From positions 992,001-1,056,000 of the forward strand of contig NZ_CP069791.1 in the NCBI RefSeq assembly GCF_016894265.1: 64,000 bases of DNA, given 5' to 3'. This DNA is from Corynebacterium tuberculostearicum. Its GTDB lineage: Bacteria; Actinomycetota; Actinomycetes; Mycobacteriales; Mycobacteriaceae. The notes under the pieces are model-generated. The model did not search any database. It worked only from the letters and a program-made list of their open reading frames with translations, and was not told where the DNA came from. Position 1 is the stretch's first letter. Each line of letters starts with the position of its first letter. Position numbers and translations under genes: made by a program. Shown here piece by piece: positions 1 to 64,000 of this stretch.

Positions 1-406
1 TGCGGCGAGGCAGCATCTGTTCCAAGGCGGCTCGCGTGAGGTGGTGGACGGCAGTTCCGTTGAGCTCGAACTGAGTCGTCTCGTATGACCAGTCCTGGTC
101 CATGAAGGGGCCGAAGCTGGCGATGCCGGCGGAGTTGACCAAAATCGATACCTCGCGGGTGGCGATGGTCTCGGCCACGCGGGCGACGTCGTCAGCTACT
201 GCTAGGTCCGCCGGCAGGGCAATGGCCTCGATATTATGGCGCTGCTCGAGCTCGGCGGCGATGGACTCCAGGACCTCGCGGCGGCGGGCCACAAGGATGA
301 CGTTATAGCCCAATGCGGCGAAATCCTGTGCCATGGCCTTGCCAATGCCTTGGCTGGCGCCCGTAACGAGGGCATAAGACGTGCGGGAAGGGGTGGGAAG
401 TGACAT
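1..406 (-). CDS. Short-chain dehydrogenase/reductase (SDR), C-terminus cut by window edge
   Basis: Only the N-terminal ~135 residues are in the window; the rest lies before position 1. Translation from the ATG at 406-404 gives a Rossmann start with TGASQGIG (the TGxxxGxG dinucleotide-binding motif, around residues 15-22) and LVNSAG (the NAG-type motif, around residue 90), both diagnostic of classical NAD(P)H-dependent SDR oxidoreductases. An AAAGG ribosome site lies just upstream on the minus strand. The catalytic Tyr-x3-Lys segment is outside the window. The substrate cannot be read from the sequence. Family call is firm; function beyond a generic oxidoreductase is unknown. Confidence 0.85.
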   Translation of the reverse strand, partial: MSLPTPSRTSYALVTGASQGIGKAMAQDFAALGYNVILVARRREVLESIAAELEQRHNIEAIALPADLAVADDVARVAETIATREVSILVNSAGIASFGPFMDQDWSYETTQFELNGTAVHHLTRAALEQMLPRR

Positions 407-453
407 GGTTAAGCCTTTCCGGGGTGGGGCATGGTGAGTCCTAGCGTAAACAA

Positions 454-494
454 AAAGCCTTGAAGCGGCGAGAAACTCGGCGCCTCAAGGCTTT
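454..494 (-). terminator. Terminator of the tRNA-Arg transcript
   Basis: AAAGCCTTGA (454-463) pairs perfectly with TCAAGGCTTT (485-494). Read on the minus strand the stem is followed by a T-rich run. It directly adjoins the duplicated tRNA-Arg 3' end at 498-513, so it looks like the original tRNA terminator, now separated from the gene by the inserted element. Confidence 0.7.
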
Positions 495-497
495 CGC

Positions 498-513
498 GCG
501 GTGCCCCCAGCAG
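498..513. repeat. 16-bp direct repeat, copy of tRNA-Arg 3' end (left)
   Basis: GCGGTGCCCCCAGCAG occurs here and again at 956-971, where it forms the 3' end of the tRNA-Arg gene. The two copies flank the element at 514-955 exactly, as a target duplication or att-like pair would. Confidence 0.8.
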
Positions 514-955
514 TGTCTGAGTTCATGACATATTTGACAGTCTGTGCCTGAGGGAATCGTCGTGATGCTTGACAGATCAGCCGCGACATATTTGACGCTT
601 AAGGCTACCTTACCGTGTCGGGTGATGCTTGACTGGTGAGTCGGGACATGTTTGACACTATGAACAGTCCTAACCGCAATATGGCCATCGTCAAAGCTGT
701 ACGCCAATCCGGTGGCGTCGAAATAGAGTGCGGCCATTCAGGGCCTAAGGCACCTTCTAGAGCCCAAGAGGGAAAGGGCTCCGCCCGTCAGACGTAGGTG
801 TTCTTACGGCGTCTTGGTACTGCTGCTTGGAACGATGCGCCCTGGCACTGCTCGCCTGATCGAAGAAACCGGCACCCCAGAACAAAAAGCAACTGGAATG
901 CCGGTTTGTTAACGATGTCGCGACTCATCTGTCAAACATGTCGCGACTCATGACA
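514..955. mobile_element. Small non-autonomous IS481-like element remnant
   Basis: The 442-bp segment has imperfect 27-bp terminal inverted repeats (514-540 and 929-955; the inner ends share TTTGACAG and GACAT) and abuts the 16-bp direct repeats at both sides. Near the left end, GACATATTTGAC/GACATGTTTGAC recurs at about 526, 586 and 645, interleaved with GATGCTTGAC at about 564 and 623, giving a period near 60 bp. No intact transposase is present; a 98-codon reading frame at 441-737 on the minus strand has no recognisable domain and runs out through the element's end. IS481-type ends are a resemblance from memory; a MITE or a decayed integrase island is also possible. Confidence 0.6.
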
Positions 956-971
956 GCGGTGCCCCCAGCAG
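956..971. repeat. 16-bp direct repeat at tRNA-Arg 3' end (right)
   Basis: Same 16-bp sequence as 498-513. This copy includes the last tRNA bases (960-971) and four bases beyond the 3' end. Confidence 0.8.
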
Positions 972-1033
972 GATTCGAACCCGCGACACATGGGGTAGAA
1001 ACCCACTGCTCTAATCCGCTGAGCTATGGGGGC
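960..1033 (-). tRNA. tRNA-Arg (anticodon UCU)
   Basis: Read on the minus strand, a full cloverleaf forms: acceptor GCCCCCA paired with TGGGGGC, D stem GCTC/GAGC, anticodon stem GTGGG/CCCAT with loop TTTCTAC, and T arm GCGGG-TTCGAAT-CCTGC. Bases 34-36 of the loop are TCT, giving Arg. The 74-nt gene is intact despite the insertion right after its 3' end. CCA is not encoded. Confidence 0.95.
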
Positions 1034-1072
1034 TTACAACGCACTCATAGTAGCCCACGAGGGCGGGGAAAC

Positions 1073-1990
1073 CTAAGCCAGGGTGCGCTGCGGCGTGCGC
1101 AGGATGTCCACCAAGTCTTGGGCGGCTGCGGTCAGCTCGCGATCCGTGCGGTAGGCCACGATGGCGTAGTAGCGCGGCAGATCATCAGCAATGGGGCGGG
1201 TGATAATGCCGTGCGGCTGCACAGCGGGTGCGCAATTGGGCACGATGCTGACGCCGAGACCACTGGAGACCATAGGAATTGCGCTATTGAGGCTGGCGAC
1301 CTCCTGGGTCTTTTCCGGCTTGAGGCCCGGCCGGCTATTCCACAGGTCATGGTAGAACTCGGCCAGTTCAGGAAGTTCGCGGCTGCGCGGTGGGACAAGC
1401 CAAGTTTCCTTCTTCAGCTCGGCGAGGGAGACGGGGGATTCCAACTCGGCGAGGCGCTGGGGAAGGGCGACGGAGTAATCGAACGTGGCCACCTGGTGGA
1501 CGGTGAGCTCGGGGGAGTAGCGGCGGATGAAGGCCTTCGGATCGGACGTCGGCAAGAGCGCTAGGTCCACCTGGCCATCCAGTAGGTGTTTGATAGCGGA
1601 AGCCGGCTCGGCGTCGTCCAGCGAGATATTGGCGGTGGGGTAAATCCGCTTGAGCTCAGCCAGGGCGGCAGGGGTAAATTCCCAGTTCAAGATGGCGCCG
1701 GAGGCGAGGGATACGGTGCTGGCCTTGTCGCCGGTGATTTCGCTGATATGGCGCTGGGTTTCGCTGAGCAGCGCATCAACCTTGACGGCCGTTTCGTAGA
1801 CATAATCGCCAGCGTCAGTGGTGGAGACACCGGAGCGACCGCGCGAAAGCAGCTGGGCGTTCAGCTCTTTTTCTAGCTTCCGGATAGAAAGGCTCAGAGA
1901 TGGCTGGGTCATATCGAGGGATTCGGCAGCGTGCGTGAAGGAGCCATTGTCTACAACGGCGCGAAAATAAAGAAGTTGACGGGTGTCCAT
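1073..1990 (-). CDS. LysR-family transcriptional regulator
   Basis: 305-residue protein with the LysR layout: N-terminal winged helix-turn-helix (residues ~3-60, with FTHAAESLDMTQPSLSLSIRKLE as recognition region) followed by a periplasmic-binding-protein-like effector domain. The ATG at 1990 is preferred because GGAG (inside an alternative upstream ATG codon at 1999) sits 4 nt before it. The gene is transcribed away from the CopD-CtaG fusion gene, and the shared promoter region holds a perfect ACACAT-N11-ATGTGT dyad, the T-N11-A form that LysR proteins bind. It probably controls itself and possibly the copper/oxidase gene. The effector is unknown. Confidence 0.9.
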   Translation of the reverse strand: MDTRQLLYFRAVVDNGSFTHAAESLDMTQPSLSLSIRKLEKELNAQLLSRGRSGVSTTDAGDYVYETAVKVDALLSETQRHISEITGDKASTVSLASGAILNWEFTPAALAELKRIYPTANISLDDAEPASAIKHLLDGQVDLALLPTSDPKAFIRRYSPELTVHQVATFDYSVALPQRLAELESPVSLAELKKETWLVPPRSRELPELAEFYHDLWNSRPGLKPEKTQEVASLNSAIPMVSSGLGVSIVPNCAPAVQPHGIITRPIADDLPRYYAIVAYRTDRELTAAAQDLVDILRTPQRTLA

Positions 1991-2003
1991 AAGCTCCATA
2001 ATG

Positions 2004-2026
2004 ACACATGTAAAGACAAAATGTGT
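2004..2026. promoter_or_regulatory. LysR-type operator dyad
   Basis: ACACAT (2004-2009), 11 nt, ATGTGT (2021-2026) is a perfect 6-bp interrupted palindrome with the T-N11-A core expected for LysR binding. It lies between the divergent starts at 1990 and 2066. Confidence 0.55.
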
Positions 2027-2065
2027 GTTAGGTGAGAAACTAGGTGGCGCTATACAATGCGCACT

Positions 2066-4108
2066 ATGGCAAATGAGCAGGTTAACAGTTTGAACGCGGC
2101 GGGTAAGAAGCCCCGCTCTTCCTGGGGAATTTATATCGCAGCGATGCTTATTGCTGGCCTGATCGCCGGTTTTATTTCCCTGTTCCTCCTGGCCGATTCC
2201 CTGGCGGCGTTAGGCATTCCGGACCCCGGCCGCATCACCACCTTTGGCCTGCCGCTCTTTCGAGGTGTGGCGTGGATTCTCATGGCTTTGTCCGTGGGCT
2301 CATTCTTGGCCTCGTCCTTCCTCATCGCTTCGCGCGGTGACAATGCCACGCTTATCGATGCCCCCTTGTCCGTCGACGGCCACATCGCCGCCCGCACCGG
2401 CACCTGGGCTTCCTTCGGTATGGCGGCCGTGGGGCTCGTGGAAATCCCGCTCATTATGTCCGACCTCACCGGCGCGCCCTTTTCCCAGGTATTCGAGCCT
2501 TCCATCATGAAAATGGCGCTGACGGAAATTTCCACCACCATCGTGTGGGCAATCTCCGTGCTCATTGCCCTGGTAGTGGGCATTCTCGGGCTCGTGGGCC
2601 GTGGCTGGTCCATGCAGCCGGTCCTGCTTTTCTTGTCCATAATGCAGGTCGTGCCCATTGGCATGGAAGGCCACTCCGCGGCGGGCGGTGACCATGATTA
2701 CGGCACCAATTCGCTCCTGTGGCACTTGGTCTTTGTCATGCTTTGGGTAGGCGGGCTTATGGCGCTTATCGCCCATGGTCGGCGCCTCGGCCCCAATCTC
2801 GTCTTTGCGGTGAAGCGCTATTCCGGCATCGCCTTTATGGCCATTGTGGTGCTTGCTGTCTCGGGCTTGATTAACACGCTCATCCGCATGAATATCTCCG
2901 ATCTGGTGGATTCTGCGTACGGAATCATTCTGATTACCAAGTTCGTGCTGACGATTTTGCTGGGCATTTTCGGCCTCGCTCACCGCGAGCTCACCATCCC
3001 GCAGCTGGGCAAGAACCCGCCCCTTTTTATTCGCATTGCCATCGTGGAAGTAGCGGTCATGGCCGCCACCATTGGCGTAGCCATCACGCTGGGCCGCACT
3101 GTGCCGCCCGCACCGCGGGATCCCAACCTCAACTCGATGCAGATTCTGATGGGCTATGAGCTGTTTGAAAAGCCCACGGTGCTCAACGTGTGGACCATGT
3201 TCCGCTTTGACATCATGTTTGGCACCATTGGCCTGCTTTTGGCTGCGGCCTATGGCTACTGCGTCTACCGTGTACACAAGCGCGGCCTGACTTGGAGCAA
3301 GGGGCGTACCGCATGGTTTATGTGCGGTGCGCTGGGCCTGACCCTTGTGATGTCTACCGGCATGGGTCTCTACATGCCGGCGATGTACTCCATGCACATG
3401 TTGGTGCACATGATTTTGTCGATGGCGGTCCCGCTCCTGCTCGTTCTGGGTGCGCCACTGACCCTGCTTATGGAGGCCTTTGAGGCAGGACCGAAGGGGA
3501 AGCCCAGCCTGCACGACTATGCACTGGCGGCCACCCAGTCCAAGATCGTCGCTTTTATTACGAATCCGTTCGTCAACCTCCTGCAGTACTTATTCTTCCT
3601 CTACGTGCTGTATTTGTTCCCGGGCCTATATCAATTCGCCATCTCCGAGCACGCGGGCCACCTCATTATGAACTTCACGTTCATCATCTCCGGCTGCTTC
3701 TATTTCTGGGAAATCATCGGGCCGGATCCACTTCCCAAGCGCCACTCCACCCCGTTCCGATTGGCCGTGCTGTTCCTTTCCATGCCATTTCACCTCTTTG
3801 CCGGCGTGTACCTGATGCAGCTGCAAAGTGTGTTGGGTGCAGACTTCTACCAGTATTTGGAGCTGCCTTGGGATCAGGATCTGCTCCAAGACCAACGCGT
3901 AGGTGGCGGCATCGCGTGGGGCTTTGGCCAGTTCCCGCTGGTTATCGTCTTTGGCAAACTCTTCCTGGATTGGCTCAGTGATGATCGCGCTACGGCTCGC
4001 CGCCACGATATGCAGGCGGATGCGGACGATGATGCCGAATTGGAACGCTATAACGCGATGCTCCAGGATATGGGTCACGGCGATGAATCGAGCTTCCGCG
4101 GGCGCTAG
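2066..4108 (+). CDS. CopD-domain / CtaG-like cytochrome c oxidase assembly fusion membrane protein
   Basis: About 680 residues with many membrane segments. The N-terminal half resembles the CopD copper-resistance/uptake domain, including a His-rich loop EGHSAAGGDHD near residue 200. The C-terminal half resembles the caa3-type CtaG oxidase-assembly domain, with a Met/His-rich stretch (MSTGMGLYMPAMYSMHML, residues ~430-450) suited to copper binding. This fusion is common in actinobacteria and is thought to deliver copper to the aa3 oxidase. Start: a TACAAT -10-like hexamer at 2053-2058 precedes the ATG at 2066 by 7 nt, which suggests a leaderless mRNA; an ATG at 2057 with AGGTGG upstream is the alternative. 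Confidence 0.85.
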   Translation: MANEQVNSLNAAGKKPRSSWGIYIAAMLIAGLIAGFISLFLLADSLAALGIPDPGRITTFGLPLFRGVAWILMALSVGSFLASSFLIASRGDNATLIDAPLSVDGHIAARTGTWASFGMAAVGLVEIPLIMSDLTGAPFSQVFEPSIMKMALTEISTTIVWAISVLIALVVGILGLVGRGWSMQPVLLFLSIMQVVPIGMEGHSAAGGDHDYGTNSLLWHLVFVMLWVGGLMALIAHGRRLGPNLVFAVKRYSGIAFMAIVVLAVSGLINTLIRMNISDLVDSAYGIILITKFVLTILLGIFGLAHRELTIPQLGKNPPLFIRIAIVEVAVMAATIGVAITLGRTVPPAPRDPNLNSMQILMGYELFEKPTVLNVWTMFRFDIMFGTIGLLLAAAYGYCVYRVHKRGLTWSKGRTAWFMCGALGLTLVMSTGMGLYMPAMYSMHMLVHMILSMAVPLLLVLGAPLTLLMEAFEAGPKGKPSLHDYALAATQSKIVAFITNPFVNLLQYLFFLYVLYLFPGLYQFAISEHAGHLIMNFTFIISGCFYFWEIIGPDPLPKRHSTPFRLAVLFLSMPFHLFAGVYLMQLQSVLGADFYQYLELPWDQDLLQDQRVGGGIAWGFGQFPLVIVFGKLFLDWLSDDRATARRHDMQADADDDAELERYNAMLQDMGHGDESSFRGR

Positions 4109-4110
4109 CC

Positions 4111-4119
4111 TGTGGATAA
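4111..4119 (-). promoter_or_regulatory. DnaA box (perfect)
   Basis: TGTGGATAA is the complement of the consensus DnaA box TTATCCACA. It lies in the 182-bp gap before the Ssb-like gene and is paired with a second box at 4170-4178. Confidence 0.55.
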
Positions 4120-4169
4120 CCGGTTAAAAATCACCCCCAAACCCGAGTTTTGTTGACGGGTACAACAAG

Positions 4170-4178
4170 TTATTCACA
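4170..4178 (+). promoter_or_regulatory. DnaA box (TTATTCACA)
   Basis: TTATTCACA fits the relaxed consensus TTATNCACA. It faces the box at 4111-4119 with about 50 bp between. A TTGACG -35-like hexamer lies at 4153-4158, so the box overlaps the likely promoter of the Ssb-like gene. Confidence 0.5.
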
Positions 4179-4290
4179 GGGTAGGGGTTGCCGGCATGGT
4201 GCAGGTTGCGCGCCGGCATCAGGATATGGAAGCGAGCGAGGAAAACCGAACTCGCCTATCCAACTATCCAGCAAAGGATTTTCTAGCACC

Positions 4291-4935
4291 ATGTCCCAAT
4301 ACCCAATTACTTTGACCGGTCGCCTTACTCGCGATCCCATCCTGACCAAGACCTCAACTGGGGCCTATAAGGCTAAGCTGCGCGTCGCCTCCTCCCGCCG
4401 AATTCCGGACCGTCAGGTCGATGCCGGCGCTAATGACCCGGAAGGAAACAACCCCAAGGCCCCGCAGTGGCGCGATGTGGACCACCTCTACATCGACGTC
4501 GAAATGTGGAATCAATTCGCCATCAATGTGCGCAAATCCCTAGCCAAGGGCATGCCTTTGGTCATCGTGGGCTCCTTAGTTACCGAACAATGGCGCGATG
4601 ACCAGGGCACCGATCACTTCCGCACGTTCATTAAGGCACAGTATGTGGGCCTGGACCTGAACCGCCACGTTATCGGTACCAAGCGTCTCGCTCCGCAGTA
4701 CAACCAGGAAAATATTGCGGTCCCAGAACTGGGGGACAACGCCATCGAACCGGACGTGGACCACAGCCTGCCGCCGCAGCAGGCAGCGCAGGGAGATACC
4801 GCGGCCGATACCGCGGCGGACCGCTATCTAGCCGAGCGCGCCGCAGCCGCACGTGGTGGGGAAGAAGATTCCTTCGACGACGCCGAGGTGGAAGAGGAGG
4901 CTGCCGAGGCAGAATCCGCCCCAGTGAACGCTTAA
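4291..4935 (+). CDS. Single-stranded DNA-binding protein paralogue (Ssb-like)
   Basis: 214 residues. The first ~125 form an OB-fold of the Ssb family, starting ITLTGRLTRDPILTKTSTG and including VEMWNQFA and KGMPLVIVGSLVTEQW, the usual Ssb strand pattern. The tail is long and acidic but lacks the classic DDDIPF tip, ending instead in ESAPVNA. The sequence between strands 2 and 3 carries an insert. It is therefore likely the actinobacterial second Ssb (associated with natural DNA uptake or stress in other bacteria) rather than the replication Ssb, which normally sits beside rpsF/rpsR. AAAGGA precedes the chosen ATG; a longer frame starting at 4150 would encode an unlike N-terminus. Two DnaA boxes lie upstream. 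Confidence 0.88.
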   Translation: MSQYPITLTGRLTRDPILTKTSTGAYKAKLRVASSRRIPDRQVDAGANDPEGNNPKAPQWRDVDHLYIDVEMWNQFAINVRKSLAKGMPLVIVGSLVTEQWRDDQGTDHFRTFIKAQYVGLDLNRHVIGTKRLAPQYNQENIAVPELGDNAIEPDVDHSLPPQQAAQGDTAADTAADRYLAERAAAARGGEEDSFDDAEVEEEAAEAESAPVNA

Positions 4936-5054
4936 GCGTTTCCCCACCGGCTTGATCGCCTCGGGTGTACCTGACCCGAGGCACTTGGGCGGTGGTTCTG
5001 ATGTAGTGTTTGTGTAGATAAATACGTCTCCCAAATTTTTGCAAAGGGGTAAAA

Positions 5055-6725
5055 GTGGGCGAATTCATCTACACGATGAAAAACGTGCGCAAGGCAATTG
5101 GCGATAAAGTCATCCTTGACGATGTAACAATGGCGTTCTACCCAGGTGCCAAGATTGGTGTGGTCGGCCCTAACGGTGCCGGTAAGTCCTCCATTCTGAA
5201 GATTATGGCCGGCCTGGATCAGCCTTCCAACGGCGAGGCCTTCTTGGATCCGGGTGCCACCGTGGGCATCCTGCAGCAGGAGCCGCCGCTCAATGACGAG
5301 AAGACCGTACGCGGCAACGTCGAAGAGGGCTTGGGCGATATCTTTGAAAAGAAGCAGCGCTTCGAGCAGATCGCCGAGGAAATGGCCACCAACTACAGCG
5401 ACGAGCTCATGGAAGAGATGGGCAAGCTGCAAGAAGAGCTGGACGCCGCCGATGCTTGGGAGGTTGATTCCAAGATCGAGCAGGCCATGGAAGCTTTGCG
5501 CTGCCCGCCTTCCGACGCCCCAGTGACCAACCTTTCTGGTGGCGAGCGCCGTCGTGTAGCGCTGGCTAAACTCCTGCTCACTGAGCCGGACCTGCTGCTG
5601 CTCGACGAGCCTACGAACCACCTGGACGCCGAGTCCGTGCAGTGGCTGGAGAAGCACTTGGCCGATTACCCGGGTGCTGTCTTGGCCGTGACCCACGACC
5701 GCTACTTCCTTGACCACGTCGCGGGCTGGATCTGTGAGGTTGACCGCGGCAAGCTCTACCCGTACGAGGGCAACTACTCCACCTACCTGGATAAGAAGCA
5801 GGAGCGCTTGGAGGTTGCCGGCAAGAAGGATGCGAAGCTGCGCAAGCGCCTGAAGGACGAGCTGGAGTGGGTTCGCTCCGGTGCAAAAGCCCGCCAGGCC
5901 AAGAACAAGGCTCGTCTGGAGCGCTACGAGGAGATGGCTGCCGAGGCCGAGAAGTACAAGAAGCTCGACTTCGAAGAGATCCAGATTCCTACCCCGCCGC
6001 GCTTGGGCAATAAGGTCGTGGAAGTCAAGGACCTGCAGAAGGGCTTCGATGACCGCGTCCTGATTAAGGACCTCTCCTTTACCCTGCCGCGCAACGGCAT
6101 CGTGGGCGTTATCGGCCCGAACGGTGTGGGTAAGACCACCCTGTTTAAGACCATCGTTGGCCTGGAGCAGCCGGATGCCGGTTCCGTCGAGGTGGGCGAT
6201 ACCGTCAAGCTGTCCTACGTGGACCAGAACCGTGAGAACATCGACCCTGAAGCAACCGTCTGGGAGGTTGTCTCCGGCGGCCTAGATTACATTCACGTTG
6301 GCCAAAACGAGATGCCTTCGCGTGCTTACCTGTCCGCGTTCGGCTTCAAGGGCCCGGATCAGCAGAAGCCATCCAAGGTGCTTTCTGGTGGTGAGCGCAA
6401 CCGCCTGAACTTGGCGCTGACCCTGAAGGAGGGCGGCAACCTGATCCTCCTTGACGAGCCGACCAACGACTTGGACGTGGAAACCCTCGGCTCGCTGGAA
6501 AACGCGCTGGAGAAGTTCCCGGGCTGCGCCGTGGTCATTTCCCACGACCGCTGGTTCCTGGACCGCACCTGTACCCACATCTTGGCCTGGGAGGGCAACG
6601 TGGAAGAAGGCCAGTGGTTCTGGTTTGAGGGTAACTTCGGCGATTACGAGAAGAACAAGGTCGACCGCCTCGGTGAAGAGGCAGCTCGTCCTTCTCGCGT
6701 GACCCACCGCAAGCTGACCCGCTAA
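5055..6725 (+). CDS. ettA: Energy-dependent translational throttle protein EttA (ABC-F ATPase)
   Basis: 556 residues, the usual EttA length (555 in E. coli). Two soluble ABC cassettes have no membrane domain: Walker A GPNGAGKS (~residue 36) and GPNGVGKT (~residue 355), signatures LSGGERRRVALAK and LSGGERNRLNLAL, and Walker B LLLLDEPTNHLD and LILLDEPTNDLD. The linker between them (~240-320) is the charged ABC-F P-site tRNA interaction motif. The protein binds the ribosomal E site and gates the first elongation step according to ATP/ADP ratio. GTG start with AAAGGGG 5 nt upstream. A thioesterase gene follows 28 nt later. Confidence 0.95.
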   Translation: MGEFIYTMKNVRKAIGDKVILDDVTMAFYPGAKIGVVGPNGAGKSSILKIMAGLDQPSNGEAFLDPGATVGILQQEPPLNDEKTVRGNVEEGLGDIFEKKQRFEQIAEEMATNYSDELMEEMGKLQEELDAADAWEVDSKIEQAMEALRCPPSDAPVTNLSGGERRRVALAKLLLTEPDLLLLDEPTNHLDAESVQWLEKHLADYPGAVLAVTHDRYFLDHVAGWICEVDRGKLYPYEGNYSTYLDKKQERLEVAGKKDAKLRKRLKDELEWVRSGAKARQAKNKARLERYEEMAAEAEKYKKLDFEEIQIPTPPRLGNKVVEVKDLQKGFDDRVLIKDLSFTLPRNGIVGVIGPNGVGKTTLFKTIVGLEQPDAGSVEVGDTVKLSYVDQNRENIDPEATVWEVVSGGLDYIHVGQNEMPSRAYLSAFGFKGPDQQKPSKVLSGGERNRLNLALTLKEGGNLILLDEPTNDLDVETLGSLENALEKFPGCAVVISHDRWFLDRTCTHILAWEGNVEEGQWFWFEGNFGDYEKNKVDRLGEEAARPSRVTHRKLTR

Positions 6726-6753
6726 GTAGCTGAAGCCTTTATTGAGGAGAATG

Positions 6754-7167
6754 ATGGCAACCCCAAGTGTGCACACGTATCGTATTCAGACCCGCTGGTC
6801 GGACTTTGATATGTACGGCCACATGATGAACGCAAACTATATCGAGCTCGCCCAGGAAGCGCGCTTGGCCTTTGCCAAGGAGCATATCTATTCCAAAGGC
6901 CTCGATTTCATTGCGTTCGTGCGCCACCTCGATGTGGATTTCCTGCGCCCGATGGAGTTTAAGGACACCACTACGGTGGAGGTAGAAACTACCATTTCGC
7001 AGATTGGCACCACCTCGTTTACCACTACCCAGCAGGTCAAGGATGACCAAGGGGAAGTCGCGGCAACTGTGGAGTGCGTGCAGGTAGTCGTCGACCGCCA
7101 GCAGCAGACCCCGCGCCCGCTGACGGAACAGGAAAAGGATATTCTGCAAAATACCGCAGCCAACTAA
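6754..7167 (+). CDS. Acyl-CoA thioesterase, hot-dog fold (4HBT/YbgC type)
   Basis: 137 residues with the YbgC/4HBT hot-dog signature WSDFDMYGHMMNANYIELAQ near the N-terminus; the Asp and the GH-x-N-N pattern form the catalytic site of this family. It should hydrolyse acyl-CoA thioesters in the cytoplasm, but the chain length is not readable. The ATG at 6754 is chosen because GAGGAG (6744-6749) lies 4 nt upstream; an adjacent ATG at 6751 is too close. Lies 28 nt after ettA and 42 nt before a conserved hypothetical gene, probably in one transcript. Confidence 0.88.
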   Translation: MATPSVHTYRIQTRWSDFDMYGHMMNANYIELAQEARLAFAKEHIYSKGLDFIAFVRHLDVDFLRPMEFKDTTTVEVETTISQIGTTSFTTTQQVKDDQGEVAATVECVQVVVDRQQQTPRPLTEQEKDILQNTAAN

Positions 7168-7209
7168 CTGCGGCGCAGAGCAAAGAAAAGAAAGGCAGGG
7201 CCCGAAGGT

Positions 7210-7848
7210 ATGGTCACCGAGACTCTAGAAATTGGAAGCGGTGGACCTGGCCTTCGGGCCCTTGTCACGCGCGCAGTCGGCTTGGACGCGGGTGCCTCGG
7301 TACGGCTGCGCCAGCTGACTGGCGACGTCGTCGATGTCTTTGTCACCACCCCCTTCGAGGTGGTTGCCTCCCGCCGCGTCCAAGGCGTTGCTTCCCGCGA
7401 TGGGGCGGTGGTTTCTGCCGGCACGCTGGCCGAGCAACTCAAGGAACATGAGTCAACCGGGACTCTCGATTTGGGCCCCGCCCGTGATCCGTCATGGCCA
7501 GGAGCCCTGCCGCCGGCCACTGGTTATAGCGTGGTCGATACATTGCCGGTCACTGTGGTGCGCGAGCTCTCCGATAAAGGCCAACAACTGACGCGACAAT
7601 TTTCTGGGCCCATGGGCCCGCCGTCCAGCCTCTTGAATCAAACCGTCGTTACTGTAGAAGACGATGGCGCCACGGTGGAAATCCCTATGCGCATGATCTT
7701 TGCGTGTACCAATCTGGGCCTTATCCCTGGATTTTCCGCCCCGATGGACGTGCCGCGCCACTTGCGCGTGGCTCAGCTGGGCCGCTGGGTGCGTCTCGAC
7801 GCCCCCTTCGGCAGCATTTATCGGTCCACCCGACTCTCGCTGTTTTAA
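7210..7848 (+). CDS. Conserved hypothetical protein (corynebacterial)
   Basis: 212 residues, soluble, with no signal peptide or membrane segment. I recognise no domain. The N-terminal part reads like a mixed beta barrel (VRLRQLTGDVVDVFVTTPFE), and the C-terminus has VPRHLRVAQLGRWVRLDAPFGS. Similar proteins occur next to the thioesterase in related corynebacteria as far as I recall, which makes an acyl-group role conceivable, but this is only neighbourhood inference. Start ATG at 7210 follows GAAGGT closely; the weak ribosome site suggests coupling to the thioesterase gene. Confidence 0.7.
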   Translation: MVTETLEIGSGGPGLRALVTRAVGLDAGASVRLRQLTGDVVDVFVTTPFEVVASRRVQGVASRDGAVVSAGTLAEQLKEHESTGTLDLGPARDPSWPGALPPATGYSVVDTLPVTVVRELSDKGQQLTRQFSGPMGPPSSLLNQTVVTVEDDGATVEIPMRMIFACTNLGLIPGFSAPMDVPRHLRVAQLGRWVRLDAPFGSIYRSTRLSLF

Positions 7849-8104
7849 GCCCATCCATCTACCGCAAGACTCGGCGAGGGCCTCCTCCTCGGAGAACATG
7901 GACCCCCAAAAGCGGTCCACCTTTGGGAGGGTGAGGAGTGGTGCTTATCTCGCAAAACCCTCGTCTAGCAGGACAATAACGGTAGTCATATAGGTTCGTG
8001 CTTTTTCGGCTATGTGAGTTTTAGATTAGACATCCAGCTAAACGTGTGCTGCGTTACTCTGGAACTGTAAAAGTAATTTCCTGCACCTACAAGGAGACGG
8101 TGTA

Positions 8105-9196
8105 ATGCGTATTGCGGTACCAAAAGAAATCATGAATAACGAGAACCGCGTGGCTCTCACTCCTATGGGAGCGCAAACCCTCGTTGCTGATGGCCATGAA
8201 GTGTACGTTGAAACCGGTGCCGGTGAAGGCGCATCCTTCCCCGATTCTGCCTACAAGGATGCCGGTACCACAATTGTGGACTCAGCGGAAGAGACGTGGT
8301 CGCAAGCGGAACTGCTGCTCAAAGTCAAGGAGCCACTCGAGTCCGAGTACAAGTACCTGCGCTCGGACCTTACCGTCTTTACCTACCTTCACCTCGCTGC
8401 GGACCGCCCGCTGGCGGAGGCACTGGTGGAGGCCGATACCACCTCGATTGCCTATGAAACGGTCACCGATCGCCACGGTACTTTGCCTCTGCTGACTCCA
8501 ATGTCCCAGGTGGCTGGTCGCCTTGCCGTTATCGAAGGCACCCACCACCTGCTGTCCACCCAGGGCGGTCGCGGTTTGCTGGTCTCTGGCGTTCCGGGCA
8601 CCCAGCCGGCACGTGTCGTCGTGATCGGCGGCGGCCAAGTTGGCGCCTCCGCCGTTGCGATGGCCCACGGCCTGCGCGCCGAAGTCACCGTGCTGGACCT
8701 TGATCCACACGTCTTGCAGCGCTTCGATGACCAGTACGCCGGTGGCGTGCGCACTCTGATCTCGGATCCGGCCACCATCGAAAAGGAGCTACAGGAAGCT
8801 GACCTTGTCATCGGTGCCGTGCTCATTCCAGGTTCCGCTGCGCCGAAACTGGTGCGCGAGGAGACCGTGAAGAAGATGAAGAAGGGCGCTGTTCTCGTGG
8901 ACGTGGCCATCGACCAGGGCGGTTGCTTCGAAAACTCGAAGAAGACCTCCCACGATGATCCCACCTTTAAGGTGCACGACACCTTGTTCTACTGCGTGGC
9001 TAATATGCCAGGCGCGGTGGCTAATACCTCGACCCGCGCGCTATCGTCTGCGACGTTGCCGTATATCCGCGCGGTAGCCAAGGACAACTTGGATGCCGCC
9101 ATCAAGCGCTTCCCAGGCCTAGAAGGCGGTGTGATGACCCGAGGCGGTCGTCTGGTGTCCGAGCCTGTGCGTAAGGCTTTTGACTGGGACGACTAA
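8105..9196 (+). CDS. ald: Alanine dehydrogenase
   Basis: 363 residues (371 in typical Ald). NAD-dependent conversion of alanine to pyruvate and ammonia. It starts MRIAVPKEIMNNENRVALTP, a hallmark of the AlaDH/PNT family. KVKEPLESEY (~residue 75) carries the catalytic Lys, TYLHLAAD (~96) the catalytic His, VVIGGGQVGASAVAMAHGL (~175) is the Rossmann nucleotide site, and DVAIDQGGCFE (~268) holds the active-site Asp. AAGGAG precedes the ATG. It stands alone, with its own upstream gap of 256 bp and a terminator shared with the convergent glbO. It lets the cell use alanine as carbon/nitrogen source or re-oxidise NADH. Confidence 0.96.
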   Translation: MRIAVPKEIMNNENRVALTPMGAQTLVADGHEVYVETGAGEGASFPDSAYKDAGTTIVDSAEETWSQAELLLKVKEPLESEYKYLRSDLTVFTYLHLAADRPLAEALVEADTTSIAYETVTDRHGTLPLLTPMSQVAGRLAVIEGTHHLLSTQGGRGLLVSGVPGTQPARVVVIGGGQVGASAVAMAHGLRAEVTVLDLDPHVLQRFDDQYAGGVRTLISDPATIEKELQEADLVIGAVLIPGSAAPKLVREETVKKMKKGAVLVDVAIDQGGCFENSKKTSHDDPTFKVHDTLFYCVANMPGAVANTSTRALSSATLPYIRAVAKDNLDAAIKRFPGLEGGVMTRGGRLVSEPVRKAFDWDD

Positions 9197-9228
9197 GCAC
9201 CGCGTTGCATCCCGCGCGCTAGATAAAC

Positions 9229-9267
9229 CATGAGCCCGGCTCTCCGTCAAAGGGGGCCGGGCTCATG
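9229..9267. terminator. Bidirectional terminator between ald and glbO
   Basis: CATGAGCCCGGC (9229-9240) pairs perfectly with GCCGGGCTCATG (9256-9267) around a 15-nt loop. It lies between two convergent genes. There is no long T-run, as is common in GC-rich actinobacteria. Confidence 0.75.
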
Positions 9268-9291
9268 TTGTGCGCGGGCGACAACGGGCGG

Positions 9292-9675
9292 CTAGGGCGC
9301 TTTGTTGATCATCATGGCTGCTACGCGCTGCATATGATCCCAGATCATCTCGCGGTAGGCCGGTGGGATGGTTTCCTCGTCGATCTTGGCGAGGGAGTTA
9401 CCCATAAGCTCTAACCACCGGTCATGCGCGGTTATATCGATGGGGTAAGGGGCGTGGCGCATGCGCAGGCGCGGGTGGCCGCGGTTTTCAGAGAAGAGCT
9501 GCGGGCCACCCCAATACTGTGCCAAGAACCAGGTAAGGCGCTGCTCGGCGCCTTCCCAGTCATTATCGGGGTACATTGGGCCGATGATATCGTCCTCTTT
9601 GACTTGGGAATAAAAGCCGTGGACGAGGCGCTCAAAGGTTTTCATGCCGCCAATGGCCTCATAAACAGAATCCAT
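9292..9675 (-). CDS. glbO: Truncated haemoglobin, group II
   Basis: 127 residues, the size of a group II truncated globin. Seen: YEAIGGMKTFERLVHGFYSQV (helices A-B), MYPDNDWEGAEQRLTWFLAQYWGGP (helix E region) and RLRMRHAPYPID, which contains the proximal His (MRHAPYPI) typical of GlbO. Group II globins bind O2 and are linked to oxygen chemistry or nitrosative stress. The ATG follows immediately the TAA stop of the MscS gene, so the two are co-transcribed and translationally coupled. Confidence 0.93.
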   Translation of the reverse strand: MDSVYEAIGGMKTFERLVHGFYSQVKEDDIIGPMYPDNDWEGAEQRLTWFLAQYWGGPQLFSENRGHPRLRMRHAPYPIDITAHDRWLELMGNSLAKIDEETIPPAYREMIWDHMQRVAAMMINKAP

Positions 9676-10686
9676 TTACTCTTCTTCTTCCTTGCGGGGA
9701 TCGGGAATGCCGATGCCGTGAGGGTAGGGGGTAGTAATACCTTTAGTGTGCATGACATTGAGCACGCGGGACTGCAGGAAACGCTGAACGTCCCACTGCT
9801 TGCCTGGCAAGGTCTTGGTCGAGACGCGGAAGGATACATAATCCGGCTCAAAGCCAGACATGCCGTCCACACGTGGCGTGCTGAGGATGAGCTTGCGCAC
9901 CTTATCGTCCTGTGCGGCTTCTTTCACTGCCTTCTCAATGACTTCGCCAGCAACCTCTGGGTCATTAGAAAGACCTACCGGAATCTGGATGCGGGCAACG
10001 GAGTACTCATCAGAGTGGTTGGCCACCTGGAGAATTTCACCATTCCGCACGTACCACAGGGCGCCATCGATATCGCGGACCGTGGTGATGCGCAGGGAGA
10101 TGGACTCGACATCGCCAAAGACGCCATTGCCCAAATCAACCACGTCACCAATGCCGTACTGGTCCTCAATGAGCATGAAGATGCCGGAAAGGAAGTCCTT
10201 CACCAGCGCCTGTGCGCCAAAGCCGAGGGCAACGCCAATGACACCGGCGGAGGCGATAAGCGGTGCTACGTTGACCTCTAACTCATCCAGGATGGCGATA
10301 ATCGCCCACACCCAGACGAAGATGGCGGCGGCAGAACGGGCTACGCCGGCAAGTGTCTTGATGCGGGAGGCGCGCCGGGTCTCGCGGGTTTGGCGCATGG
10401 CCTCTTCTTGTTGGCTGAGCTCGGGGCGATTGGCGCGGTCCTTGAATTTCCCGCGCAGGCGCTGCTTATCTAGTCCGGAGGATTTAATGCTATTTTCGGC
10501 CACTTTGTTGATGACTCGGCGGAGGAGCCAGTGGGCGATAATGGTCAGAATAAGGATGATGGCGATGCGAATGGGGCGCTCGATAAGCCAGCTTTGCACC
10601 TTCTCGTCATTCCAAAAATTGGACACGGACTCGACGGCCGAGTCCGTGGTGGAAGCGGCGGAGGCTAAGAATTGCGTATTCATCAT
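9676..10686 (-). CDS. Small-conductance mechanosensitive channel (MscS family)
   Basis: 336 residues. A first membrane segment is at ~35-52 (RIAIILILTIIAHWLL), a second at ~120-135, and the pore helix with Gly/Ala packing is GVIGVALGFGAQALVKDFLSG, the signature of MscS TM3. The MscS beta domain follows (YGIGDVVDLG). A charged linker lies at ~65-105. It opens under membrane tension and releases solutes on osmotic down-shock. It is shorter than the glutamate exporter MscCG (533 residues) and lacks that protein's C-terminal extension, so it is a separate paralogue. glbO is directly downstream with no gap. Confidence 0.92.
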   Translation of the reverse strand: MMNTQFLASAASTTDSAVESVSNFWNDEKVQSWLIERPIRIAIILILTIIAHWLLRRVINKVAENSIKSSGLDKQRLRGKFKDRANRPELSQQEEAMRQTRETRRASRIKTLAGVARSAAAIFVWVWAIIAILDELEVNVAPLIASAGVIGVALGFGAQALVKDFLSGIFMLIEDQYGIGDVVDLGNGVFGDVESISLRITTVRDIDGALWYVRNGEILQVANHSDEYSVARIQIPVGLSNDPEVAGEVIEKAVKEAAQDDKVRKLILSTPRVDGMSGFEPDYVSFRVSTKTLPGKQWDVQRFLQSRVLNVMHTKGITTPYPHGIGIPDPRKEEEE

Positions 10687-10828
10687 TCTTTCTTAGTCGT
10701 GGACAATGGGAACCACGCCCATTGTAGGGGTTGCTCCTGAAAGTTCGACGGGCCCCAGGCTAAGGTTTGTGAAAATAAATACTCATCTGCCCGTAGGAAA
10801 TGAACAGCTTGGTCTAGACTGTGTGGCT

Positions 10829-11986
10829 ATGACAGAAGGCAGCACGCAGAACCTCGCTCAAGGCTTTACGTCCCGTTCCATCCACGGCGGCTATCACCCG
10901 GATCCGCACATGGGCTCTATCAACGTGCCCATCTATGCCTCGACCACGTTTGCGCAAGACGGTTTGGCGCAGCTGCGCGGCGGATTCGAATACGGCCGAG
11001 TGGCCAATCCGACCGTGCGCTCGCTGGAGCGCACTCTAGCGGCACTGGAAGGCGCGGAGTATGCACGCGTGTTTTCTTCCGGCATGGCCGCCGCCGATAC
11101 CTTGATCCGCATCCTGGTGCGCCCAGGGGACCACGTCATTTTAGGCAATGACGCCTACGGTGGTTCCTACCGCCTGCTCAATGATTTCACCGAGTGGGGC
11201 GTGGAGATGTCCATCGTGAACACCAGCGATACCGCAGCGGTTGCGGCCGCGGTTCAAGAAAATACCAAGCTCATCTGGCTAGAAACGCCCACTAATCCGG
11301 CGCTAAATATCACCGATATTGCCGCGGTGGCCAAGATTAAGGGCAACGCGCAGGTACTGGTGGACAATACTTTTGCTACGCCCTACCTGCAGAACCCGCT
11401 GGAACTCGGCGCCGACCACGTGCTGCACTCGACCACCAAGTACTTAGGCGGCCATTCCGATGTGCTCGGTGGCGCGGTAGTTACTAATGACGCCCACGTG
11501 GACGAGCGCCTGCTCTACTTCCAGGGCAATGTGGGCGCGGTGAGCTCGCCTTTCGACGCCTACTTAACCGCCCGCGGTATTAAGACGCTGTCCGTGCGCA
11601 TGGACCGCCACTGCGCGAATGCGCAGCGAGTAGCGGAATTCTTGCAGGCGCGACCCGAGGTCAAGCAGGTGCTCTACCCGGGGCTCAAGGGGCACCCGGG
11701 GCATGAATTGGCGGCACAACAGATGCGTGGCTTCGGCGGCATGATGTCCGTGCGCTTCCACAGCGCGGAGCATGCCAAGCAGATCTGCCTCAATACGCGG
11801 CTTATCTGCCTGGCAGAATCGCTGGGCGGGGTGGAATCGCTCATCGAGCACCCAAAGAATATGACGCACGTATCCGCGGAAGGGTCCGAGCTGGTGCCGC
11901 CGGAGGATCTGGTGCGTATCTCCATCGGTATCGAAGACATCGATGACCTGCTCGCGGACTTGGAGCAGGCCCTCGACGCTCTATAG
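10829..11986 (+). CDS. metB: Cystathionine gamma-synthase
   Basis: 385 residues (386 in C. glutamicum MetB). PLP-dependent Cys/Met-metabolism family: joins O-acetylhomoserine and cysteine to cystathionine in methionine synthesis. The PLP lysine is in [16 protein letters not shown] (~residue 203); YEYGRxxNPT-type segment [16 protein letters not shown] and [20 protein letters not shown] are family motifs. [11 protein letters not shown] near the C-terminus favours MetB over gamma-lyases, though not conclusively. The start is set at 10829: TAGACT (10815-10820) 8 nt upstream fits a leaderless promoter. A longer frame from 10706 has no supporting homology. It is convergent with the sulfur-linked FAD gene. 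Confidence 0.92.
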
Positions 11987-12021
11987 GCCGCGGCACTGGG
12001 CCCATAGCGCAGGTGCGGTGG

Positions 12022-13890
12022 CTAGGAGCGCACCACGGCGAGGAGGGAACCGGCGGCCTTGTCGGTTTCCTGCAGCATGAGCGGGTCCGTGCCCGGCATG
12101 GGGGAAATGGTGGTGTCCGGCCACTGGGAATAGGTGGGGATGCCCACGATATGCAGGCGTGCATCCAACTCGCCGTCTGGGTGGACGGTGCGGCGGGTGG
12201 CCCCATCCGTTTCCGGCGAACCGGTGGGCTGGCCGTGATCGGGGAAGGGGCGCACGCGGCCGGAATCCACCAAGCAGCGCGTCATGGCATCGCCGGCGGT
12301 GCGGATGTCGGGGCGGTGCATAAAGGCGTCGACAAGCGTGGGCGCCGAAGCCGAGCGCGGGCCGGAGGTCAAGGTGAAGTGATCAGCCTCGATGGACACG
12401 GTGGGGTGATCGCCTAGGAAGTGGGCCAGGCCGGCATCGACAAGCGCGAGCAACTGGCGCACGCGGAAGAGCGGCGGGCCGGAGCCGATCATCTGGCCAA
12501 AGGACATGACCTGGCCGTAGCGGCCGGTGCGAGACTCGCGGGTGTAGCGGCCCTCTGCGCCGAGGATGGAGGCCGGCTTGCGCGATTGCGAAAGCGACCA
12601 CAGCGCGGCTTTGATGGGGGAGTCGTGGCCGGCGGCGGCCTCCCGAATATCGCCTTCCATGGATTGGGCAATGTGCTCGGTGAGCTCAGCGATGTCCCCG
12701 GTAAACCCGGCAATCTGGTACATGAGATCGTTCATGTCCCATGGTTCGGTGACCATGGGCGCAATGGCTGCGCCCAGCTCATCGGGGGCGGTGGCATCGA
12801 TGACCTCGAGGATTTCCGCGCGCGGGCGCAGGAGGGAATCCGGGCGCACGCGTTCCAAGGTGGTGATATAGGCCTCGTAGCTATCGCGCGCGATGGCGGG
12901 CCAAACCTGGGCGTCAAAGTCGATGTCCTGGGTGCCACTGAGCTCCGCAATGACATTCTTCAGGCGGCGGCGCGGCATGGTAGGCGGCAGCTCACCGTAT
13001 TCGGACTTGGGGTGGTAGGGGTAGCCGCGGCCGGAGGAAATGATGAAGTGGGGCTCCTGGCCGCAAGGCTCATAGCGCAGGCCGGAACGCGCGGAAGGAT
13101 CCTCTACGAATGTGCCGCCGCGCTCGATGGTGGTCAGCGCCAGGATGTCATAAAAGCCCATGCCCAGACCGCGCACCAGCACGTCCTCGCCGCCCGGAAT
13201 GGCGGCGTAGTCCTGCTCTACCGGGTTATTAGGGGCGATCCAGTTCAAACCGGAAGCGGCCAACTGCTTTTCTTGTTCGGTGTATTCCGGAATCATCCAG
13301 CCATAGGCCAGTACCGTGGCATCGGCGTGCACCTCGGAGCCATCAGCCAGGTGGAGGACGTCTTGGTGACCGTCCTCGGCGATGGTTTCCAACCGGCTGA
13401 AGTGATTCACGGTGGAAATGCTCTTGGGCAGGCGCGCAATGACCACGTCATAGACCCAGCGCAGGTACTCGCCATACAGTGCGCGCGAAGGGTTGGACTC
13501 GGGGCGGGTTGCCGCGAGCTCTTCGCGGTAGTCCTGGGCAATATGTGCGGCCGGTGGGTGCTGCTCGAAAAGCTCGCGCTTGGCGGCGGAGATATTCTCA
13601 CCATCGCCGCGCAGGAGCTGAATCCATTCGTACTGGATGGGTCCCTCGAGCACCGGGGCATCAACGGTGGAGCCGGGCTCGGTAAAGAGGGTGACCGCGC
13701 CGGCGCGAGTATTCATGCACAGAGTCTTGGTTTGATCCGTTTCCCAGATGCGGCCGGCGCCGTGTTGGGCATCATCGATGAGGTGGACGGTAATGGGGTC
13801 GCTGGAATCGTCCATGCGGGCGGAGAGGCGTTCCAAGATGGAAATGCCGCGTGGGCCCATGCCGACGATCGCGATTGCTGGAGTAGACAT
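12022..13890 (-). CDS. FAD/NAD(P)-binding protein (NAD_binding_9 / SidA-like oxidoreductase)
   Basis: 622 residues. IAIVGMGPRGISILERLSARM at the N-terminus is a dinucleotide-binding motif of the PF13454-type FAD/NAD(P)-binding proteins. DATVLAYGWM (~210) and EDVLVRGLGMGFYDILAL (~240) are further flavoprotein-like elements. Members of this family are poorly characterised and resemble flavin monooxygenases. The ATG at 13890 matches the family start; AGGAGGT lies almost against it, so translation may instead begin at an upstream in-frame ATG (13929). The gene diverges from an ABC importer across a promoter region with two McbR-type boxes, and is convergent with metB. Inferred role: redox step on an imported sulfur compound. 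Confidence 0.85.
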   Translation of the reverse strand: MSTPAIAIVGMGPRGISILERLSARMDDSSDPITVHLIDDAQHGAGRIWETDQTKTLCMNTRAGAVTLFTEPGSTVDAPVLEGPIQYEWIQLLRGDGENISAAKRELFEQHPPAAHIAQDYREELAATRPESNPSRALYGEYLRWVYDVVIARLPKSISTVNHFSRLETIAEDGHQDVLHLADGSEVHADATVLAYGWMIPEYTEQEKQLAASGLNWIAPNNPVEQDYAAIPGGEDVLVRGLGMGFYDILALTTIERGGTFVEDPSARSGLRYEPCGQEPHFIISSGRGYPYHPKSEYGELPPTMPRRRLKNVIAELSGTQDIDFDAQVWPAIARDSYEAYITTLERVRPDSLLRPRAEILEVIDATAPDELGAAIAPMVTEPWDMNDLMYQIAGFTGDIAELTEHIAQSMEGDIREAAAGHDSPIKAALWSLSQSRKPASILGAEGRYTRESRTGRYGQVMSFGQMIGSGPPLFRVRQLLALVDAGLAHFLGDHPTVSIEADHFTLTSGPRSASAPTLVDAFMHRPDIRTAGDAMTRCLVDSGRVRPFPDHGQPTGSPETDGATRRTVHPDGELDARLHIVGIPTYSQWPDTTISPMPGTDPLMLQETDKAAGSLLAVVRS

Positions 13891-13952
13891 ACCTCCTATC
13901 GTGCCACATTCAGGCCCTTTCAGGATCATCGGACCTGGCAGTTAGAATAAGA

Positions 13953-13968
13953 TAGACTAGTCGGTCTA
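13953..13968. promoter_or_regulatory. McbR-type operator (perfect TAGAC-N6-GTCTA)
   Basis: TAGAC (13953-13957), six bases, GTCTA (13964-13968) is an exact match to the inverted repeat bound by the TetR-type sulfur repressor McbR in C. glutamicum. It sits across the likely promoter of the minus-strand FAD gene (TATCTT/TATTCT -10 candidates nearby). Confidence 0.75.
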
Positions 13969-14008
13969 CGGTATTCTTGTCATGGCGCCGTTTTGGCAGG
14001 TAATGCGG

Positions 14009-14024
14009 TAGACTGTCCAGTCTT
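14009..14024. promoter_or_regulatory. McbR-type operator (one mismatch)
   Basis: TAGAC (14009-14013), six bases, GTCTT (14020-14024) differs from the McbR consensus at the last base only. It lies on the ABC-transporter side of the divergent region, about 70 bp before the lipoprotein start codon, so each direction has its own box. Confidence 0.65.
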
Positions 14025-14092
14025 GTAATTGGGGGTATGAGTGTGGTCTAATGGGCGAGTACTACTTAAGACTTAAAGGAACTCGAGCTTTT

Positions 14093-15748
14093 ATGAAGCA
14101 ACTTTCTCGGCTCCTGCGGCCCGTGGCCGCGGTCCTGGCCAGCGGCGCGCTAGCTCTCTCGCTTACCTCGTGCGCCTCTACTTCCCACGCCGCGGAAGAT
14201 GGCATGGTCACCTATGTCGAGCCCAATATGTTCAACAACCTCTATCCGCCCTCCGGCGGCTATTACCCCAACGGTGGTGTGCTCAATAACATCACGGACC
14301 GCCTGCTCTGGCAGGACCCGGATACCCTCGAGCTGCACCCGTGGATTGCGGAGGAGATGCCCAAGGCAAACAAGGACAATACTGAGTTCACCTTCAAGAT
14401 TCGCAAGGGCGTGACCTACTCCGATGGTTCCCGCCTGGATGCCGCGAACGTGAAGAAGAACTATGACCTTTATGCCCTGGGCGACGAAGATCGCATGCTC
14501 ACTCCATCGGAGCAGCTGCCCAATTATGAAAAATCCGAGGTCATCGACGACTACACGGTGAAGTTCTACTTCAGCGAGCCTTCCCCGGGCTTCCCGCAGT
14601 CCACCTCCGTAATGAACCAGGGCCTGCTTTCTAATGCCACCCTGGATTTGGATGACACCGGCTTCGCGCCGGGCAATGCCACCGCGATTTCCGGTTCTGG
14701 TCCCTTCGTCATTGAGGAAGAAGAGCTGGGCACCAAGCTGGTGCTCAAGAAGCGCGAGGACTATGACTGGGCGCCCCCGGCCCGAAAGGATCACCAAGGC
14801 CCGGCCGATATCGAGGGCATCAATATCGTGCTTGCGGCCGAAGACTCCGTGCGTGTGGGCTCGCTTGTAGCCGGCCAGTCCGATGTCGCGCGCCAGATCG
14901 AAGCCCCCGATGAGAAGCACCTGAAGGATCAAAACCTGCAGATTTTTGCCGCCCCCACTCGTGGCGTGAACAATAGCTTCCACTTCCACTTCCGCCATCC
15001 ACTCTTGGAAGACAAGCGCGTGCGCCAGGCCATCATCCATGCCATTGACCGCGATAACATCCTGGACACCCTCTTTTCTGATTCCTACCCCAAGGGAACA
15101 TCGATCCTGGCCAAGACGGCTATTGGCTATAAGGATCAGTCCGCGAACTATGCCTTCGATCCGGAAGAATCCAAGCGCCTGCTCGATGAGGCCGGCTGGC
15201 GCCCAGGTGAAGATGGCATTCGCGAAAAGGACGGCAAGCGCCTGTCCGTGACCTTCAATGAAGCCGTCCCACAGCCGCGCTCTAAAGAGATGTTCACCAA
15301 GGCTCAAGAGATGCTCAAGAACGTCGGTATCGAGGCCAACCTCAACCCGGGTGACCGCTCTGCGCAGCAAAAGGCCATGAAGGACCAAGACACCGTGCAG
15401 GTACGCCACACCATGACCGGCCGTGCCAATGTGGACACCTTGGCCACGTGGCTGGATGGCACCGGGCGCAATTCTTTCCTCAACTACGACGAGAAGACCG
15501 ATAGCTTTGGTGATGAGAAACTGCAGAAACTGGTGGAGGATTACTTCGACCTCAGCAGTGAAAAGGATCGCCTAGCCATGACCGGCCGCATGCAGGACTA
15601 TCTGTCCGAACAGGCCTATATCCTGCCCATGTTTGAAGAGCCGCAGGTCTATGGCTTCCAGCCCTATATCGAGGGCTTTAGCACCGAGGCCATCGGCCGC
15701 CCATCGTTCTATGCGGTAGACATCAACCCCGCAGAAGGGGAGGACTAA
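14093..15748 (+). CDS. ABC transporter substrate-binding lipoprotein (SBP_bac_5, KPN_01854-like)
   Basis: 551 residues. The signal peptide (residues 1-24, LLRPVAAVLASGALALSL) ends in lipobox LTSC, so the protein is lipid-anchored outside the membrane. The body is a cluster C binding protein of the oligopeptide/nickel type: ITDRLLWQDPDTLELHPWIA, TFKIRKGVTYSDGSRLDAANV and RHPLLEDKRVRQAIIHAIDRD are family hallmarks. AAAGGA precedes the ATG by 12 nt. Gene order (binding protein, two permeases, dual ATPase, AhpD-like protein) fits an uncharacterised importer class that TIGR named after KPN_01854. The ligand is unknown; McbR-type boxes upstream suggest a sulfur source. Confidence 0.9.
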   Translation: MKQLSRLLRPVAAVLASGALALSLTSCASTSHAAEDGMVTYVEPNMFNNLYPPSGGYYPNGGVLNNITDRLLWQDPDTLELHPWIAEEMPKANKDNTEFTFKIRKGVTYSDGSRLDAANVKKNYDLYALGDEDRMLTPSEQLPNYEKSEVIDDYTVKFYFSEPSPGFPQSTSVMNQGLLSNATLDLDDTGFAPGNATAISGSGPFVIEEEELGTKLVLKKREDYDWAPPARKDHQGPADIEGINIVLAAEDSVRVGSLVAGQSDVARQIEAPDEKHLKDQNLQIFAAPTRGVNNSFHFHFRHPLLEDKRVRQAIIHAIDRDNILDTLFSDSYPKGTSILAKTAIGYKDQSANYAFDPEESKRLLDEAGWRPGEDGIREKDGKRLSVTFNEAVPQPRSKEMFTKAQEMLKNVGIEANLNPGDRSAQQKAMKDQDTVQVRHTMTGRANVDTLATWLDGTGRNSFLNYDEKTDSFGDEKLQKLVEDYFDLSSEKDRLAMTGRMQDYLSEQAYILPMFEEPQVYGFQPYIEGFSTEAIGRPSFYAVDINPAEGED

Positions 15749-15751
15749 ACC

Positions 15752-16753
15752 ATGAGCCTGAAAACTATTGCCCTGCGCATCGGCCAAGCCGTGCTCGTTA
15801 TCTGGGCAACTTTTACCCTTTCTTTCATCCTCTTGGCGGCACTGCCTGGTGACGCCGTCGCGACCCGCTATGACAACCCCAACTTGGGGCTCAACGCCGA
15901 GCAGCTGGCCGCCATCCGCGAGGTTTATGGTGCCGATGAGCCGATCTTAAGCCGCTACTTCAGCGCGCTCGGCGGATTCCTCACCGGTGATTTTGGCTTT
16001 TCCGTCGCCACCGGTACCGCCGTATCGGAGATGCTGGCAGATGCCCTTCCCTCCACGCTGGCGCTGGCGGTCTTCGCCTTCCTTGTAGGCGTGGTCCTGG
16101 CCTTCCTGGTGGCTATTGTCTCCACCTTTGGCCCATTTTCTTGGCTGCGCAGCTTTTTCCGCAGCCTGCCTTCCGTGATGGTTTCCCTGCCCACCTTCTG
16201 GATCGGCATCATTTTGATCCAGATTTTCTCCTTTGGCTTGGGCTGGGTGCCGGTCATCGGCGCAAGCGATGCCCAAAGCCTCATCCTGCCGGTAATTACC
16301 CTGGCCATCTTCGTGGCCGCACCGCTGGCGCAGGTGCTGCTGCGCTCCATCGATGAGGTCATGGATATGTCCTTCGTGCAGGTTGTGCGTGCCAAGGGTG
16401 CTAGCGGTGCCTGGTTGTTGTGGCGCAACGTCCTGCGCAATGCGCTGCTGCCGGCGCTGACCATGGCCGGCCTTACCTTTGGTGAGCTCGTCGGCGGCTC
16501 CGTGGTGACGGAGGCGGTCTTCGCCCGCCACGGCATCGGTGCGCTGACCGTAGATGCGGTGGCTAACCGCGATACCTCGGTGCTGCTGGCCATTGTGGTG
16601 CTGGCCGCCGCCGTCTTTGTCCTTATCAACCTGATTGTGGACCTGCTCTACCCAGTGCTTGACGTGCGCCTGCGCGAGCGCGAGCACGAGACTGCATCTA
16701 GCTCCGCCACCGCCGATACCACCGCAACGAACGAGAAGAAGGTCCAAGCATGA
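15752..16753 (+). CDS. ABC transporter permease, DppB/OppB type
   Basis: 333 residues with six predicted membrane segments and a BPD_transp_1 core. The N-terminal helix IGQAVLVIWATFTLSFILLAALPGD is typical of OppB/DppB proteins, and the EAA-like loop is QVVRAKGASGAWLLWRNVLRNALLP (~215-240), which contacts the ATPase. The charged C-terminal tail (~310-333) is short and unconserved. It starts 3 nt after the binding-protein stop, and its last bases overlap the next permease start (ATGA), so it is translationally coupled. Confidence 0.93.
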   Translation: MSLKTIALRIGQAVLVIWATFTLSFILLAALPGDAVATRYDNPNLGLNAEQLAAIREVYGADEPILSRYFSALGGFLTGDFGFSVATGTAVSEMLADALPSTLALAVFAFLVGVVLAFLVAIVSTFGPFSWLRSFFRSLPSVMVSLPTFWIGIILIQIFSFGLGWVPVIGASDAQSLILPVITLAIFVAAPLAQVLLRSIDEVMDMSFVQVVRAKGASGAWLLWRNVLRNALLPALTMAGLTFGELVGGSVVTEAVFARHGIGALTVDAVANRDTSVLLAIVVLAAAVFVLINLIVDLLYPVLDVRLREREHETASSSATADTTATNEKKVQA

Positions 16754-17562
16754 AGCTTAAATCCACACAGCTGAAGCTCACCCCGGGCACCATCATCTCG
16801 CTGATTATGCTGGGGCTGGCGGTGCTCTGCGCGCTGTTCCCCCAACTATTTACCTCCCAGGACCCTAATCAGGGCGGGGACACCACGGCGCTGCTGCAAC
16901 CTAGCTTCCAACACTGGTTCGGCACCGATGCCGTCGGCCGCGATCTCTACACCCGCGTGGTCTACGGCGCGCGCCAATCCCTACTCGGCGCGCTGCTGGC
17001 CGTCCTTTTCGGCCTCATCGTCGGCACCATCTTGGGTATCATCGCCGGCGTGCGCCGCGGCTGGGTCGATGCCGTCATCATGCGCATCGTGGACGTGCTG
17101 CTGTCCATCCCCGGCCTGCTGCTCTCCCTGTCCGTCATCATCGTGCTGGGCCACGGCATCTTCAATGCCGCCATCGCCGTAGGTATCACCTCCGTGGCCA
17201 CCTTTGCGCGCCTTGCACGCTCCCAGGTGCTTAGCGTTGCCGGCTCCGATTTCGTCGAGGCCGCCTATGGCTCCGGCGGTTCTTCCTTCCAGGTGCTCGT
17301 GCGCCATATTCTTCCCAATTCACTCACCGCGGTCTTCGCCGTAGCAGCCCTGCAATTTGGCCTGGCCATTTTGCAGCTAGCCACCCTAGGCTTCCTGGGC
17401 TATGGCGCACCGCCCCCAACTCCGGAATGGGGTCTTCTCATCTCTGAATCGCGCGATTACATCGCCACGGCCGGCTGGTTGACCATCGCCCCGGGCATTG
17501 TGATCGTCGCCGTGGTCCTCGCGGCCAACCACCTCAGCCAGACACTGCGAAAGGCGGCCTAA
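16750..17562 (+). CDS. ABC transporter permease, DppC/OppC type
   Basis: 270 residues. HWFGTDAVGRDLYTRVVYGARQSLLGAL is the conserved N-terminal signature of OppC/DppC permeases, followed by five or six membrane segments. The EAA loop FVEAAYGSGGSSFQVLVRHILPNSL lies at ~175-198, and GAPPPTPEWGLLISE near the C-terminus is also family-typical. It pairs with the preceding permease to form the importer channel. It overlaps its upstream neighbour by 4 nt, and its stop codon overlaps the ATPase start by 1 nt. Confidence 0.93.
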   Translation: MKLKSTQLKLTPGTIISLIMLGLAVLCALFPQLFTSQDPNQGGDTTALLQPSFQHWFGTDAVGRDLYTRVVYGARQSLLGALLAVLFGLIVGTILGIIAGVRRGWVDAVIMRIVDVLLSIPGLLLSLSVIIVLGHGIFNAAIAVGITSVATFARLARSQVLSVAGSDFVEAAYGSGGSSFQVLVRHILPNSLTAVFAVAALQFGLAILQLATLGFLGYGAPPPTPEWGLLISESRDYIATAGWLTIAPGIVIVAVVLAANHLSQTLRKAA

Positions 17563-19184
17563 TGTCCCTGCTTAGCATTAGTGATCTATCCATTACCTAC
17601 CGCACCGCTCACGGTGAGCTAGAAGCGGTAAGCGGCATTGAGCTCGAGGTAAACCCTGGCGAGATGACCGCCATCGTTGGCGAGTCCGGTTCCGGCAAGT
17701 CCACCTCCGCCATGGCCGCCATTGGCCTGCTGCCAGACAATGCTTCGATCGTTTCCGGCACCATTACTTTCGACGGCCGGGACGTGACCCAATATTCTCA
17801 AAAGCAATGGCGGGAGCTGCGCGGTCGCCGCATTGGTTTGATTCCGCAGGATCCCAATAACTCGCTTAACCCGCTCAAGACCATCGGTGCCTCGGTGGAG
17901 GAAGGCATGGCCATCCACGGGCAGGGCAATAAGGCCTCCCGGAAGAAGCGTGCACTGGAGCTTTTGGAGCGCGTGGGCATTGATGATCCGCAGCGCCGCT
18001 ATCACCAGTACCCGCATGAGCTATCCGGCGGCATGAAGCAGCGCGTGCTCATTGCCGCGGCCGTGGCATTGGAGCCGGAGCTCATCATCGCCGATGAGCC
18101 CACCTCCGCGCTCGATGTCACCGTGCAGAAGATCATCCTGGACCTCCTGGATGAGATGCGCGAAGAGCTCACCATGGGCATCCTTTTCATTACCCATGAT
18201 CTGGCCGTGGCGGGCGACCGTGCCAATAACATCGTGGTGATGGAAAAGGGTACCGTCCGCGAGTCGGGCGTTGCTGCCCGCGTCCTCACCGACCCCCAGC
18301 ACGCCTACTCCAAGCGCCTGCTTGCCGACGCCCCCTCGCTCACCGCCCCCACTTCCTCCCAGGCCGCATCTCCTGTGCGGGCCGCCGCGCCCGCACAACG
18401 CGAAACCTTGCTCGAGGTGGAGGGGCTGAGCCAACGCTTCGGGGATTTCACCGCGGTGGAAGACATCAACTTTTCCGTGGCCCGCGGAACCACCCATGCA
18501 TTGGTGGGGGAGTCTGGCTCCGGTAAGACCACCACCGGCCGCGCCATTTCCTTGTTGAGCACGCCCACCTCCGGCAGCATTCGCTTGGGCGGGGAAGACA
18601 TTAGCTCTGCCCGTGGCAAGCGCCGTCGTGAGCTGCGCCGTTCTATCCAGATGGTTTACCAAAATCCGTTTGGCTCGCTGGATCCGCGCTTGAGCATCGG
18701 CGATACCATCGCCGAACCGGTGCGCAATTTCACCGGCGCTTCCAAACGTGATGCGCGTGCCAAAGCACGCGACTTTCTTGATTTGGTGGCCTTGGATTCT
18801 TCCATGGCTTCCCGGCGCCCCCGCGAGCTCTCCGGTGGTCAACGCCAGCGCGTGGCCATCGCCCGCGCCATGATCATCGAACCCGATCTCGTGGTGCTCG
18901 ATGAGGCCGTGTCCGCGCTCGACGTCACCGTGCAAGCGCAGATCCTGCGGCTGCTCGACGAGCTGCAGCGCGAGCTGGAGCTTACCTATATCTTCATCTC
19001 CCACGATCTGGCGGTAGTTAATCAAATTTCCGATACCGTTTCCGTGCTCTCCCACGGCACGCAAGTGGAATCCGGACCTACCGCGCAGGTCTTTGCGCAT
19101 CCGGAAACCGAGTACACGCGCCAACTAATTGACGCCATCCCCGGCTCCCGCTATCGTGCCGGAGACCTAAACTTGGGGCTATAA
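17562..19184 (+). CDS. ABC transporter dual ATP-binding protein (DppD-DppF fusion)
   Basis: 540 residues containing two complete oligopeptide-type ATPase cassettes. First half: Walker A GESGSGKST (~44), signature ELSGGMKQRVLIA (~155), Walker B LIIADEPTSALD. Second half: Walker A GESGSGKTT (~320), signature ELSGGQRQRVAIA (~430), Walker B LVVLDEAVSALDVTVQ. An Ala/Pro/Ser-rich linker joins them at ~255-282. One protein therefore supplies both nucleotide-binding sites for the two permeases. Last transport gene of the operon; an AhpD-like gene follows 29 nt later. Confidence 0.94.
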   Translation: MSLLSISDLSITYRTAHGELEAVSGIELEVNPGEMTAIVGESGSGKSTSAMAAIGLLPDNASIVSGTITFDGRDVTQYSQKQWRELRGRRIGLIPQDPNNSLNPLKTIGASVEEGMAIHGQGNKASRKKRALELLERVGIDDPQRRYHQYPHELSGGMKQRVLIAAAVALEPELIIADEPTSALDVTVQKIILDLLDEMREELTMGILFITHDLAVAGDRANNIVVMEKGTVRESGVAARVLTDPQHAYSKRLLADAPSLTAPTSSQAASPVRAAAPAQRETLLEVEGLSQRFGDFTAVEDINFSVARGTTHALVGESGSGKTTTGRAISLLSTPTSGSIRLGGEDISSARGKRRRELRRSIQMVYQNPFGSLDPRLSIGDTIAEPVRNFTGASKRDARAKARDFLDLVALDSSMASRRPRELSGGQRQRVAIARAMIIEPDLVVLDEAVSALDVTVQAQILRLLDELQRELELTYIFISHDLAVVNQISDTVSVLSHGTQVESGPTAQVFAHPETEYTRQLIDAIPGSRYRAGDLNLGL

Positions 19185-19213
19185 CCGCGCCCCAGAAAGG
19201 TTGGACTGAAAAT

Positions 19214-20428
19214 ATGACTGACATTATTAATGAGCTCTCCCACGCCAGCGCCGAGGTGCAACAGCTGCGCCGTGCGCGCCATGATGCGCAGGACAATGCG
19301 CAACTGAGCTTTAGCGCTTTGCTCGAGCCTGCAGAACCAGGCGAGTTCTCCTATACGGAGCGCTATGCCGTTGCGGCTTTTACCGCTGCAATCTACCAAG
19401 CGAGCGAGGCTGCGGATTTCTACTTCGACTTGCTGGAAGATGAGGCCGACGAGGACCTTGTTGCCGCCGTGCGCGCCGCGAGCCAGCGCGGCGTGTCCAC
19501 CGGCCCGTATCACCAGGGTGATTTCCTTATCTTCGGCGATACCTCAGCGGAAGCCGCGCTGGGCACGCGCCTAGCTGCGGCCTTTGATTGGGCGCACCTT
19601 CTGGCCTTCCACCCCAAGGATGCCTCCCCGCAGGCCATCGGGCACCTCGATGCCGCAGGATGGTCCGCCACGGATATCGTCAGCCTGTCCCAGCTGGTGG
19701 CATTTTTGGCCTTCCAGCTGCGCGTGGTCCACGGCCTGCGTGTACTTTCTGGCGAGGATCCCGCATCCCACCCCGCAGCCGAGCGCGCCGCCGGCGTGGC
19801 CGATCCGGGTTGGGAGGTTACTGCGACTACGTTGCAGCCCGATACCGTGCTGCCTGATCGCTTTGCCAACCACTCCCTGGGCTGGAAGCCCTGGGTAGAG
19901 GCGCTGGCGAAGGAGGATTTCACCGCGGTGCATACCGATGCCCTCATTAAGCCAGAGCGCATCGATTCCGAGTACTTCCGCTTGCTTGCCCGCGACCCTG
20001 CGGCCTTGAAGGCGCGCACGCTGACTGACCTGGACATCTTCTATAACACCGAGGGCGGCCTCTCCCGTGCGGACCGCGAGCTCGCCGCTACTGTGGCTTC
20101 GCGCTACAACGGCTGCGAGTACTGTGCCTCCGTGCACCAGGCGCGGTGCGTCCAGGAAGGCGGCGACCGTGAAATCGTAGACCGCCTCTTGGACGAGGGC
20201 ATCGACACCGACCTTGGCTCAAAGGAATGGGACCTTATCCGTCGCGCCGCAGTGGCGCTGACGGAAACCCCGTTTGCCTTCGATGCGGCCCTATGCGCAG
20301 ACCTGCGTGCGGCCGGATTCGATGATCAGTCCATCCTGGACCTGATTTATGCTTCCTCCTTCTTCAACTGGGCTAATCGTTTGATGCTCACCCTGGGCCA
20401 GCCGGACGTGCCTAAGCGCTTCCGTTAA
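19214..20428 (+). CDS. Two-domain alkylhydroperoxidase/CMD-family protein (Avi_7170 + Avi_7169-like)
   Basis: 404 residues made of two AhpD-fold halves. Residues ~1-205 resemble the CMD domain family typified by Avi_7170 and contain no Cys. Residues ~215-404 carry the AhpD redox motif in ASRYNGCEYCASVHQARC, i.e. Cys-x2-Cys-x3-His, and end with the family motif FFNWANRLMLTLG. AhpD-like proteins reduce peroxides or disulfides or act as carboxymuconolactone-type enzymes; the substrate here is unknown. In related loci two separate genes encode these halves, usually with a luciferase-like FMN monooxygenase, which is absent from this window. AAAGG precedes the ATG. Belongs to the McbR-box transport operon. 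Confidence 0.87.
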   Translation: MTDIINELSHASAEVQQLRRARHDAQDNAQLSFSALLEPAEPGEFSYTERYAVAAFTAAIYQASEAADFYFDLLEDEADEDLVAAVRAASQRGVSTGPYHQGDFLIFGDTSAEAALGTRLAAAFDWAHLLAFHPKDASPQAIGHLDAAGWSATDIVSLSQLVAFLAFQLRVVHGLRVLSGEDPASHPAAERAAGVADPGWEVTATTLQPDTVLPDRFANHSLGWKPWVEALAKEDFTAVHTDALIKPERIDSEYFRLLARDPAALKARTLTDLDIFYNTEGGLSRADRELAATVASRYNGCEYCASVHQARCVQEGGDREIVDRLLDEGIDTDLGSKEWDLIRRAAVALTETPFAFDAALCADLRAAGFDDQSILDLIYASSFFNWANRLMLTLGQPDVPKRFR

Positions 20429-20493
20429 TCGGCTACCGCCGGTGACTGGTTCGGTGCGACGCTTAGAGCAAAGGATCCCTATGATGGGGCGGC

Positions 20494-21210
20494 ATGACTG
20501 ATACAAAGAACGCCACCGCACCAGCACTCTCGGAGAGCGAAGCCCCGCAGAAGGTCGCCGTCGTCACCGGCGCTACCGGCGGCATGGGCCGCGAAATCAT
20601 CGCTGACCTGGCCGGTGATTACCACGTGTATGCACTGGGCCGTAGCGCGGCGGAACTGCCCGAATCGGACTCCATTACGCCGGTGGCCATCGACCTCGTC
20701 GCCGGCCTCGATGAAGGTATGAAGCTGCCGGAGCTAGACCGTGTGGACGTGCTCGTCCACGCGGCCGCACGGGCTACCAAGTACTCGGTGGAGGAAGCCA
20801 CGCCGGAAAATTGGCGCGCGCACATGGACCTCAACGTGCACGCCCCTGCTGAGCTCACCCGCGCCTTGCTGCCGCAGCTGCGCAAAGCGGAAGGCACCGT
20901 GGTCTTTATCAACTCTGGCGCTGGACGCCACAGCTACGGCGATAACGTCATCTACGCGGCGACCAAGCACGCGTTGTATGCACTCGCCGATGGACTGCGC
21001 ATCTCTGAGCCGGGTATCCGCGTATCCACGGTGGCTCCGGGGCCTACCGATACCCCGATGCTGAAGGGTCTGCAGGATTATGATCCCTCCCAGGTTATTG
21101 CCCCGGCTGAGGTGGCTCGTGCCATTCGTACCGTGGTAGAGGCAGGCCCCACCACCCAGCTGACGGAAATCCAGGTCAGGCCGCGAATCGAGCTACATCT
21201 GCGCAAGTAG
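20494..21210 (+). CDS. SDR family oxidoreductase
   Basis: 238 residues. VAVVTGATGGMGREIIADL is the SDR cofactor-binding motif (~residues 18-36); VLVHAAARA replaces the usual NNAG with HAA, and the catalytic residues are seen as INSGAG (Ser) and YAATKHAL (Tyr-x3-Lys, ~150). VAPGPTDTPML is the typical C-terminal SDR loop. Substrate unknown. TATGAT (20480-20485) lies 8 nt before the ATG, so a leaderless mRNA with its own promoter is likely and co-transcription with the preceding AhpD-like gene is not needed. Confidence 0.9.
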   Translation: MTDTKNATAPALSESEAPQKVAVVTGATGGMGREIIADLAGDYHVYALGRSAAELPESDSITPVAIDLVAGLDEGMKLPELDRVDVLVHAAARATKYSVEEATPENWRAHMDLNVHAPAELTRALLPQLRKAEGTVVFINSGAGRHSYGDNVIYAATKHALYALADGLRISEPGIRVSTVAPGPTDTPMLKGLQDYDPSQVIAPAEVARAIRTVVEAGPTTQLTEIQVRPRIELHLRK

Positions 21211-21224
21211 GAACGCAAGTGGTG

Positions 21225-21274
21225 GTAATGGACATCACACATTAATGGGGTTGGTCTCCAGGGGTGTCCATTAC
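21225..21274. promoter_or_regulatory. Inverted repeat, likely GntR operator
   Basis: GTAATGGACATC (21225-21236) and GGTGTCCATTAC (21263-21274) match at 11 of 12 positions as an inverted repeat with a 26-nt spacer, ending 11 nt before the regulator's GTG start. This arrangement suggests autoregulation by the downstream GntR protein, possibly by looping or by two half-sites. Confidence 0.5.
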
Positions 21275-21285
21275 ACTCGGGGGCT

Positions 21286-22065
21286 GTGACTTCCCAAAGC
21301 CGAAAACGGCCAGCCTATCTCCGTATCTCGGATGCGCTACGCGACAAGATCGAACGCAATGAATTAGAACCCGGTCAGAAATTTCCTACCGAACGCGAAT
21401 TGGTCCGGGAATTCCATGTTGCGCGCATGACCGTGCGCCATGCTTTAGACATTTTGGAAGTAGAAGGCCTCATTGACCGCCGCCGCGGGCGCAGTGGTGG
21501 CACCTATGTGCGCACGGTTCCCCCTACACTGAGCCTTACCAATGAGGACAATATTGTCACCCAGCTGCGCGAGCGCGGGCACGACACCGCCGTGCGCGTG
21601 GTCTCCGTTAACAAGGCCCACGTGCCCAAGCATGTAGCAGCGGTACTGGGCGTTAGCGATTCCACCTTTGCGTGGGATATCAAGCGCCTCTATACCGTCG
21701 ATGGCAAGCCCGTCATCCTTTCGCGCTATACCATCCCGGTAGATATGGCTCCCGATCTCAATCAGCACGATCTGCGCGAGCCCATTATGGAAATCCTGGC
21801 TGGCTACAACCTCAAGCCCGTCTTTAAGCGCGAGAGCATGCGTGCCGCTACCGCTCGCACCGAAGAACAGAAACTTTTGCACGTGAGCCGATCGCACCCG
21901 CTGCTGCGGTTCGTGCGGCTGCTAAAGACTAAATCGGGCGCGGTCTTTGCCTATATTGAAGAGTCGCTGCGCTCTGATATCGCCAACGTCGAGGTGATCT
22001 TGGGTGAGGATCCCGCGCCGCAACCCTTACCGGGTCAGGGCAACGGCGCGGGAAAGCCGGCTTAG
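21286..22065 (+). CDS. GntR-family regulator with UTRA effector domain (HutC/DasR subfamily)
   Basis: 259 residues. The N-terminal winged helix reads LRDKIERNELEPGQKFPTERELVREF and MTVRHALDILEVEGLIDRRRGRSGGTYV (residues ~10-75), the usual GntR DNA-binding domain. The UTRA ligand domain spans ~95-240, with RLYTVDGKPVILSRYTIPVDM. UTRA ligands are often phosphosugars or histidine-pathway intermediates, but the ligand here is unknown. GTG start. The gene stands alone: an SDR gene lies upstream with a 75-bp gap holding an inverted repeat, and the gene's 3' end overlaps the convergent pepN by 4 bp. Confidence 0.92.
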   Translation: MTSQSRKRPAYLRISDALRDKIERNELEPGQKFPTERELVREFHVARMTVRHALDILEVEGLIDRRRGRSGGTYVRTVPPTLSLTNEDNIVTQLRERGHDTAVRVVSVNKAHVPKHVAAVLGVSDSTFAWDIKRLYTVDGKPVILSRYTIPVDMAPDLNQHDLREPIMEILAGYNLKPVFKRESMRAATARTEEQKLLHVSRSHPLLRFVRLLKTKSGAVFAYIEESLRSDIANVEVILGEDPAPQPLPGQGNGAGKPA

Positions 22066-24578
22066 CTAGCGTCTACCTGGCGGTTGCGCAGCGCGCGGGC
22101 CACGCGGTCACGCTGCTCGGTGACCGTACGGCGCAGACCACCCGGCAGCTCCTTCTTCAAGAAGGCATCGGCGCGCTCCAGGCCTTTCTGCGTGATATCC
22201 CAGGAAGGGAAGAGGCCCGTCACGGTGGTAAGCGCGACCTCTGAAGACTGGGAAGACCACACCTTTTCCGCGATATCGAAGAACTCCGCGGTGGGCAGGA
22301 ATTCATCGCTATGCGGGTAGAGCAGGCCTTCCAGCTTGGAAGTGAGCTCGCGGTTGGTGAGATTTCCCGCCACAATTTCTTCCCATACCGCGCGCTTGTT
22401 CTCGGCGGTTGCCACGGCTGCGCGGGCACGCAGGGAAGAGTAGTAGCCGGTGGCGGAATTATCGCGCTCGAGTTGCGCATCCGTGGCAGCAGCGACGTCC
22501 TCTACCGCGCCATCGGCGGCGAGTGCCGCCAGTGCGGACCAGCGCAGCCCCGCATCCTCAGAAGATTCCAGTACGCCGCGCAGGTACTCGCGCGCGCTAT
22601 CGTGCAGACGAATCTTCGCCAGCGCCTGGGTGCAGATGATGGAGCGTTGGGCATCGGGGCTGTGGGCGCCGTCGAGGAGGGCGCCGGCAAGCAGGGTGCT
22701 CTGAGCGGCCCACTGTGGATCGGCATAGTTCTTCAGCGCGCTAGACGCCTGCAGGACAATGCGCTCGAGCACGGCGAGCTCCGTCTCCGCCTGCATGCCG
22801 CGGGCAACCAGCTGGATGAAATCGCGGGCGCGCATAGTACCGGCGCGGGTCATCTCCCAGGCGGTAGACCAGCACAGGGTGCGGGCCATGGGATCGGCGA
22901 ACTTATCAATATTATCCAGCAGGAATTGCAGGGAACCCGCGTCCAGCTCGATGAGGCAATAGGTCAGGTCATCGTCGTTGGGCAGCAGGAAGTCAATGTC
23001 TGCCAGCTGGCGGCCGATGAGCTCTGGAATCTCGGTGGAAGCGCCATCAATATCCATCTCGATGCGATCGGTGCGCACCACCTTGCCATCCTGCAGGTTA
23101 TACAGGCCTACCGCCACGCGGTGGGTGCGCAGGGTATCGCCGCCCTGGGTGAGATAAGCATGGGTAATCATGCCGGACTCATCCGCATTGAGCGCCACGC
23201 TGAGCGTATTGATGCCGGAGGTCTTGAGCCACTGCTGCGCCCAGAAGGAAAGGTCGCGGCCGGAGGCCTCTTCCAGGTGGCGCAACAGATCATCAAAGGT
23301 GGCATTGCCCCACGCATGGGCGGCGAAGTGGCGGCGCACGCCGGCCAGGAAGTTGTCGCGGCCGACATAAGCCTGCAGCTGCTTGAGCACCGAAGCGCCC
23401 TTGGCATAGGTGATGCCATCGAAGTTTTGCTCCACCGTTTCGATATCGCTGGCATCGGTGGAAATCGGGTGGGTGGTCGGCAGCTGATCCTGCTGATACG
23501 CCCAGGATTTTTCCACATTGGCAAAGGTCACCCATGCGGTATCGTATTCGGTTTCCTCCGCCTGGGAGATGGCAGCGGACCAGGTGGCAAAGGACTCATT
23601 GAGCCACAAATCGTCCCACCACTGCATCGTGACCAAGTCACCGAACCACATATGCGCCAATTCGTGCAGGACGGTATCGGCGCGGCGCTCATATTTATAG
23701 TGCGTGGCTTGGGAAGTAAAGACGTACTCATCGCGGATGGTGACGCAGCCGGCATTTTCCATCGCGCCGGCGTTGAACTCCGGCACGAAAATCTGGTCAT
23801 ACTTGCCAAAGGGGTAGGGAAAACCGAAGTTGCGGTGGTAGAAATCAAAGCCCTGCTTGGTCTCCGTGAACAGGCGCTCAGCATCCAGTGCGTGGGCGAG
23901 CGAAGCGCGGCAGTAGATGCCGAGCGGCACCTCGAGCTTTTGGGCTGGCTTACCCTCTGGGTGCGCAGTCAGCTCGCCGCGCCAGGTATCGGTCACCTCG
24001 TGGTACGGGCCGGCGCACAGGGCTACCAGGTAGGTGGACAACGGGTAGTCAATAGTCGTGCTGGCCACATCGCCCTCCCAGGTCACCGGGCCATTGCTAA
24101 TGATGGTCCACTCTTCGGGCGCCTTAAAATGCAGCGCGTAGGTGGCCTTCATATCCGGCTGGTCAAAGCAGGCGAAGACGCGCTTGGCATCGGCAGTTTC
24201 AAACTGGGTATAAAGGTAGACCTTGTCATCGGCGGGGTCGACAAAGCGGTGCAGGCCCTCACCGGTGCGGGAGTACGGGATTTTGGCGGTGACTTCCAGC
24301 GTGTAATCGGCTACCTGAAGGCCAGACAGTGGAATGCCGTAGGTGGGGTTATAGGACTCAGTGGGCAGGGGATTGCCGTTGAGGCGTACCTCCTGGATTT
24401 CCTCGGCGCGCAGATCGATAAACGCGGAGCCGATCTCCCGCGAGGTAAAGCTCACCTTCGTGGTGGACAAGAAGTGGGTGTCCGAATACTTGAGGTCTAA
24501 AGTGACATCGTAGTGGTCCACCTCGATCATTCGGGAGCGCTGAACCGCTTCCTCGCGAGTCAGGTTTATAGAGGTCAT
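22062..24578 (-). CDS. pepN: Aminopeptidase N (M1 metallopeptidase)
   Basis: 838 residues, the size of actinobacterial PepN. Seen: the exopeptidase motif GAMENAG (~265), zinc motif HELAHMWFGDLVT (HExxH, ~300), the downstream zinc ligand in WLNESFATW (Glu, 18 residues after HExxH), and the C-terminal ERAP1-like helical domain. It removes N-terminal residues from peptides in the cytoplasm. AGGAG precedes the ATG on the minus strand. It is divergent from the DsbA-like gene and overlaps the GntR gene's end. Confidence 0.96.
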   Translation of the reverse strand: MTSINLTREEAVQRSRMIEVDHYDVTLDLKYSDTHFLSTTKVSFTSREIGSAFIDLRAEEIQEVRLNGNPLPTESYNPTYGIPLSGLQVADYTLEVTAKIPYSRTGEGLHRFVDPADDKVYLYTQFETADAKRVFACFDQPDMKATYALHFKAPEEWTIISNGPVTWEGDVASTTIDYPLSTYLVALCAGPYHEVTDTWRGELTAHPEGKPAQKLEVPLGIYCRASLAHALDAERLFTETKQGFDFYHRNFGFPYPFGKYDQIFVPEFNAGAMENAGCVTIRDEYVFTSQATHYKYERRADTVLHELAHMWFGDLVTMQWWDDLWLNESFATWSAAISQAEETEYDTAWVTFANVEKSWAYQQDQLPTTHPISTDASDIETVEQNFDGITYAKGASVLKQLQAYVGRDNFLAGVRRHFAAHAWGNATFDDLLRHLEEASGRDLSFWAQQWLKTSGINTLSVALNADESGMITHAYLTQGGDTLRTHRVAVGLYNLQDGKVVRTDRIEMDIDGASTEIPELIGRQLADIDFLLPNDDDLTYCLIELDAGSLQFLLDNIDKFADPMARTLCWSTAWEMTRAGTMRARDFIQLVARGMQAETELAVLERIVLQASSALKNYADPQWAAQSTLLAGALLDGAHSPDAQRSIICTQALAKIRLHDSAREYLRGVLESSEDAGLRWSALAALAADGAVEDVAAATDAQLERDNSATGYYSSLRARAAVATAENKRAVWEEIVAGNLTNRELTSKLEGLLYPHSDEFLPTAEFFDIAEKVWSSQSSEVALTTVTGLFPSWDITQKGLERADAFLKKELPGGLRRTVTEQRDRVARALRNRQVDAS

Positions 24579-24675
24579 GGCCTATATTCTCCTTCTAAGC
24601 CGAAAATAGTTCTGCATCCACAGTAGTCGTGCACCTAGGCTGGTGGGGCAAACTTTTTCAATCAAAGGAGTATTT

Positions 24676-25299
24676 ATGGCTGACGCAGTAAAGTTCTGGT
24701 TCGACGTATCTTGCCCCTTCGCGTGGGCCACCTCGCGCTGGATTAAGGAAGTAGAAAAGGTGCGCGACATTGAGGTCGAGTTCGAGCCTATGTCCCTGTC
24801 CGTGCTCAATGACGGCCGCGATCTTGACTCCACCTATATGGACATGATGAAGGCTAACTGGGGCCCAGCCCGCGTCTTTGCCAAAGTCAAGGCCGAGCGC
24901 CCAGAAAAGGTAGACGAGCTCTACACCGCAATGGGCACCCTGATTCACGCCAAGGGCAACGGTATGCGCACCGGTTTTGGCGCTTATGATGACATCATCG
25001 CCCAGGCCCTAGCGGAGGTGGACCTCCCCGCCGAGTTCGCCGAGGTAGCCAATACCGAGGACTATGATGAGAAGCTGCGCGAGTACCACCACAACGGCAT
25101 TTCCGCTGTGGGCGATGAGGTAGGCACCCCGGTTATCAAGCTGGGCGAGACCGCCTTCTTTGGCCCAGTCATTACCCGCATTCCTACCGGCGAAGAAGCA
25201 GGCGAGCTTTTCGACGCCTCCCTGCGCCTTGCCCAGTACCCCTACTTCTTCGAGCTCAAGCGCTCCCGCACCGAGATGCCCCAGGTGGAGGAGAACTAA
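24676..25299 (+). CDS. Mycothiol-dependent nitroreductase-like DsbA-fold protein (Rv2466c family)
   Basis: 207 residues. It closely resembles mycobacterial Rv2466c along its length as I recall it: FWFDVSCPFAWATSRWI, YTAMGTLIHAKGNG, VGTPVIKLGETAFFGPV and FFELKRSRTE. The family has a thioredoxin-fold CPWC active site that uses mycothiol; here the motif is CPFA (Cys13, Ala16), so the resolving Cys is missing while the nucleophile is kept. A monothiol mechanism with mycothiol is plausible. AAAGGAG is 5 nt before the ATG. The cis-Pro loop (GTP) is present. Divergent from pepN. Confidence 0.85.
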   Translation: MADAVKFWFDVSCPFAWATSRWIKEVEKVRDIEVEFEPMSLSVLNDGRDLDSTYMDMMKANWGPARVFAKVKAERPEKVDELYTAMGTLIHAKGNGMRTGFGAYDDIIAQALAEVDLPAEFAEVANTEDYDEKLREYHHNGISAVGDEVGTPVIKLGETAFFGPVITRIPTGEEAGELFDASLRLAQYPYFFELKRSRTEMPQVEEN

Positions 25300-25556
25300 G
25301 CCAAAACGAGGATCATTACTCACCTCACGCTCCAGTAGAAGGCGCTGGTGAGTCAAACCCTTCTGACGTAGGGGCATGGGGCTAAATTGCGCACTCTTGC
25401 TGCTGGATTTGCGGGACCAAAATGGTTTTGCAAGGAGAACTCAGCAGCGGTAAGCGGAGAAGCTGCGGAGAAACTAAGGGAAGCCGGAAGACAGGGCGTG
25501 CCTTCCTTGCCTGCCCCTATTTAGTCTTTAATTCTCCGCATAAATCAGAGAATGCA

Positions 25557-26159
25557 TTATCCCGGATAGGATTCGCAGCCCACACCGTCGCCGTTAGCGT
25601 CCCGTGCCGGCGAGTAGTCAGGGTCGCCAGGATAGACTTTGTGCCCAATTTCGGCGCAGGTTCGACCAGATCCACCACCGGCTGGTGCTGGGTCGTTTTG
25701 TTGCTCGGCCGGCGGTGCTACGAATTGCTGTGCAACCTGTGGCGCCATTTCATCTGAGCATTGTTGAGTCCAACCGGAGGTGCCGTCCGAGAAAAACGTT
25801 GTGCCGCGTTCATGAATTGAGGGGTCTCCACAAGAGGAAACGGTCTTCTCTGCAGGAGCTTGCTCAGCTTGTTCTTCCTCATCTGAGTCGCCTAATGCAG
25901 CGTTCGGGTTATCGTGTACGTGGAGATCGTCATCGTCGTGCTCATCCTCTTCGCCAGGTTCTTCGACCTCTGATGGAGGCGTAACCTCGCTAATTGAGGA
26001 GGTAGTGGCGCTACTTGTCGAGCTAGTCGTAGAGGACGTGGTGGTGCTCGACGGACTGCTGCTGGTCGTGCTCGAAGTGGTCTCGGAGCTTTCACCTGAA
26101 TCGCTACATGCTGATATCAAAAGCGTGGTTGTGACGAGAATAGGTAGTAGTTTTTTCAT
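25557..26159 (-). CDS. Secreted lipoprotein with C-terminal excalibur (calcium-binding) motif
   Basis: 200 residues. Signal peptide MKKLLPILVTTTLLISAC ends in a lipobox (ISAC, Cys18). A Ser/Thr tract (~25-60) suits a cell-wall spacer, then a highly acidic segment EEDEHDDDDLHVHD with His residues (~70-85), which could bind metal. The end, PARDANGDGVGCESYPG, is the excalibur motif (DxDxDGxxCE). The function is unknown; such proteins are thought to bind Ca2+ at the cell surface. Base use is less GC-rich than its neighbours, and the gene stands alone between two gaps (257 bp and 195 bp). Confidence 0.8.
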   Translation of the reverse strand: MKKLLPILVTTTLLISACSDSGESSETTSSTTSSSPSSTTTSSTTSSTSSATTSSISEVTPPSEVEEPGEEDEHDDDDLHVHDNPNAALGDSDEEEQAEQAPAEKTVSSCGDPSIHERGTTFFSDGTSGWTQQCSDEMAPQVAQQFVAPPAEQQNDPAPAGGGSGRTCAEIGHKVYPGDPDYSPARDANGDGVGCESYPG

Positions 26160-26354
26160 GCTCTAGTCCTTTGGGGGAGAGTTTCAGACTCTTACTAAGA
26201 GGCTACTCGGTTCTTAGCCATTTCCTGTCCTGTTCTGGATATGAATCGTCTGATTTCTAGAATTGAAGCGACGGTAAGTGGTGCCGGAGCTGATCGTTGC
26301 CGGCAGCCTAAAGGCAAAGAAAGAGTTTCCACCCAAAAAATCTGTTTCTTGGAG

Positions 26355-26762
26355 CTACTGGGCGCTCTTTTCGCGTCGGCGCAGCTGAATCGCAGCGCCG
26401 ACGCACAGTGCGATGGTTAGCGGGGTCAAGATGAACGCCGGCAGACCTGCGATATTGATAGAGGGAAGTTCCATGCCGGCCCGAAAGTCGTCCCACGCGA
26501 CTAGCGCCCAGGATGCCCACGAGGCACCGGCAAGAAGCGCGATAATGCCGGCCGCAATTGCGCCCCCGTTGGACCTCGGTTTCCCGCGCACCTTTTGCGC
26601 AATCCACCACACTCCCAGGCCCAGGTGAGCCAAAGTGGCAAGAATGCTTGCGATAAGCGGGAGGAGGAAGCCCCCGCTGCCGGAAACTTGAACGCCAAGC
26701 ATAATGATGCAGGCGAGAAGGCTCCCGCCGTAGAGCGCGAGGACTGGTTTGGTTATAGGCAT
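26355..26762 (-). CDS. Hypothetical four-helix membrane protein
   Basis: 135 residues with four hydrophobic segments (approximately 5-25, 30-55, 66-90 and 107-127) and a basic C-terminus LRRREKSAQ. AGGAGG lies 6 nt before the ATG at 26762, supporting this frame over a longer overlapping one on the same strand. No family recognised. It is divergent from rpiB. Confidence 0.65.
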   Translation of the reverse strand: MPITKPVLALYGGSLLACIIMLGVQVSGSGGFLLPLIASILATLAHLGLGVWWIAQKVRGKPRSNGGAIAAGIIALLAGASWASWALVAWDDFRAGMELPSINIAGLPAFILTPLTIALCVGAAIQLRRREKSAQ

Positions 26763-26878
26763 GGCTTTCCTCCTTTATAGCGATTGTGGTCGCCCGCGAG
26801 CCTATCAGGAAAATGTAATACGAAACAGGGTGGGCGCTAAGCCTCCTCCAGACGCGCCGGGCCGGTAGAATGTGGGCC

Positions 26879-27352
26879 ATGCGCGTATATCTAGGAGCAG
26901 ACCACGCAGGTTTCGAAACCAAGAACCTGATCGCTGAACACCTCACCAAGCAGGGCCACGAAGTCATTGACTGCGGCGCCCATACCTACGATGCCGAGGA
27001 TGACTATCCAGCCTTCTGCATCGAAGCGGCACAACGCACCGTCAACGACCCAGGCTCCCTGGGCATCGTGCTCGGCGGCTCCGGCAACGGCGAGCAGATT
27101 GCCGCCAATAAGGTCAAGGGTGCTCGCTGCGCACTGGCCTGGTCCGCAGAGACCGCCCGCCTTGCCCGTGAGCACAACAATGCCCAGCTCATCGGCATCG
27201 GTGGCCGCATGCACACCGAGGAGCAGGCACTGGAAATCGTCGACGCCTTCCTAGACCAAGAATGGTCCCGTGCGGAGCGCCACCAGCGCCGCATCGACAT
27301 CTTGGCGGAATACGAGCGCACCGGCATCGCCCCGGAGTTGCCAGAGGCCTAA
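26879..27352 (+). CDS. rpiB: Ribose-5-phosphate isomerase B
   Basis: 157 residues, LacAB/RpiB family. Interconverts ribose-5-phosphate and ribulose-5-phosphate in the pentose phosphate pathway. MRVYLGADHAGFETKN (phosphate/substrate contacts) and VLGGSGNGEQIAANKVKGARC are present. Ser replaces the Cys that acts as base in E. coli RpiB, and the following Glu in NGE is the base proposed for mycobacterial enzymes, so this is the actinobacterial type. TAGAAT (26866-26871) stands 7 nt before the ATG with no ribosome site, so the mRNA is probably leaderless. A strong terminator follows. Confidence 0.94.
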   Translation: MRVYLGADHAGFETKNLIAEHLTKQGHEVIDCGAHTYDAEDDYPAFCIEAAQRTVNDPGSLGIVLGGSGNGEQIAANKVKGARCALAWSAETARLAREHNNAQLIGIGGRMHTEEQALEIVDAFLDQEWSRAERHQRRIDILAEYERTGIAPELPEA

Positions 27353-27360
27353 GCCACGCA

Positions 27361-27395
27361 AAACGCCGCGGACCAATGGTGGTTCCGCGGCGTTT
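27361..27395. terminator. Terminator after rpiB (bidirectional)
   Basis: AAACGCCGCGGA (27361-27372) pairs perfectly over 12 bp with TCCGCGGCGTTT (27384-27395), with A-rich and T-rich bases at either foot, so it can end transcription from both convergent genes. Confidence 0.85.
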
Positions 27396-27434
27396 CTGTG
27401 TGCGCACCGGTCGGCTCGGCCGAGGCGCTAAGGC

Positions 27435-28268
27435 TTAAGCGTCATTCATGTCATTCGGGTGCGGACCGCCGCGTCCCTCTTCGCCCTCATCCAGGGCGGT
27501 GATGGCAGCCATCTCGTCCTCGGTGAGCTCAAAGCCGAAGACGTCGAAATTCTCCGCGATGCGCGAGGGCGTGGCGGACTTAGGGAAGAGGATGACGCCA
27601 TTCTGCAGGTGCCAGCGGATGACGACCTGCGCTGGGCTGACATCGTGCGCCGCAGCGGCGTCGGTGACCTCGGGGGCATCCAAAATATCGCTCTTACCCT
27701 GCCCCAAAGGCCCCCATGCCTCAATAGCGACGGTGTGGGCGCGGAAAGCGTCCAGCTCGCGCCAGCGCTGTAGGTAGGGGTGAAGCTCGACCTGATTGAC
27801 CGCCGGCTTGACGTCGGTCTTGAGCTCCAGCTGGTCCAGGTGCTCGAGTTCGAAGTTGGAGACGCCGATGGACTTTGCCTTGCCCTGCTTCTGCAGCTCG
27901 ATGAGCTGCTGCCAGGCCTCGACGTAGGTTCCCTTCGCCGGGGTCGGCCAATGGATGAGGTAGAGATCCACATACTCTAGGCCGAGCTTGTCCAGGGACT
28001 CATCAAGTGCTGCGGCGGCATCGGTCTGGCGGTCATTCCACAGCTTGGTGGTGACAAAAAGTTCCTCGCGCGGGATGCCGGAGTTGGCAATAGCCTTACC
28101 TACGCCTTCTTCATTGCCATAGATTGCGGCGGTATCGATATGGCGATAGCCCACGCGCAGGGCCTCAGCTACCAGCTCTTCGGTCTTATCCGGATCCATC
28201 TGGAATACGCCAAAGCCCAGCTGCGGGATGGTATTGCCGTCATTCAGGGTGATGTTAGGTACGCTCAT
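27435..28268 (-). CDS. Aldo/keto reductase (2,5-diketo-D-gluconate reductase type)
   Basis: 277 residues, a typical AKR5-like length. The catalytic tetrad is visible: Asp and Tyr in YRHIDTAAIYGNEEGVG (~45-55), Lys in FVTTKLW (~75) and His in YLIHWP (~108). IGVSNF and the C-terminal NADPH-binding segment LFPKSATPSRIAEN (~235) complete the family pattern. It should reduce carbonyls with NADPH; the natural substrate is uncertain. The next gene on the strand, a sulfatase-like gene, lies 18 nt upstream of its position with a compatible direction, so both may be expressed together. Confidence 0.92.
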   Translation of the reverse strand: MSVPNITLNDGNTIPQLGFGVFQMDPDKTEELVAEALRVGYRHIDTAAIYGNEEGVGKAIANSGIPREELFVTTKLWNDRQTDAAAALDESLDKLGLEYVDLYLIHWPTPAKGTYVEAWQQLIELQKQGKAKSIGVSNFELEHLDQLELKTDVKPAVNQVELHPYLQRWRELDAFRAHTVAIEAWGPLGQGKSDILDAPEVTDAAAAHDVSPAQVVIRWHLQNGVILFPKSATPSRIAENFDVFGFELTEDEMAAITALDEGEEGRGGPHPNDMNDA

Positions 28269-28286
28269 GCGTCCCAGACTACCTAT

Positions 28287-28919
28287 CTACTGCAGCGGGC
28301 CGAGCGTGATGAATTTATTCCACGTCTCCCACTCATCCTGCAGGCGGGCGCGCTCATGGGGTGGGGTAGCGGTGTCGTCGATAAGCGAGGCATCAATCAT
28401 GCGCACGCCGTTGTCAAAGAACAATGCGGCGTGCCCCGAAGCGCCGTGGCGCAGTATCGGAACCAGGTTCAACCCATCGAAGGACAGGCGGGCATTGGGC
28501 CGCACATCCAGCCCGGCAATGGCGGCGAGGGTAGGAGCCAAGTCAATAGGGGAGACCAGCTCGTTATTCTCCCCGTTTTCCGCCACGCCCGGCCATAGCA
28601 CCGACATGGGGGCATTTCCGCCCAGCAGGGAGCAGATGGCAATGACGCCTTCAACCTGGTCGAGTTCCTCTACGCTGGGCTGTTCTAGCAGGCGAAAGAC
28701 ATCCGCGCCGGCCGGCTGCGTATCCTCGCGCACCTCATAGCCCACGCCGGCAAAGACTTCGCTGATGCGCGTGGTGGCCTGGCGCTGCGGGTACTGGCCG
28801 GTCAGGGTGCCGCGGCGGGAGTCCGCATAGGTTTCCGAAGGCACCCACGTGTTATTAAAACGAACGCCGCGCAGTGCGGTCTCCGGCGCATGGTCAAAGG
28901 TCGCAAGAGTGATATCCAT
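28287..28919 (-). CDS. Degenerate sulfatase-like protein
   Basis: 210 residues, under half of a normal arylsulfatase. The segment TYADSRRGTLTGQYPQR aligns with the sulfatase motif CxPSRAALLTGxYPxR, but the formylglycine Cys is replaced by Tyr. Further on, VSPIDLAPTLAAIAGLD and the following GLNLVPIL match the usual sulfatase C-terminal PTLLDLAG / GxSLLPLL pattern. The N-terminal metal-binding Asp-Asp segment is missing. It is therefore unlikely to be a working sulfatase and could be a remnant or a repurposed domain. The ATG at 28919 is chosen; an in-frame upstream start at 28958 has no support. Confidence 0.65.
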   Translation of the reverse strand: MDITLATFDHAPETALRGVRFNNTWVPSETYADSRRGTLTGQYPQRQATTRISEVFAGVGYEVREDTQPAGADVFRLLEQPSVEELDQVEGVIAICSLLGGNAPMSVLWPGVAENGENNELVSPIDLAPTLAAIAGLDVRPNARLSFDGLNLVPILRHGASGHAALFFDNGVRMIDASLIDDTATPPHERARLQDEWETWNKFITLGPLQ

Positions 28920-28987
28920 GGACTCAATTCTAGGCTTGCCGACGCCCCCTTCGGCCAACTTTGCCCACAGAAATCACCGCCGTGGTT

Positions 28988-29680
28988 CTAGTTGAGCTCA
29001 AGACCCTCGATGCCGTGCACCGTTACGGTCTCTGAGAGCGGCGCGCGGCCTGGAGCTGTGTTAAAGACTGGGCTAGATTCATCGGCCGTACCAAAGGTAA
29101 TGGCGGTGACCAGCTTGTAGTCCTCGTCCACGCCGAGGAATTCACGTGCGGTTGGCGCAATCAGGGAAATCATGCCCTGTGGAATGCCGTGATAACCATG
29201 TGCCTCGAGGGAAAGCAGGAAGTTTTCGGTGTAAGTTCCCTGGTCAAAGGCGGCGCGGATGCGGTCTCCCATCGGCGGGATAAAAAGCAGCACCGCATGG
29301 GGCGCGCCAAAGAACCGCAGGTTTTCCCGGATGAACTCCATGCGGCCTTCTTTATCCTCGCGCTTAATGCCAAGCAGACCGTACATTTTGGCGGCCAGTT
29401 CCTGGGAACGCTGGGGATGGATGCCCTCACCATAATCGGTGGTGAAGTCTGGGCTAAGGCCGTTGGTATCGAATTCCTTAATCAGCGCAGCGCTGAGCTC
29501 CTTGAGCTCTTCTCCGCCCACTACGTGCACGTTCCACGGCTGGGTATTGGAGTTAGACGGTGCGGATTGTGCGTCCTCCAAGACCTGCTTGATGTCTTCT
29601 ACCGGCATGGGCTCCGGCAGGAACGCGCGAGGAGAATGGCGACTGCGGATGAATTCGGAATACTTATTGGATGAAGTCAT
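28988..29680 (-). CDS. Nitroreductase family protein (FMN-dependent)
   Basis: 230 residues. IRSRHSPRAFLPEPMPVEDI and SAPSNSNTQPWNVHVV are the FMN-phosphate and ring-binding motifs of the nitroreductase family (NfsB-like, Nqo-type). The C-terminal part has GIPQGMISLIAP and ITFGTADESSP, also typical. It should reduce nitro or quinone compounds using NAD(P)H. The ATG at 29680 begins MTSSNKYSEFI, matching the family start; longer frames to 29779 run into the tRNA-Gly terminator. Confidence 0.9.
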   Translation of the reverse strand: MTSSNKYSEFIRSRHSPRAFLPEPMPVEDIKQVLEDAQSAPSNSNTQPWNVHVVGGEELKELSAALIKEFDTNGLSPDFTTDYGEGIHPQRSQELAAKMYGLLGIKREDKEGRMEFIRENLRFFGAPHAVLLFIPPMGDRIRAAFDQGTYTENFLLSLEAHGYHGIPQGMISLIAPTAREFLGVDEDYKLVTAITFGTADESSPVFNTAPGRAPLSETVTVHGIEGLELN

Positions 29681-29764
29681 GCGCGCCACACTACACATCA
29701 CCGCATGTGCCTGCCTTAAACCAAGCGTTGCCAGCGCGGGTGAGCGGGTCTGGGGTAGGTAAAA

Positions 29765-29793
29765 CGAAAAATCGCCCATCTGAACGATGGGCG
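29765..29793 (-). terminator. Terminator of tRNA-Gly
   Basis: CGCCCATC (29773-29780) pairs with GATGGGCG (29786-29793). Read on the minus strand the stem is followed by ATTTTTCGTTTT, a classic intrinsic terminator right after the tRNA. Confidence 0.88.
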
Positions 29794-29801
29794 AAAAATG
29801 G

Positions 29802-29873
29802 AGGGAATGACGGGAATCGAACCCGCGTCTTCAGCTTGGAAGGCTGAGGTATTAGCCACTATACGACATTCCC
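29802..29873 (-). tRNA. tRNA-Gly (anticodon UCC)
   Basis: The minus strand folds with acceptor GGGAATG/CATTCCC, anticodon stem TCAGC/GCTGA with loop CTTCCAA (bases 34-36 TCC, Gly), and T arm GCGGG-TTCGATT-CCCGT. 72 nt. Followed by a strong intrinsic terminator. Confidence 0.95.
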
Positions 29874-29994
29874 ACAGCGCGCTATTGAACGCTGCGCCAT
29901 ACTTTAGCGCACGCGGGGGCAAAAATGAAAATAGGGAACTAGGGTGGCGCTTGAGCCGTTGTTATAAGAGGAATGGCCCTACCAATAGAAAGCG

Positions 29995-30819
29995 ATGATC
30001 GTAGTGGGAATTTTGCTCCTTGTGCTGGCAGTCGGCGGAGGCGCGTGGTTTATGTCTTCGCACAACTCCCAAAAGCGCCGCGAGGAACGAGAAGCACAGC
30101 AATTGGCCGATGCACAAGCTGACGCTCGCCGGTGGATTGAACGCCTAGGCGGACAGGTAATGCAGATTTCTGGCACAGATTCTGCCTCCCAGCAGGCAAT
30201 GGCCGATGCGTCCGAGCGTTTCACGGCAGCTAACTCGGCGATTTCGCGCGCCACCACCGCAAAGCAGGCGAACCTAGCGCGTGAGTCCGCTTTGGAAGGC
30301 ATGCATTATGTGAATGCCGCGCGCGAGATCATGGGCATGAATCCGGGTCCCGAGCTGCCGCCGCTCGAGGGGCAGCGCGCCGCCGGCAAGGTGACGGAAA
30401 AGCGCACGGTGGAAGCGAATGGCCAGCAGATTACTGCCTCGCCGTATGCTTCCGCGGATACCCCGAACTACTACCCAGGCGGAACCGTCGCAGGGCGCCC
30501 AGTTCCGGCAGGGTGGTACTCGCGTCCGTGGTGGGCTGATGCATTGCAGACCGGCGTGTGGATGGTTGGCTACTCCATGATGTTTAATGCCCTGTTCTCC
30601 GGTATGTCTGGCATTGGCTATTCCGCGGCCGCTGCTGAAAGCGGCGACTGGGGTGGCGGTGATGGCATGGGCGATGCCGGCGACATGGGCGGTGACGCTG
30701 GCGATGCTGGCGACGCCGGTGACATGGGCGGCGGCGATGACGGCGGCGGCCTGTTTGATGGCCTTGGCGATGGCGATGGCGGCGGATTCTTTGACGGAAT
30801 GTTTGATTTCGATTTCTAG
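29995..30819 (+). CDS. Membrane-anchored protein with Gly/Asp-rich C-terminus (DUF1542-like)
   Basis: 274 residues. One N-terminal membrane helix (MIVVGILLLVLAVGGGAWFM) is followed by an alpha-helical segment rich in Glu/Gln/Ala (~25-110), a Tyr/Trp-rich segment YYPGGTVAGRPVPAGWYSRPWW (~155-180), a second hydrophobic stretch (~190-215), and a repetitive tail of GDAGDMGG-type units that is strongly acidic (~216-274). Corynebacterial proteins of this build are annotated DUF1542. Function unknown. The tail would be disordered and could bind divalent cations. TATAAG near 29960 is a candidate -10. Confidence 0.72.
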   Translation: MIVVGILLLVLAVGGGAWFMSSHNSQKRREEREAQQLADAQADARRWIERLGGQVMQISGTDSASQQAMADASERFTAANSAISRATTAKQANLARESALEGMHYVNAAREIMGMNPGPELPPLEGQRAAGKVTEKRTVEANGQQITASPYASADTPNYYPGGTVAGRPVPAGWYSRPWWADALQTGVWMVGYSMMFNALFSGMSGIGYSAAAAESGDWGGGDGMGDAGDMGGDAGDAGDAGDMGGGDDGGGLFDGLGDGDGGGFFDGMFDFDF

Positions 30820-30953
30820 CCGCTAGACTGTCAAAAGTGGCCTCTGTGCTGCGTTGATTCCATTAAGTGGGGGTCCGTTTAGGAGATTTAAAACGGACAC
30901 GGTACACTGTCTCAGGTATGCAACGCAGCCAAGGCAACTTGGTGGCCTACATA

Positions 30954-31027
30954 CGGGGCGTGGCGCAGTTTGGTAGCGCACCTGCTTTGGGAGCAGGGGG
31001 TCGCAGGTTCAAATCCTGTCGCCCCGA
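30954..31027 (+). tRNA. tRNA-Pro (anticodon UGG)
   Basis: Acceptor CGGGGCG pairs with CGCCCCG, the anticodon stem CCTGC/GCAGG encloses TTTGGGA (bases 34-36 TGG, Pro), and the T arm reads GCAGG-TTCAAAT-CCTGT. 74 nt. TACACT at 30903-30908 may be its -10 element, and a strong terminator follows. Confidence 0.96.
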
Positions 31028-31032
31028 CGTAT

Positions 31033-31072
31033 GGGGGTCTGGAAATGCCCTAATAAGGATTTCCGGACCCCC
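31033..31072 (+). terminator. Terminator after tRNA-Pro
   Basis: GGGGGTCTGGAAAT (31033-31046) pairs with ATTTCCGGACCCCC (31059-31072) over 14 bp with one G-T pair, followed by TTT. Confidence 0.88.
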
Positions 31073-31117
31073 TTTAAGTTTATGTACGTAAAACAATGAA
31101 GCCAGGGAGATTCACTC

Positions 31118-32473
31118 GTGAAGACCACCGTAGACAAGCTGAGCGATACCCGCGTTAAGCTCACCGTCAACGTTCCGTTTGCGGAGCTGGACCAGGAAAT
31201 CGATCAAGCTTACGCGGCAATCGCGCAGCAGGTTTCTATTCCAGGTTTCCGTAAGGGCAAGGCACCGCGCCAGCTTATTGACGCACGCTTCGGCCGCGGC
31301 CCCATCCTGGAGCAGGTTGTCAACGACATGCTGCCTTCCCGCTACGAGCAGGCAGTCAAGGAAAACGATCTGAAGGTCATCGGCCAGCCGGACGTTGACA
31401 TTTCCAAGATCGAGGACAAGGACTTCGTGGAGTTCACCGCCGAGGTTGATATCCGCCCTGAGTTCGAGATCCCGGACTTCTCCAAGATCTCCGTTACCGT
31501 CCCAGCCCTGAAGGCTGACGAAGAGGACGTCGACAAGGCTCTGGAGGAACTGGCAGAGCGCTTCGGTGAGCTCAAGGACACCAAGCGCAAGATGAAGACC
31601 GGCGACTACGCCATCATCGACATTACCGCAGAGATTGATGGCGAGAAGATCGAAGACGCTTCCACCGAGGGTCTTTCCTACCGCATCGGTGACGATGACC
31701 TCATCAAGGGTCTGGATACCGCCCTGCGCGGCATGAAGACCGGTGAGGATAACGAGTTCACCTCCACCATCCAGTCCGGTGAGCACAAGGATGAAGAGGC
31801 CACCATCAAGGTCCACGTCCAGCAGTCCAAGGAGCGCAAGCTGCCGGCTATGGACGATGAGTTCGCTCAGATGGCTTCTGAGTTCGACACGATGGACGAG
31901 CTGCGTGAATCCACCAAGACCCAGGTGGAGGAGACCAAGAAGGCTGAGCAGGCTGCACAGATCCGCGATGAGGTTCTGAAGTCCGCACTGTCCGAGGTTG
32001 AATTCGAGCTGCCGCAGTCCGTAGTTGACGAGCAGGCTCACTCCCAGCTGCACCAGATCCTGGGCCAGCTGGCTCACGACGAGAAGGCACTGGCTCAGCT
32101 GCTTGAGGCGCAGGGCACCTCTCGCGAGGAGTTTGATAAGCAGACTCGCGAGCAGGCAGAAGAGTCCGTCCGCACCCAGCTGTTCCTCGACGCTGTAGCA
32201 GAGAAGGAAGAGCCGGAAGTTTCCCAGCAGGAGCTGACCGACCACATCCTGTTCACTGCTCAGTCCTACGGCATGGACCCGAACCAGTTCATCCAGCAGC
32301 TGCAGTCCAACGGCCAGATCGCTAACCTCTTCTCTGACGTGCGCCGTGGCAAGGCACTGGCTGCCGCTATCTGCCGCACCACCGTCAAGGATGAAGAGGG
32401 CAACGACGTGGACGTTGACCAGTACTTCGGTGAAATCGAAGAGGAAGAAAACGACGCAACTGACGCGGAGTAA
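31118..32473 (+). CDS. tig: Trigger factor, ribosome-associated chaperone
   Basis: 451 residues. The N-terminal ribosome-binding tail contains [17 protein letters not shown] (residues ~42-58), the trigger-factor signature that docks on L23. An FKBP-type peptidyl-prolyl isomerase domain follows (~155-240) and the C-terminal arms (~245-420) form the chaperone cradle; the end is very acidic. GTG start with AGGGAGA 7 nt upstream. It lies upstream of clpP1-clpP2, as in other actinobacteria, but each unit has its own promoter and a terminator separates them. Confidence 0.96.
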
Positions 32474-32484
32474 TCCTTCCCTTT

Positions 32485-32531
32485 AAAAGCCCAGCCCGAT
32501 GGCCACACAGTGGTTAATGGACTGGGCTTTT
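32485..32531 (+). terminator. Terminator after tig
   Basis: AAAAGCCCAG (32485-32494) pairs with CTGGGCTTTT (32522-32531), 12 nt after the tig stop codon. Confidence 0.82.
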
Positions 32532-32572
32532 GCCATGCGTGGCGGGAAAGAAATGACCACGAATGTGGGCCA

Positions 32573-32587
32573 AACGCTGATAGCGAA
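32573..32587. promoter_or_regulatory. ClgR-type operator upstream of clpP1
   Basis: AACGCTGATAGCGAA contains CGCTGATAGCG, a palindrome matching the ClgR pattern CGCY-N3-RGCG known from actinobacterial clp promoters. It lies 76 bp before the clpP1 start codon, an activator position. Confidence 0.65.
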
Positions 32588-32662
32588 CAGTGCCCACAAG
32601 GGCCGTCACATTAAGTAGTGTGGTGGCATTAGAGATTAACCGTCCTCAAGGAGACTTTTCGA

Positions 32663-33274
32663 ATGTCTAAGAAACCTGACCAGCTTCAGATGAACAACCC
32701 CTCGGGTTCCGGCCTGAGCTTGGGAGATAGCGTTTATGAGCGCCTCTTGCATGAGCGCATTATCTTTTTGGGCACCCAGGTAGACGACGAGATTGCCAAT
32801 AAGCTGTGCGCACAGATCTTGCTGCTGTCCGCAGAGGATCCCACGCGCGATATCTCGCTTTACATCAACTCCCCGGGTGGCTCCGTCACGGCCGGCATGG
32901 CCATCTATGACACCATGAAGTACTCGCCGTGCGATATCGCCACCTACGGTATGGGCCTGGCTGCTTCCATGGGCCAGTTCCTGCTTTCTGGCGGCACTAA
33001 GGGCAAGCGCTACGCGCTGCCGCACGCACGCATCATGATGCACCAGCCTTCCGCCGGTGTTGGCGGTACCGCTGCGGATATCGCCATCCAGGCTGAGCAA
33101 TTTGCTCAGACCAAGCGCGAGATGGCCGAGCTCATTGCTGAGCACACCGGCCAGACCTTTGAGCAGATCACCAAGGACTCCGACCGTGACCGTTGGATGA
33201 CCGCACAGCAGGCCAAGGACTACGGCATTGTTGACCACGTCATTGAGTCCGTCAACGGCCCGCTGAGCAACTAG
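32663..33274 (+). CDS. clpP1: ATP-dependent Clp protease proteolytic subunit 1
   Basis: 203 residues. Serine protease subunit of the Clp complex. The catalytic residues are readable: Ser102 in GLAASMGQ, His127 in RIMMHQP and Asp near 176 in DSDRDRW. The signature [18 protein letters not shown] is complete. Actinobacterial ClpP1 and ClpP2 form a mixed tetradecamer that works with ClpX and ClpC1; in mycobacteria and corynebacteria both are needed. AAGGAG precedes the ATG. A ClgR-type box lies upstream, and clpP2 follows after 20 nt. Confidence 0.97.
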
Positions 33275-33294
33275 GGAATAAGGAGAAAATCACT

Positions 33295-33918
33295 ATGAAT
33301 CAGTCCCAGATGCCAAGTTCCCGCTACGTTCTGCCGTCCTTCATTGAGCAGTCCGCACAGGGCACTAAGGAAACCAACCCGTACTCCAAGCTTTTTGAAG
33401 AGCGCATTATCTTCCTGGGGACCCAGGTGGATGACACTTCCGCTAATGACATCATGGCCCAGCTGCTGGTCCTGGAAAGCCAGGATCCGGACCGCGATAT
33501 CACCATGTACATCAACTCGCCTGGTGGTTCCTTCACCGCGCTGATGGCTATCTATGACACCATGCGCTACGTGCGTCCCGACGTGCAGACCGTGTGCCTG
33601 GGTCAGGCTGCTTCCGCCGCCGCTGTGCTCTTGGCTGCGGGTGCACCGGGTAAGCGTGCTGCGCTGCCAAACTCCCGTGTGCTTATTCACCAGCCGGCAA
33701 CTCAGGGCACTCAGGGTCAGGTTTCTGACCTGGAGATCCAGGCCGCCGAGATTGAGCGCATGCGCAAGCTGATGGAAACCACCTTGTCTGAGCACACTGG
33801 TCGTACCGCTGAGCAGATTCGCATTGATACGGACCGCGATAAGATCCTGACCGCTCAGGAAGCCGTTGAATACGGCATCATCGATACGGTCTTTGATTAC
33901 CGCAAGCTCAACGCTTAA
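33295..33918 (+). CDS. clpP2: ATP-dependent Clp protease proteolytic subunit 2
   Basis: 207 residues. Catalytic Ser107 is in [10 protein letters not shown], His132 in VLIHQPA, and an Asp follows in DTDRDK; the motif [18 protein letters not shown] matches ClpP. It pairs with ClpP1, and the signature differs in the way the two actinobacterial subunits usually do. AAGGAG lies 8 nt before the start. A terminator lies 22 nt past the stop codon, so clpP1-clpP2 form a two-gene operon. Confidence 0.97.
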
Positions 33919-33940
33919 TTTGGAATAACTTCTTCCAGGT

Positions 33941-33982
33941 AGCCCCTGCCGCACAGCCGAATTTCGGTTGTGGGGCAGGGGC
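33941..33982 (+). terminator. Terminator of the clpP1-clpP2 operon
   Basis: AGCCCCTGCC (33941-33950) pairs with GGCAGGGGCT, and the inner CACA/TGTG also pairs; a TTT run follows. Confidence 0.88.
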
Positions 33983-34107
33983 TTTCAGCATTGTGGGGCA
34001 GGGAAGGGGGAGTGTCCTGCTAATTCTTGCTGCACCCGAATGGGGTAATGCTCTCTGCGCAATATCTGCAGGTCGTTAGGTTTATTTCTATCGTGCGACA
34101 CTAAACT

Positions 34108-34113
34108 TATAAT
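34108..34113 (+). promoter_or_regulatory. Perfect -10 hexamer before the POT transporter gene
   Basis: TATAAT lies 42 nt before the ATG at 34156, so a leader of roughly 35 nt is expected. No convincing -35 hexamer at 17 nt, which is normal in corynebacteria. Confidence 0.55.
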
Positions 34114-34155
34114 GGCCGAGTTGTGATTTAGGCCTCCAAGTGGTCAGATGTTTTC

Positions 34156-35658
34156 ATGGAGAAACACACATCTGAGGCGGCGGCCCAGGCTGCTGCGCCC
34201 ACGCCGCAGAGCGGCGAGCGTACATTCTTTGGTCACCCTTGGGGTTTGGCCAACCTCTTTGGCGTGGAAATGTGGGAGCGCTTCAGCTTCTACGGCATGC
34301 AGGCACTTGTCTTGCTGTACATGTATTACGCCACTACCGATGGCGGTCTTGGCCTGGACCGTGCGGACGCGACATCCATCGTGGGTGCCTATGGCGGCTT
34401 GGTGTACATGGCCTGCTTGTTGGCTTCCCTCGTTGCTGACCGTGTCTTGGGTGCAGAGCGCACTCTGTTCTATTCGGCCGTTCTGGTTATGGCCGGCCAC
34501 CTCGCGCTGGCGTTTATCCCCGCGGTGACTGGTTTGGCCATTGGCCTTGTCCTCATTGCGATTGGTTCTGGTGGCGTTAAGACCACCGCGCAGGTTGTGC
34601 TTGGCTCCATGTACTCCCGCGATGACCCGCGCCGCGATGGTGGTTTCTCCATCTTCTATATGGGCGTCAATATCGGTGGCCTCTTCGGGCCGCTGATTAC
34701 TACTGCGTTGTGGGGTTGGAAGGGCTTCCACTGGGGCTTCGGTATCGCGGCAATTGGTATGGCGCTCGGCCTGATTCAGTATTCCCTGATGCGCAAGACC
34801 ACCATCAAGGATGCAGGGCATGAGGTTCCAAACCCGGCTAGCTCGAAGCAACTGCTCATGGGCGGGGTTGTAGTCGCAGCCATCATTGTGATTATGGTGG
34901 TGGCATTGGCTACCGGCGCTATTCAGGTTGATTGGCTGTCCAATATCGTCACCGCGGTTGCTCTGGTTGCAGCAATCTATCTATGGGCGCAGATGTATAC
35001 CTCGAAGTTGGTGACCCGCGAGGAAAAGAACCGTCTGTTGGGCTTTATTCCGATGTTTATTTCCGGTGTTTTGTTCTTCGGTATCTTCCAGCAGCAGTTC
35101 ACCGTAATGACGATTTATGCGGATGTGCGCTTGGATCGCCACATGTTTGGTTGGGAAATTCCGCCATCACTGGTTCAGTCCATTAACCCGATCTTTATTG
35201 TTATTTTCTCCGCTATCTTCGCAACGATGTGGACGAAGCTAGGGAATAGGCAGTGGTCCACCCCAGTAAAGTTCGGTGTAGCCAATATCGTCATCGGCAT
35301 TTCCTTGTTCTTCTTCCTGCCGTACTCAGGTGCGGCGGCGAACTCCACGCCGATGTATGTCATCATCCTCATTCTGTTCCTGTTCACTATGGCGGAGCTT
35401 CTCCTCTCGCCGGTAGGCAACGCGCTTGCCACCAAGGTGGCGCCGGTGGCATTCCCGTCCCGCATGATGGCGGTATGGATGATGGCGGTGGCCATGGGTA
35501 CCTCACTGGCCGGCTCCTTGGCTAGCTTCTATAACCCGGATGATGCAGGCGCGGAGAATACCTTCTTTATCTCTCTTGGTGTTGTATCCATCGTGCTGGG
35601 TGCGATCCTGCTTGTCCTAAGCCGTTGGGTGGTAAAGAAGTTCTCCACCTTCCGCTAG
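34156..35658 (+). CDS. POT-family proton-coupled di/tripeptide transporter
   Basis: 500 residues and about 14 membrane segments. The proton-coupling motif ExxERFxYYG appears as EMWERFSFYG near residue 38. GSGGVKTTAQVVLG and FSIFYMGVNIGGLFGPLI are POT signatures. It should import di- and tripeptides across the cytoplasmic membrane (DtpT-like). The start is the ATG 42 nt after a TATAAT; upstream is a 237-bp gap. A terminator follows the stop at 35681-35715. Single gene, not in an operon. Confidence 0.93.
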   Translation: MEKHTSEAAAQAAAPTPQSGERTFFGHPWGLANLFGVEMWERFSFYGMQALVLLYMYYATTDGGLGLDRADATSIVGAYGGLVYMACLLASLVADRVLGAERTLFYSAVLVMAGHLALAFIPAVTGLAIGLVLIAIGSGGVKTTAQVVLGSMYSRDDPRRDGGFSIFYMGVNIGGLFGPLITTALWGWKGFHWGFGIAAIGMALGLIQYSLMRKTTIKDAGHEVPNPASSKQLLMGGVVVAAIIVIMVVALATGAIQVDWLSNIVTAVALVAAIYLWAQMYTSKLVTREEKNRLLGFIPMFISGVLFFGIFQQQFTVMTIYADVRLDRHMFGWEIPPSLVQSINPIFIVIFSAIFATMWTKLGNRQWSTPVKFGVANIVIGISLFFFLPYSGAAANSTPMYVIILILFLFTMAELLLSPVGNALATKVAPVAFPSRMMAVWMMAVAMGTSLAGSLASFYNPDDAGAENTFFISLGVVSIVLGAILLVLSRWVVKKFSTFR

Positions 35659-35680
35659 GTTCGGTAAAACACCCTTAAAT

Positions 35681-35715
35681 GGGAGGTATGTTGGCTTGAT
35701 GTTGGCATACCTCCC
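35681..35715 (+). terminator. Terminator after the POT transporter gene
   Basis: GGGAGGTATG (35681-35690) pairs with CATACCTCCC (35706-35715) over 10 bp, followed by a TTTTT run at about 35722. Confidence 0.85.
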
Positions 35716-35977
35716 TTAGTGGTTTTTATCACTCAGGTTAAGTGGGGGGAGGCGGGGGAATATAAACGCATTAGCTGCGGATAACCTCTCATTAGGAAAA
35801 GTGAGAGAGCTGATTACACGCCCCAGTAGGTTAACTAAAGGTTAACCAAAGAAAACATTAAAGAAAATCAATTGTCTGTGGATAGGCGCAGGAGTAATCT
35901 GCATTTCGTCCGCGACGCGTGAAGGCGCCGTAGATGCGTACCGTGTTCATCTGTTTTCTTTCCAAGGGGCCAACGCT
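35716..35977. other. Intergenic region upstream of pitA
   Basis: AT-rich 262-bp gap with no gene. It holds a small hairpin CTCTCA/TGAGAG (35786-35807) and a direct repeat GGTTAAC-N4-GGTTAAC (35829-35846). No small coding frame with a ribosome site was seen. Confidence 0.55.
35829..35846. promoter_or_regulatory. Direct repeat GGTTAAC with 11-bp period (response-regulator-like site)
   Basis: GGTTAAC at 35829-35835 and 35840-35846. The 11-bp spacing fits tandem binding by OmpR-type regulators such as MtrA or PhoR; which regulator binds is inferred only. A matching pair is at 37627-37644. Confidence 0.5.
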
Positions 35978-37276
35978 GTGACAGCGACTCTGATTATCCT
36001 CGGCATTGTGGTGGTAACCGCCCTTGCCTTTGACTTTACGAACGGATTTCATGACACTGCCAACGCGATGGCTACTTCCATTGCCACCGGTGCTTTGAAG
36101 CCTTTTACTGCGGTGGCAATCTCCGCAGTCCTCAACCTTGTCGGTGCTTTCCTTTCGGTCAACGTTGCTGCGACCGTGGCAAAGGGCATTGTTAACCTTG
36201 ATTCCTACGACCTGTCTGGCGCCGCCGCTGACACCGATGGCCAGGCGCTTTTGATGGTCGTCTTCACCGGCCTTATCGGCGGCATCATCTGGAACCTGTT
36301 CACCTGGTTGCTGGGTATGCCGTCCAGTTCCTCCCACGCCTTGTTCGGTGGCCTCATCGGTGCCGCCTTCGCTGCGATGGGCTCGACTGGCGTGGAGTGG
36401 TCCTCCATTGCCGGCAAGATTATTATCCCGGCCGTTGCCTCGCCTATTATCGCGGCGCTGGTTTCGGCGTGTGCCACGTTCCTTATCTACTGGGTAACCA
36501 ACACCATCCCGAATAAGGCGAAGAACGAGCACTTCCGCCACGGTCAGATCGTCACCGCCTGCCTCGTGTCCCTGGCGCACGGCGCCGGCGATGCGCAGAA
36601 GACCATGGGCGTTATCTTCCTGGCGCTAGTTGCCTCTGGGCATGCGGTTGCCGACGCCCGCATTCCAACCTGGGTTATCGTTTCTTGTGCTGTGGCCATC
36701 GCGGCCGGCACTCTGTCCGGCGGCTGGCGCGTTATCCGTACCCTGGGCAAGGGTCTGGTGGAGATTGAGTCCCCGCAGGGTATGGCTGCTGAAGCTACTT
36801 CTGCAGCGATCATCTTGACCTCTGCTACCGGTGGTATGGCGCTGTCCACCACCCACGTGTCCACCGGTTCCATCCTGGGTACCGGCCTGGGGCGCCGCGG
36901 CGCCGAGGTTCGCTGGGGTGTGGCCATGCGCATGGTGTCCGCGTGGCTTATTACCCTGCCGTGCGCCGCGTTCGTCGGCTTTGCTACCTGGTGGTTGGCA
37001 CACGGCGTCTCCTCCTTTACCAACGTAGCAACCGGCGCCATCGTGGACTTCGTCTTGCTGCTGGCAATGGTCGCACTCATCGTGGTTCGCTCCCGCATGA
37101 ACCCGGTGGATGCTTCCAATGTCAACAACGACTGGGATCCAAACTCCGAGTCGGTGGATTCCTCCATGGGTGCGGGCTCTGACCGCAAGGAGCCAGTTGC
37201 TGCCGACGCCGCACCAGTATCCGCAACCAAGGCGGAGGATGTCTCCGCGCCGTCTACTGCTCAAGAGGAGCGCTAA
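35978..37276 (+). CDS. pitA: Low-affinity inorganic phosphate transporter PitA (PiT family)
   Basis: 432 residues. The PiT duplicate signature is seen in DFTNGFHDTANAMATSIATGAL (~15-36) and LAHGAGDAQKTMGVIFLALV (~195-214), with about ten membrane segments. The C-terminal tail after ~375 is hydrophilic and unconserved. It moves metal-phosphate complexes with protons. GTG start; AAGGGG lies 8 nt upstream. A small membrane protein gene follows 3 nt after the stop, an arrangement known from C. glutamicum pitA. Confidence 0.93.
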   Translation: MTATLIILGIVVVTALAFDFTNGFHDTANAMATSIATGALKPFTAVAISAVLNLVGAFLSVNVAATVAKGIVNLDSYDLSGAAADTDGQALLMVVFTGLIGGIIWNLFTWLLGMPSSSSHALFGGLIGAAFAAMGSTGVEWSSIAGKIIIPAVASPIIAALVSACATFLIYWVTNTIPNKAKNEHFRHGQIVTACLVSLAHGAGDAQKTMGVIFLALVASGHAVADARIPTWVIVSCAVAIAAGTLSGGWRVIRTLGKGLVEIESPQGMAAEATSAAIILTSATGGMALSTTHVSTGSILGTGLGRRGAEVRWGVAMRMVSAWLITLPCAAFVGFATWWLAHGVSSFTNVATGAIVDFVLLLAMVALIVVRSRMNPVDASNVNNDWDPNSESVDSSMGAGSDRKEPVAADAAPVSATKAEDVSAPSTAQEER

Positions 37277-37279
37277 ACC

Positions 37280-37570
37280 ATGACTGCTGCAGAAATCTTC
37301 CAGTCCCTCATTCACGTTGCAGGCTTGGCGCTGGTCTTCGGCGCTGGCATTCCGCTCCTGTTCTCTCTGGGCATGCGGTGCATGACCGGTGACCCAATTC
37401 GAGACGACAACGGCGTTGTCGTGGGCGATACTCCGGCAAGCACGCAGATGAAGGTGCTGGGCTGGACCGTCTATGCGGTGTTGGCCGTAGTCATTCTCGT
37501 GGCCATCATGTGGATTGCTCGCGATACGCTGGACCACTACTTCGGCTTTACGCCGTTCGGTGACCTATAG
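37280..37570 (+). CDS. Small membrane protein, PitA partner
   Basis: 96 residues with two membrane helices (~10-30 and ~62-82). A hydrophilic loop (MTGDPIRDDNGVVVGDTPAST) sits between. Encoded 3 nt after pitA, so it is co-translated. Small proteins of this kind accompany corynebacterial PitA and may be accessory; the function is untested as far as I know. Confidence 0.8.
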   Translation: MTAAEIFQSLIHVAGLALVFGAGIPLLFSLGMRCMTGDPIRDDNGVVVGDTPASTQMKVLGWTVYAVLAVVILVAIMWIARDTLDHYFGFTPFGDL

Positions 37571-37626
37571 AAAATCCTCTTGCCCGAGGGCAAACCTTCC
37601 GTGTGATGTGCGGCACACTTTTCCAA

Positions 37627-37644
37627 AGTTAACAAAAGGTTAAC
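37627..37644. promoter_or_regulatory. Second GTTAAC direct repeat
   Basis: AGTTAAC (37627-37633) and GGTTAAC (37638-37644), again with 11-bp period and an AAAA-like spacer, placed about 90 bp before the 84-residue gene at 37734. It resembles the pitA site closely. Confidence 0.5.
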
Positions 37645-37733
37645 TTTAAGCGACCTAGGGGTTGCTTAGTGGAAGTGTGCCGCGTATATTCTTCTCTATC
37701 AATCAGAGAGAAAGCCACATGGAGGTGTGAGAA

Positions 37734-37988
37734 ATGAACAAGATGCGTACTTTGATGGACGGCATCGCTGATGCGTTCAAGGGCTCCACCACTGGTACCG
37801 GCCTGGACACTGTATCGGGTGCCCCGGTTCGCGCTTTGGTGGCAGAATCCCTGCTTGACGCTGATAAGACCCCTGCTACAACTAAGGACGTTGCAGAGGC
37901 GCTAGAAACCGTCACGGGTCATGCTCCGGATGAACACGAGATGCTCGATGCAGAACTTTTCCTGCTCGACTTCGACTGGCTGCAGTAA
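37734..37988 (+). CDS. Small hypothetical protein, possibly co-regulated with pitA
   Basis: 84 residues, soluble, acidic at the C-terminus (DEHEMLDAELFLLDFDWLQ). No family recognised. GGAGG precedes the start. Because it shares the GTTAAC direct-repeat motif with pitA, it may belong to the same response, but this is inference. A weak hairpin (38012-38044) follows and may be its terminator. Confidence 0.7.
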   Translation: MNKMRTLMDGIADAFKGSTTGTGLDTVSGAPVRALVAESLLDADKTPATTKDVAEALETVTGHAPDEHEMLDAELFLLDFDWLQ

Positions 37989-38011
37989 GCAGCAACTGAA
38001 TGAAATCCCCA

Positions 38012-38044
38012 CGAGGTCCCTTGCCACACATTGTGTAGCAGGGG
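38012..38044 (+). terminator. Probable terminator after the 84-residue gene
   Basis: TCCCTTGC pairs with GCAGGGGG (one G-T pair), with a CACA/TGTG inner stem; the foot is followed by CTTTGTG, a weak T-run. Confidence 0.5.
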
Positions 38045-38086
38045 GCTTTGTGCTGCGTGGGGTACACGGGGCGTCGGCAAGCGCGG

Positions 38087-38854
38087 CTAATCGCGTGGCG
38101 GCAGGATGGCCTCAGGGGTCTCGGGCAGAAGCTGGCCGCCATCGATGATTAGTGTTTGGCCGGTGATGTAGCCTGCCTCTTCCGAAGCTAGGAAGGCTGC
38201 TGCAGTGCCAATATCGCGCGGGGTGCCCAGGCGGTGCAGCGGTACCGACCGCGTCATTTGATCGAGGTACTCCTGGCCCCGGGCCTCGAGGCCCTCGGTG
38301 AGGATATTGCCTGGGAGGACGCCGTTGATGGTGATGCCATCGCGGGCAACCTCCAGCGCGGCCGAACGCATAAAGCCTTGTTGCGCGGCTTTGGAAGCGC
38401 CGTAGTGGGCCCAACCGGGAAAGCCCGTGTGCGAGCCGGTGATAGACGTTGTAATAACGATGCGTCCATAGCGGCGTTGCTTGAGGTAGGGGAGCGCCTC
38501 CTGGACCACCTTGAAGGTGCCGTGGGTGTTGATGGCAAACATCGCTTCCCACTGCTCATCGGTCATCTCTGCCAGCGGGCAGTTTGGAAAGACGCCGGCA
38601 TTGGAGCACACAATGTCGAAGCCGCCGTACTCGGCAGCGACCTGGCGGTACATGTCCTTAACCGAAGCGCGGTCGGTGACGTCCACGTGAATAGCGCTGG
38701 CACCCAACTCCTCAGCGGTCGCGGTGGCGTGGTCTAAGTCGATATCGGCGATGACAACGGTGGCGCCGGCCTCTCGCAGCGCGGCGACAATGCCGCGGCC
38801 AATGCCGGAGGCGCCGCCGGTGACAACGGCTACCCGGCCTGTGAGATCGAACAT
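38087..38854 (-). CDS. SDR family oxidoreductase (FabG-like)
   Basis: 255 residues. VAVVTGGASGIGRGIV is the SDR cofactor site; CSNAG replaces NNAG; TTSITGSH contains the catalytic Ser and HYGASKAAQQ the Tyr-x3-Lys pair. PLHRLGTPRDIGTAAAFLASEEAGYITGQTLIIDGGQ is the classical FabG-type C-terminus. It should be an NAD(P)H-dependent ketoreductase or alcohol dehydrogenase; the substrate is unknown. It faces away from clpX. Confidence 0.93.
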   Translation of the reverse strand: MFDLTGRVAVVTGGASGIGRGIVAALREAGATVVIADIDLDHATATAEELGASAIHVDVTDRASVKDMYRQVAAEYGGFDIVCSNAGVFPNCPLAEMTDEQWEAMFAINTHGTFKVVQEALPYLKQRRYGRIVITTSITGSHTGFPGWAHYGASKAAQQGFMRSAALEVARDGITINGVLPGNILTEGLEARGQEYLDQMTRSVPLHRLGTPRDIGTAAAFLASEEAGYITGQTLIIDGGQLLPETPEAILPPRD

Positions 38855-39017
38855 GATGCTCCTGTTCCTAAAAGGGGTGGGATGAGGGTGATTTCACCTT
38901 CTAGTTTAGGCCGCAAGAGCAGGAAAGGCCTGGGAAATTCGCCACGCGGGAGGGAATGAATGAAGGGCCTGTCGGGTTGATTTACTAAGGTAGAAACAGA
39001 TGAAGATTAAGCCGCTC

Positions 39018-39039
39018 GGAAGGGTAGAATCATCCTTCC
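39018..39039. promoter_or_regulatory. Inverted repeat over the clpX -10 region
   Basis: GGAAGG (39018-39023) and CCTTCC (39034-39039) form a perfect dyad whose 10-nt centre contains TAGAAT, a good -10 hexamer. It could be an operator for clpX, about 43 bp before the start codon. Confidence 0.4.
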
Positions 39040-39081
39040 AACTGTGGATAGCGGTACGAAAAGCGAGTGTGAAAGAACTTA

Positions 39082-40377
39082 ATGGCACGTATGCAAGAAA
39101 GCGCTGACCTGCTCAAGTGTTCCTTTTGTGGCAAGAGTCAGAAGCAGGTGAAAAAGCTCATCGCCGGCGGCGGTGTCTACATCTGCGACGAGTGCATCGA
39201 GCTATGCAATGAGATCATCGAAGAGGAACTGGGCCAAGAGCAGGCGCAAGAATCCTCTGATGCAGAGGTGCGCCTGCCTCGACCCTCGCAGATTTCCGCC
39301 TTCCTAGACAAATATGTCATTGGCCAAGACAAGGCCAAGCGTGTGCTGTCTGTGGCGGTCTATAACCACTACAAGCGCATCAAGGCCGAAGAGTCGGCCG
39401 CGTTGGAGGCCCGCCGCAAGAAGGCCGAGGGCGATGAGGTGGAGATCTCTAAGTCCAATATCTTGATGCTGGGCCCCACCGGTTCCGGTAAGACCTACCT
39501 GGCGCAGACCTTGGCCCGGCTTCTCGATGTCCCCTTTGCCATTGCCGATGCCACCAGCCTCACCGAGGCCGGCTACGTAGGCGAAGACGTGGAAAATATC
39601 CTCCTGAAGCTGCTGCAGGCCGCGGACTTTGACGTGGAGCGTGCCCAGCGCGGCATCATCTACGTCGATGAGGTGGACAAGATTTCCCGTAAGTCGGAGA
39701 ACCCGTCCATTACCCGCGACGTCTCCGGTGAGGGCGTGCAGCAGGCGCTGCTGAAGATCCTGGAAGGCACCGTGGCGGCCATCCCGCCGCAAGGCGGCCG
39801 CAAGCACCCGAATCAGGAGTTTATCCAGCTGGATACCTCCAATATTTTGTTCATCGTGGCCGGCGCATTCGCGGGCCTGGATCAGGTCATTGCGGATCGC
39901 GTGGGCAAGAAGGGCGTGGGTTTTGGAGCCAACCTGGATACCAAGGACGAGCGCGAAAAGGTCGATCTCTTCTCCCAGGTACGGCCTGAGGACCTAGTGA
40001 AGTTCGGTCTTATTCCAGAGTTCATCGGCCGCCTGCCGGTCGTGGCCACGGTGGATAACCTGGACCGTGAATCTTTGGTCAAGGTGCTCACCGAGCCCAA
40101 GAACTCCCTGGTTAAGCAGTACAGCCGCCTCTTTGAGATGGATGACTGCGAATTGGACATCGAGCCAGCGGCATTGGATGCCATCGCGGAGCTCGCCTTG
40201 GAGCGCAAGACGGGTGCGCGTGGCCTGCGCGCCATCATGGAAGAGCTTTTGGTCCCAGTCATGTACGACCTGCCAGACCGCGAGGATATTGCCACGGTAC
40301 ACATCACGTCGGAGTGCGTGACCGAGGGAGCGGAGCCGCAGTTTAGCTATAAGGATGAGGCAAAGGAATCCGCTTAA
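39082..40377 (+). CDS. clpX: ATP-dependent Clp protease ATP-binding subunit ClpX
   Basis: 431 residues. The N-terminal zinc-binding domain has CSFCGKSQ and CDECIELC (residues ~12-42). The AAA+ domain has Walker [11 protein letters not shown] (~130), Walker B IYVDEVDK (~190), sensor/arginine-finger region [19 protein letters not shown], and sensor 2 [12 protein letters not shown]. It unfolds tagged proteins and feeds them to the ClpP1P2 chamber encoded ~5 kb upstream. ATG start is supported by the exact family N-terminus. Confidence 0.97.
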
Positions 40378-40387
40378 GCCGGCGCTA

Positions 40388-41152
40388 TTACTCCTCGTTG
40401 TAGATATCCTGCGGGGAGGCCTCGTCGCCTTCCTTGGTATCGAACGAGGACGAGGTGAGGTAGGACTCGTGGCCTGAGTCCGGAATATTGGCGGTCAAAA
40501 ACGCCAGTACAGCATCGACGGTGAGCCTATGCATGCCGTCGATATTTTCTTGGGTATTGAAGTTCACGCCCAGCATGTTTTCCACCATCACCTGATTGGT
40601 CACGCGGTAGACCGTCAACGAGGAAATCAAGGTGAAGATGTCATTGGCGGAAATGCCCGGGCGGAAGGCGCCGGCGTCTTGGCCCAAGAGCAGCAAGCGG
40701 TCAAGGTGGAGGGCCACCCCGGCGACGTCGGCAATAGCCTGCTGTGCCGGGTCCACAATCTGCTGGTTAGTTTCCCATACCAGCATGCGAATGGCCTCCG
40801 GGTTGGCTACGCGCTCGCGGAAGAGCCAATCCACCAACTTGCGCACGCCTTCGACCGGAACTGCGGTATCGATTTCCAGGGCATCCTCAGGTGGATTAAG
40901 GCGCTGCGCGGCGGTGCTCAGCGCACGCAGGTACAAGCCCTTCTTATCACCAAAGTGGTAGTGAATCATGCGCTTGGACATGCCGGATTCTTGGGCGATG
41001 GTCTCTAGCTTGGTTTCTGTAAAGCCAAAACGGGAGAACTGCTTGATCGCAACGTCCACCACGGAGTCAATGCTGACGGATTCCGCGTGGGCAGCGTGAG
41101 GAGAATCCGCCTGGTCTGCAGCCTGCAGTGGGTCAGTATTCTCAGTGCTCAT
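40388..41152 (-). CDS. TetR/AcrR-family transcriptional regulator
   Basis: 254 residues, slightly long because of an acidic, unconserved N-terminus of ~30 residues. The HTH is VDVAIKQFSRFGFTETKLETIAQESGMSKRMIHYHFGDKKGLYLRAL (~33-80). The C-terminal ligand domain (~90-220) matches TetR_C type regulators. It is convergent with clpX, 10 bp away. The target is unknown; it might regulate itself or the divergent mdh gene. Confidence 0.9.
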   Translation of the reverse strand: MSTENTDPLQAADQADSPHAAHAESVSIDSVVDVAIKQFSRFGFTETKLETIAQESGMSKRMIHYHFGDKKGLYLRALSTAAQRLNPPEDALEIDTAVPVEGVRKLVDWLFRERVANPEAIRMLVWETNQQIVDPAQQAIADVAGVALHLDRLLLLGQDAGAFRPGISANDIFTLISSLTVYRVTNQVMVENMLGVNFNTQENIDGMHRLTVDAVLAFLTANIPDSGHESYLTSSSFDTKEGDEASPQDIYNEE

Positions 41153-42436
<1,284 letters not shown>

Positions 42437-42445
42437 AACCCGCTT

Positions 42446-42473
42446 GGTGCGCACCTCATACTCGGTGCGCACC
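42446..42473. terminator. Hairpin after mdh
   Basis: GGTGCGCACC (42446-42455) and the identical GGTGCGCACC (42464-42473), each self-palindromic, form a 10-bp stem around TCATACTC. No T-run. Confidence 0.5.
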
Positions 42474-42516
42474 CTGCCTGGCTGAGCCGGTTGACGTGCA
42501 AGGTAGAATCGGCCAG

Positions 42517-45237
42517 GTGACTGAGCAAAATAATGAGCAATTAGTTGGTACCAACCGCGCCGATGCGCTGCCCAAGTCGTGGGAGCCGCAGGCCGTAGAG
42601 AAGGACCTCTATGAGGGCTGGGTAGAAAAGGGCTACTTCACCCCGGATGCGAATTCGGAGGCCGAGCCTTATTCCATCGTGCTGCCGCCGCCAAATGTGA
42701 CCGGCCAGCTGCACATGGGCCACGCCCTGGACCACACGCTGATTGATTCCATTATCCGCCGCAAGCGCATGCAGGGCTACGCCACCCTGTGGCTGCCCGG
42801 TGCCGATCACGCCGGCATTGCCACCCAGACCAAGGTCGAGGCCAAGCTCAAGGAGACCGAGGGCAAAAAGCGCTGGGACTATGAGCGCGAAGAATTCATT
42901 GGCAAGGTCTGGGAGTGGAAGGAGCAGTACGGCGGCACCATCCAGAACCAGATGCGCGCCATCGGTGACTCCGTGGACTGGTCCCGCGAGCGGTTCACCT
43001 TGGATGATGGCCTCTCCCGCGCCGTCCAGACCATCTTTAAGAACCTCTACGATGAGGGCATGATCTACCAGGCCAACCGCCTGGTGAACTGGTCGCCGGT
43101 GCTTGAGACCGCCGTCTCCGATATCGAGGTGGTGTACAAGGACGTCGAGGGCGAGCTGGTGTCCATCCGCTATGGCTCGCTCAATGACGATGAACCGCAC
43201 CTCATCGTGGCCACCACCCGTGTGGAGACCATGCTGGGTGACGTCGCCATTGCCGTCCACCCCGACGATGAGCGCTATGCCGACTTGGTGGGCAAGGAGC
43301 TGTCGCACCCGTTCCGCGATGACCTGACGCTCAAGATCATCGCCGATGATTACGTGGACATGGAATTCGGTACCGGCGCGGTGAAGATCACCCCGGCGCA
43401 CGACCCGAATGACTACGCGATGGGCACCCGCCATGACTTGGATATGCCCACGGTCATCGATACCACCGGCCACATTGCCAATACCGGTACCCGCTTCGAC
43501 GGCCTGACCCGCGAGGAAGCACGCGTGGAGATCCGGGAAGCGCTGCGCGAGCAGGGCCGCATTGTTAAGGAAATCCGCCCATACGTCCACTCCGTGGGCC
43601 ACTCGGAGCGCTCCGGCGAGCCCATCGAGCCGCGCCTGTCCCTGCAGTGGTTCGTGGACGTGGCCAAGATGGCCAAGGCCTCTGGCGACGCCGTGCGCGA
43701 GGGCGATACCACCTTGCACCCGCAGTCGCTCGAGCCGCGCTACTTCGAGTGGGTCGATGACATGCACGATTGGTGCATCTCCCGCCAGTTGTGGTGGGGC
43801 CACCGCATTCCTATCTGGTACGGGCCAGAAGGCGAGGACGGCCAGCGAGACATCGTCTGTGTCGGCCCAGACGAGGAGCCACCGGCAGGATACGAGCAGG
43901 ATCCGGACGTGCTGGATACCTGGTTCTCCTCCGCGCTGTGGCCATTTTCCACCCTGGGCTGGCCAGAAAAGACCCCAGATCTGGAGAAGTTCTATCCCAC
44001 CAACGTGCTGGTCACCGCCTACGACATTTTGTTCTTCTGGGTGGCCCGCATGATGATGTTTGGCACCTTTGCCGGCAGCCACACCCCGGAGCTTTTGGGT
44101 GAGGGCACCGATGGCCGCCCGCAGGTTCCGTTCAAGGATCTGTACCTGCACGGCCTGGTCCGCGATGAGCAGGGCCGCAAGATGTCCAAGTCCTTGGGCA
44201 ACGGCATTGACCCGATGGATTGGGTGCGCGATTACGGTGCGGATGCGCTGCGCTTTACCCTTGCCCGCGGCGCCAACCCCGGCGTGGACCTGCCGCTTGG
44301 CTCCGACGCCGCCGCGGCTGCCCGCAACTTTGCCACCAAGCTCTTTAACGCCACCAAGTTCGCGCTCATGAACGGCGCTGGAGTGGCCACGCTGCCGAAC
44401 CGCACGGAGCTTAGCGACGCCGACCGGTGGATCCTCGACCGCGCCGAAGAAGTCCGCGCCAAGGTGGATGCCTACCTGGATGACTACCAGTTTGCTAAGG
44501 CCAACGAGCTGCTCTACCACTTCACCTGGGACGAGCTGTGTGACTGGTACCTGGAGATTGCCAAGACCCAGATCCCGCGCGATGGTGTAAGCGAGCAGGG
44601 CCGCAATACCCAGATCGTGTTGGGCCGCGTGCTCGACGTCGTCCTGCGCCTGCTGCACCCGACCATGCCATTCGTTACCGAGGTGCTGTGGAAGGCGCTG
44701 ACCGGCGGCGAGTCCATCGTCGTTGCGCCGTGGCCTACCGTTGCCGATACCAATGGTGGCGCTACCAAGGATGAGGTAGCCGCCCGCCGCATCGAGGACG
44801 CCGATAAGCTCATCACCGAGCTGCGCCGCTTCCGCTCCGACCAGGGCGTAAAGCCTTCCCAGAAGGTGCCGGGCCGCCTCGACTTCGCCGCAGCGGATCT
44901 CGCCGGCCAAGAGGAACTGGTGCGCAACCTGGCCAATACCACCGCCCCAGGCGAGGATTTCGATCCTTCCGCCTCCATCGAGGTGCGCCTTTCCCAGGCC
45001 ACCGTGGAGGTCACCCTGGATACCCACGGCGCGGTGGATGTAGAAGCCGAGCGCAAGCGCCTGGAGAAGGACCTGGCCAAGGCCAATAAGGAACTGGAGC
45101 AGACCGGCAAGAAGCTGGGCAACGAGAACTTCTTGTCCAAGGCGCCGGAAGAAGTGGTCAATAAGATCAAGGAGCGCCAGCAGGTCGCCCGCGAAGAGGT
45201 CGAGCGCATCACCAGCCGTTTGGAGGGCCTGAAGTAG
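42517..45237 (+). CDS. valS: Valyl-tRNA synthetase
   Basis: 906 residues, class I synthetase. The HIGH motif is HMGH (in [14 protein letters not shown], ~residue 60), KMSKS is exact ([10 protein letters not shown], ~560), and the editing domain, anticodon domain and C-terminal coiled coil ([16 protein letters not shown]) follow. Start: GTG at 42517 with TAGAAT (42504-42509) 7 nt before it predicts a leaderless mRNA; an in-frame GTG at 42496 lies inside that promoter and is unlikely. The stop codon TAG shares a base with the folC GTG. Confidence 0.96.
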
Positions 45238-46772
45238 TGGCGGACAAGGACAAGGAGACTGAGGACTTCGAAATCGTCGATGCCCTCAAAGAAGGCACCG
45301 ACGGTGGCCCGGTGGAAATCACCGAGTCCGGCCTGACGCTCAACTTGGGCATGGGCAGCGAGGACGAGTACAACGAGGCCGCACCGCAAGAGGTGTCGGC
45401 CGAAGAGCTGCGCGCCCTAGCGGAGGTAGAAGAAGAGCTCAATGAGCGCTGGCCGGAAACCAAGATTGAGCCTTCCCTCGACCGCATCGAGATGCTCATG
45501 GATCTGCTTGGCCACCCTGAGCGTTCTTTCGATGTCATCCACATTGCCGGCACCAACGGCAAGTCCTCTACCGCACGCATGGTGGATTCGCTCCTGCGCG
45601 CCTTCCACCGCCGCGTCGGCCTTGTCACCAGCCCGCACCTGCAGCGCGTCACGGAGCGCATCGGCATCGATGGCCAGCCTATCCACCCGCGCGATTATGT
45701 GCGCATCTGGCACGAGATCAAGCCTTTTGTGGAGATGGTCGATGCCCAGTCGGACGTTCCCATGTCCAAGTTCGAGGTCCTTGTCGGCTTGTCCTATGCC
45801 GCGTTTGCCGACGCTCCCGTGGACGTCGCCGTCGTCGAAGTCGGCCTCGGCGGCCGGTGGGATGCCACCAACGTGGTCAATGCGGATGTCTCCGTCATTA
45901 CCCCGGTGGGCCTGGACCACACGGATTACCTGGGCGATACCCTCGCAGAGATCGCCGGTGAAAAGGCCGGCATTATCAAGCCGCGCGAGGATGCCGATGA
46001 TCCGCTGACGCCCAATGAAAACATCGTGGTTATCGCGGAACAGGACCCTGAGGCAATGCGGGTTATCCTGCAGCAGGCCGTGGACGTGGAGGCGGGCGTC
46101 GCCCGCTCCGGCTCCGAATTTGCTGCCCTCGAGTCCCGCATCGCCGTCGGTGGTCAGCAGGTCAACATCCAGGGCCTTGGCGGCCTGTACGAGGATATTT
46201 TCCTGCCCCTGCACGGCGAGCACCAAGCCAAGAATTCCGCCGTGGCTCTTGCTGCGGTGGAGGCGTTCTTCGGCGCCTCGGCCGGCCACCCGCTGGATGT
46301 TGCGACCGTGCGCAATGGTTTTGCCCAAGCGATTTCACCCGGCCGCCTGGAGCGCGTGCGTACCTCACCAACGACGTTTATTGACGCCGCCCATAACCCC
46401 CACGGCGCCAAGGCCCTCGGTGCTGCGCTGGACCGCGATTTCGACTTCGCCCGCCTCATCGGTGTGCTCTCGATTTTCGCGGATAAGGACGCCACCGGCA
46501 TCCTCACCGCACTCGAGCCTTACCTCACCGAGGTAGTCATCACCCAAAACTCCTCGCCGCGCGCGCTCGATGCCTACGACTTGGCAGAGACCGCCCGCGA
46601 TATCTTTGGCGAGGAGCGATTGTACGTAGCCGATAACCTGCCGGGCGCCTATGCCCAGGCCGTGGAGCTTGCCGAGGAGGCCGAGGTCCAGTCCGGCTCC
46701 GGCATCATCATCACCGGCTCGGTCGTCACCGCTGGTGATGCCCGCGCGATGTTTGGAAAGGAACCTGCATGA
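45237..46772 (+). CDS. folC: Folylpolyglutamate synthase / dihydrofolate synthase
   Basis: 511 residues, Mur-ligase-type enzyme. HIAGTNGKSSTARMVDSLL (~103-121) is the P-loop; GLVTSPHLQRVTERI and GLGGRWDATNV are FolC signatures. DAAHNPHGAKALGAAL (~383) is the Mur C-terminal domain. It adds glutamate to folates. The N-terminal ~85 residues are acidic and unlike the family core, an extension also seen in other corynebacteria. GTG start overlaps the valS stop by 1 nt; the next gene overlaps by 4 nt. Confidence 0.93.
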   Translation: MADKDKETEDFEIVDALKEGTDGGPVEITESGLTLNLGMGSEDEYNEAAPQEVSAEELRALAEVEEELNERWPETKIEPSLDRIEMLMDLLGHPERSFDVIHIAGTNGKSSTARMVDSLLRAFHRRVGLVTSPHLQRVTERIGIDGQPIHPRDYVRIWHEIKPFVEMVDAQSDVPMSKFEVLVGLSYAAFADAPVDVAVVEVGLGGRWDATNVVNADVSVITPVGLDHTDYLGDTLAEIAGEKAGIIKPREDADDPLTPNENIVVIAEQDPEAMRVILQQAVDVEAGVARSGSEFAALESRIAVGGQQVNIQGLGGLYEDIFLPLHGEHQAKNSAVALAAVEAFFGASAGHPLDVATVRNGFAQAISPGRLERVRTSPTTFIDAAHNPHGAKALGAALDRDFDFARLIGVLSIFADKDATGILTALEPYLTEVVITQNSSPRALDAYDLAETARDIFGEERLYVADNLPGAYAQAVELAEEAEVQSGSGIIITGSVVTAGDARAMFGKEPA

Positions 46773-47281
46773 GCCGCGATACTCACCACCCGCGCGGAGA
46801 GCACCAGCCTCGCCCGCCCCGCCGCACCCGGGGCCGTGGCCGCGAAGAACAGATCCCGGAAAGCGAGATCGGCCCCCTCGGCATGGGCCAAGCCCCAGTC
46901 AAGGACCCGCTCAAAAGCTTCAACGGGATGGTCATTGCCAGCTCCCTGACCATGGAGGCGCTCGCCTTATCCTTCGCACTGCCGATGCTGTACAAGCTCT
47001 ATGACGGCACCTTGTGGACCCCCTTTAACTACGGCTTTGTCATCGCCGCAGTGGTATTCCACCTCGTGATGATCGCATTCATGAATAAGAAGTGGGCGCT
47101 GTCCGTCATTGTGTGGGCACAGCTGTTGTGCGTCATTGTGGGCTTTATGGTCCACTGGGCCGTGGCCGCCATCTTCATCATCTTTGGCATGGAGTGGCTG
47201 CTGGCCGTCTACCTGCGCAGCAACCTCATCGCCCGCATGAAGCGCGGATACCTCACCACGCAGCACCTCAACGAGAAATAA
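46769..47281 (+). CDS. DUF4233 membrane protein
   Basis: 170 residues. A charged Arg/Pro-rich N-terminus (~1-45) is followed by four membrane helices (~52-75, 85-105, 110-130, 132-155), with GMEWLLAVYLRSNL near the end, as in the actinobacterial DUF4233 family that sits between folC and ndk. It overlaps folC by ATGA, so it is translationally coupled. Function unknown; the constant link to folC/ndk is notable. Confidence 0.87.
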   Translation: MSRDTHHPRGEHQPRPPRRTRGRGREEQIPESEIGPLGMGQAPVKDPLKSFNGMVIASSLTMEALALSFALPMLYKLYDGTLWTPFNYGFVIAAVVFHLVMIAFMNKKWALSVIVWAQLLCVIVGFMVHWAVAAIFIIFGMEWLLAVYLRSNLIARMKRGYLTTQHLNEK

Positions 47282-47328
47282 GTCTCGATACCTCCGGCGG
47301 GTGGGGCAGACGCGATAGACTAGCGCCC

Positions 47329-47640
47329 ATGCGCACTCTCTATCTCGTCCTTGCCGCACTCGCTTGCATCGCCGCGGTGGTAGCCCGCGCCGCTACGGGA
47401 ACGCCGTGGCTACCGCTAGTTGCCCTCATCATTGGCGGCGTTTTTCTGGTTTTGGCCCTGCGGAGCAACTTCGAACCGGCCAAAGAAGCCACCTTCGAGG
47501 ATTTGGACAAGGAACAGCGCGCTGAGCTGCAACGCCTGCTGGCCAATGGCCAGTTTGGCGCCGCAGTAGGCCAAGTGCGCCTGTGGTTTCGGGGCACCTC
47601 GCAGGAGCGTGCCGAAGAGATAGTTAAACAACTCGCATAG
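47329..47640 (+). CDS. Small membrane protein, hypothetical
   Basis: 103 residues with two hydrophobic helices (~3-22 and 26-46) and a soluble helical tail ([31 protein letters not shown]). No family recognised. TAGACT (47316-47321) stands 7 nt before the ATG, so it is a separate leaderless gene rather than a continuation of DUF4233. It lies before ndk in the same order as in other corynebacteria. Confidence 0.75.
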
Positions 47641-47719
47641 CCCTGGGCCCCCATACTTTTACCCCAAAGGAATACCCCAGCGCGCGACGCATGCGTGCGG
47701 TTTCGGTACAGTGTGGGGC

Positions 47720-48130
47720 ATGACTGAACGTACACTGATTCTCATCAAGCCGGACGGCGTAAAGAACGGCCACGTAGGCGAAATCATCTCCCGCATCGAG
47801 CGCAAGGGCCTGAAGCTGGCCGAACTCGATCTGCGCGTTGCTGACCGCGAGACCGCGGAGAAGCACTACGAGGAGCACAAGGATAAGCCATTCTTTGGTG
47901 ACCTCGTCGAGTTCATCACCTCCGCACCGCTTATCGCTGGTGTTGTCGAGGGCGAGCGCGCCATCGAGGCTTGGCGCCAGCTGGCCGGTGGCACCGACCC
48001 AGTTTCCAAGGCTACCCCGGGCAGCATCCGCGGCGACTTCGCTCTGACCGTTGGCGAGAACATCGTGCACGGCTCCGACTCCCCTGAGTCTGCAGAGCGC
48101 GAGATCGCTATCTGGTTCCCGAACCTTTAA
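47720..48130 (+). CDS. ndk: Nucleoside diphosphate kinase
   Basis: 136 residues, a typical Ndk length. [23 protein letters not shown] is the N-terminal signature, and the catalytic His lies in [20 protein letters not shown] (~116). It transfers phosphate between NTPs and NDPs and keeps dNTP pools balanced. TACAGT (47707-47712) is 7 nt before the ATG, which suggests a leaderless transcript. A strong terminator follows. Confidence 0.97.
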
Positions 48131-48156
48131 ACGTCTGCGCACTTAGCGCATCGTTC

Positions 48157-48190
48157 AGCCCGAGCCTGTAGGCTCGGGCTTTATTTATTG
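48157..48190 (+). terminator. Terminator after ndk
   Basis: AGCCCGAGCC (48157-48166), 4-nt loop, GGCTCGGGCT (48171-48180), then TTATTTATT. Textbook intrinsic terminator. Confidence 0.93.
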
Positions 48191-48399
48191 CTTGACCCAT
48201 AAGCCCAAGCGGAGAGCCGCATACCGAGTATCCAGCCCTACCCTGAATAAGTATTGAAGCGGCAAAGCCGCAAATACGTAAAGAGGCAGAAATTGAGCAG
48301 GGTTTTGTTCCGGAGGTTGAAGGTGCTTAACGCGGCAGATCATTGCTGAGGGTATTGCACGCGAGGTCATTCACTTCGCAGACTAGGACTGGAGTTCTC
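48191..48399. other. Gene-free region between ndk and arsR
   Basis: 209 bp. The plus strand can encode a short peptide IEAAKPQIRKEAEIEQGFV-type segment (about 48252-48330), but it has no start codon with a ribosome site and the frame is closed upstream by TGA. It could be a fragment of a decayed gene; no family is recognised. Confidence 0.35.
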
Positions 48400-48750
48400 C
48401 TAATCGAAGGAGAGTAACTGGCGCAGTGTGCGGAAGGCTTCCTTTTGCACTCGATGGGTAACGGTACGGCCCGATTGTTGCTTGATTAAAAGACCGGATT
48501 CCCTCAACTTGCCGAGGTGATGAGATACCGTCGGTTGGCTAAGGCCGGAAAGCGCGGTCAACTCCGTAACACTCATCGGGCCGCAGCCCTCGTCGCACAA
48601 TATGGATAGCAGGCGCAGGCGGGCTGGGTCAGCAAGTACTTTAAATTGCTGGGAAAAGCGGAGGGAGTCGCCCTGGCTGAGCGGGCCACTGCTCAGGGAG
48701 CAGCACTGTGCATCCGGGGTGTTATCGGCATTGCTAGGGGAGGAGTCCAT
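48400..48750 (-). CDS. arsR: ArsR-family arsenite-responsive repressor
   Basis: 116 residues with the ArsR winged helix VTELTALSGLSQPTVSHHLGKLRESGLL (~58-85). Cys16-Cys17 near the N-terminus and Cys in ILCDEGCG (~52) match the C. glutamicum-type As(III) site, which uses an N-terminal Cys pair plus a Cys of helix alpha-3, unlike the CxC site of E. coli ArsR. AGTATA on the plus strand at 48757-48762 gives a minus-strand -10 TATACT 6 nt before the ATG, so the mRNA is probably leaderless. Divergent from acr3, with an operator-like dyad between. Confidence 0.9.
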   Translation of the reverse strand: MDSSPSNADNTPDAQCCSLSSGPLSQGDSLRFSQQFKVLADPARLRLLSILCDEGCGPMSVTELTALSGLSQPTVSHHLGKLRESGLLIKQQSGRTVTHRVQKEAFRTLRQLLSFD

Positions 48751-48785
48751 GCATACAGTATAAGGAGCCTTCCTCCCACTCCGTT

Positions 48786-48805
48786 ATATTGACGAGTATC
48801 AATAT
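48786..48805. promoter_or_regulatory. ArsR operator dyad
   Basis: ATATTGA (48786-48792), six bases, TCAATAT (48799-48805) is a perfect 7-bp inverted repeat between arsR and the efflux gene, the usual place and pattern (ATnTTGA-type) for ArsR binding. Confidence 0.65.
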
Positions 48806-48858
48806 GGGTGATTAAAGTACTGCTCGAAAGTTGAATTCCTCGTCGCACAAGGAGAGCC

Positions 48859-49923
48859 ATGGCCGTTACGCAACGCCCAAAGTTGTCATTTCTCGATAGA
48901 TTCCTTCCCGTTTGGATCATCATGGCCATGGCTGTGGGGCTATTGATCGGACACTTCCTGCCAGGCATTGGAGAAGCACTGTCTGCTCTAGAGGTTGGCG
49001 GCATTTCTCTTCCAATCGCGCTGGGCCTGCTAGTTATGATGTATCCGCCCTTGGCTAAAGTCCGCTATGAAAAGACCCGAGATATTGCTGCCGATGGCCG
49101 GTTGATGGTGGTATCGATTGTGTTGAATTGGCTGGTGGGGCCTGCATTGATGTTCACCCTGGCGTGGATATTTCTTGCCGATCAGCCAGAGCTGCGAACC
49201 GGCCTGATTATCGTTGGGCTAGCCCGTTGTATCGCAATGGTCCTAGTATGGTCCGATCTCTCCTGCGCCGATCGGGAGGCCACCGCCGTTCTTGTCGCCA
49301 TAAACTCTGTATTCCAGGTAGCCATGTTCGGTGTGCTGGGATGGTTCTATTTGCAGATTTTGCCAGGGTGGTTGGGGCTAGATACCACCTCTGCTGATTT
49401 CTCTTTCTGGTCTATCGTCACCGCGGTTCTCGTATTTTTGGGAGTCCCCCTGCTGCTTGGTGTGCTCTCACGGGTCTGGGGTGAGAAAGTCAAAGGCCGC
49501 GAATGGTTTGAAAACCGCTTCCTTCCGGCTGTTTCTCCCTTGGCGATGATCGGCTTGCTCTATACCATTGTGTTGCTATTCTCCCTGCAGGGAGAACAGT
49601 TGGTAGCGCAGCCCACGGCGGTGATCAAGGTTGCGATTCCGTTGGTCATCTACTTTGTTGGAATGTTTTTCCTAGCTTTGGGTGTGGCAAAGCTCGTGGA
49701 AATGAACTACGCGCAATCCGCTTCCGTTGCGTTTACCGCAGCTGGTAATAATTTCGAACTAGCCATCGCGGTTTCCATTGGCACTTTTGGGGCGGCGTCG
49801 GCACAGGCTCTCGCCGGTACCATCGGGCCGCTTATTGAGATTCCGGTGCTCGTGGGACTTGTGTATGTGATGCTCTGGATAGGGCCGAAGCTTTTCCCTG
49901 GAGACAAAAGCTTGCCAAATTAA
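48859..49923 (+). CDS. acr3: Arsenite efflux transporter, ACR3 family
   Basis: 354 residues and ten membrane segments in the bile/arsenite/riboflavin (BART) fold. GLARCIAMVLVWSDLSCADREATA contains the conserved Cys of ACR3 (the one needed for As(III) transport), followed by PLLLGVL and the C-terminal AGNNFELAIAVSIGTFG motif. It expels arsenite using the proton gradient. AAGGAGAG precedes the ATG. No arsenate reductase gene is present in the window. Confidence 0.93.
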   Translation: MAVTQRPKLSFLDRFLPVWIIMAMAVGLLIGHFLPGIGEALSALEVGGISLPIALGLLVMMYPPLAKVRYEKTRDIAADGRLMVVSIVLNWLVGPALMFTLAWIFLADQPELRTGLIIVGLARCIAMVLVWSDLSCADREATAVLVAINSVFQVAMFGVLGWFYLQILPGWLGLDTTSADFSFWSIVTAVLVFLGVPLLLGVLSRVWGEKVKGREWFENRFLPAVSPLAMIGLLYTIVLLFSLQGEQLVAQPTAVIKVAIPLVIYFVGMFFLALGVAKLVEMNYAQSASVAFTAAGNNFELAIAVSIGTFGAASAQALAGTIGPLIEIPVLVGLVYVMLWIGPKLFPGDKSLPN

Positions 49924-50687
49924 CGCCGGCCCACTTGATACAAACAGCGCACCCCAGTCGGCGTGATGGTGATGGTCCACTTTGCGGGCGCGGTGCGCAG
50001 GCCCATTCGGCTCAGCTTCACCAGGTCCGCCTTTGCCAAAGCATCGAGGTGCTCGCATAGAGGGTCGAGGTCTACCCGCATGAACCTCGAGAGGGCAGTG
50101 GAATTAATCGTGTTTCCCTGCACCGCGCCGGCGGCGACGAGGGCGGTGAGGATGTCCGAGTGGGCGTCGGAAAGCTGCAAGCGAGCCTCCGTAACCCCGT
50201 CGAGCGGGTCCTTTTGCAGGATCTTCTTAATGCGGCGCCGGCCGATGCGGAAGGACTGGGAAAACATGCCCCATATACCCAGCGGCAAGCCAAAGGCCCA
50301 CCATGCCCCGGACAGCATCCCGGCAACGGGCGGTGCCAGCTCAATCTCTGGAAGAAGGTCGGCCGCGCTCAGTGGAGCCATGACCAACGGCGCAGCGATC
50401 GGGATAAACGGCGCGATATAGGCAATCGTGGGATAGTCGCCATCGCGGAACTCCTCTTGCGCAGCGTTGATGCCGCGCGGGTAATTGCGGATGAGGTGCA
50501 CCAACCCCAGCACCGCAAAGACGGCAAAAACACCGGCTCCCATCAACATATAATCCACGCCTGTGTTGGCGAAGCCAATGGCAAAGCCGGTCGGCACGCC
50601 AAAGTAGAGCGCCGAGCGCACCGGGACTTCATTGCGCTGCCGATGCTGCGCCAGTTCGCGGGCGGGGATTCGTGTTAGTTCTGCCAC
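49920..50687 (-). CDS. Membrane protein with C-terminal winged-helix domain
   Basis: 255 residues from the GTG at 50687. Two adjacent hydrophobic segments lie near the N-terminus (~20-60, GFAIGFANTGVDYMLMGAGVFAVFAVLGLVH), with two more around ~90-150 (PFIPIAAPLVMAPL, GMLSGAWWAFGLPLGIWGMF). After ~165 the protein is soluble: LQLSDAHSDILTALVAAGAVQGNTINSTALSRFMRVDLDPLCEHLDALAKADLV reads like a helix-turn-helix, followed by a beta hairpin (AKWTITITPTGVRCLYQV). No family recognised. It overlaps the end of acr3 by 4 bp on the opposite strand. A longer frame from 50783 would overlap the RNase E leader. Confidence 0.68.
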   Translation of the reverse strand: MAELTRIPARELAQHRQRNEVPVRSALYFGVPTGFAIGFANTGVDYMLMGAGVFAVFAVLGLVHLIRNYPRGINAAQEEFRDGDYPTIAYIAPFIPIAAPLVMAPLSAADLLPEIELAPPVAGMLSGAWWAFGLPLGIWGMFSQSFRIGRRRIKKILQKDPLDGVTEARLQLSDAHSDILTALVAAGAVQGNTINSTALSRFMRVDLDPLCEHLDALAKADLVKLSRMGLRTAPAKWTITITPTGVRCLYQVGRR

Positions 50688-50890
50688 CCCGCCAACATAA
50701 CACCGCCTGCCAGCTTGCCCGCGGTTCTGTGACACAATGGGGGATAGCGCGTACGAGACGCGGCATAACTTCATATCCCACAAACTTTTTTAGCGCGCAC
50801 TATGCCTCGTGCGGCGGCGGTACGGTCTTCGGCCGTGCCTGCGCCCGAGGCCGCGCCAAATACAGACGATGTACAGGAGTAAGCCCGAAC

Positions 50891-53800
50891 ATGGTGGCAC
50901 AGAACTCTCAAGAAACAACTGAAAGCCTCAAGGCAGCGGCGTCTTTGGCCCAGAACCTGGACCGTAGCCAACTAAAGGACAAGACCCGCGTGTATTCCCT
51001 GGCCAAGCAGCTGGGGCTTTCCTCGCGCGAGCTGGTGGCACAGCTCAAAGACATGGGCCTGAAAAAGAGCGCGCAAAGCTCCCTTTCCCGCGAGGAAGCA
51101 GGCCAGGTGCTGGATACCGTAGCGAACGCCGCCGCGGTTGCCGACGCCCCCGCAACCTCCCCCGAAGCTTCCACTCAAGCACCGGCTGAAGAGGCCAAGG
51201 GCGAGGCCGCCGCACAATCGGAAGAGAACGCGGACGAGGATAAGGAAAAGAAGCCGGCTAAGAAGCGCACCAAGCGCGCCCGCAAGGCCACCCGTAAGTC
51301 CGCTGCCGTGGAACCCGAAGAGCCGGCCGATGCCGCCGAGCCAGGGGAGGGGGAGCAGTCCGCGGAAGATGAAGAACACCTGCGCCACCGCGTGCGCAAG
51401 AACGTGGACAATGAGATTTCCCAGATCGAAGACAAGGTAGAGGCATCGCTTGCCCAGGCCGCAGCCGAAACTGGCGCAGCGGCCGAGGGGCCTGAGGACG
51501 CGGAAGCGGCGGAACCCGAAGCGGCAGAAGCCACGGATGAGGCGGACGAAGCACCGGCTAGCGCGCTTGATACCGGAACGGTTGATGCAGCGAAGCTGCA
51601 CGAGGTGTTGGCTGAAGCCGGTGAAGATTTCGAGGATGACTACTACGCCCCGCACATCGTCCCGCGCGCCGAGTCCGAGGAAGACTCCGACCACTATGAC
51701 TTTGCGCCTATCTTCATGGCCCCGCAGCAGGACGAGGCAGGGGCATTCGCACCGGCTGTAGATGCAGCGGAGGAGGACTTCTCTGCAGACGACTCCGCAC
51801 GCGACGACGATGAGGGCGCTGCCGATTCCGCCGAAGATAGCCGCGAGCACTCCGGCTCCGGCTCCGACCGCGGTTCCGGAAAGTCTGAGGGCCGCCGCCG
51901 TGGGCGCCGTGGCGCATCCCGTGGACGCGGCGCCGGTGCAAAGCGCGAAGAGCAGGCAGGCGAGCCCGAGCACATTGAAGAGCCGAAGGCCATCCGTGGC
52001 TCCACGCGCATCGAGGCTCAAAAGCGCCGTCGTGCCGAGCTGCGCGAAAAGGGCCGCACCCGCCAGCACATCGTCTCCCAAGCGGAGTTCCTTGCCCGCC
52101 GCGAAGCCGTGGAGCGCACCATGGTGGTGCGCGATAAGGAGCGCGAGGACGGAGCCGGCATCATCACCCAGGTGGGCGTGTTAGAAGATGACTTGTTGGT
52201 CGAGCACTTCGTGACCACCGAGTCCCAGGCCTCGCTCATTGGCAATATCTACTTGGGCCGCGTCCAAAACGTGCTGCCGTCCATGGAGGCGGCCTTCGTG
52301 GATATCGGACAGGGCCGAAACGGCGTGCTCTACGCTGGTGAAATCGACTGGCGCAAGACCAAGCTGCACGGGCGCGCCCGCAAGGTAGAAAACGCCCTGA
52401 AGTCTGGTGACCAGGTGCTGGTGCAGGTGGCCAAGGATCCCATCGGTCACAAGGGCGCGCGGCTTACCACTCAGATTTCCCTTGCTGGTCGCTACCTGGT
52501 CTACGTACCAGGTGGGCGCAGCGCCGGCATTTCCCGCAAGCTGCCCGCTCCGGAGCGCAAGCGCTTAAAGGATATCCTCGGCCGCGTGGTTCCAGGCGAT
52601 GGCGGCGCGATTATCCGCACCGCCGCCGAAAACGTCCCAGAAGAGGCAATCGCCACCGACGTCAACCGCCTGCACAGCCGGTGGGAGGACATCGTGGCAC
52701 ACGCTAAGAAGGAAAAGTCCTCCAAGGGCGCTAAGCCGGTGACCATGTATGAAGAGCCCAATATGCTCATCAAGGTGGTGCGCGATCTCTTCAACGAGGA
52801 CTTCACCGAGCTCATCGTCGATGGCAAGCGTTCCTTCAATACCGTCCGCGCCTATGTAGATTCCATGGCGCCGGACCTTGCGGACCGTGTGGTGCGCTAC
52901 CGCGCCAAGGACCACGGCGGGCAGGATGCCTTCGAGGCTTACCGCATTGATGAGCAGCTGCATAAGGCGCTCTCGCGCAAGGTATGGTTGCCTTCCGGCG
53001 GCACGTTGGTCATCGACCGCACCGAGGCCATGACCGTCATCGATGTCAATACCGGCAAGTTCACCGGTTCCGGCGGCAATCTGGAAGAAACCGTTACCCG
53101 CAATAACCTCGAGGCGGCCGAAGAAATCGTGCGCCAGATGCGCCTGCGCGATCTCGGCGGCATGATCGTCGTGGACTTTATCGATATGGTCCTGCCAGAA
53201 AACCAGGATCTGGTGCTGCGCCGCCTGAAGGAAGCCTTGGGCCGCGATCGCACCCGCCACCAGGTCTCCGAGGTCACCTCGCTGGGTCTGGTGCAGATGA
53301 CCCGCAAGCGCCTGGGCACCGGCCTGGTGGAGACCTTCTCCACCGAGTGCGAGTGCTGCAACGGTCGCGGCATTATCATTCACCAGTATCCGGTGGACGA
53401 GGCCGAGGACGATCAGCGCTCCAAGCATTCTGGCCGCAAGTCCAAGGCGCACAAGAAGCACCACCACGATCCGCAGCAGCACCCGACTGCGGTGGCGATG
53501 CAGAAGCACGAGCTTGACGACGCCCCCGAAAGCTCCTCCAAGCCCAAGCGCTTCAAGAAAACCCAAGCACCGGTCTACGGTACCGAGAATGATGAGGCCG
53601 CACGGGATTCTGCCAAGACGTCGTTGGAAGACCTCGTAGCAAACGTCGTTGTGGACGAGCGAGGTCCGGCTCAGTCGCAGGCCGAATCGGAAGAGCACAA
53701 CGGAGACCACGACCGCAGTAAGGAGCGCGGGCGTAGACGCGGTCGCCGCCGCGTTCGCAAGCAGACTCAGACTGAAGTGTCTGATATCGAGGCCATCGCG

Positions 53801-54772
53801 TATGCCGCGGCGGATAATGCTGCCGAGAGCGATGAGGTGCAGGAATTTAATTCCTACGTCCCCGAAGCGGATACGGACGCGGACTCGGGCGCCGTTGCTC
53901 AGGCACACCCTGGTGCTGGGGCCGGCTCCAAGCGTGGCAAGAAGCCGCGCCGGGCGACGCGCCGGTCTAAAGCCACGCGCGCGGCTGCAGGCGGCGAGCA
54001 GAAGGCACCGGAAAAGAAATCCGCTCCGGAGAAAGCAACTGGAAAGACCTATGACGAGGCAGTAGCCGAGTTTGAGGCTTCCCCGCGCCGCAAGCGCCGC
54101 ACCCGCGGCAATTCGCGCTCCGATAGGCGCCCGCAGCCGCAGGACTTCGCGGTCTCCGGTGATCAGGACTCCGCCGACACCGGCGGTAACGCTAGCGGGG
54201 CTGAAGCCCAGCGCGGAGAGAAGAGCTCGCGCGAAGAGCGCAAGGCTCGCGGGCGTGGCCGCCGTCGTGCGGTGCGCACCCAGCAGGCCAAGCGTCGGAC
54301 CACCTCGCGCGTGCCGCACGAGGTCAAGGAAAAGGCGCAGGAGCACGAGCACAAGCAGGCGGGCGGGTCCGCCGAGCAGCGCCATGAAAAGGCCGCTGGC
54401 ACCGCGCGTGCGGGGCGCGCCGGTGGCAAGGGCCGTGGGCGTCGCCGTGCCGTGCGCCAGGCCGCTCCTAAAAAGGCGGTAGCAGAGAATCCGAAGGTAG
54501 CGAAGACCGCCCCGGGCCGTTCGACGCAGCAGGATGGCTCGTCGGATCGTTCCGGTGCTGGCCAGCGTGCGGCCACGGGCGATACCAAGGTGCTGCGCCG
54601 CGGAAAGAAGAGGGCGGTGCGCAAGAAGGGGACGTCGGCAAGCGCCAAGGCCCCAAAGGCGCAGGATAATCCGGCCCAGAAGCAGTCTTCCGCGAGCGGT
54701 GCGCACAAGGAAATGTCGCGCGCTAAGTCTGGGCGCGGCCGACGCCGCGTAGCACGGCGAAGCACGTCTTAG
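50891..54772 (+). CDS. rne: Ribonuclease E/G
   Basis: 1293 residues. RNA-processing endonuclease. Order: a short N-terminal helical module like the IF2-N domain (YSLAKQLGLSSRELVAQLKDMGL, ~35-60), a long acidic Ala/Glu-rich disordered stretch (~75-370), the S1 domain (GNIYLGRVQNVLPSMEAAFVDIGQGRNGVLY, ~460), the RNase E/G catalytic domain with TVIDVNTG (~720), the Zn-link Cys pair ECECCNGRG (~818), and a very basic C-terminal tail (~1000-1293) for RNA or protein contacts. In actinobacteria the S1-catalytic core is embedded between such extensions. ATG at 50891 with AGGAG upstream; the frame continues upstream without support. rplU and rpmA follow. Confidence 0.94.
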   Translation: MVAQNSQETTESLKAAASLAQNLDRSQLKDKTRVYSLAKQLGLSSRELVAQLKDMGLKKSAQSSLSREEAGQVLDTVANAAAVADAPATSPEASTQAPAEEAKGEAAAQSEENADEDKEKKPAKKRTKRARKATRKSAAVEPEEPADAAEPGEGEQSAEDEEHLRHRVRKNVDNEISQIEDKVEASLAQAAAETGAAAEGPEDAEAAEPEAAEATDEADEAPASALDTGTVDAAKLHEVLAEAGEDFEDDYYAPHIVPRAESEEDSDHYDFAPIFMAPQQDEAGAFAPAVDAAEEDFSADDSARDDDEGAADSAEDSREHSGSGSDRGSGKSEGRRRGRRGASRGRGAGAKREEQAGEPEHIEEPKAIRGSTRIEAQKRRRAELREKGRTRQHIVSQAEFLARREAVERTMVVRDKEREDGAGIITQVGVLEDDLLVEHFVTTESQASLIGNIYLGRVQNVLPSMEAAFVDIGQGRNGVLYAGEIDWRKTKLHGRARKVENALKSGDQVLVQVAKDPIGHKGARLTTQISLAGRYLVYVPGGRSAGISRKLPAPERKRLKDILGRVVPGDGGAIIRTAAENVPEEAIATDVNRLHSRWEDIVAHAKKEKSSKGAKPVTMYEEPNMLIKVVRDLFNEDFTELIVDGKRSFNTVRAYVDSMAPDLADRVVRYRAKDHGGQDAFEAYRIDEQLHKALSRKVWLPSGGTLVIDRTEAMTVIDVNTGKFTGSGGNLEETVTRNNLEAAEEIVRQMRLRDLGGMIVVDFIDMVLPENQDLVLRRLKEALGRDRTRHQVSEVTSLGLVQMTRKRLGTGLVETFSTECECCNGRGIIIHQYPVDEAEDDQRSKHSGRKSKAHKKHHHDPQQHPTAVAMQKHELDDAPESSSKPKRFKKTQAPVYGTENDEAARDSAKTSLEDLVANVVVDERGPAQSQAESEEHNGDHDRSKERGRRRGRRRVRKQTQTEVSDIEAIAYAAADNAAESDEVQEFNSYVPEADTDADSGAVAQAHPGAGAGSKRGKKPRRATRRSKATRAAAGGEQKAPEKKSAPEKATGKTYDEAVAEFEASPRRKRRTRGNSRSDRRPQPQDFAVSGDQDSADTGGNASGAEAQRGEKSSREERKARGRGRRRAVRTQQAKRRTTSRVPHEVKEKAQEHEHKQAGGSAEQRHEKAAGTARAGRAGGKGRGRRRAVRQAAPKKAVAENPKVAKTAPGRSTQQDGSSDRSGAGQRAATGDTKVLRRGKKRAVRKKGTSASAKAPKAQDNPAQKQSSASGAHKEMSRAKSGRGRRRVARRSTS

Positions 54773-54783
54773 GGCTACGCCAC

Positions 54784-54820
54784 GCGGGCACAAAAAGCGT
54801 GGTTTGTATTTTGTGCCCGC
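54784..54820. terminator. Hairpin after rne
   Basis: GCGGGCACAAAA (54784-54795) pairs perfectly with TTTTGTGCCCGC (54809-54820), 11 nt after the rne stop. The A/T bases lie inside the stem rather than after it. Confidence 0.65.
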
Positions 54821-54839
54821 TACGGGGTAGTCTTTGACA

Positions 54840-54998
54840 GTCGCTGTTTAGTACTCACGGCGCTGGATCAGTCCGACACTCACTAAGTGAGCTGTGCGGG
54901 CATGTTCGCGCGGGAACTAAACGCAATATGTAAGTGTCCATTCGGAACGTGGCCTCCCCGGTTGCTTCCGAGCGAGTTTAGATAAGGGGTAACCCTCT
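54840..54998 (+). promoter_or_regulatory. Structured leader of rplU-rpmA
   Basis: TAGTCT (54828-54833) is a plausible -10, giving a ~159-nt leader. GTTTAGT (54846-54852) can pair with ACTAAAC (54916-54922), enclosing a CTCAC-TAA-GTGAG hairpin (about 54879-54891). Such a leader could serve autoregulation by L21 or attenuation; this is inferred. Confidence 0.45.
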
Positions 54999-55304
54999 AT
55001 GTACGCGATCGTCAAGACCGGCGGCAAGCAGTACAAGGTTGCTGAAGGTGACCTCGTCAAGGTCGAGAAGATCGAGGGTGAGCCAGGCTCTGCCGTAGCT
55101 CTCACCCCGGTTCTGCTCGTCGATGGCGCCGATGTTAAGTCCAAGGCTTCCGACTTGGAGAAGGTTTCTGTCTCCGCAGAAATCGTTGAGCAGGGTAAGG
55201 GCCCGAAGGTCGATATCCTGAAGTACAAGAATAAGACTGGTTACAAGAGGCGTCTGGGCCACCGTCAGCCTGTGACCACCTTGAAGATCACCGGTATCAA
55301 GTAA
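54999..55304 (+). CDS. rplU: 50S ribosomal protein L21
   Basis: 101 residues. [25 protein letters not shown] is the L21 start and [26 protein letters not shown] the signature end. It binds 23S rRNA near L20. Precedes rpmA by 41 nt. The 159-nt leader before it can fold. Confidence 0.98.
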
Positions 55305-55345
55305 GCCTTAACCGGCTGTAATTATCCCTAAAGGAGGGAAACCAC

Positions 55346-55624
55346 ATGGCACACAAGAAGGGTGCTTCCAGCTCCAGCAACGGTCGCGATTCCGAGTCCA
55401 AGCGTCTCGGTGTCAAGCGCTTCGGTGGTCAGCAGGTTAATGCCGGCGAGATCATCGTGCGTCAGCGCGGTACCAAGTTCCACCCAGGTGAGAACGTAGG
55501 CCGCGGCGGCGACGATACCCTGTTCGCGCTTGCAGCTGGCTCCGTTGAGTTCGGTATCAAGCGTGGCCGTCGTATGGTCAACATCGTTCCGGCTGAAGAG
55601 GTTGCTGCAGAGGCAACTGCCTAA
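55346..55624 (+). CDS. rpmA: 50S ribosomal protein L27
   Basis: 92 residues. [29 protein letters not shown] is the L27 N-terminus that reaches the peptidyl-transferase centre; here it starts directly without the cleaved extension found in Firmicutes. AGGAGGG lies upstream. Followed by a terminator and obg. Confidence 0.98.
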
Positions 55625-55641
55625 CTAAGGCCGATGAGGTT

Positions 55642-55690
55642 AATCCTCGAGCCTGCCCCACAGTAGTGTGAGGGTGGCTCGAGGATTTTC
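55642..55690 (+). terminator. Terminator after rpmA
   Basis: AATCCTCGAGCC (55642-55653) pairs perfectly with GGCTCGAGGATT (55676-55687), followed by TTCTGGTTTT. Strong, so obg has its own promoter. Confidence 0.88.
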
Positions 55691-55867
55691 TGGTTTTGTG
55701 GATACCGAAACGAGGCTCCACCCGGGTAATAGATACACCACGCTAGCGTACACAACCGATGGGATGGCCCACGAGGTAGGCCGTCTCTGTCAGCTGCGGT
55801 TGGAGTCCAGCCCAAGACACGCATTACACTGGCGGGGACAAAGATTTAACTAACGGAGGGTTTGACC

Positions 55868-57400
55868 ATGGCACGTTTTATTGACCGCGTTGTCCTGCAC
55901 CTGCAAGCAGGCGATGGTGGACACGGCTGTGTGTCTGTCCACCGCGAGAAGTTTAAGCCTTTGGGCGGCCCAGATGGCGGCAATGGTGGCCACGGTGGCG
56001 ACATCATCCTCGAGGTTTCTGAACAAATCCATACGCTTATGGATTTCCATTACCGCCCGCATATTAAGGCGCAGCGCGGCGGCAATGGCGCCGGCGATAT
56101 GCGCAATGGTGCTCGCGGTGAAGACCTGATTTTGGAGGTCCCAGCGGGCACGGTGGTGCGCACCGAAAAGGGCGAAACCTTGGCGGACCTTACTGTTCCG
56201 GGAACACGGTTCGTGGCCGCAGAAGGCGGCTTTGGTGGTTTGGGCAATGCCGCATTGGCCTCGAAGAATCGTAAGGCACCGGGCTTTGCCCTCCAGGGGG
56301 AGCCGGGCCAAGCCCATGATCTCATTCTGGAGCTGAAGTCCATGGCGGATGTAGGGCTAGTGGGCTTTCCGTCGGCAGGCAAGTCCTCGCTCATCTCGGT
56401 GTTATCGGCCGCGAAGCCAAAAATTGGTGATTATCCCTTTACCACGCTGCAGCCGAACCTCGGCGTGGTGGATATGGGAGATAGCTCCTTTACCATCGCG
56501 GACGTACCGGGACTTATCCCAGGTGCGGCCGATGGCAAGGGCCTAGGCCTGGATTTCTTGCGCCACATTGAGCGTACGGCGGTCCTGGCACACGTAGTTG
56601 ATACTGCCACCATTGAGCCCGGCCGTGATCCGGTCTCTGATATTGAGGCGATGGAAAATGAATTGGCTAAGTACCAGGAGGCTTTGCAGGAAGATACTGG
56701 TTTAGGGGATCTGCGTGAGCGCCCGCGCGTCATCATCTTGAATAAGGCAGATGTGCCTGAGGCCGAAGAGCTGGCGGAATTTGTCAAGGATGATCTGGAA
56801 GAGAAGTTTGGCTGGCCTGTCTTTATTATTTCGGCCGTCGCTCGCAAGGGGCTGGATCCGCTGAAGTTCCGGCTCATGGATATGGTTACTGAGCACCGTA
56901 AGGCCCAGCCGTTGCCAAAGAAGGATAAGAACCACACCGTTATCCATCCCAAGGCGCAGGGCCATAAGAAACATACCGGCGCGTTTGCTGATTTCACCGT
57001 GAAGGCCGATCCTGAGGTCGAGGGTGGCTTCATTGTTGAGGGCAAGAAGATTGATCGCTGGATTACCCAGACTGACTTTGAAAATGATGAGGCAGTGGGC
57101 TTCTTGGCGGACCGCTTGGCCAAGGCCGGTGTGGAGGATGAGCTGCGCGAGCAGGGTGCTGTGGAAGGCTGCCCGGTGACTATCGGCGGCATTACCTTCG
57201 AGTGGGAGCCGATGACCGGCGGTGATCCGACGATGGCAAGCCGTGGCGAGGACGCCCGCCTGAAGGGCACCGGCCGCGTTTCCGCCGCCGAGCGCAAGCG
57301 TGCCTCGCAGGCGCGCCGTGGCCTTATTGATGAGTACGATTATGGCAATGATGAAGAGGTCACCCGCGAGGGCGCTAACCGCGATAGGTGGCAGGGCTAG
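55868..57400 (+). CDS. obg: GTPase Obg/CgtA, ribosome assembly
   Basis: 510 residues. The N-terminal Obg fold has glycine-rich [18 protein letters not shown] and [16 protein letters not shown] (~10-55). The G domain begins [18 protein letters not shown] (~165), with [15 protein letters not shown] (switch/G3) and NKAD (G4). The C-terminal OCT-like domain follows (~360-440), then a basic tail. It acts in 50S assembly and stress control. GGAGGG precedes the ATG; an in-frame TTG at 55862 is less likely. Confidence 0.96.
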
Positions 57401-57460
57401 TTTCCAGATCCCCCTATTCTTGGGGTGTGCTGGAGGGTGGGCTTTGTAAACTCGGTTGGC

Positions 57461-58693
57461 ATGTCTTCTGATGAACAGAAAGAACCCATCCTTCCGCTTC
57501 CGGTAGAACCTTTTGCCGGTCCTACCGCTGATACCCCTTTCCCGGAACCTCGCGTTGAAAACCCCACTGCTTCAGGGTTTGAGTCGGATCTCCGCCACGA
57601 AATCGCTCAGGCTAAGCGCGTCGTGGTAAAGATTGGTTCCTCTTCTCTCACGGATGAGAACTTCCGTGTCTCCCAGGAAAAGATTGATCACATCGTCGAT
57701 GCCGTCCATGCGCGTATGGGCCGCTCCGATGTCATCATCGTCTCCTCCGGTGCGGTTGCCGCCGGTATGGGCCCGCTCGGCCTGCACCAGCGCCCCACCG
57801 ATTTGGCTACCAAGCAGGCATCCGCGTCCGTCGGCCAGGTGCACTTGGCCTATGTGTGGGGCCAGTCCTTTGCGCGCTATAAGCGCACCATCGGCCAGGT
57901 CCTTCTGACCGCGTCCGATACCGGCCACCGCGACCGTGCCCGCAATGCGCAGCGCACCATCGACCGCCTGCGCCAGTTGCGCACCATCCCGATCGTGAAC
58001 GAGAACGATGCGGTGGCGACGTCCGAGATGCACTTTGGCGATAACGACCGCCTCTCCGCGCTGGTGGCCAACCTGGTGGGCGCTGACGCGCTCTTCCTCT
58101 TCTCTGACGTGGATGGCCTTTACGATAAGAACCCGGCCGAGCCGGATGCCAAGTTCATCGATGAGGTGCGCACCGGCAAGGATCTGAAGGGCGTTGTGGC
58201 TGGCGATGGCGGCAAGGTCGGCACCGGCGGCATGGCCACCAAGGTCTCCGCGGCCCGCCTGGCTACCCGCGGCGGCATTCCAGTGCTGCTGACCTCCACG
58301 GATAATATTGGCCCCGCGCTTGCCGACGCCTCCGTGGGCACCGTCTTCCACACCCGCGAGGAACGCCAGCTGTCCGCCTGGAAGTTCTGGGCGCTCTACT
58401 GCGCCGATACCGGCGGAGCCGTCCGCCTCGACGAGGGCGCCAAGGAGGCCGTCACCAAGGGCGGCACCTCGCTGCTCGCTGTCGGCATTACTGACGTGCA
58501 GGGCGAGTTCAATAAGGGAGAAATCATCGACATCTTGGGCCCGAACGGTGAGGTCATCGGCCGCGGCGAGGTCCGCTTCGACTCCGAGGAGCTCCACGCC
58601 ATCAAGGGCAAGAAGATGGAAGACCTGCCCGAGGAGCAGCGCCGTTCCGTCGTCCACGCGGACTACCTCTCCAACTTCGCCTCCCGCATCTAA
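57461..58693 (+). CDS. proB: Glutamate 5-kinase
   Basis: 410 residues. First step of proline synthesis: phosphorylates glutamate. [15 protein letters not shown] begins the amino-acid kinase domain (~48), with [41 protein letters not shown] and [12 protein letters not shown] as catalytic and binding motifs; a C-terminal PUA domain follows (~320-405). The N-terminal ~45 residues are Pro/Glu-rich and not part of the family core. TAAACT (57447-57452) 8 nt before the ATG suggests a leaderless mRNA, supporting the long start. Confidence 0.95.
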
Positions 58694-58726
58694 ACCCGAG
58701 TCCGAGATTCCCCGTATGGTTGGGGC

Positions 58727-59656
58727 ATGAAGTATTTCATGGGACCGGAAACCTGGCAGCCGATGGTAGAAGACATCGAGGCTGCCGGGCACCAACGCGT
58801 GAGCAGCATCGAGGACGCCGAGGTCTATATCAATAATGCGCCCAACCCGCGCCGCATCCCGGAGATGCCGGCGAATATCGGCTGGGTGCAGCATTGTTAT
58901 ACCGGCGTCAATCAGCTCATCGATGCAGGGGTCATTACCCCAGACGGCGTGCCATGGTGCAACTCCGCCGGCGCCTTTGCCCAGCCAGTGGCCGAATCCG
59001 CACTCGGGCTGGCCCTTTCCCAGGCGCACCACCATAAGGCTTTCGCCCAAGCCGCTACCTGGTCGGTGGCCAAGGAGCTGGACGAGTCCCAGGCCTGGCT
59101 CTATGACCAGCAAGGGCCGAAGAGGGTAGCGATCTTTGGTGCTGGGGGCATCGGCAAGCAGCTCATTAAGCTCCTGCAACCCTTTGGCGTGCACATTACT
59201 GCGGTCAATCGCTCCGGCCGCGCGGTGGAAGGCGCCGATGAGGTCGTGCCCATGGATAAAGCCCAGCACGTGTGGGGCGAGGCGGATTTCATTTTCTGCA
59301 TCCTGCCGGCCACCAAGGACACCGAGGGGCTTATCAATGCCGCCACCTTCCGCGCCATGAAACCCTCCGCCATCTTTATCAATGTCGGCCGCGGCAGCAC
59401 CGTGGTCACTGATGACCTTGTGGAGGCCTTGCGCTGCGGCGACATCGCCGGCGCCGGCTTGGAGGTTATGGATCCCGAGCCGCTGCCCGATGGCCATCCG
59501 CTTTATGACCTGCCCAATTGCACCATGACCCCGCACATGGCCGCCTCTGCGCACGTGGCGCAGTACCACCTGGGCGCTATCTTCAACGCCAATGCCGCGG
59601 CGTGGGAGAGGGGAGAGGCCATGCCCACCCGCGTGGATGCGGAGGCTGGCTACTAA
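58727..59656 (+). CDS. D-isomer 2-hydroxyacid dehydrogenase-like protein (unkdh paralogue 1)
   Basis: 309 residues. VAIFGAGGIGKQLIKLL (~135) is the NAD-binding motif, INVGRGSTVVTDDLVEALR carries the catalytic Arg, LEVMDPEPLPDGHPLYDLPN the catalytic Glu, and CTMTPHMA the catalytic His. C. glutamicum has one such gene (unkdh) between proB and proA. TATGGT (58715-58720) lies 6 nt before the ATG. The second copy follows with a 1-nt overlap. Substrate unknown; a link to proline or glutamate-semialdehyde metabolism is suggested only by position. Confidence 0.88.
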   Translation: MKYFMGPETWQPMVEDIEAAGHQRVSSIEDAEVYINNAPNPRRIPEMPANIGWVQHCYTGVNQLIDAGVITPDGVPWCNSAGAFAQPVAESALGLALSQAHHHKAFAQAATWSVAKELDESQAWLYDQQGPKRVAIFGAGGIGKQLIKLLQPFGVHITAVNRSGRAVEGADEVVPMDKAQHVWGEADFIFCILPATKDTEGLINAATFRAMKPSAIFINVGRGSTVVTDDLVEALRCGDIAGAGLEVMDPEPLPDGHPLYDLPNCTMTPHMAASAHVAQYHLGAIFNANAAAWERGEAMPTRVDAEAGY

Positions 59657-60561
59657 TGAAGTACGCAATGCTGCCCACCCCGTGGGAGGAAACCCTGCAG
59701 GCCCTCGATGCTGCCGGCCACGAGCGTGCCCCGCTGGAGGAGGCCGAGGTGCTCATCTTCAACGGCGGTCCGGATGACTTCCCACAACCCCTGCCGCCGA
59801 GCGTGGGCTTGGTGCAGGTTCCTTTTGCCGGGGTAGACCATCTGCTCGAGGTCATGCGAAATACCTCCGCCCGCTGGTCCAACGCGGCAGGACTGTATGA
59901 TGCCACCGTGGCCGAGTCCACCATTGCGCTCCTGCTCGCCCAATTGCATGCGCATAAGCGCGTGGGGACGAGCTGGGATAACCGCGATGAGGTCGAGGAC
60001 CACACCAGCTTCCTTTTTGAGGATAAGACGGTGGCGGTGGTGGGTGCCGGGGGCATCGGCAAGCGGCTTATCCGCATGCTGGAGGGCTTTGGCCCACGCA
60101 TCATAGCGGTCAATCGCTCCGGTAACCCGGTTGAAGGCGCCGATGAAACCTATGCCACTTCCGATATCGAGCGCGTGTGGCCGGCTGCCGATTATTTCGT
60201 TGCGCTGGCGCCGCTCACGGACCAGACCTACCAGCTTTTCGACGCCGCCGCTTTCCGCGCCATGCCTAACCACGCCGTGATTATTAACGTCGGCCGTGGG
60301 CCACTGGTGGATACCGAGGCCCTTGTTGACGCTCTCCGCTCCGGCCAGATCGCCGGCGCCGGCCTCGACGTCACCAATCCAGAACCGTTGCCTGATGGCC
60401 ACCCGCTATGGGAGATGCCCAACGTGGTCATTACCCCGCACCTTGCCAATCCACCGTATTCGGTGCGCCACCGCATCGGTGCGCATGCAGCAAAGGTCAT
60501 GGAGCGCTTTGCCGCCGGTGAGGCAATCCCCACGGAAGTAGATACTGAAGCCGGCTACTGA
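59656..60561 (+). CDS. D-isomer 2-hydroxyacid dehydrogenase-like protein (unkdh paralogue 2)
   Basis: 301 residues, clearly homologous to the preceding gene: both begin MKY, both have VAVxGAGGIGK, NVGRG, NPEPLPDGHPL and TPH, and both end in VDxEAGY. The N-terminal substrate-binding lobe differs much more than the NAD lobe, suggesting a changed substrate. Its ATG overlaps the TAA of paralogue 1 by one base. It is a tandem duplication inside the proB-proA interval. proA follows 97 nt later with its own promoter. Confidence 0.88.
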   Translation: MKYAMLPTPWEETLQALDAAGHERAPLEEAEVLIFNGGPDDFPQPLPPSVGLVQVPFAGVDHLLEVMRNTSARWSNAAGLYDATVAESTIALLLAQLHAHKRVGTSWDNRDEVEDHTSFLFEDKTVAVVGAGGIGKRLIRMLEGFGPRIIAVNRSGNPVEGADETYATSDIERVWPAADYFVALAPLTDQTYQLFDAAAFRAMPNHAVIINVGRGPLVDTEALVDALRSGQIAGAGLDVTNPEPLPDGHPLWEMPNVVITPHLANPPYSVRHRIGAHAAKVMERFAAGEAIPTEVDTEAGY

Positions 60562-60658
60562 TGGATAGCCCCGGTAACCGCGTTGACGATGGCTAGCTCA
60601 ACCCCACCGCGGCTGAGGTCGCTGAAATGCGCGTGGCCTTTCGTTAGGCTGGTATGGC

Positions 60659-61927
60659 ATGAGCAACACTGAACGCGAAGAAGTTCTGTCCAAAGCCCGT
60701 GCTGCCAAGGATGTTGCGCCCGTCGTGGCGCAGCTATCCACGCCGCGCAAGAATGAAATCTTGCAGCGCGCAGCCGAAAACCTCATTGCCCACACCGAGG
60801 ATATCCTCGCCGCTAATAAGCAAGATATCGAAGCTGGCCGCGAGCGCGGCATGTCCGAGTCCCTTATTGACCGCCTGTCCCTCGACGCCGCTCGCGTGGA
60901 GGGCATCGCTGGCGGCCTGCGCCAGGTTGCCAGTCTGCAGGACCCAGTAGGGGAGATCCTGCAGGGCCGCACCATGGACAATGGCATCCAGATGAAGCAG
61001 GTGCGCGTCCCGCTCGGTGTGATGGGCATGGTCTATGAGGCCCGCCCGAACGTCACGGTGGACGCCTTTGGGTTGGCGATCAAGTCCGGCAACGTGCCGC
61101 TTTTACGCGGCTCTAAATCTGCCCGCAATTCCAATACCAAGCTGGTAAAAATCCTGCAGGATACCCTCGCCGAGTTTGACCTTCCGCGCGAGGGCGTGCA
61201 GCTTCTGCCGTGCGAGACCCACGATTCCGTCCAGGACCTCATCACCGCTCGCGGCCTAGTGGACCTTGTTATCCCGCGCGGCGGTGCGAAGCTCATTGAA
61301 GCCGTGGTCACCGGCGCTACCGTCCCGGCCATTGAGACCGGCACCGGCAACTGCCATTTCTACGTGGACGCCTCAGCTGACTTGGACAAGGCCATCGACA
61401 TGGTCATCAACGGCAAGACCCGTCGCACCTCCGTATGCAACTCTACGGAGTGCGTGCTTATCGACGCCGCCTTGGACGACTCCGCCAAGCTGCGCATCAT
61501 CACCGCACTGCAGGAGGTGGGCGTGACCATCCACGGCGACGTCGCCGAGCTCGAAGCCTTCGGCGTCAAGGATGCCGTGCAGGCCACCGATGAGGACTGG
61601 CGCGAGGAGTCGCTGTCCATGGATATCTGCGCCAAGGTGGTCGACGGCGTCGACGGTGCCATTGTCCACATCGCCGAGTTCACCACTGGCCACACCGAGG
61701 CCATCGCCGCGCAGGATGCCGACGTCCTAGTGAAGTTCGGCAACGAGGTAGATGCCGCCGCGGTCATGCTCAACGCCTCTACCGCTTTCACCGATGGCGA
61801 GGTCTACGGCATGGGCGCCGAAATCGGCATTTCCACCCAGAAGCTGCACGCCCGCGGCCCGATGGCGCTGCCGGAGCTCACCTCTTCTAAGTGGATCCTG
61901 CAGGGTACCGGACAGACCCGCCCCTAG
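60659..61927 (+). CDS. proA: Gamma-glutamyl phosphate reductase
   Basis: 422 residues. Second step of proline synthesis: reduces glutamyl-5-phosphate to the semialdehyde with NADPH. GVMGMVYEARPNVTVDAFGLAIKSGN, LLRGSKSARNSN and TGTGNCHFYVDASADL are family motifs; the catalytic Cys is in TSVCNSTECVLID (~260). TAGGCT (60645-60650) 8 nt before the ATG fits a leaderless transcript. nadD follows 23 nt later. Confidence 0.96.
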   Translation: MSNTEREEVLSKARAAKDVAPVVAQLSTPRKNEILQRAAENLIAHTEDILAANKQDIEAGRERGMSESLIDRLSLDAARVEGIAGGLRQVASLQDPVGEILQGRTMDNGIQMKQVRVPLGVMGMVYEARPNVTVDAFGLAIKSGNVPLLRGSKSARNSNTKLVKILQDTLAEFDLPREGVQLLPCETHDSVQDLITARGLVDLVIPRGGAKLIEAVVTGATVPAIETGTGNCHFYVDASADLDKAIDMVINGKTRRTSVCNSTECVLIDAALDDSAKLRIITALQEVGVTIHGDVAELEAFGVKDAVQATDEDWREESLSMDICAKVVDGVDGAIVHIAEFTTGHTEAIAAQDADVLVKFGNEVDAAAVMLNASTAFTDGEVYGMGAEIGISTQKLHARGPMALPELTSSKWILQGTGQTRP

Positions 61928-61950
61928 TGGTGCGGCTATAATCACCACCC

Positions 61951-62568
61951 ATGACTAGCCCACAGCGCATCGGCATCATGGGTGGCACCTTTGATCCCAT
62001 CCACAACGGCCACTTGGTAGCGGCCAGTGAGGCCGCACACCGCTTTGCCCTCGATACCGTCATCTTTGTTCCCACCGGCCAGCCGTGGCAAAAGTCCCAC
62101 CGCGACGTCACTGCGGCCGAGCACCGCTACTTGATGACGATGGTGGCCACGGCCTCCAATCCGAGATTTACCGTCTCGCGCGTAGACATTGACCGCGAGG
62201 GGCCCACCTATACAATCGATACGCTGCGCGACCTGCGTGAACTCTTCCCAGATGCGGAGTTTTATTTCATTACCGGTGCCGATTCGCTGGCCTCCATCAT
62301 GAGCTGGCATAACTGGGAAGAGATGCTGGAGATGGCGCACTTTGTGGGCGTGACCCGCCCCGGCTATGAATTGAGCGCAGATATGCTACCTGCCGATGCG
62401 CAAGAGGCTATCGATCTTATCGATATCCCCGCCATGGCCATTTCCTCCACGGCGTGCCGCGAACGCGCCGGGCAGGGGCAACCCGTGTGGTACCTCGTTC
62501 CGGATGGGGTGGTGCAGTACATCACCAAGAACAATCTCTATGGGCCTAACCCAGATAAGCCCCTATAG
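61951..62568 (+). CDS. nadD: Nicotinate-nucleotide adenylyltransferase
   Basis: 205 residues. [20 protein letters not shown] holds the GxFxPxHxGH nucleotidyltransferase motif; ISSTACRER near the end is the ISxTxxR motif. It makes deamido-NAD in NAD synthesis. A perfect TATAAT (61937-61942) stands 8 nt before the ATG, so leaderless initiation is likely. Downstream order rsfS-gpgP-degV is the same as in Mycobacterium tuberculosis (Rv2421c-Rv2417c region). Confidence 0.96.
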
Positions 62569-62687
62569 AAACTTCCGCGGCCTTCCCCAGATTTTGGGCA
62601 CGGGCCTGCTAAACGTGCAAGAATAGACTCTCAATAGAGATAGTTCATACCGAATATACTCAGACGCGAAAAGGGAATTTTTACACA

Positions 62688-63158
62688 TTGTCTACTTCTG
62701 ATCTTGCCCGCCGCATGGCAGAAACCGCGGCCCACGCCGCGCAAGAAAAGCTGGCCACCAATATCGCGGCCATTGATGTCTCCGATGTCCTCGCTATCAC
62801 CGAGGTCTTCGTACTCGCTTCTGCAGACAACGAGCGCCAGGTTGGCTCCATCGTGGATGAAGTCGAAGACGAAATGACTAAGCAGGGCTTCGAGCCACAG
62901 CGCCGTGAGGGCAACCGCGAAAACCGCTGGGTGCTGCTGGATTATGGCAATATCGTTGTCCACGTTCAGCGCAATGACCAGCGCGAGTTCTATGGCCTGG
63001 ACCGCCTGTACCACGATTGCCCGGCACTAGAGATTGAGGGCATCGAGGCCCCAGAGCGCCCCGGTGAATGGACCAATGGCGTCAACCCGCGCGAGGTCGA
63101 TTCCATTGATGAGCTCCCGCTGGCCGATAAGGTCCCTGGTGAGGACGAGGAGCTTTAA
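62688..63158 (+). CDS. rsfS: Ribosomal silencing factor RsfS
   Basis: 156 residues. Iojap/RsfS family: binds L14 and blocks subunit joining under starvation. ITEVFVLASADNERQVGSIVDEVEDEM and NRWVLLDYGNIVVHVQRNDQREFYGLDRLY are the conserved family segments. The start is a TTG at 62688; it fits the family N-terminus (LARRMAETAAHAA) and no nearby ATG does. The C-terminal ~40 residues are acidic and variable. gpgP follows after 6 nt. Confidence 0.93.
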   Translation: MSTSDLARRMAETAAHAAQEKLATNIAAIDVSDVLAITEVFVLASADNERQVGSIVDEVEDEMTKQGFEPQRREGNRENRWVLLDYGNIVVHVQRNDQREFYGLDRLYHDCPALEIEGIEAPERPGEWTNGVNPREVDSIDELPLADKVPGEDEEL

Positions 63159-63164
63159 ACCCGC

Positions 63165-63863
63165 ATGAGCCGTCGCCTGATCCTGATCCGCCACGGACAA
63201 ACTGCCTATAACGCCACCGGCCGTATGCAGGGCCACCTGGACACTGAGCTGTCCGAGCTAGGCTATGAGCAGGCCCGCGCCGCCGCGCGCCTGCTGCAGG
63301 ATCAGGGCGTGTCTAAAATCGTCGCCTCTGACCTCATCCGCGCGCGCGAAACCGCGCGCGTGGTCGCCGAGGCCCTCGGCATGGATTTCACCACGGATGC
63401 CCGCCTGCGCGAGACACACCTAGGACAGTGGCAGGGCAGAACCTCCGCCGAAGTAGATGCAGAGTTCCCAGGCGCGCGCGCCATCTGGCGCCACGATCCC
63501 ACTTGGGCCCCGCCGGAGGGCGAATCCCGCGTGGATGTGGCCGAGCGTGCCCGGCCCGTCGTCGATGAGCTCATGGCAGACTTCGCCGGCTGGGATCAGG
63601 GCCCCGTCCTCATCGTGGCCCATGGGGGTGCCATCTCGGCGCTGACCTGCCACCTGCTGGGCCTTGACCACGCGCAGTACGGCATCCTCTCCGGACTGAA
63701 GAATACCCACTGGTCGCAGCTGACCGCCCGCCCGGACTTTAACCCGGAAACGCCGCTATCCTCCCTGGAGTTCACCCCAGATAATGTGGGCAGCGCCCAG
63801 TGGTATTTCGACGGCTGGAATATGGGCGGCGAGGTCACCGGGGACGGCGGGGCGGATATCTAG
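63165..63863 (+). CDS. gpgP: Histidine phosphatase, probable glucosyl-3-phosphoglycerate phosphatase
   Basis: 232 residues. LILIRHGQTAYNATGRMQGHLDTEL is the histidine-phosphatase motif with catalytic His in RHG; ETHLGQWQGRT carries the partner residues and IVAHGGAI the second His. Mycobacterial Rv2419c in the same gene order (nadD-rsfS-gpgP) is the GpgP enzyme that dephosphorylates glucosyl-3-phosphoglycerate in the 6-O-methylglucose lipopolysaccharide pathway. I assign it by synteny and motif; a plain phosphoglycerate-mutase-like phosphatase is the alternative. Its stop overlaps the degV GTG by 1 nt. Confidence 0.85.
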   Translation: MSRRLILIRHGQTAYNATGRMQGHLDTELSELGYEQARAAARLLQDQGVSKIVASDLIRARETARVVAEALGMDFTTDARLRETHLGQWQGRTSAEVDAEFPGARAIWRHDPTWAPPEGESRVDVAERARPVVDELMADFAGWDQGPVLIVAHGGAISALTCHLLGLDHAQYGILSGLKNTHWSQLTARPDFNPETPLSSLEFTPDNVGSAQWYFDGWNMGGEVTGDGGADI

Positions 63864-64000
63864 TGACGGTCCGCGTCATTACGGACTCCTCCGCGGGCCT
63901 GCCGCCGGAGCTGGCGGAGCAGCTATCCATCACCGTCATTGACCTGCACCTTATGGAAAGCCACGGCAAGGATGGCCTGGAGCGCTCCACCTCGGGGTTG
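63863..64000 (+). CDS. DegV family (fatty-acid-binding) protein, 3' end beyond window
   Basis: The first 46 codons only. MTVRVITDSSAGLPPELAEQ with TDSSA is the DegV N-terminal signature; the proteins bind free fatty acids, and in some bacteria hand them to fatty acid kinase. GTG start shares a base with the gpgP stop, so the two are coupled. The remaining ~230 residues lie outside the window. Confidence 0.88.
   Translation, partial: MTVRVITDSSAGLPPELAEQLSITVIDLHLMESHGKDGLERSTSGL

Follow-up and report, generated by a model that had tools for sequence, protein, structure and literature searches.

The window, which is the whole 64-kb stretch of DNA analyzed here, comes from a 2.43-Mb genome assembled as a single contig, and gene families in it were assigned with NCBIfam and Pfam profiles. 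On the minus strand lies a gene (12022..13890) for a 622-amino-acid, FAD/NAD(P)-dependent monooxygenase that belongs to the FzmM/CreE fold family. Divergently from it, on the plus strand, run genes for a substrate-binding lipoprotein (SBP) of SBP family 5 belonging to TIGR04028, the KPN_01854 family (14093..15748; 849 bits against a cutoff of 468.5), two ABC permeases (15752..16753 and 16750..17562; both PF00528), a fusion of two dipeptide/nickel-type ABC ATPases (17562..19184; matched in NCBIfam and Pfam), and a two-domain protein with a CMD domain (TIGR04029, 241 bits), an AhpD-like domain (TIGR04030, 310 bits), and a CxxCxxxH motif (19214..20428). The SBP, CMD, and AhpD domains (TIGR04028 to TIGR04030) all scored above their curated cutoffs. 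The SBP is 97 to 99% identical to those of C. tuberculostearicum and skin relatives, which places the Corynebacterium of the window close to these. The shared promoter region contains a perfect McbR-type box, TAGAC-N6-GTCTA, on the FAD side (13953..13968; TAGACTAGTCGGTCTA) and a second box with one mismatch on the importer side (14009..14024; TAGACTGTCCAGTCTT), 56 nt from the first. Beyond the FAD gene, metB, encoding cystathionine gamma-synthase (NF005871; 617.6 bits, above the cutoff), occupies 10829..11986 on the plus strand; its open frame starts at 10706, the likely start is ATG 10829, and just 5' of this is a degenerate McbR-type box with two mismatches (10801..10816; TGAACAGCTTGGTCTA). 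This metB, a neighbor of the cassette, is likely in the same regulon.

The coordinates and mismatch counts given for the two promoter boxes in an earlier note on this DNA were confirmed in the sequence, as was the gene order that it described, with a divergent FAD gene, a complete ABC importer, a CMD/AhpD gene, and metB beyond. Its statement that the McbR site occurs nowhere else in the window holds at one mismatch or fewer, where only these two sites were found, but fails at two mismatches, where the metB box appears. For the SBP, the probable start is the lipoprotein-type ATG at 14093 rather than 14051, and for the FAD gene it is 13890 rather than the upstream ATG at 13929, which would add 13 amino acids; the starts at 14093 and 13890 were preferred because of the sequence and because the FAD proteins of several near relatives are 622 to 623 amino acids long. 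A scan of 13850..14150 for sigma-70 promoters gave no match.

That the boxes are more than chance follows from their conservation across genomes and not from a single box in 64 kb. Genome-wide counts were rejected as evidence because the 53 forward sites with one mismatch or fewer did not exceed the 62 of a reversed control, and no enrichment was found at that threshold. An SBP above the cutoff was present in 93 of the 201 Corynebacterium genomes sampled; the locus set comprised 92 SBP loci besides the window (L041 to L132), one locus below the cutoff (L133), and five loci with paralogous SBPs (L134 to L138). In 600-nt segments around the start of the SBP frame in 93 genomes (the 92 loci and the window), a box with one mismatch or fewer was found in 73 and a perfect box in 49. 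When the same test was run with 59 permuted half-sites, the mean was 0.85; among all 1024 half-sites, the runner-up, GCGCC, reached 44 against 73 for TAGAC, and spacer lengths other than 6 gave 0 to 2 matches. Box density elsewhere in the same loci was 0.014 per 900 nt. The 93 genomes are related, so that the box counts are not independent; identity of the FAD proteins of these loci to that of the window extends down to about 50%. The operator TAGAC-N6-GTCTA that marks the McbR regulon is present in the promoter region and conserved beyond chance. Where a box with one mismatch or fewer was accompanied by another with two or fewer, the commonest spacings were 23 nt (27 counts) and 56 nt, as in the window (18 counts), pairs in which both boxes were good being counted twice. 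A metB box with two mismatches or fewer was kept in 48 of the 53 relatives' loci that have metB.

An McbR homologue, the absence of which would have refuted the earlier interpretation, is encoded at G000:C1:622363; it shows 74% identity to C. glutamicum McbR over query residues 13 to 213. Perfect boxes occur at four places in this genome: in the cassette promoter, before metK, before a methionine-synthase-like gene (a match to NF003317 at 66 bits, under the cutoff), and at position 2298693, where the one adjacent protein tested had no NCBIfam match. One-mismatch boxes precede cysK, genes for a ROK-type regulator and for a TsuA/YeeE-like transporter (each assigned below the model cutoff), and genes of the PAPS-reductase family. 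Of the 51 other box places, 25 were inspected; many of those with one mismatch fall within long open frames and seem to be chance matches. The McbR regulon was reportedly described by Rey et al. in 2005. In C. glutamicum, cg2678-74 is named, in one section of a study, among the McbR-regulon genes with lower transcription in a cysR mutant (PMC2580772), and cg2674, cg2675, cg2677, cg2678, and metB are marked McbR in a table of another (PMC2807442). The sulfur link itself is thus not new, since this orthologous operon has already been published as part of the McbR regulon. In genome G607, which we take to be that of C. glutamicum ATCC 13032, the FAD gene and the importer operon diverge as in the window, with two one-mismatch boxes, and the FAD protein of C. 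glutamicum is among the named homologues (P0059). By annotation, cg2678-74 has the same importer and CMD genes as the window; in the portions of the sources available, however, these appear as generic regulon members, with neither the FAD family nor the genus-wide pattern. In the records of its homologues, the FAD gene carries no more specific label than "FAD/NAD(P)-binding protein," "exopolyphosphatase," or similar. In the species of the window, the boxes and the regulator gene predict that McbR binds at the cassette promoter and that the cassette is induced when it leaves, and control by McbR may extend to the divergent FAD gene.

Within Corynebacterium, the FAD and SBP genes diverge in 90 of the 92 relatives, the exceptions being L095, at a contig end, and L132, and CMD was detected in 81 of the 92 loci. 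The CxxCxxxH motif, which defines AhpD-like thiol oxidoreductases, is present in all 80 CMD/AhpD sequences compared (79 relatives and the window). Searched at E ≤ 1e-30, 149 of 242 Corynebacterium genomes contain the FAD protein.

The FAD protein shows full-length, three-domain homology to the L-aspartate N-hydroxylase FzmM/CreE (PDB 8cp2/8cp5; PMC10404684), with which it shares the fold, the FAD and NADPH domains, Arg13, Trp51, Asn62, and Arg412. The cofactor and catalytic residues Arg13, Trp51, and Asn62 were present in 87 of 87 sequences (86 relatives and the window); three of the 89 relatives' ORFs were left out of this alignment because of a missing motif or excess length. The aspartate chamber differs, however: Arg276, Asn413, Arg416, and Arg577 are replaced, mostly by Ala/Met, Lys, Ser/Ala, and Met, respectively, although the stretch 266 to 276 is less certain because a pairwise alignment sets it differently. 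All four were kept in V2, two Streptomyces homologues, and one Parageobacillus homologue; a Staphylococcus homologue kept three and an Arthrobacter homologue none. On these replacements, "aspartate N-hydroxylase" was rejected as a name for the FAD gene. The enzyme also differs from FzmM/CreE in its setting, which is under the boxes of a sulfur repressor, and in having no adjacent nitrosuccinate-lyase-like gene; none of this type was found among the nine window proteins scanned, and adenylosuccinate-lyase/pcaB-type genes adjoin two Streptomyces homologues. Comparison by sequence and model shows a full-length relative of FzmM that retains the core of a class B monooxygenase and has a rebuilt aspartate pocket. 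The earlier suggestion of oxidative processing gains a concrete footing from this fold family, whereas the imported compound and its reaction are still what we infer.

The seven cassettes examined outside Corynebacterium (L040, L196, and five drawn from 117 plasmid records that carry the SBP) all have an LLM monooxygenase of the KPN_01858 type and lack the FAD protein. The proteobacterial TIGR04028 to TIGR04030 cassette (Allorhizobium ampelinum S4, Pantoea, Erwinia, and Sinorhizobium) resembles that of the window in its SBP family, permeases, fused ATPase, and CMD and AhpD domains, but has an FMN luciferase-like monooxygenase in place of the FAD enzyme, and in some members CMD and AhpD are split into separate genes. 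Conversely, the LLM of L040 had no match in L041 to L133, and an LLM enzyme elsewhere in the Corynebacterium locus was rejected on this ground. Three Bac_luciferase-family matches occur in the genome of the window, all outside the window. Because LLM is present and FAD absent in the non-Corynebacterium cassettes and the reverse is true of the Corynebacterium loci, the two look like alternative oxygenases for one imported compound. We counted the cassette without LLM as a variant, since none of the sources consulted defines LLM as obligatory. For the names of the cassette, a single open-access paper was found; in the part available, it mentions KPN_01858 simply as one enzyme of a proteome under iron limitation. 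Replacement of the cleavage enzyme is known in the 2SC pathway, as stated in a portion of PMC9706529. Among five annotated proteobacterial cassettes, two have organosulfur-type neighbors: next to that of A. ampelinum S4 are genes of the tauA-like, dioxygenase, and LLM types, and next to that on a Pantoea plasmid is a GNAT-LLM-amidohydrolase-MsnO8 cluster. The Erwinia, Sinorhizobium, and Rhizobium cassettes had no clear sulfur neighbors, the Rhizobium record being sparsely annotated. Together with the McbR homologue and the published C. glutamicum regulon, these neighbors support the McbR control and sulfur role put forward earlier, so that the original observation is confirmed and its interpretation partly supported. 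The earlier note names neither the published regulation of the C. glutamicum operon nor the family of the FAD protein.

On balance, and with modest confidence, we favor an McbR-controlled module for organosulfur acquisition that combines import, oxygenation, and C–S cleavage, a reading supported by the gene content, boxes, fold, and residues. Sulfur shortage would cause McbR to leave the two boxes, and both divergent transcripts would rise. The TIGR04028 importer would then take up a sulfur-containing amino compound, with S-substituted cysteines, small peptide conjugates, and aminosulfonates as candidates. With NADPH and O2, the FAD enzyme would oxygenate this compound, most likely at the amino nitrogen and, as a second choice, at the sulfur; as the product would be labile, the C–S bond would break and release a thiol or sulfite for CysK/MetB-type assimilation. 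The CMD/AhpD protein, through its thiol site, might reduce or quench an oxidized intermediate. An importer is also found in the B. subtilis yxe operon, and YxeK is an LLM-type enzyme. This S-(2-succino)cysteine pathway resembles the module in using a monooxygenase to liberate the sulfur of a cysteine adduct and in that cleavage enzymes are interchangeable in one cluster, as described in part of PMC9706529. It differs in proceeding by acetylation, YxeK, and deacetylation, and YxeK is unrelated to the FAD enzyme of the window.

There is some chance, though we would not count on it, that in the same module the FAD enzyme oxygenates the sulfur or the carbon next to it rather than the nitrogen, in the manner of an FMO or of the LLM enzymes, the relation to FzmM being one of fold only. 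The replaced pocket residues favor this, as does the counterpart in other phyla, an LLM monooxygenase, whose class has C–S-cleaving members, for example MsuD (in the section available of PMC8234197) and, as a further case, YxeK (likewise in a portion of PMC9706529). Cysteate is the sulfonate analogue of aspartate. We propose only tentatively, and as a rather doubtful step, that oxidation of the amino nitrogen to an oxime or nitro group makes the β-sulfur a leaving group, so that the C–S bond breaks; cysteate and S-substituted cysteines would be the first candidates. It is just as doubtful whether this nitrogen oxidation would amount to a new desulfurization chemistry, carried out by a re-purposed N-hydroxylase family of antibiotic pathways in several McbR-box modules with an importer and an AhpD or OsmC thiol protein. 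Among the matches listed in searches of the open-access literature, we found no link of FzmM/CreE-type enzymes to Corynebacterium, no pairing of the term "N-hydroxylating monooxygenase" with either "sulfur source" or "C-S bond," and no combination of a sulfur-controlled importer with an FAD enzyme of aspartate N-oxidizing kin. The FAD gene now has a concrete biochemical family, and the import substrate of cg2678-74 becomes a directly testable question in a standard laboratory strain. If N-oxygenation does drive C–S cleavage, a new way of using organosulfur compounds would be added to those known, with a bearing on skin corynebacteria (skin sulfur sources and odor chemistry) and on methionine and cysteine production strains.

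We also compared 38 further Corynebacterium FAD loci, hand-picked from the matches in those 149 genomes and mostly without the cassette, and L196. An FAD paralogue clade beside an OsmC-family gene was monophyletic (8 sequences; support 100/100); nine OsmC-type loci were counted, including L182, which was left out of the tree. OsmC was found in eight of the nine, L178 being cut short. Another importer or transporter occurs in six of the nine, an NMT1_2-type ABC importer in four (L175, L179, L181, and L182) and an MFS protein in two (L173 and L184), and neither type was found within the stretches of L174, L178, and L180; Pfam searches covered the OsmC and transporter proteins of L181 and L173 and the MFS protein of L184. 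A box with one mismatch or fewer was present in 7/9 OsmC-type loci and 7/8 further cassettes, but was mostly absent (3/20) from FAD loci with no recognized adjacent importer, where importers were recognized by similarity to a query set, so that an unrelated one would be missed; L193, at a contig end, was excluded from the FAD loci counted. This distribution, and the joint occurrence of box, importer, and FAD gene in most of the 93 genomes, speak against a quite improbable alternative in which the importer serves a metallophore, an opine, or an ordinary peptide and shares no more than its regulation with sulfur genes, the FAD enzyme acting elsewhere, for example in nitro-compound or redox metabolism, even though the SBPs of solved structure that come closest in sequence are of the NikA and peptide types and, in G006, a close relative, the FAD gene stays beside metB with neither importer nor box. 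That the module serves to detoxify and repair damaged thiols, such as cysteine that has been succinated or alkylated, or hydroperoxides, with sulfur recovery as a by-product, is very improbable given the sulfur-repressor boxes and a dedicated importer that suggests an external substrate, despite the AhpD-like and OsmC partners and the overlap of salvage and repair in 2SC breakdown reported in part of PMC9706529. Among the 20 FAD loci with no recognized importer, L161 carries a SulP permease gene divergent to the FAD gene.

An McbR-type box (TAGAC-N6-GTCTA) with two mismatches lies at 10801-10816 in the window, immediately 5' of the probable metB start, and its conservation was found among the relatives. 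Elsewhere in the same genome (G000), a one-mismatch box at C1:716129 (L197) lies directly ahead of two PAPS-reductase-family genes (716474 and 717139), as expected for genes of sulfate assimilation. At L161, a further Corynebacterium locus, a SulP sulfate-permease-family gene is divergent to the FAD monooxygenase gene and is followed by a ferritin gene.

The SDR and GntR/UTRA genes 3' of the importer operon (window 20494-22065) are only loosely linked to it because the SDR gene occurred at 44 and the GntR gene at 30 of the 92 relatives' loci. L050, L055, and L060 have an FAD copy on either side of the importer operon, and the CMD/AhpD two-domain gene was not found at these three loci. The cassette of L133 (genome G064) is decaying; its binding protein and ATPase genes are each broken into separate frames. 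More distant TIGR04028-like binding protein paralogues (L135, L136, and L138) have distant FAD-family genes and weak luciferase-like monooxygenase matches nearby.

Among nine loci of FAD paralogues (L173, L174, L175, L178-L182, and L184), a transporter (NMT1_2 ABC or MFS) was present at six and an McbR box at seven. An OsmC-family gene accompanies the paralogues in L173, L174, L175, L179-L182, and L184; none was seen at L178, whose stretch ends early. All seven of the OsmC proteins that were checked retain one Cys but have Ser, within WSPVVNT, at the position expected to hold a second Cys.
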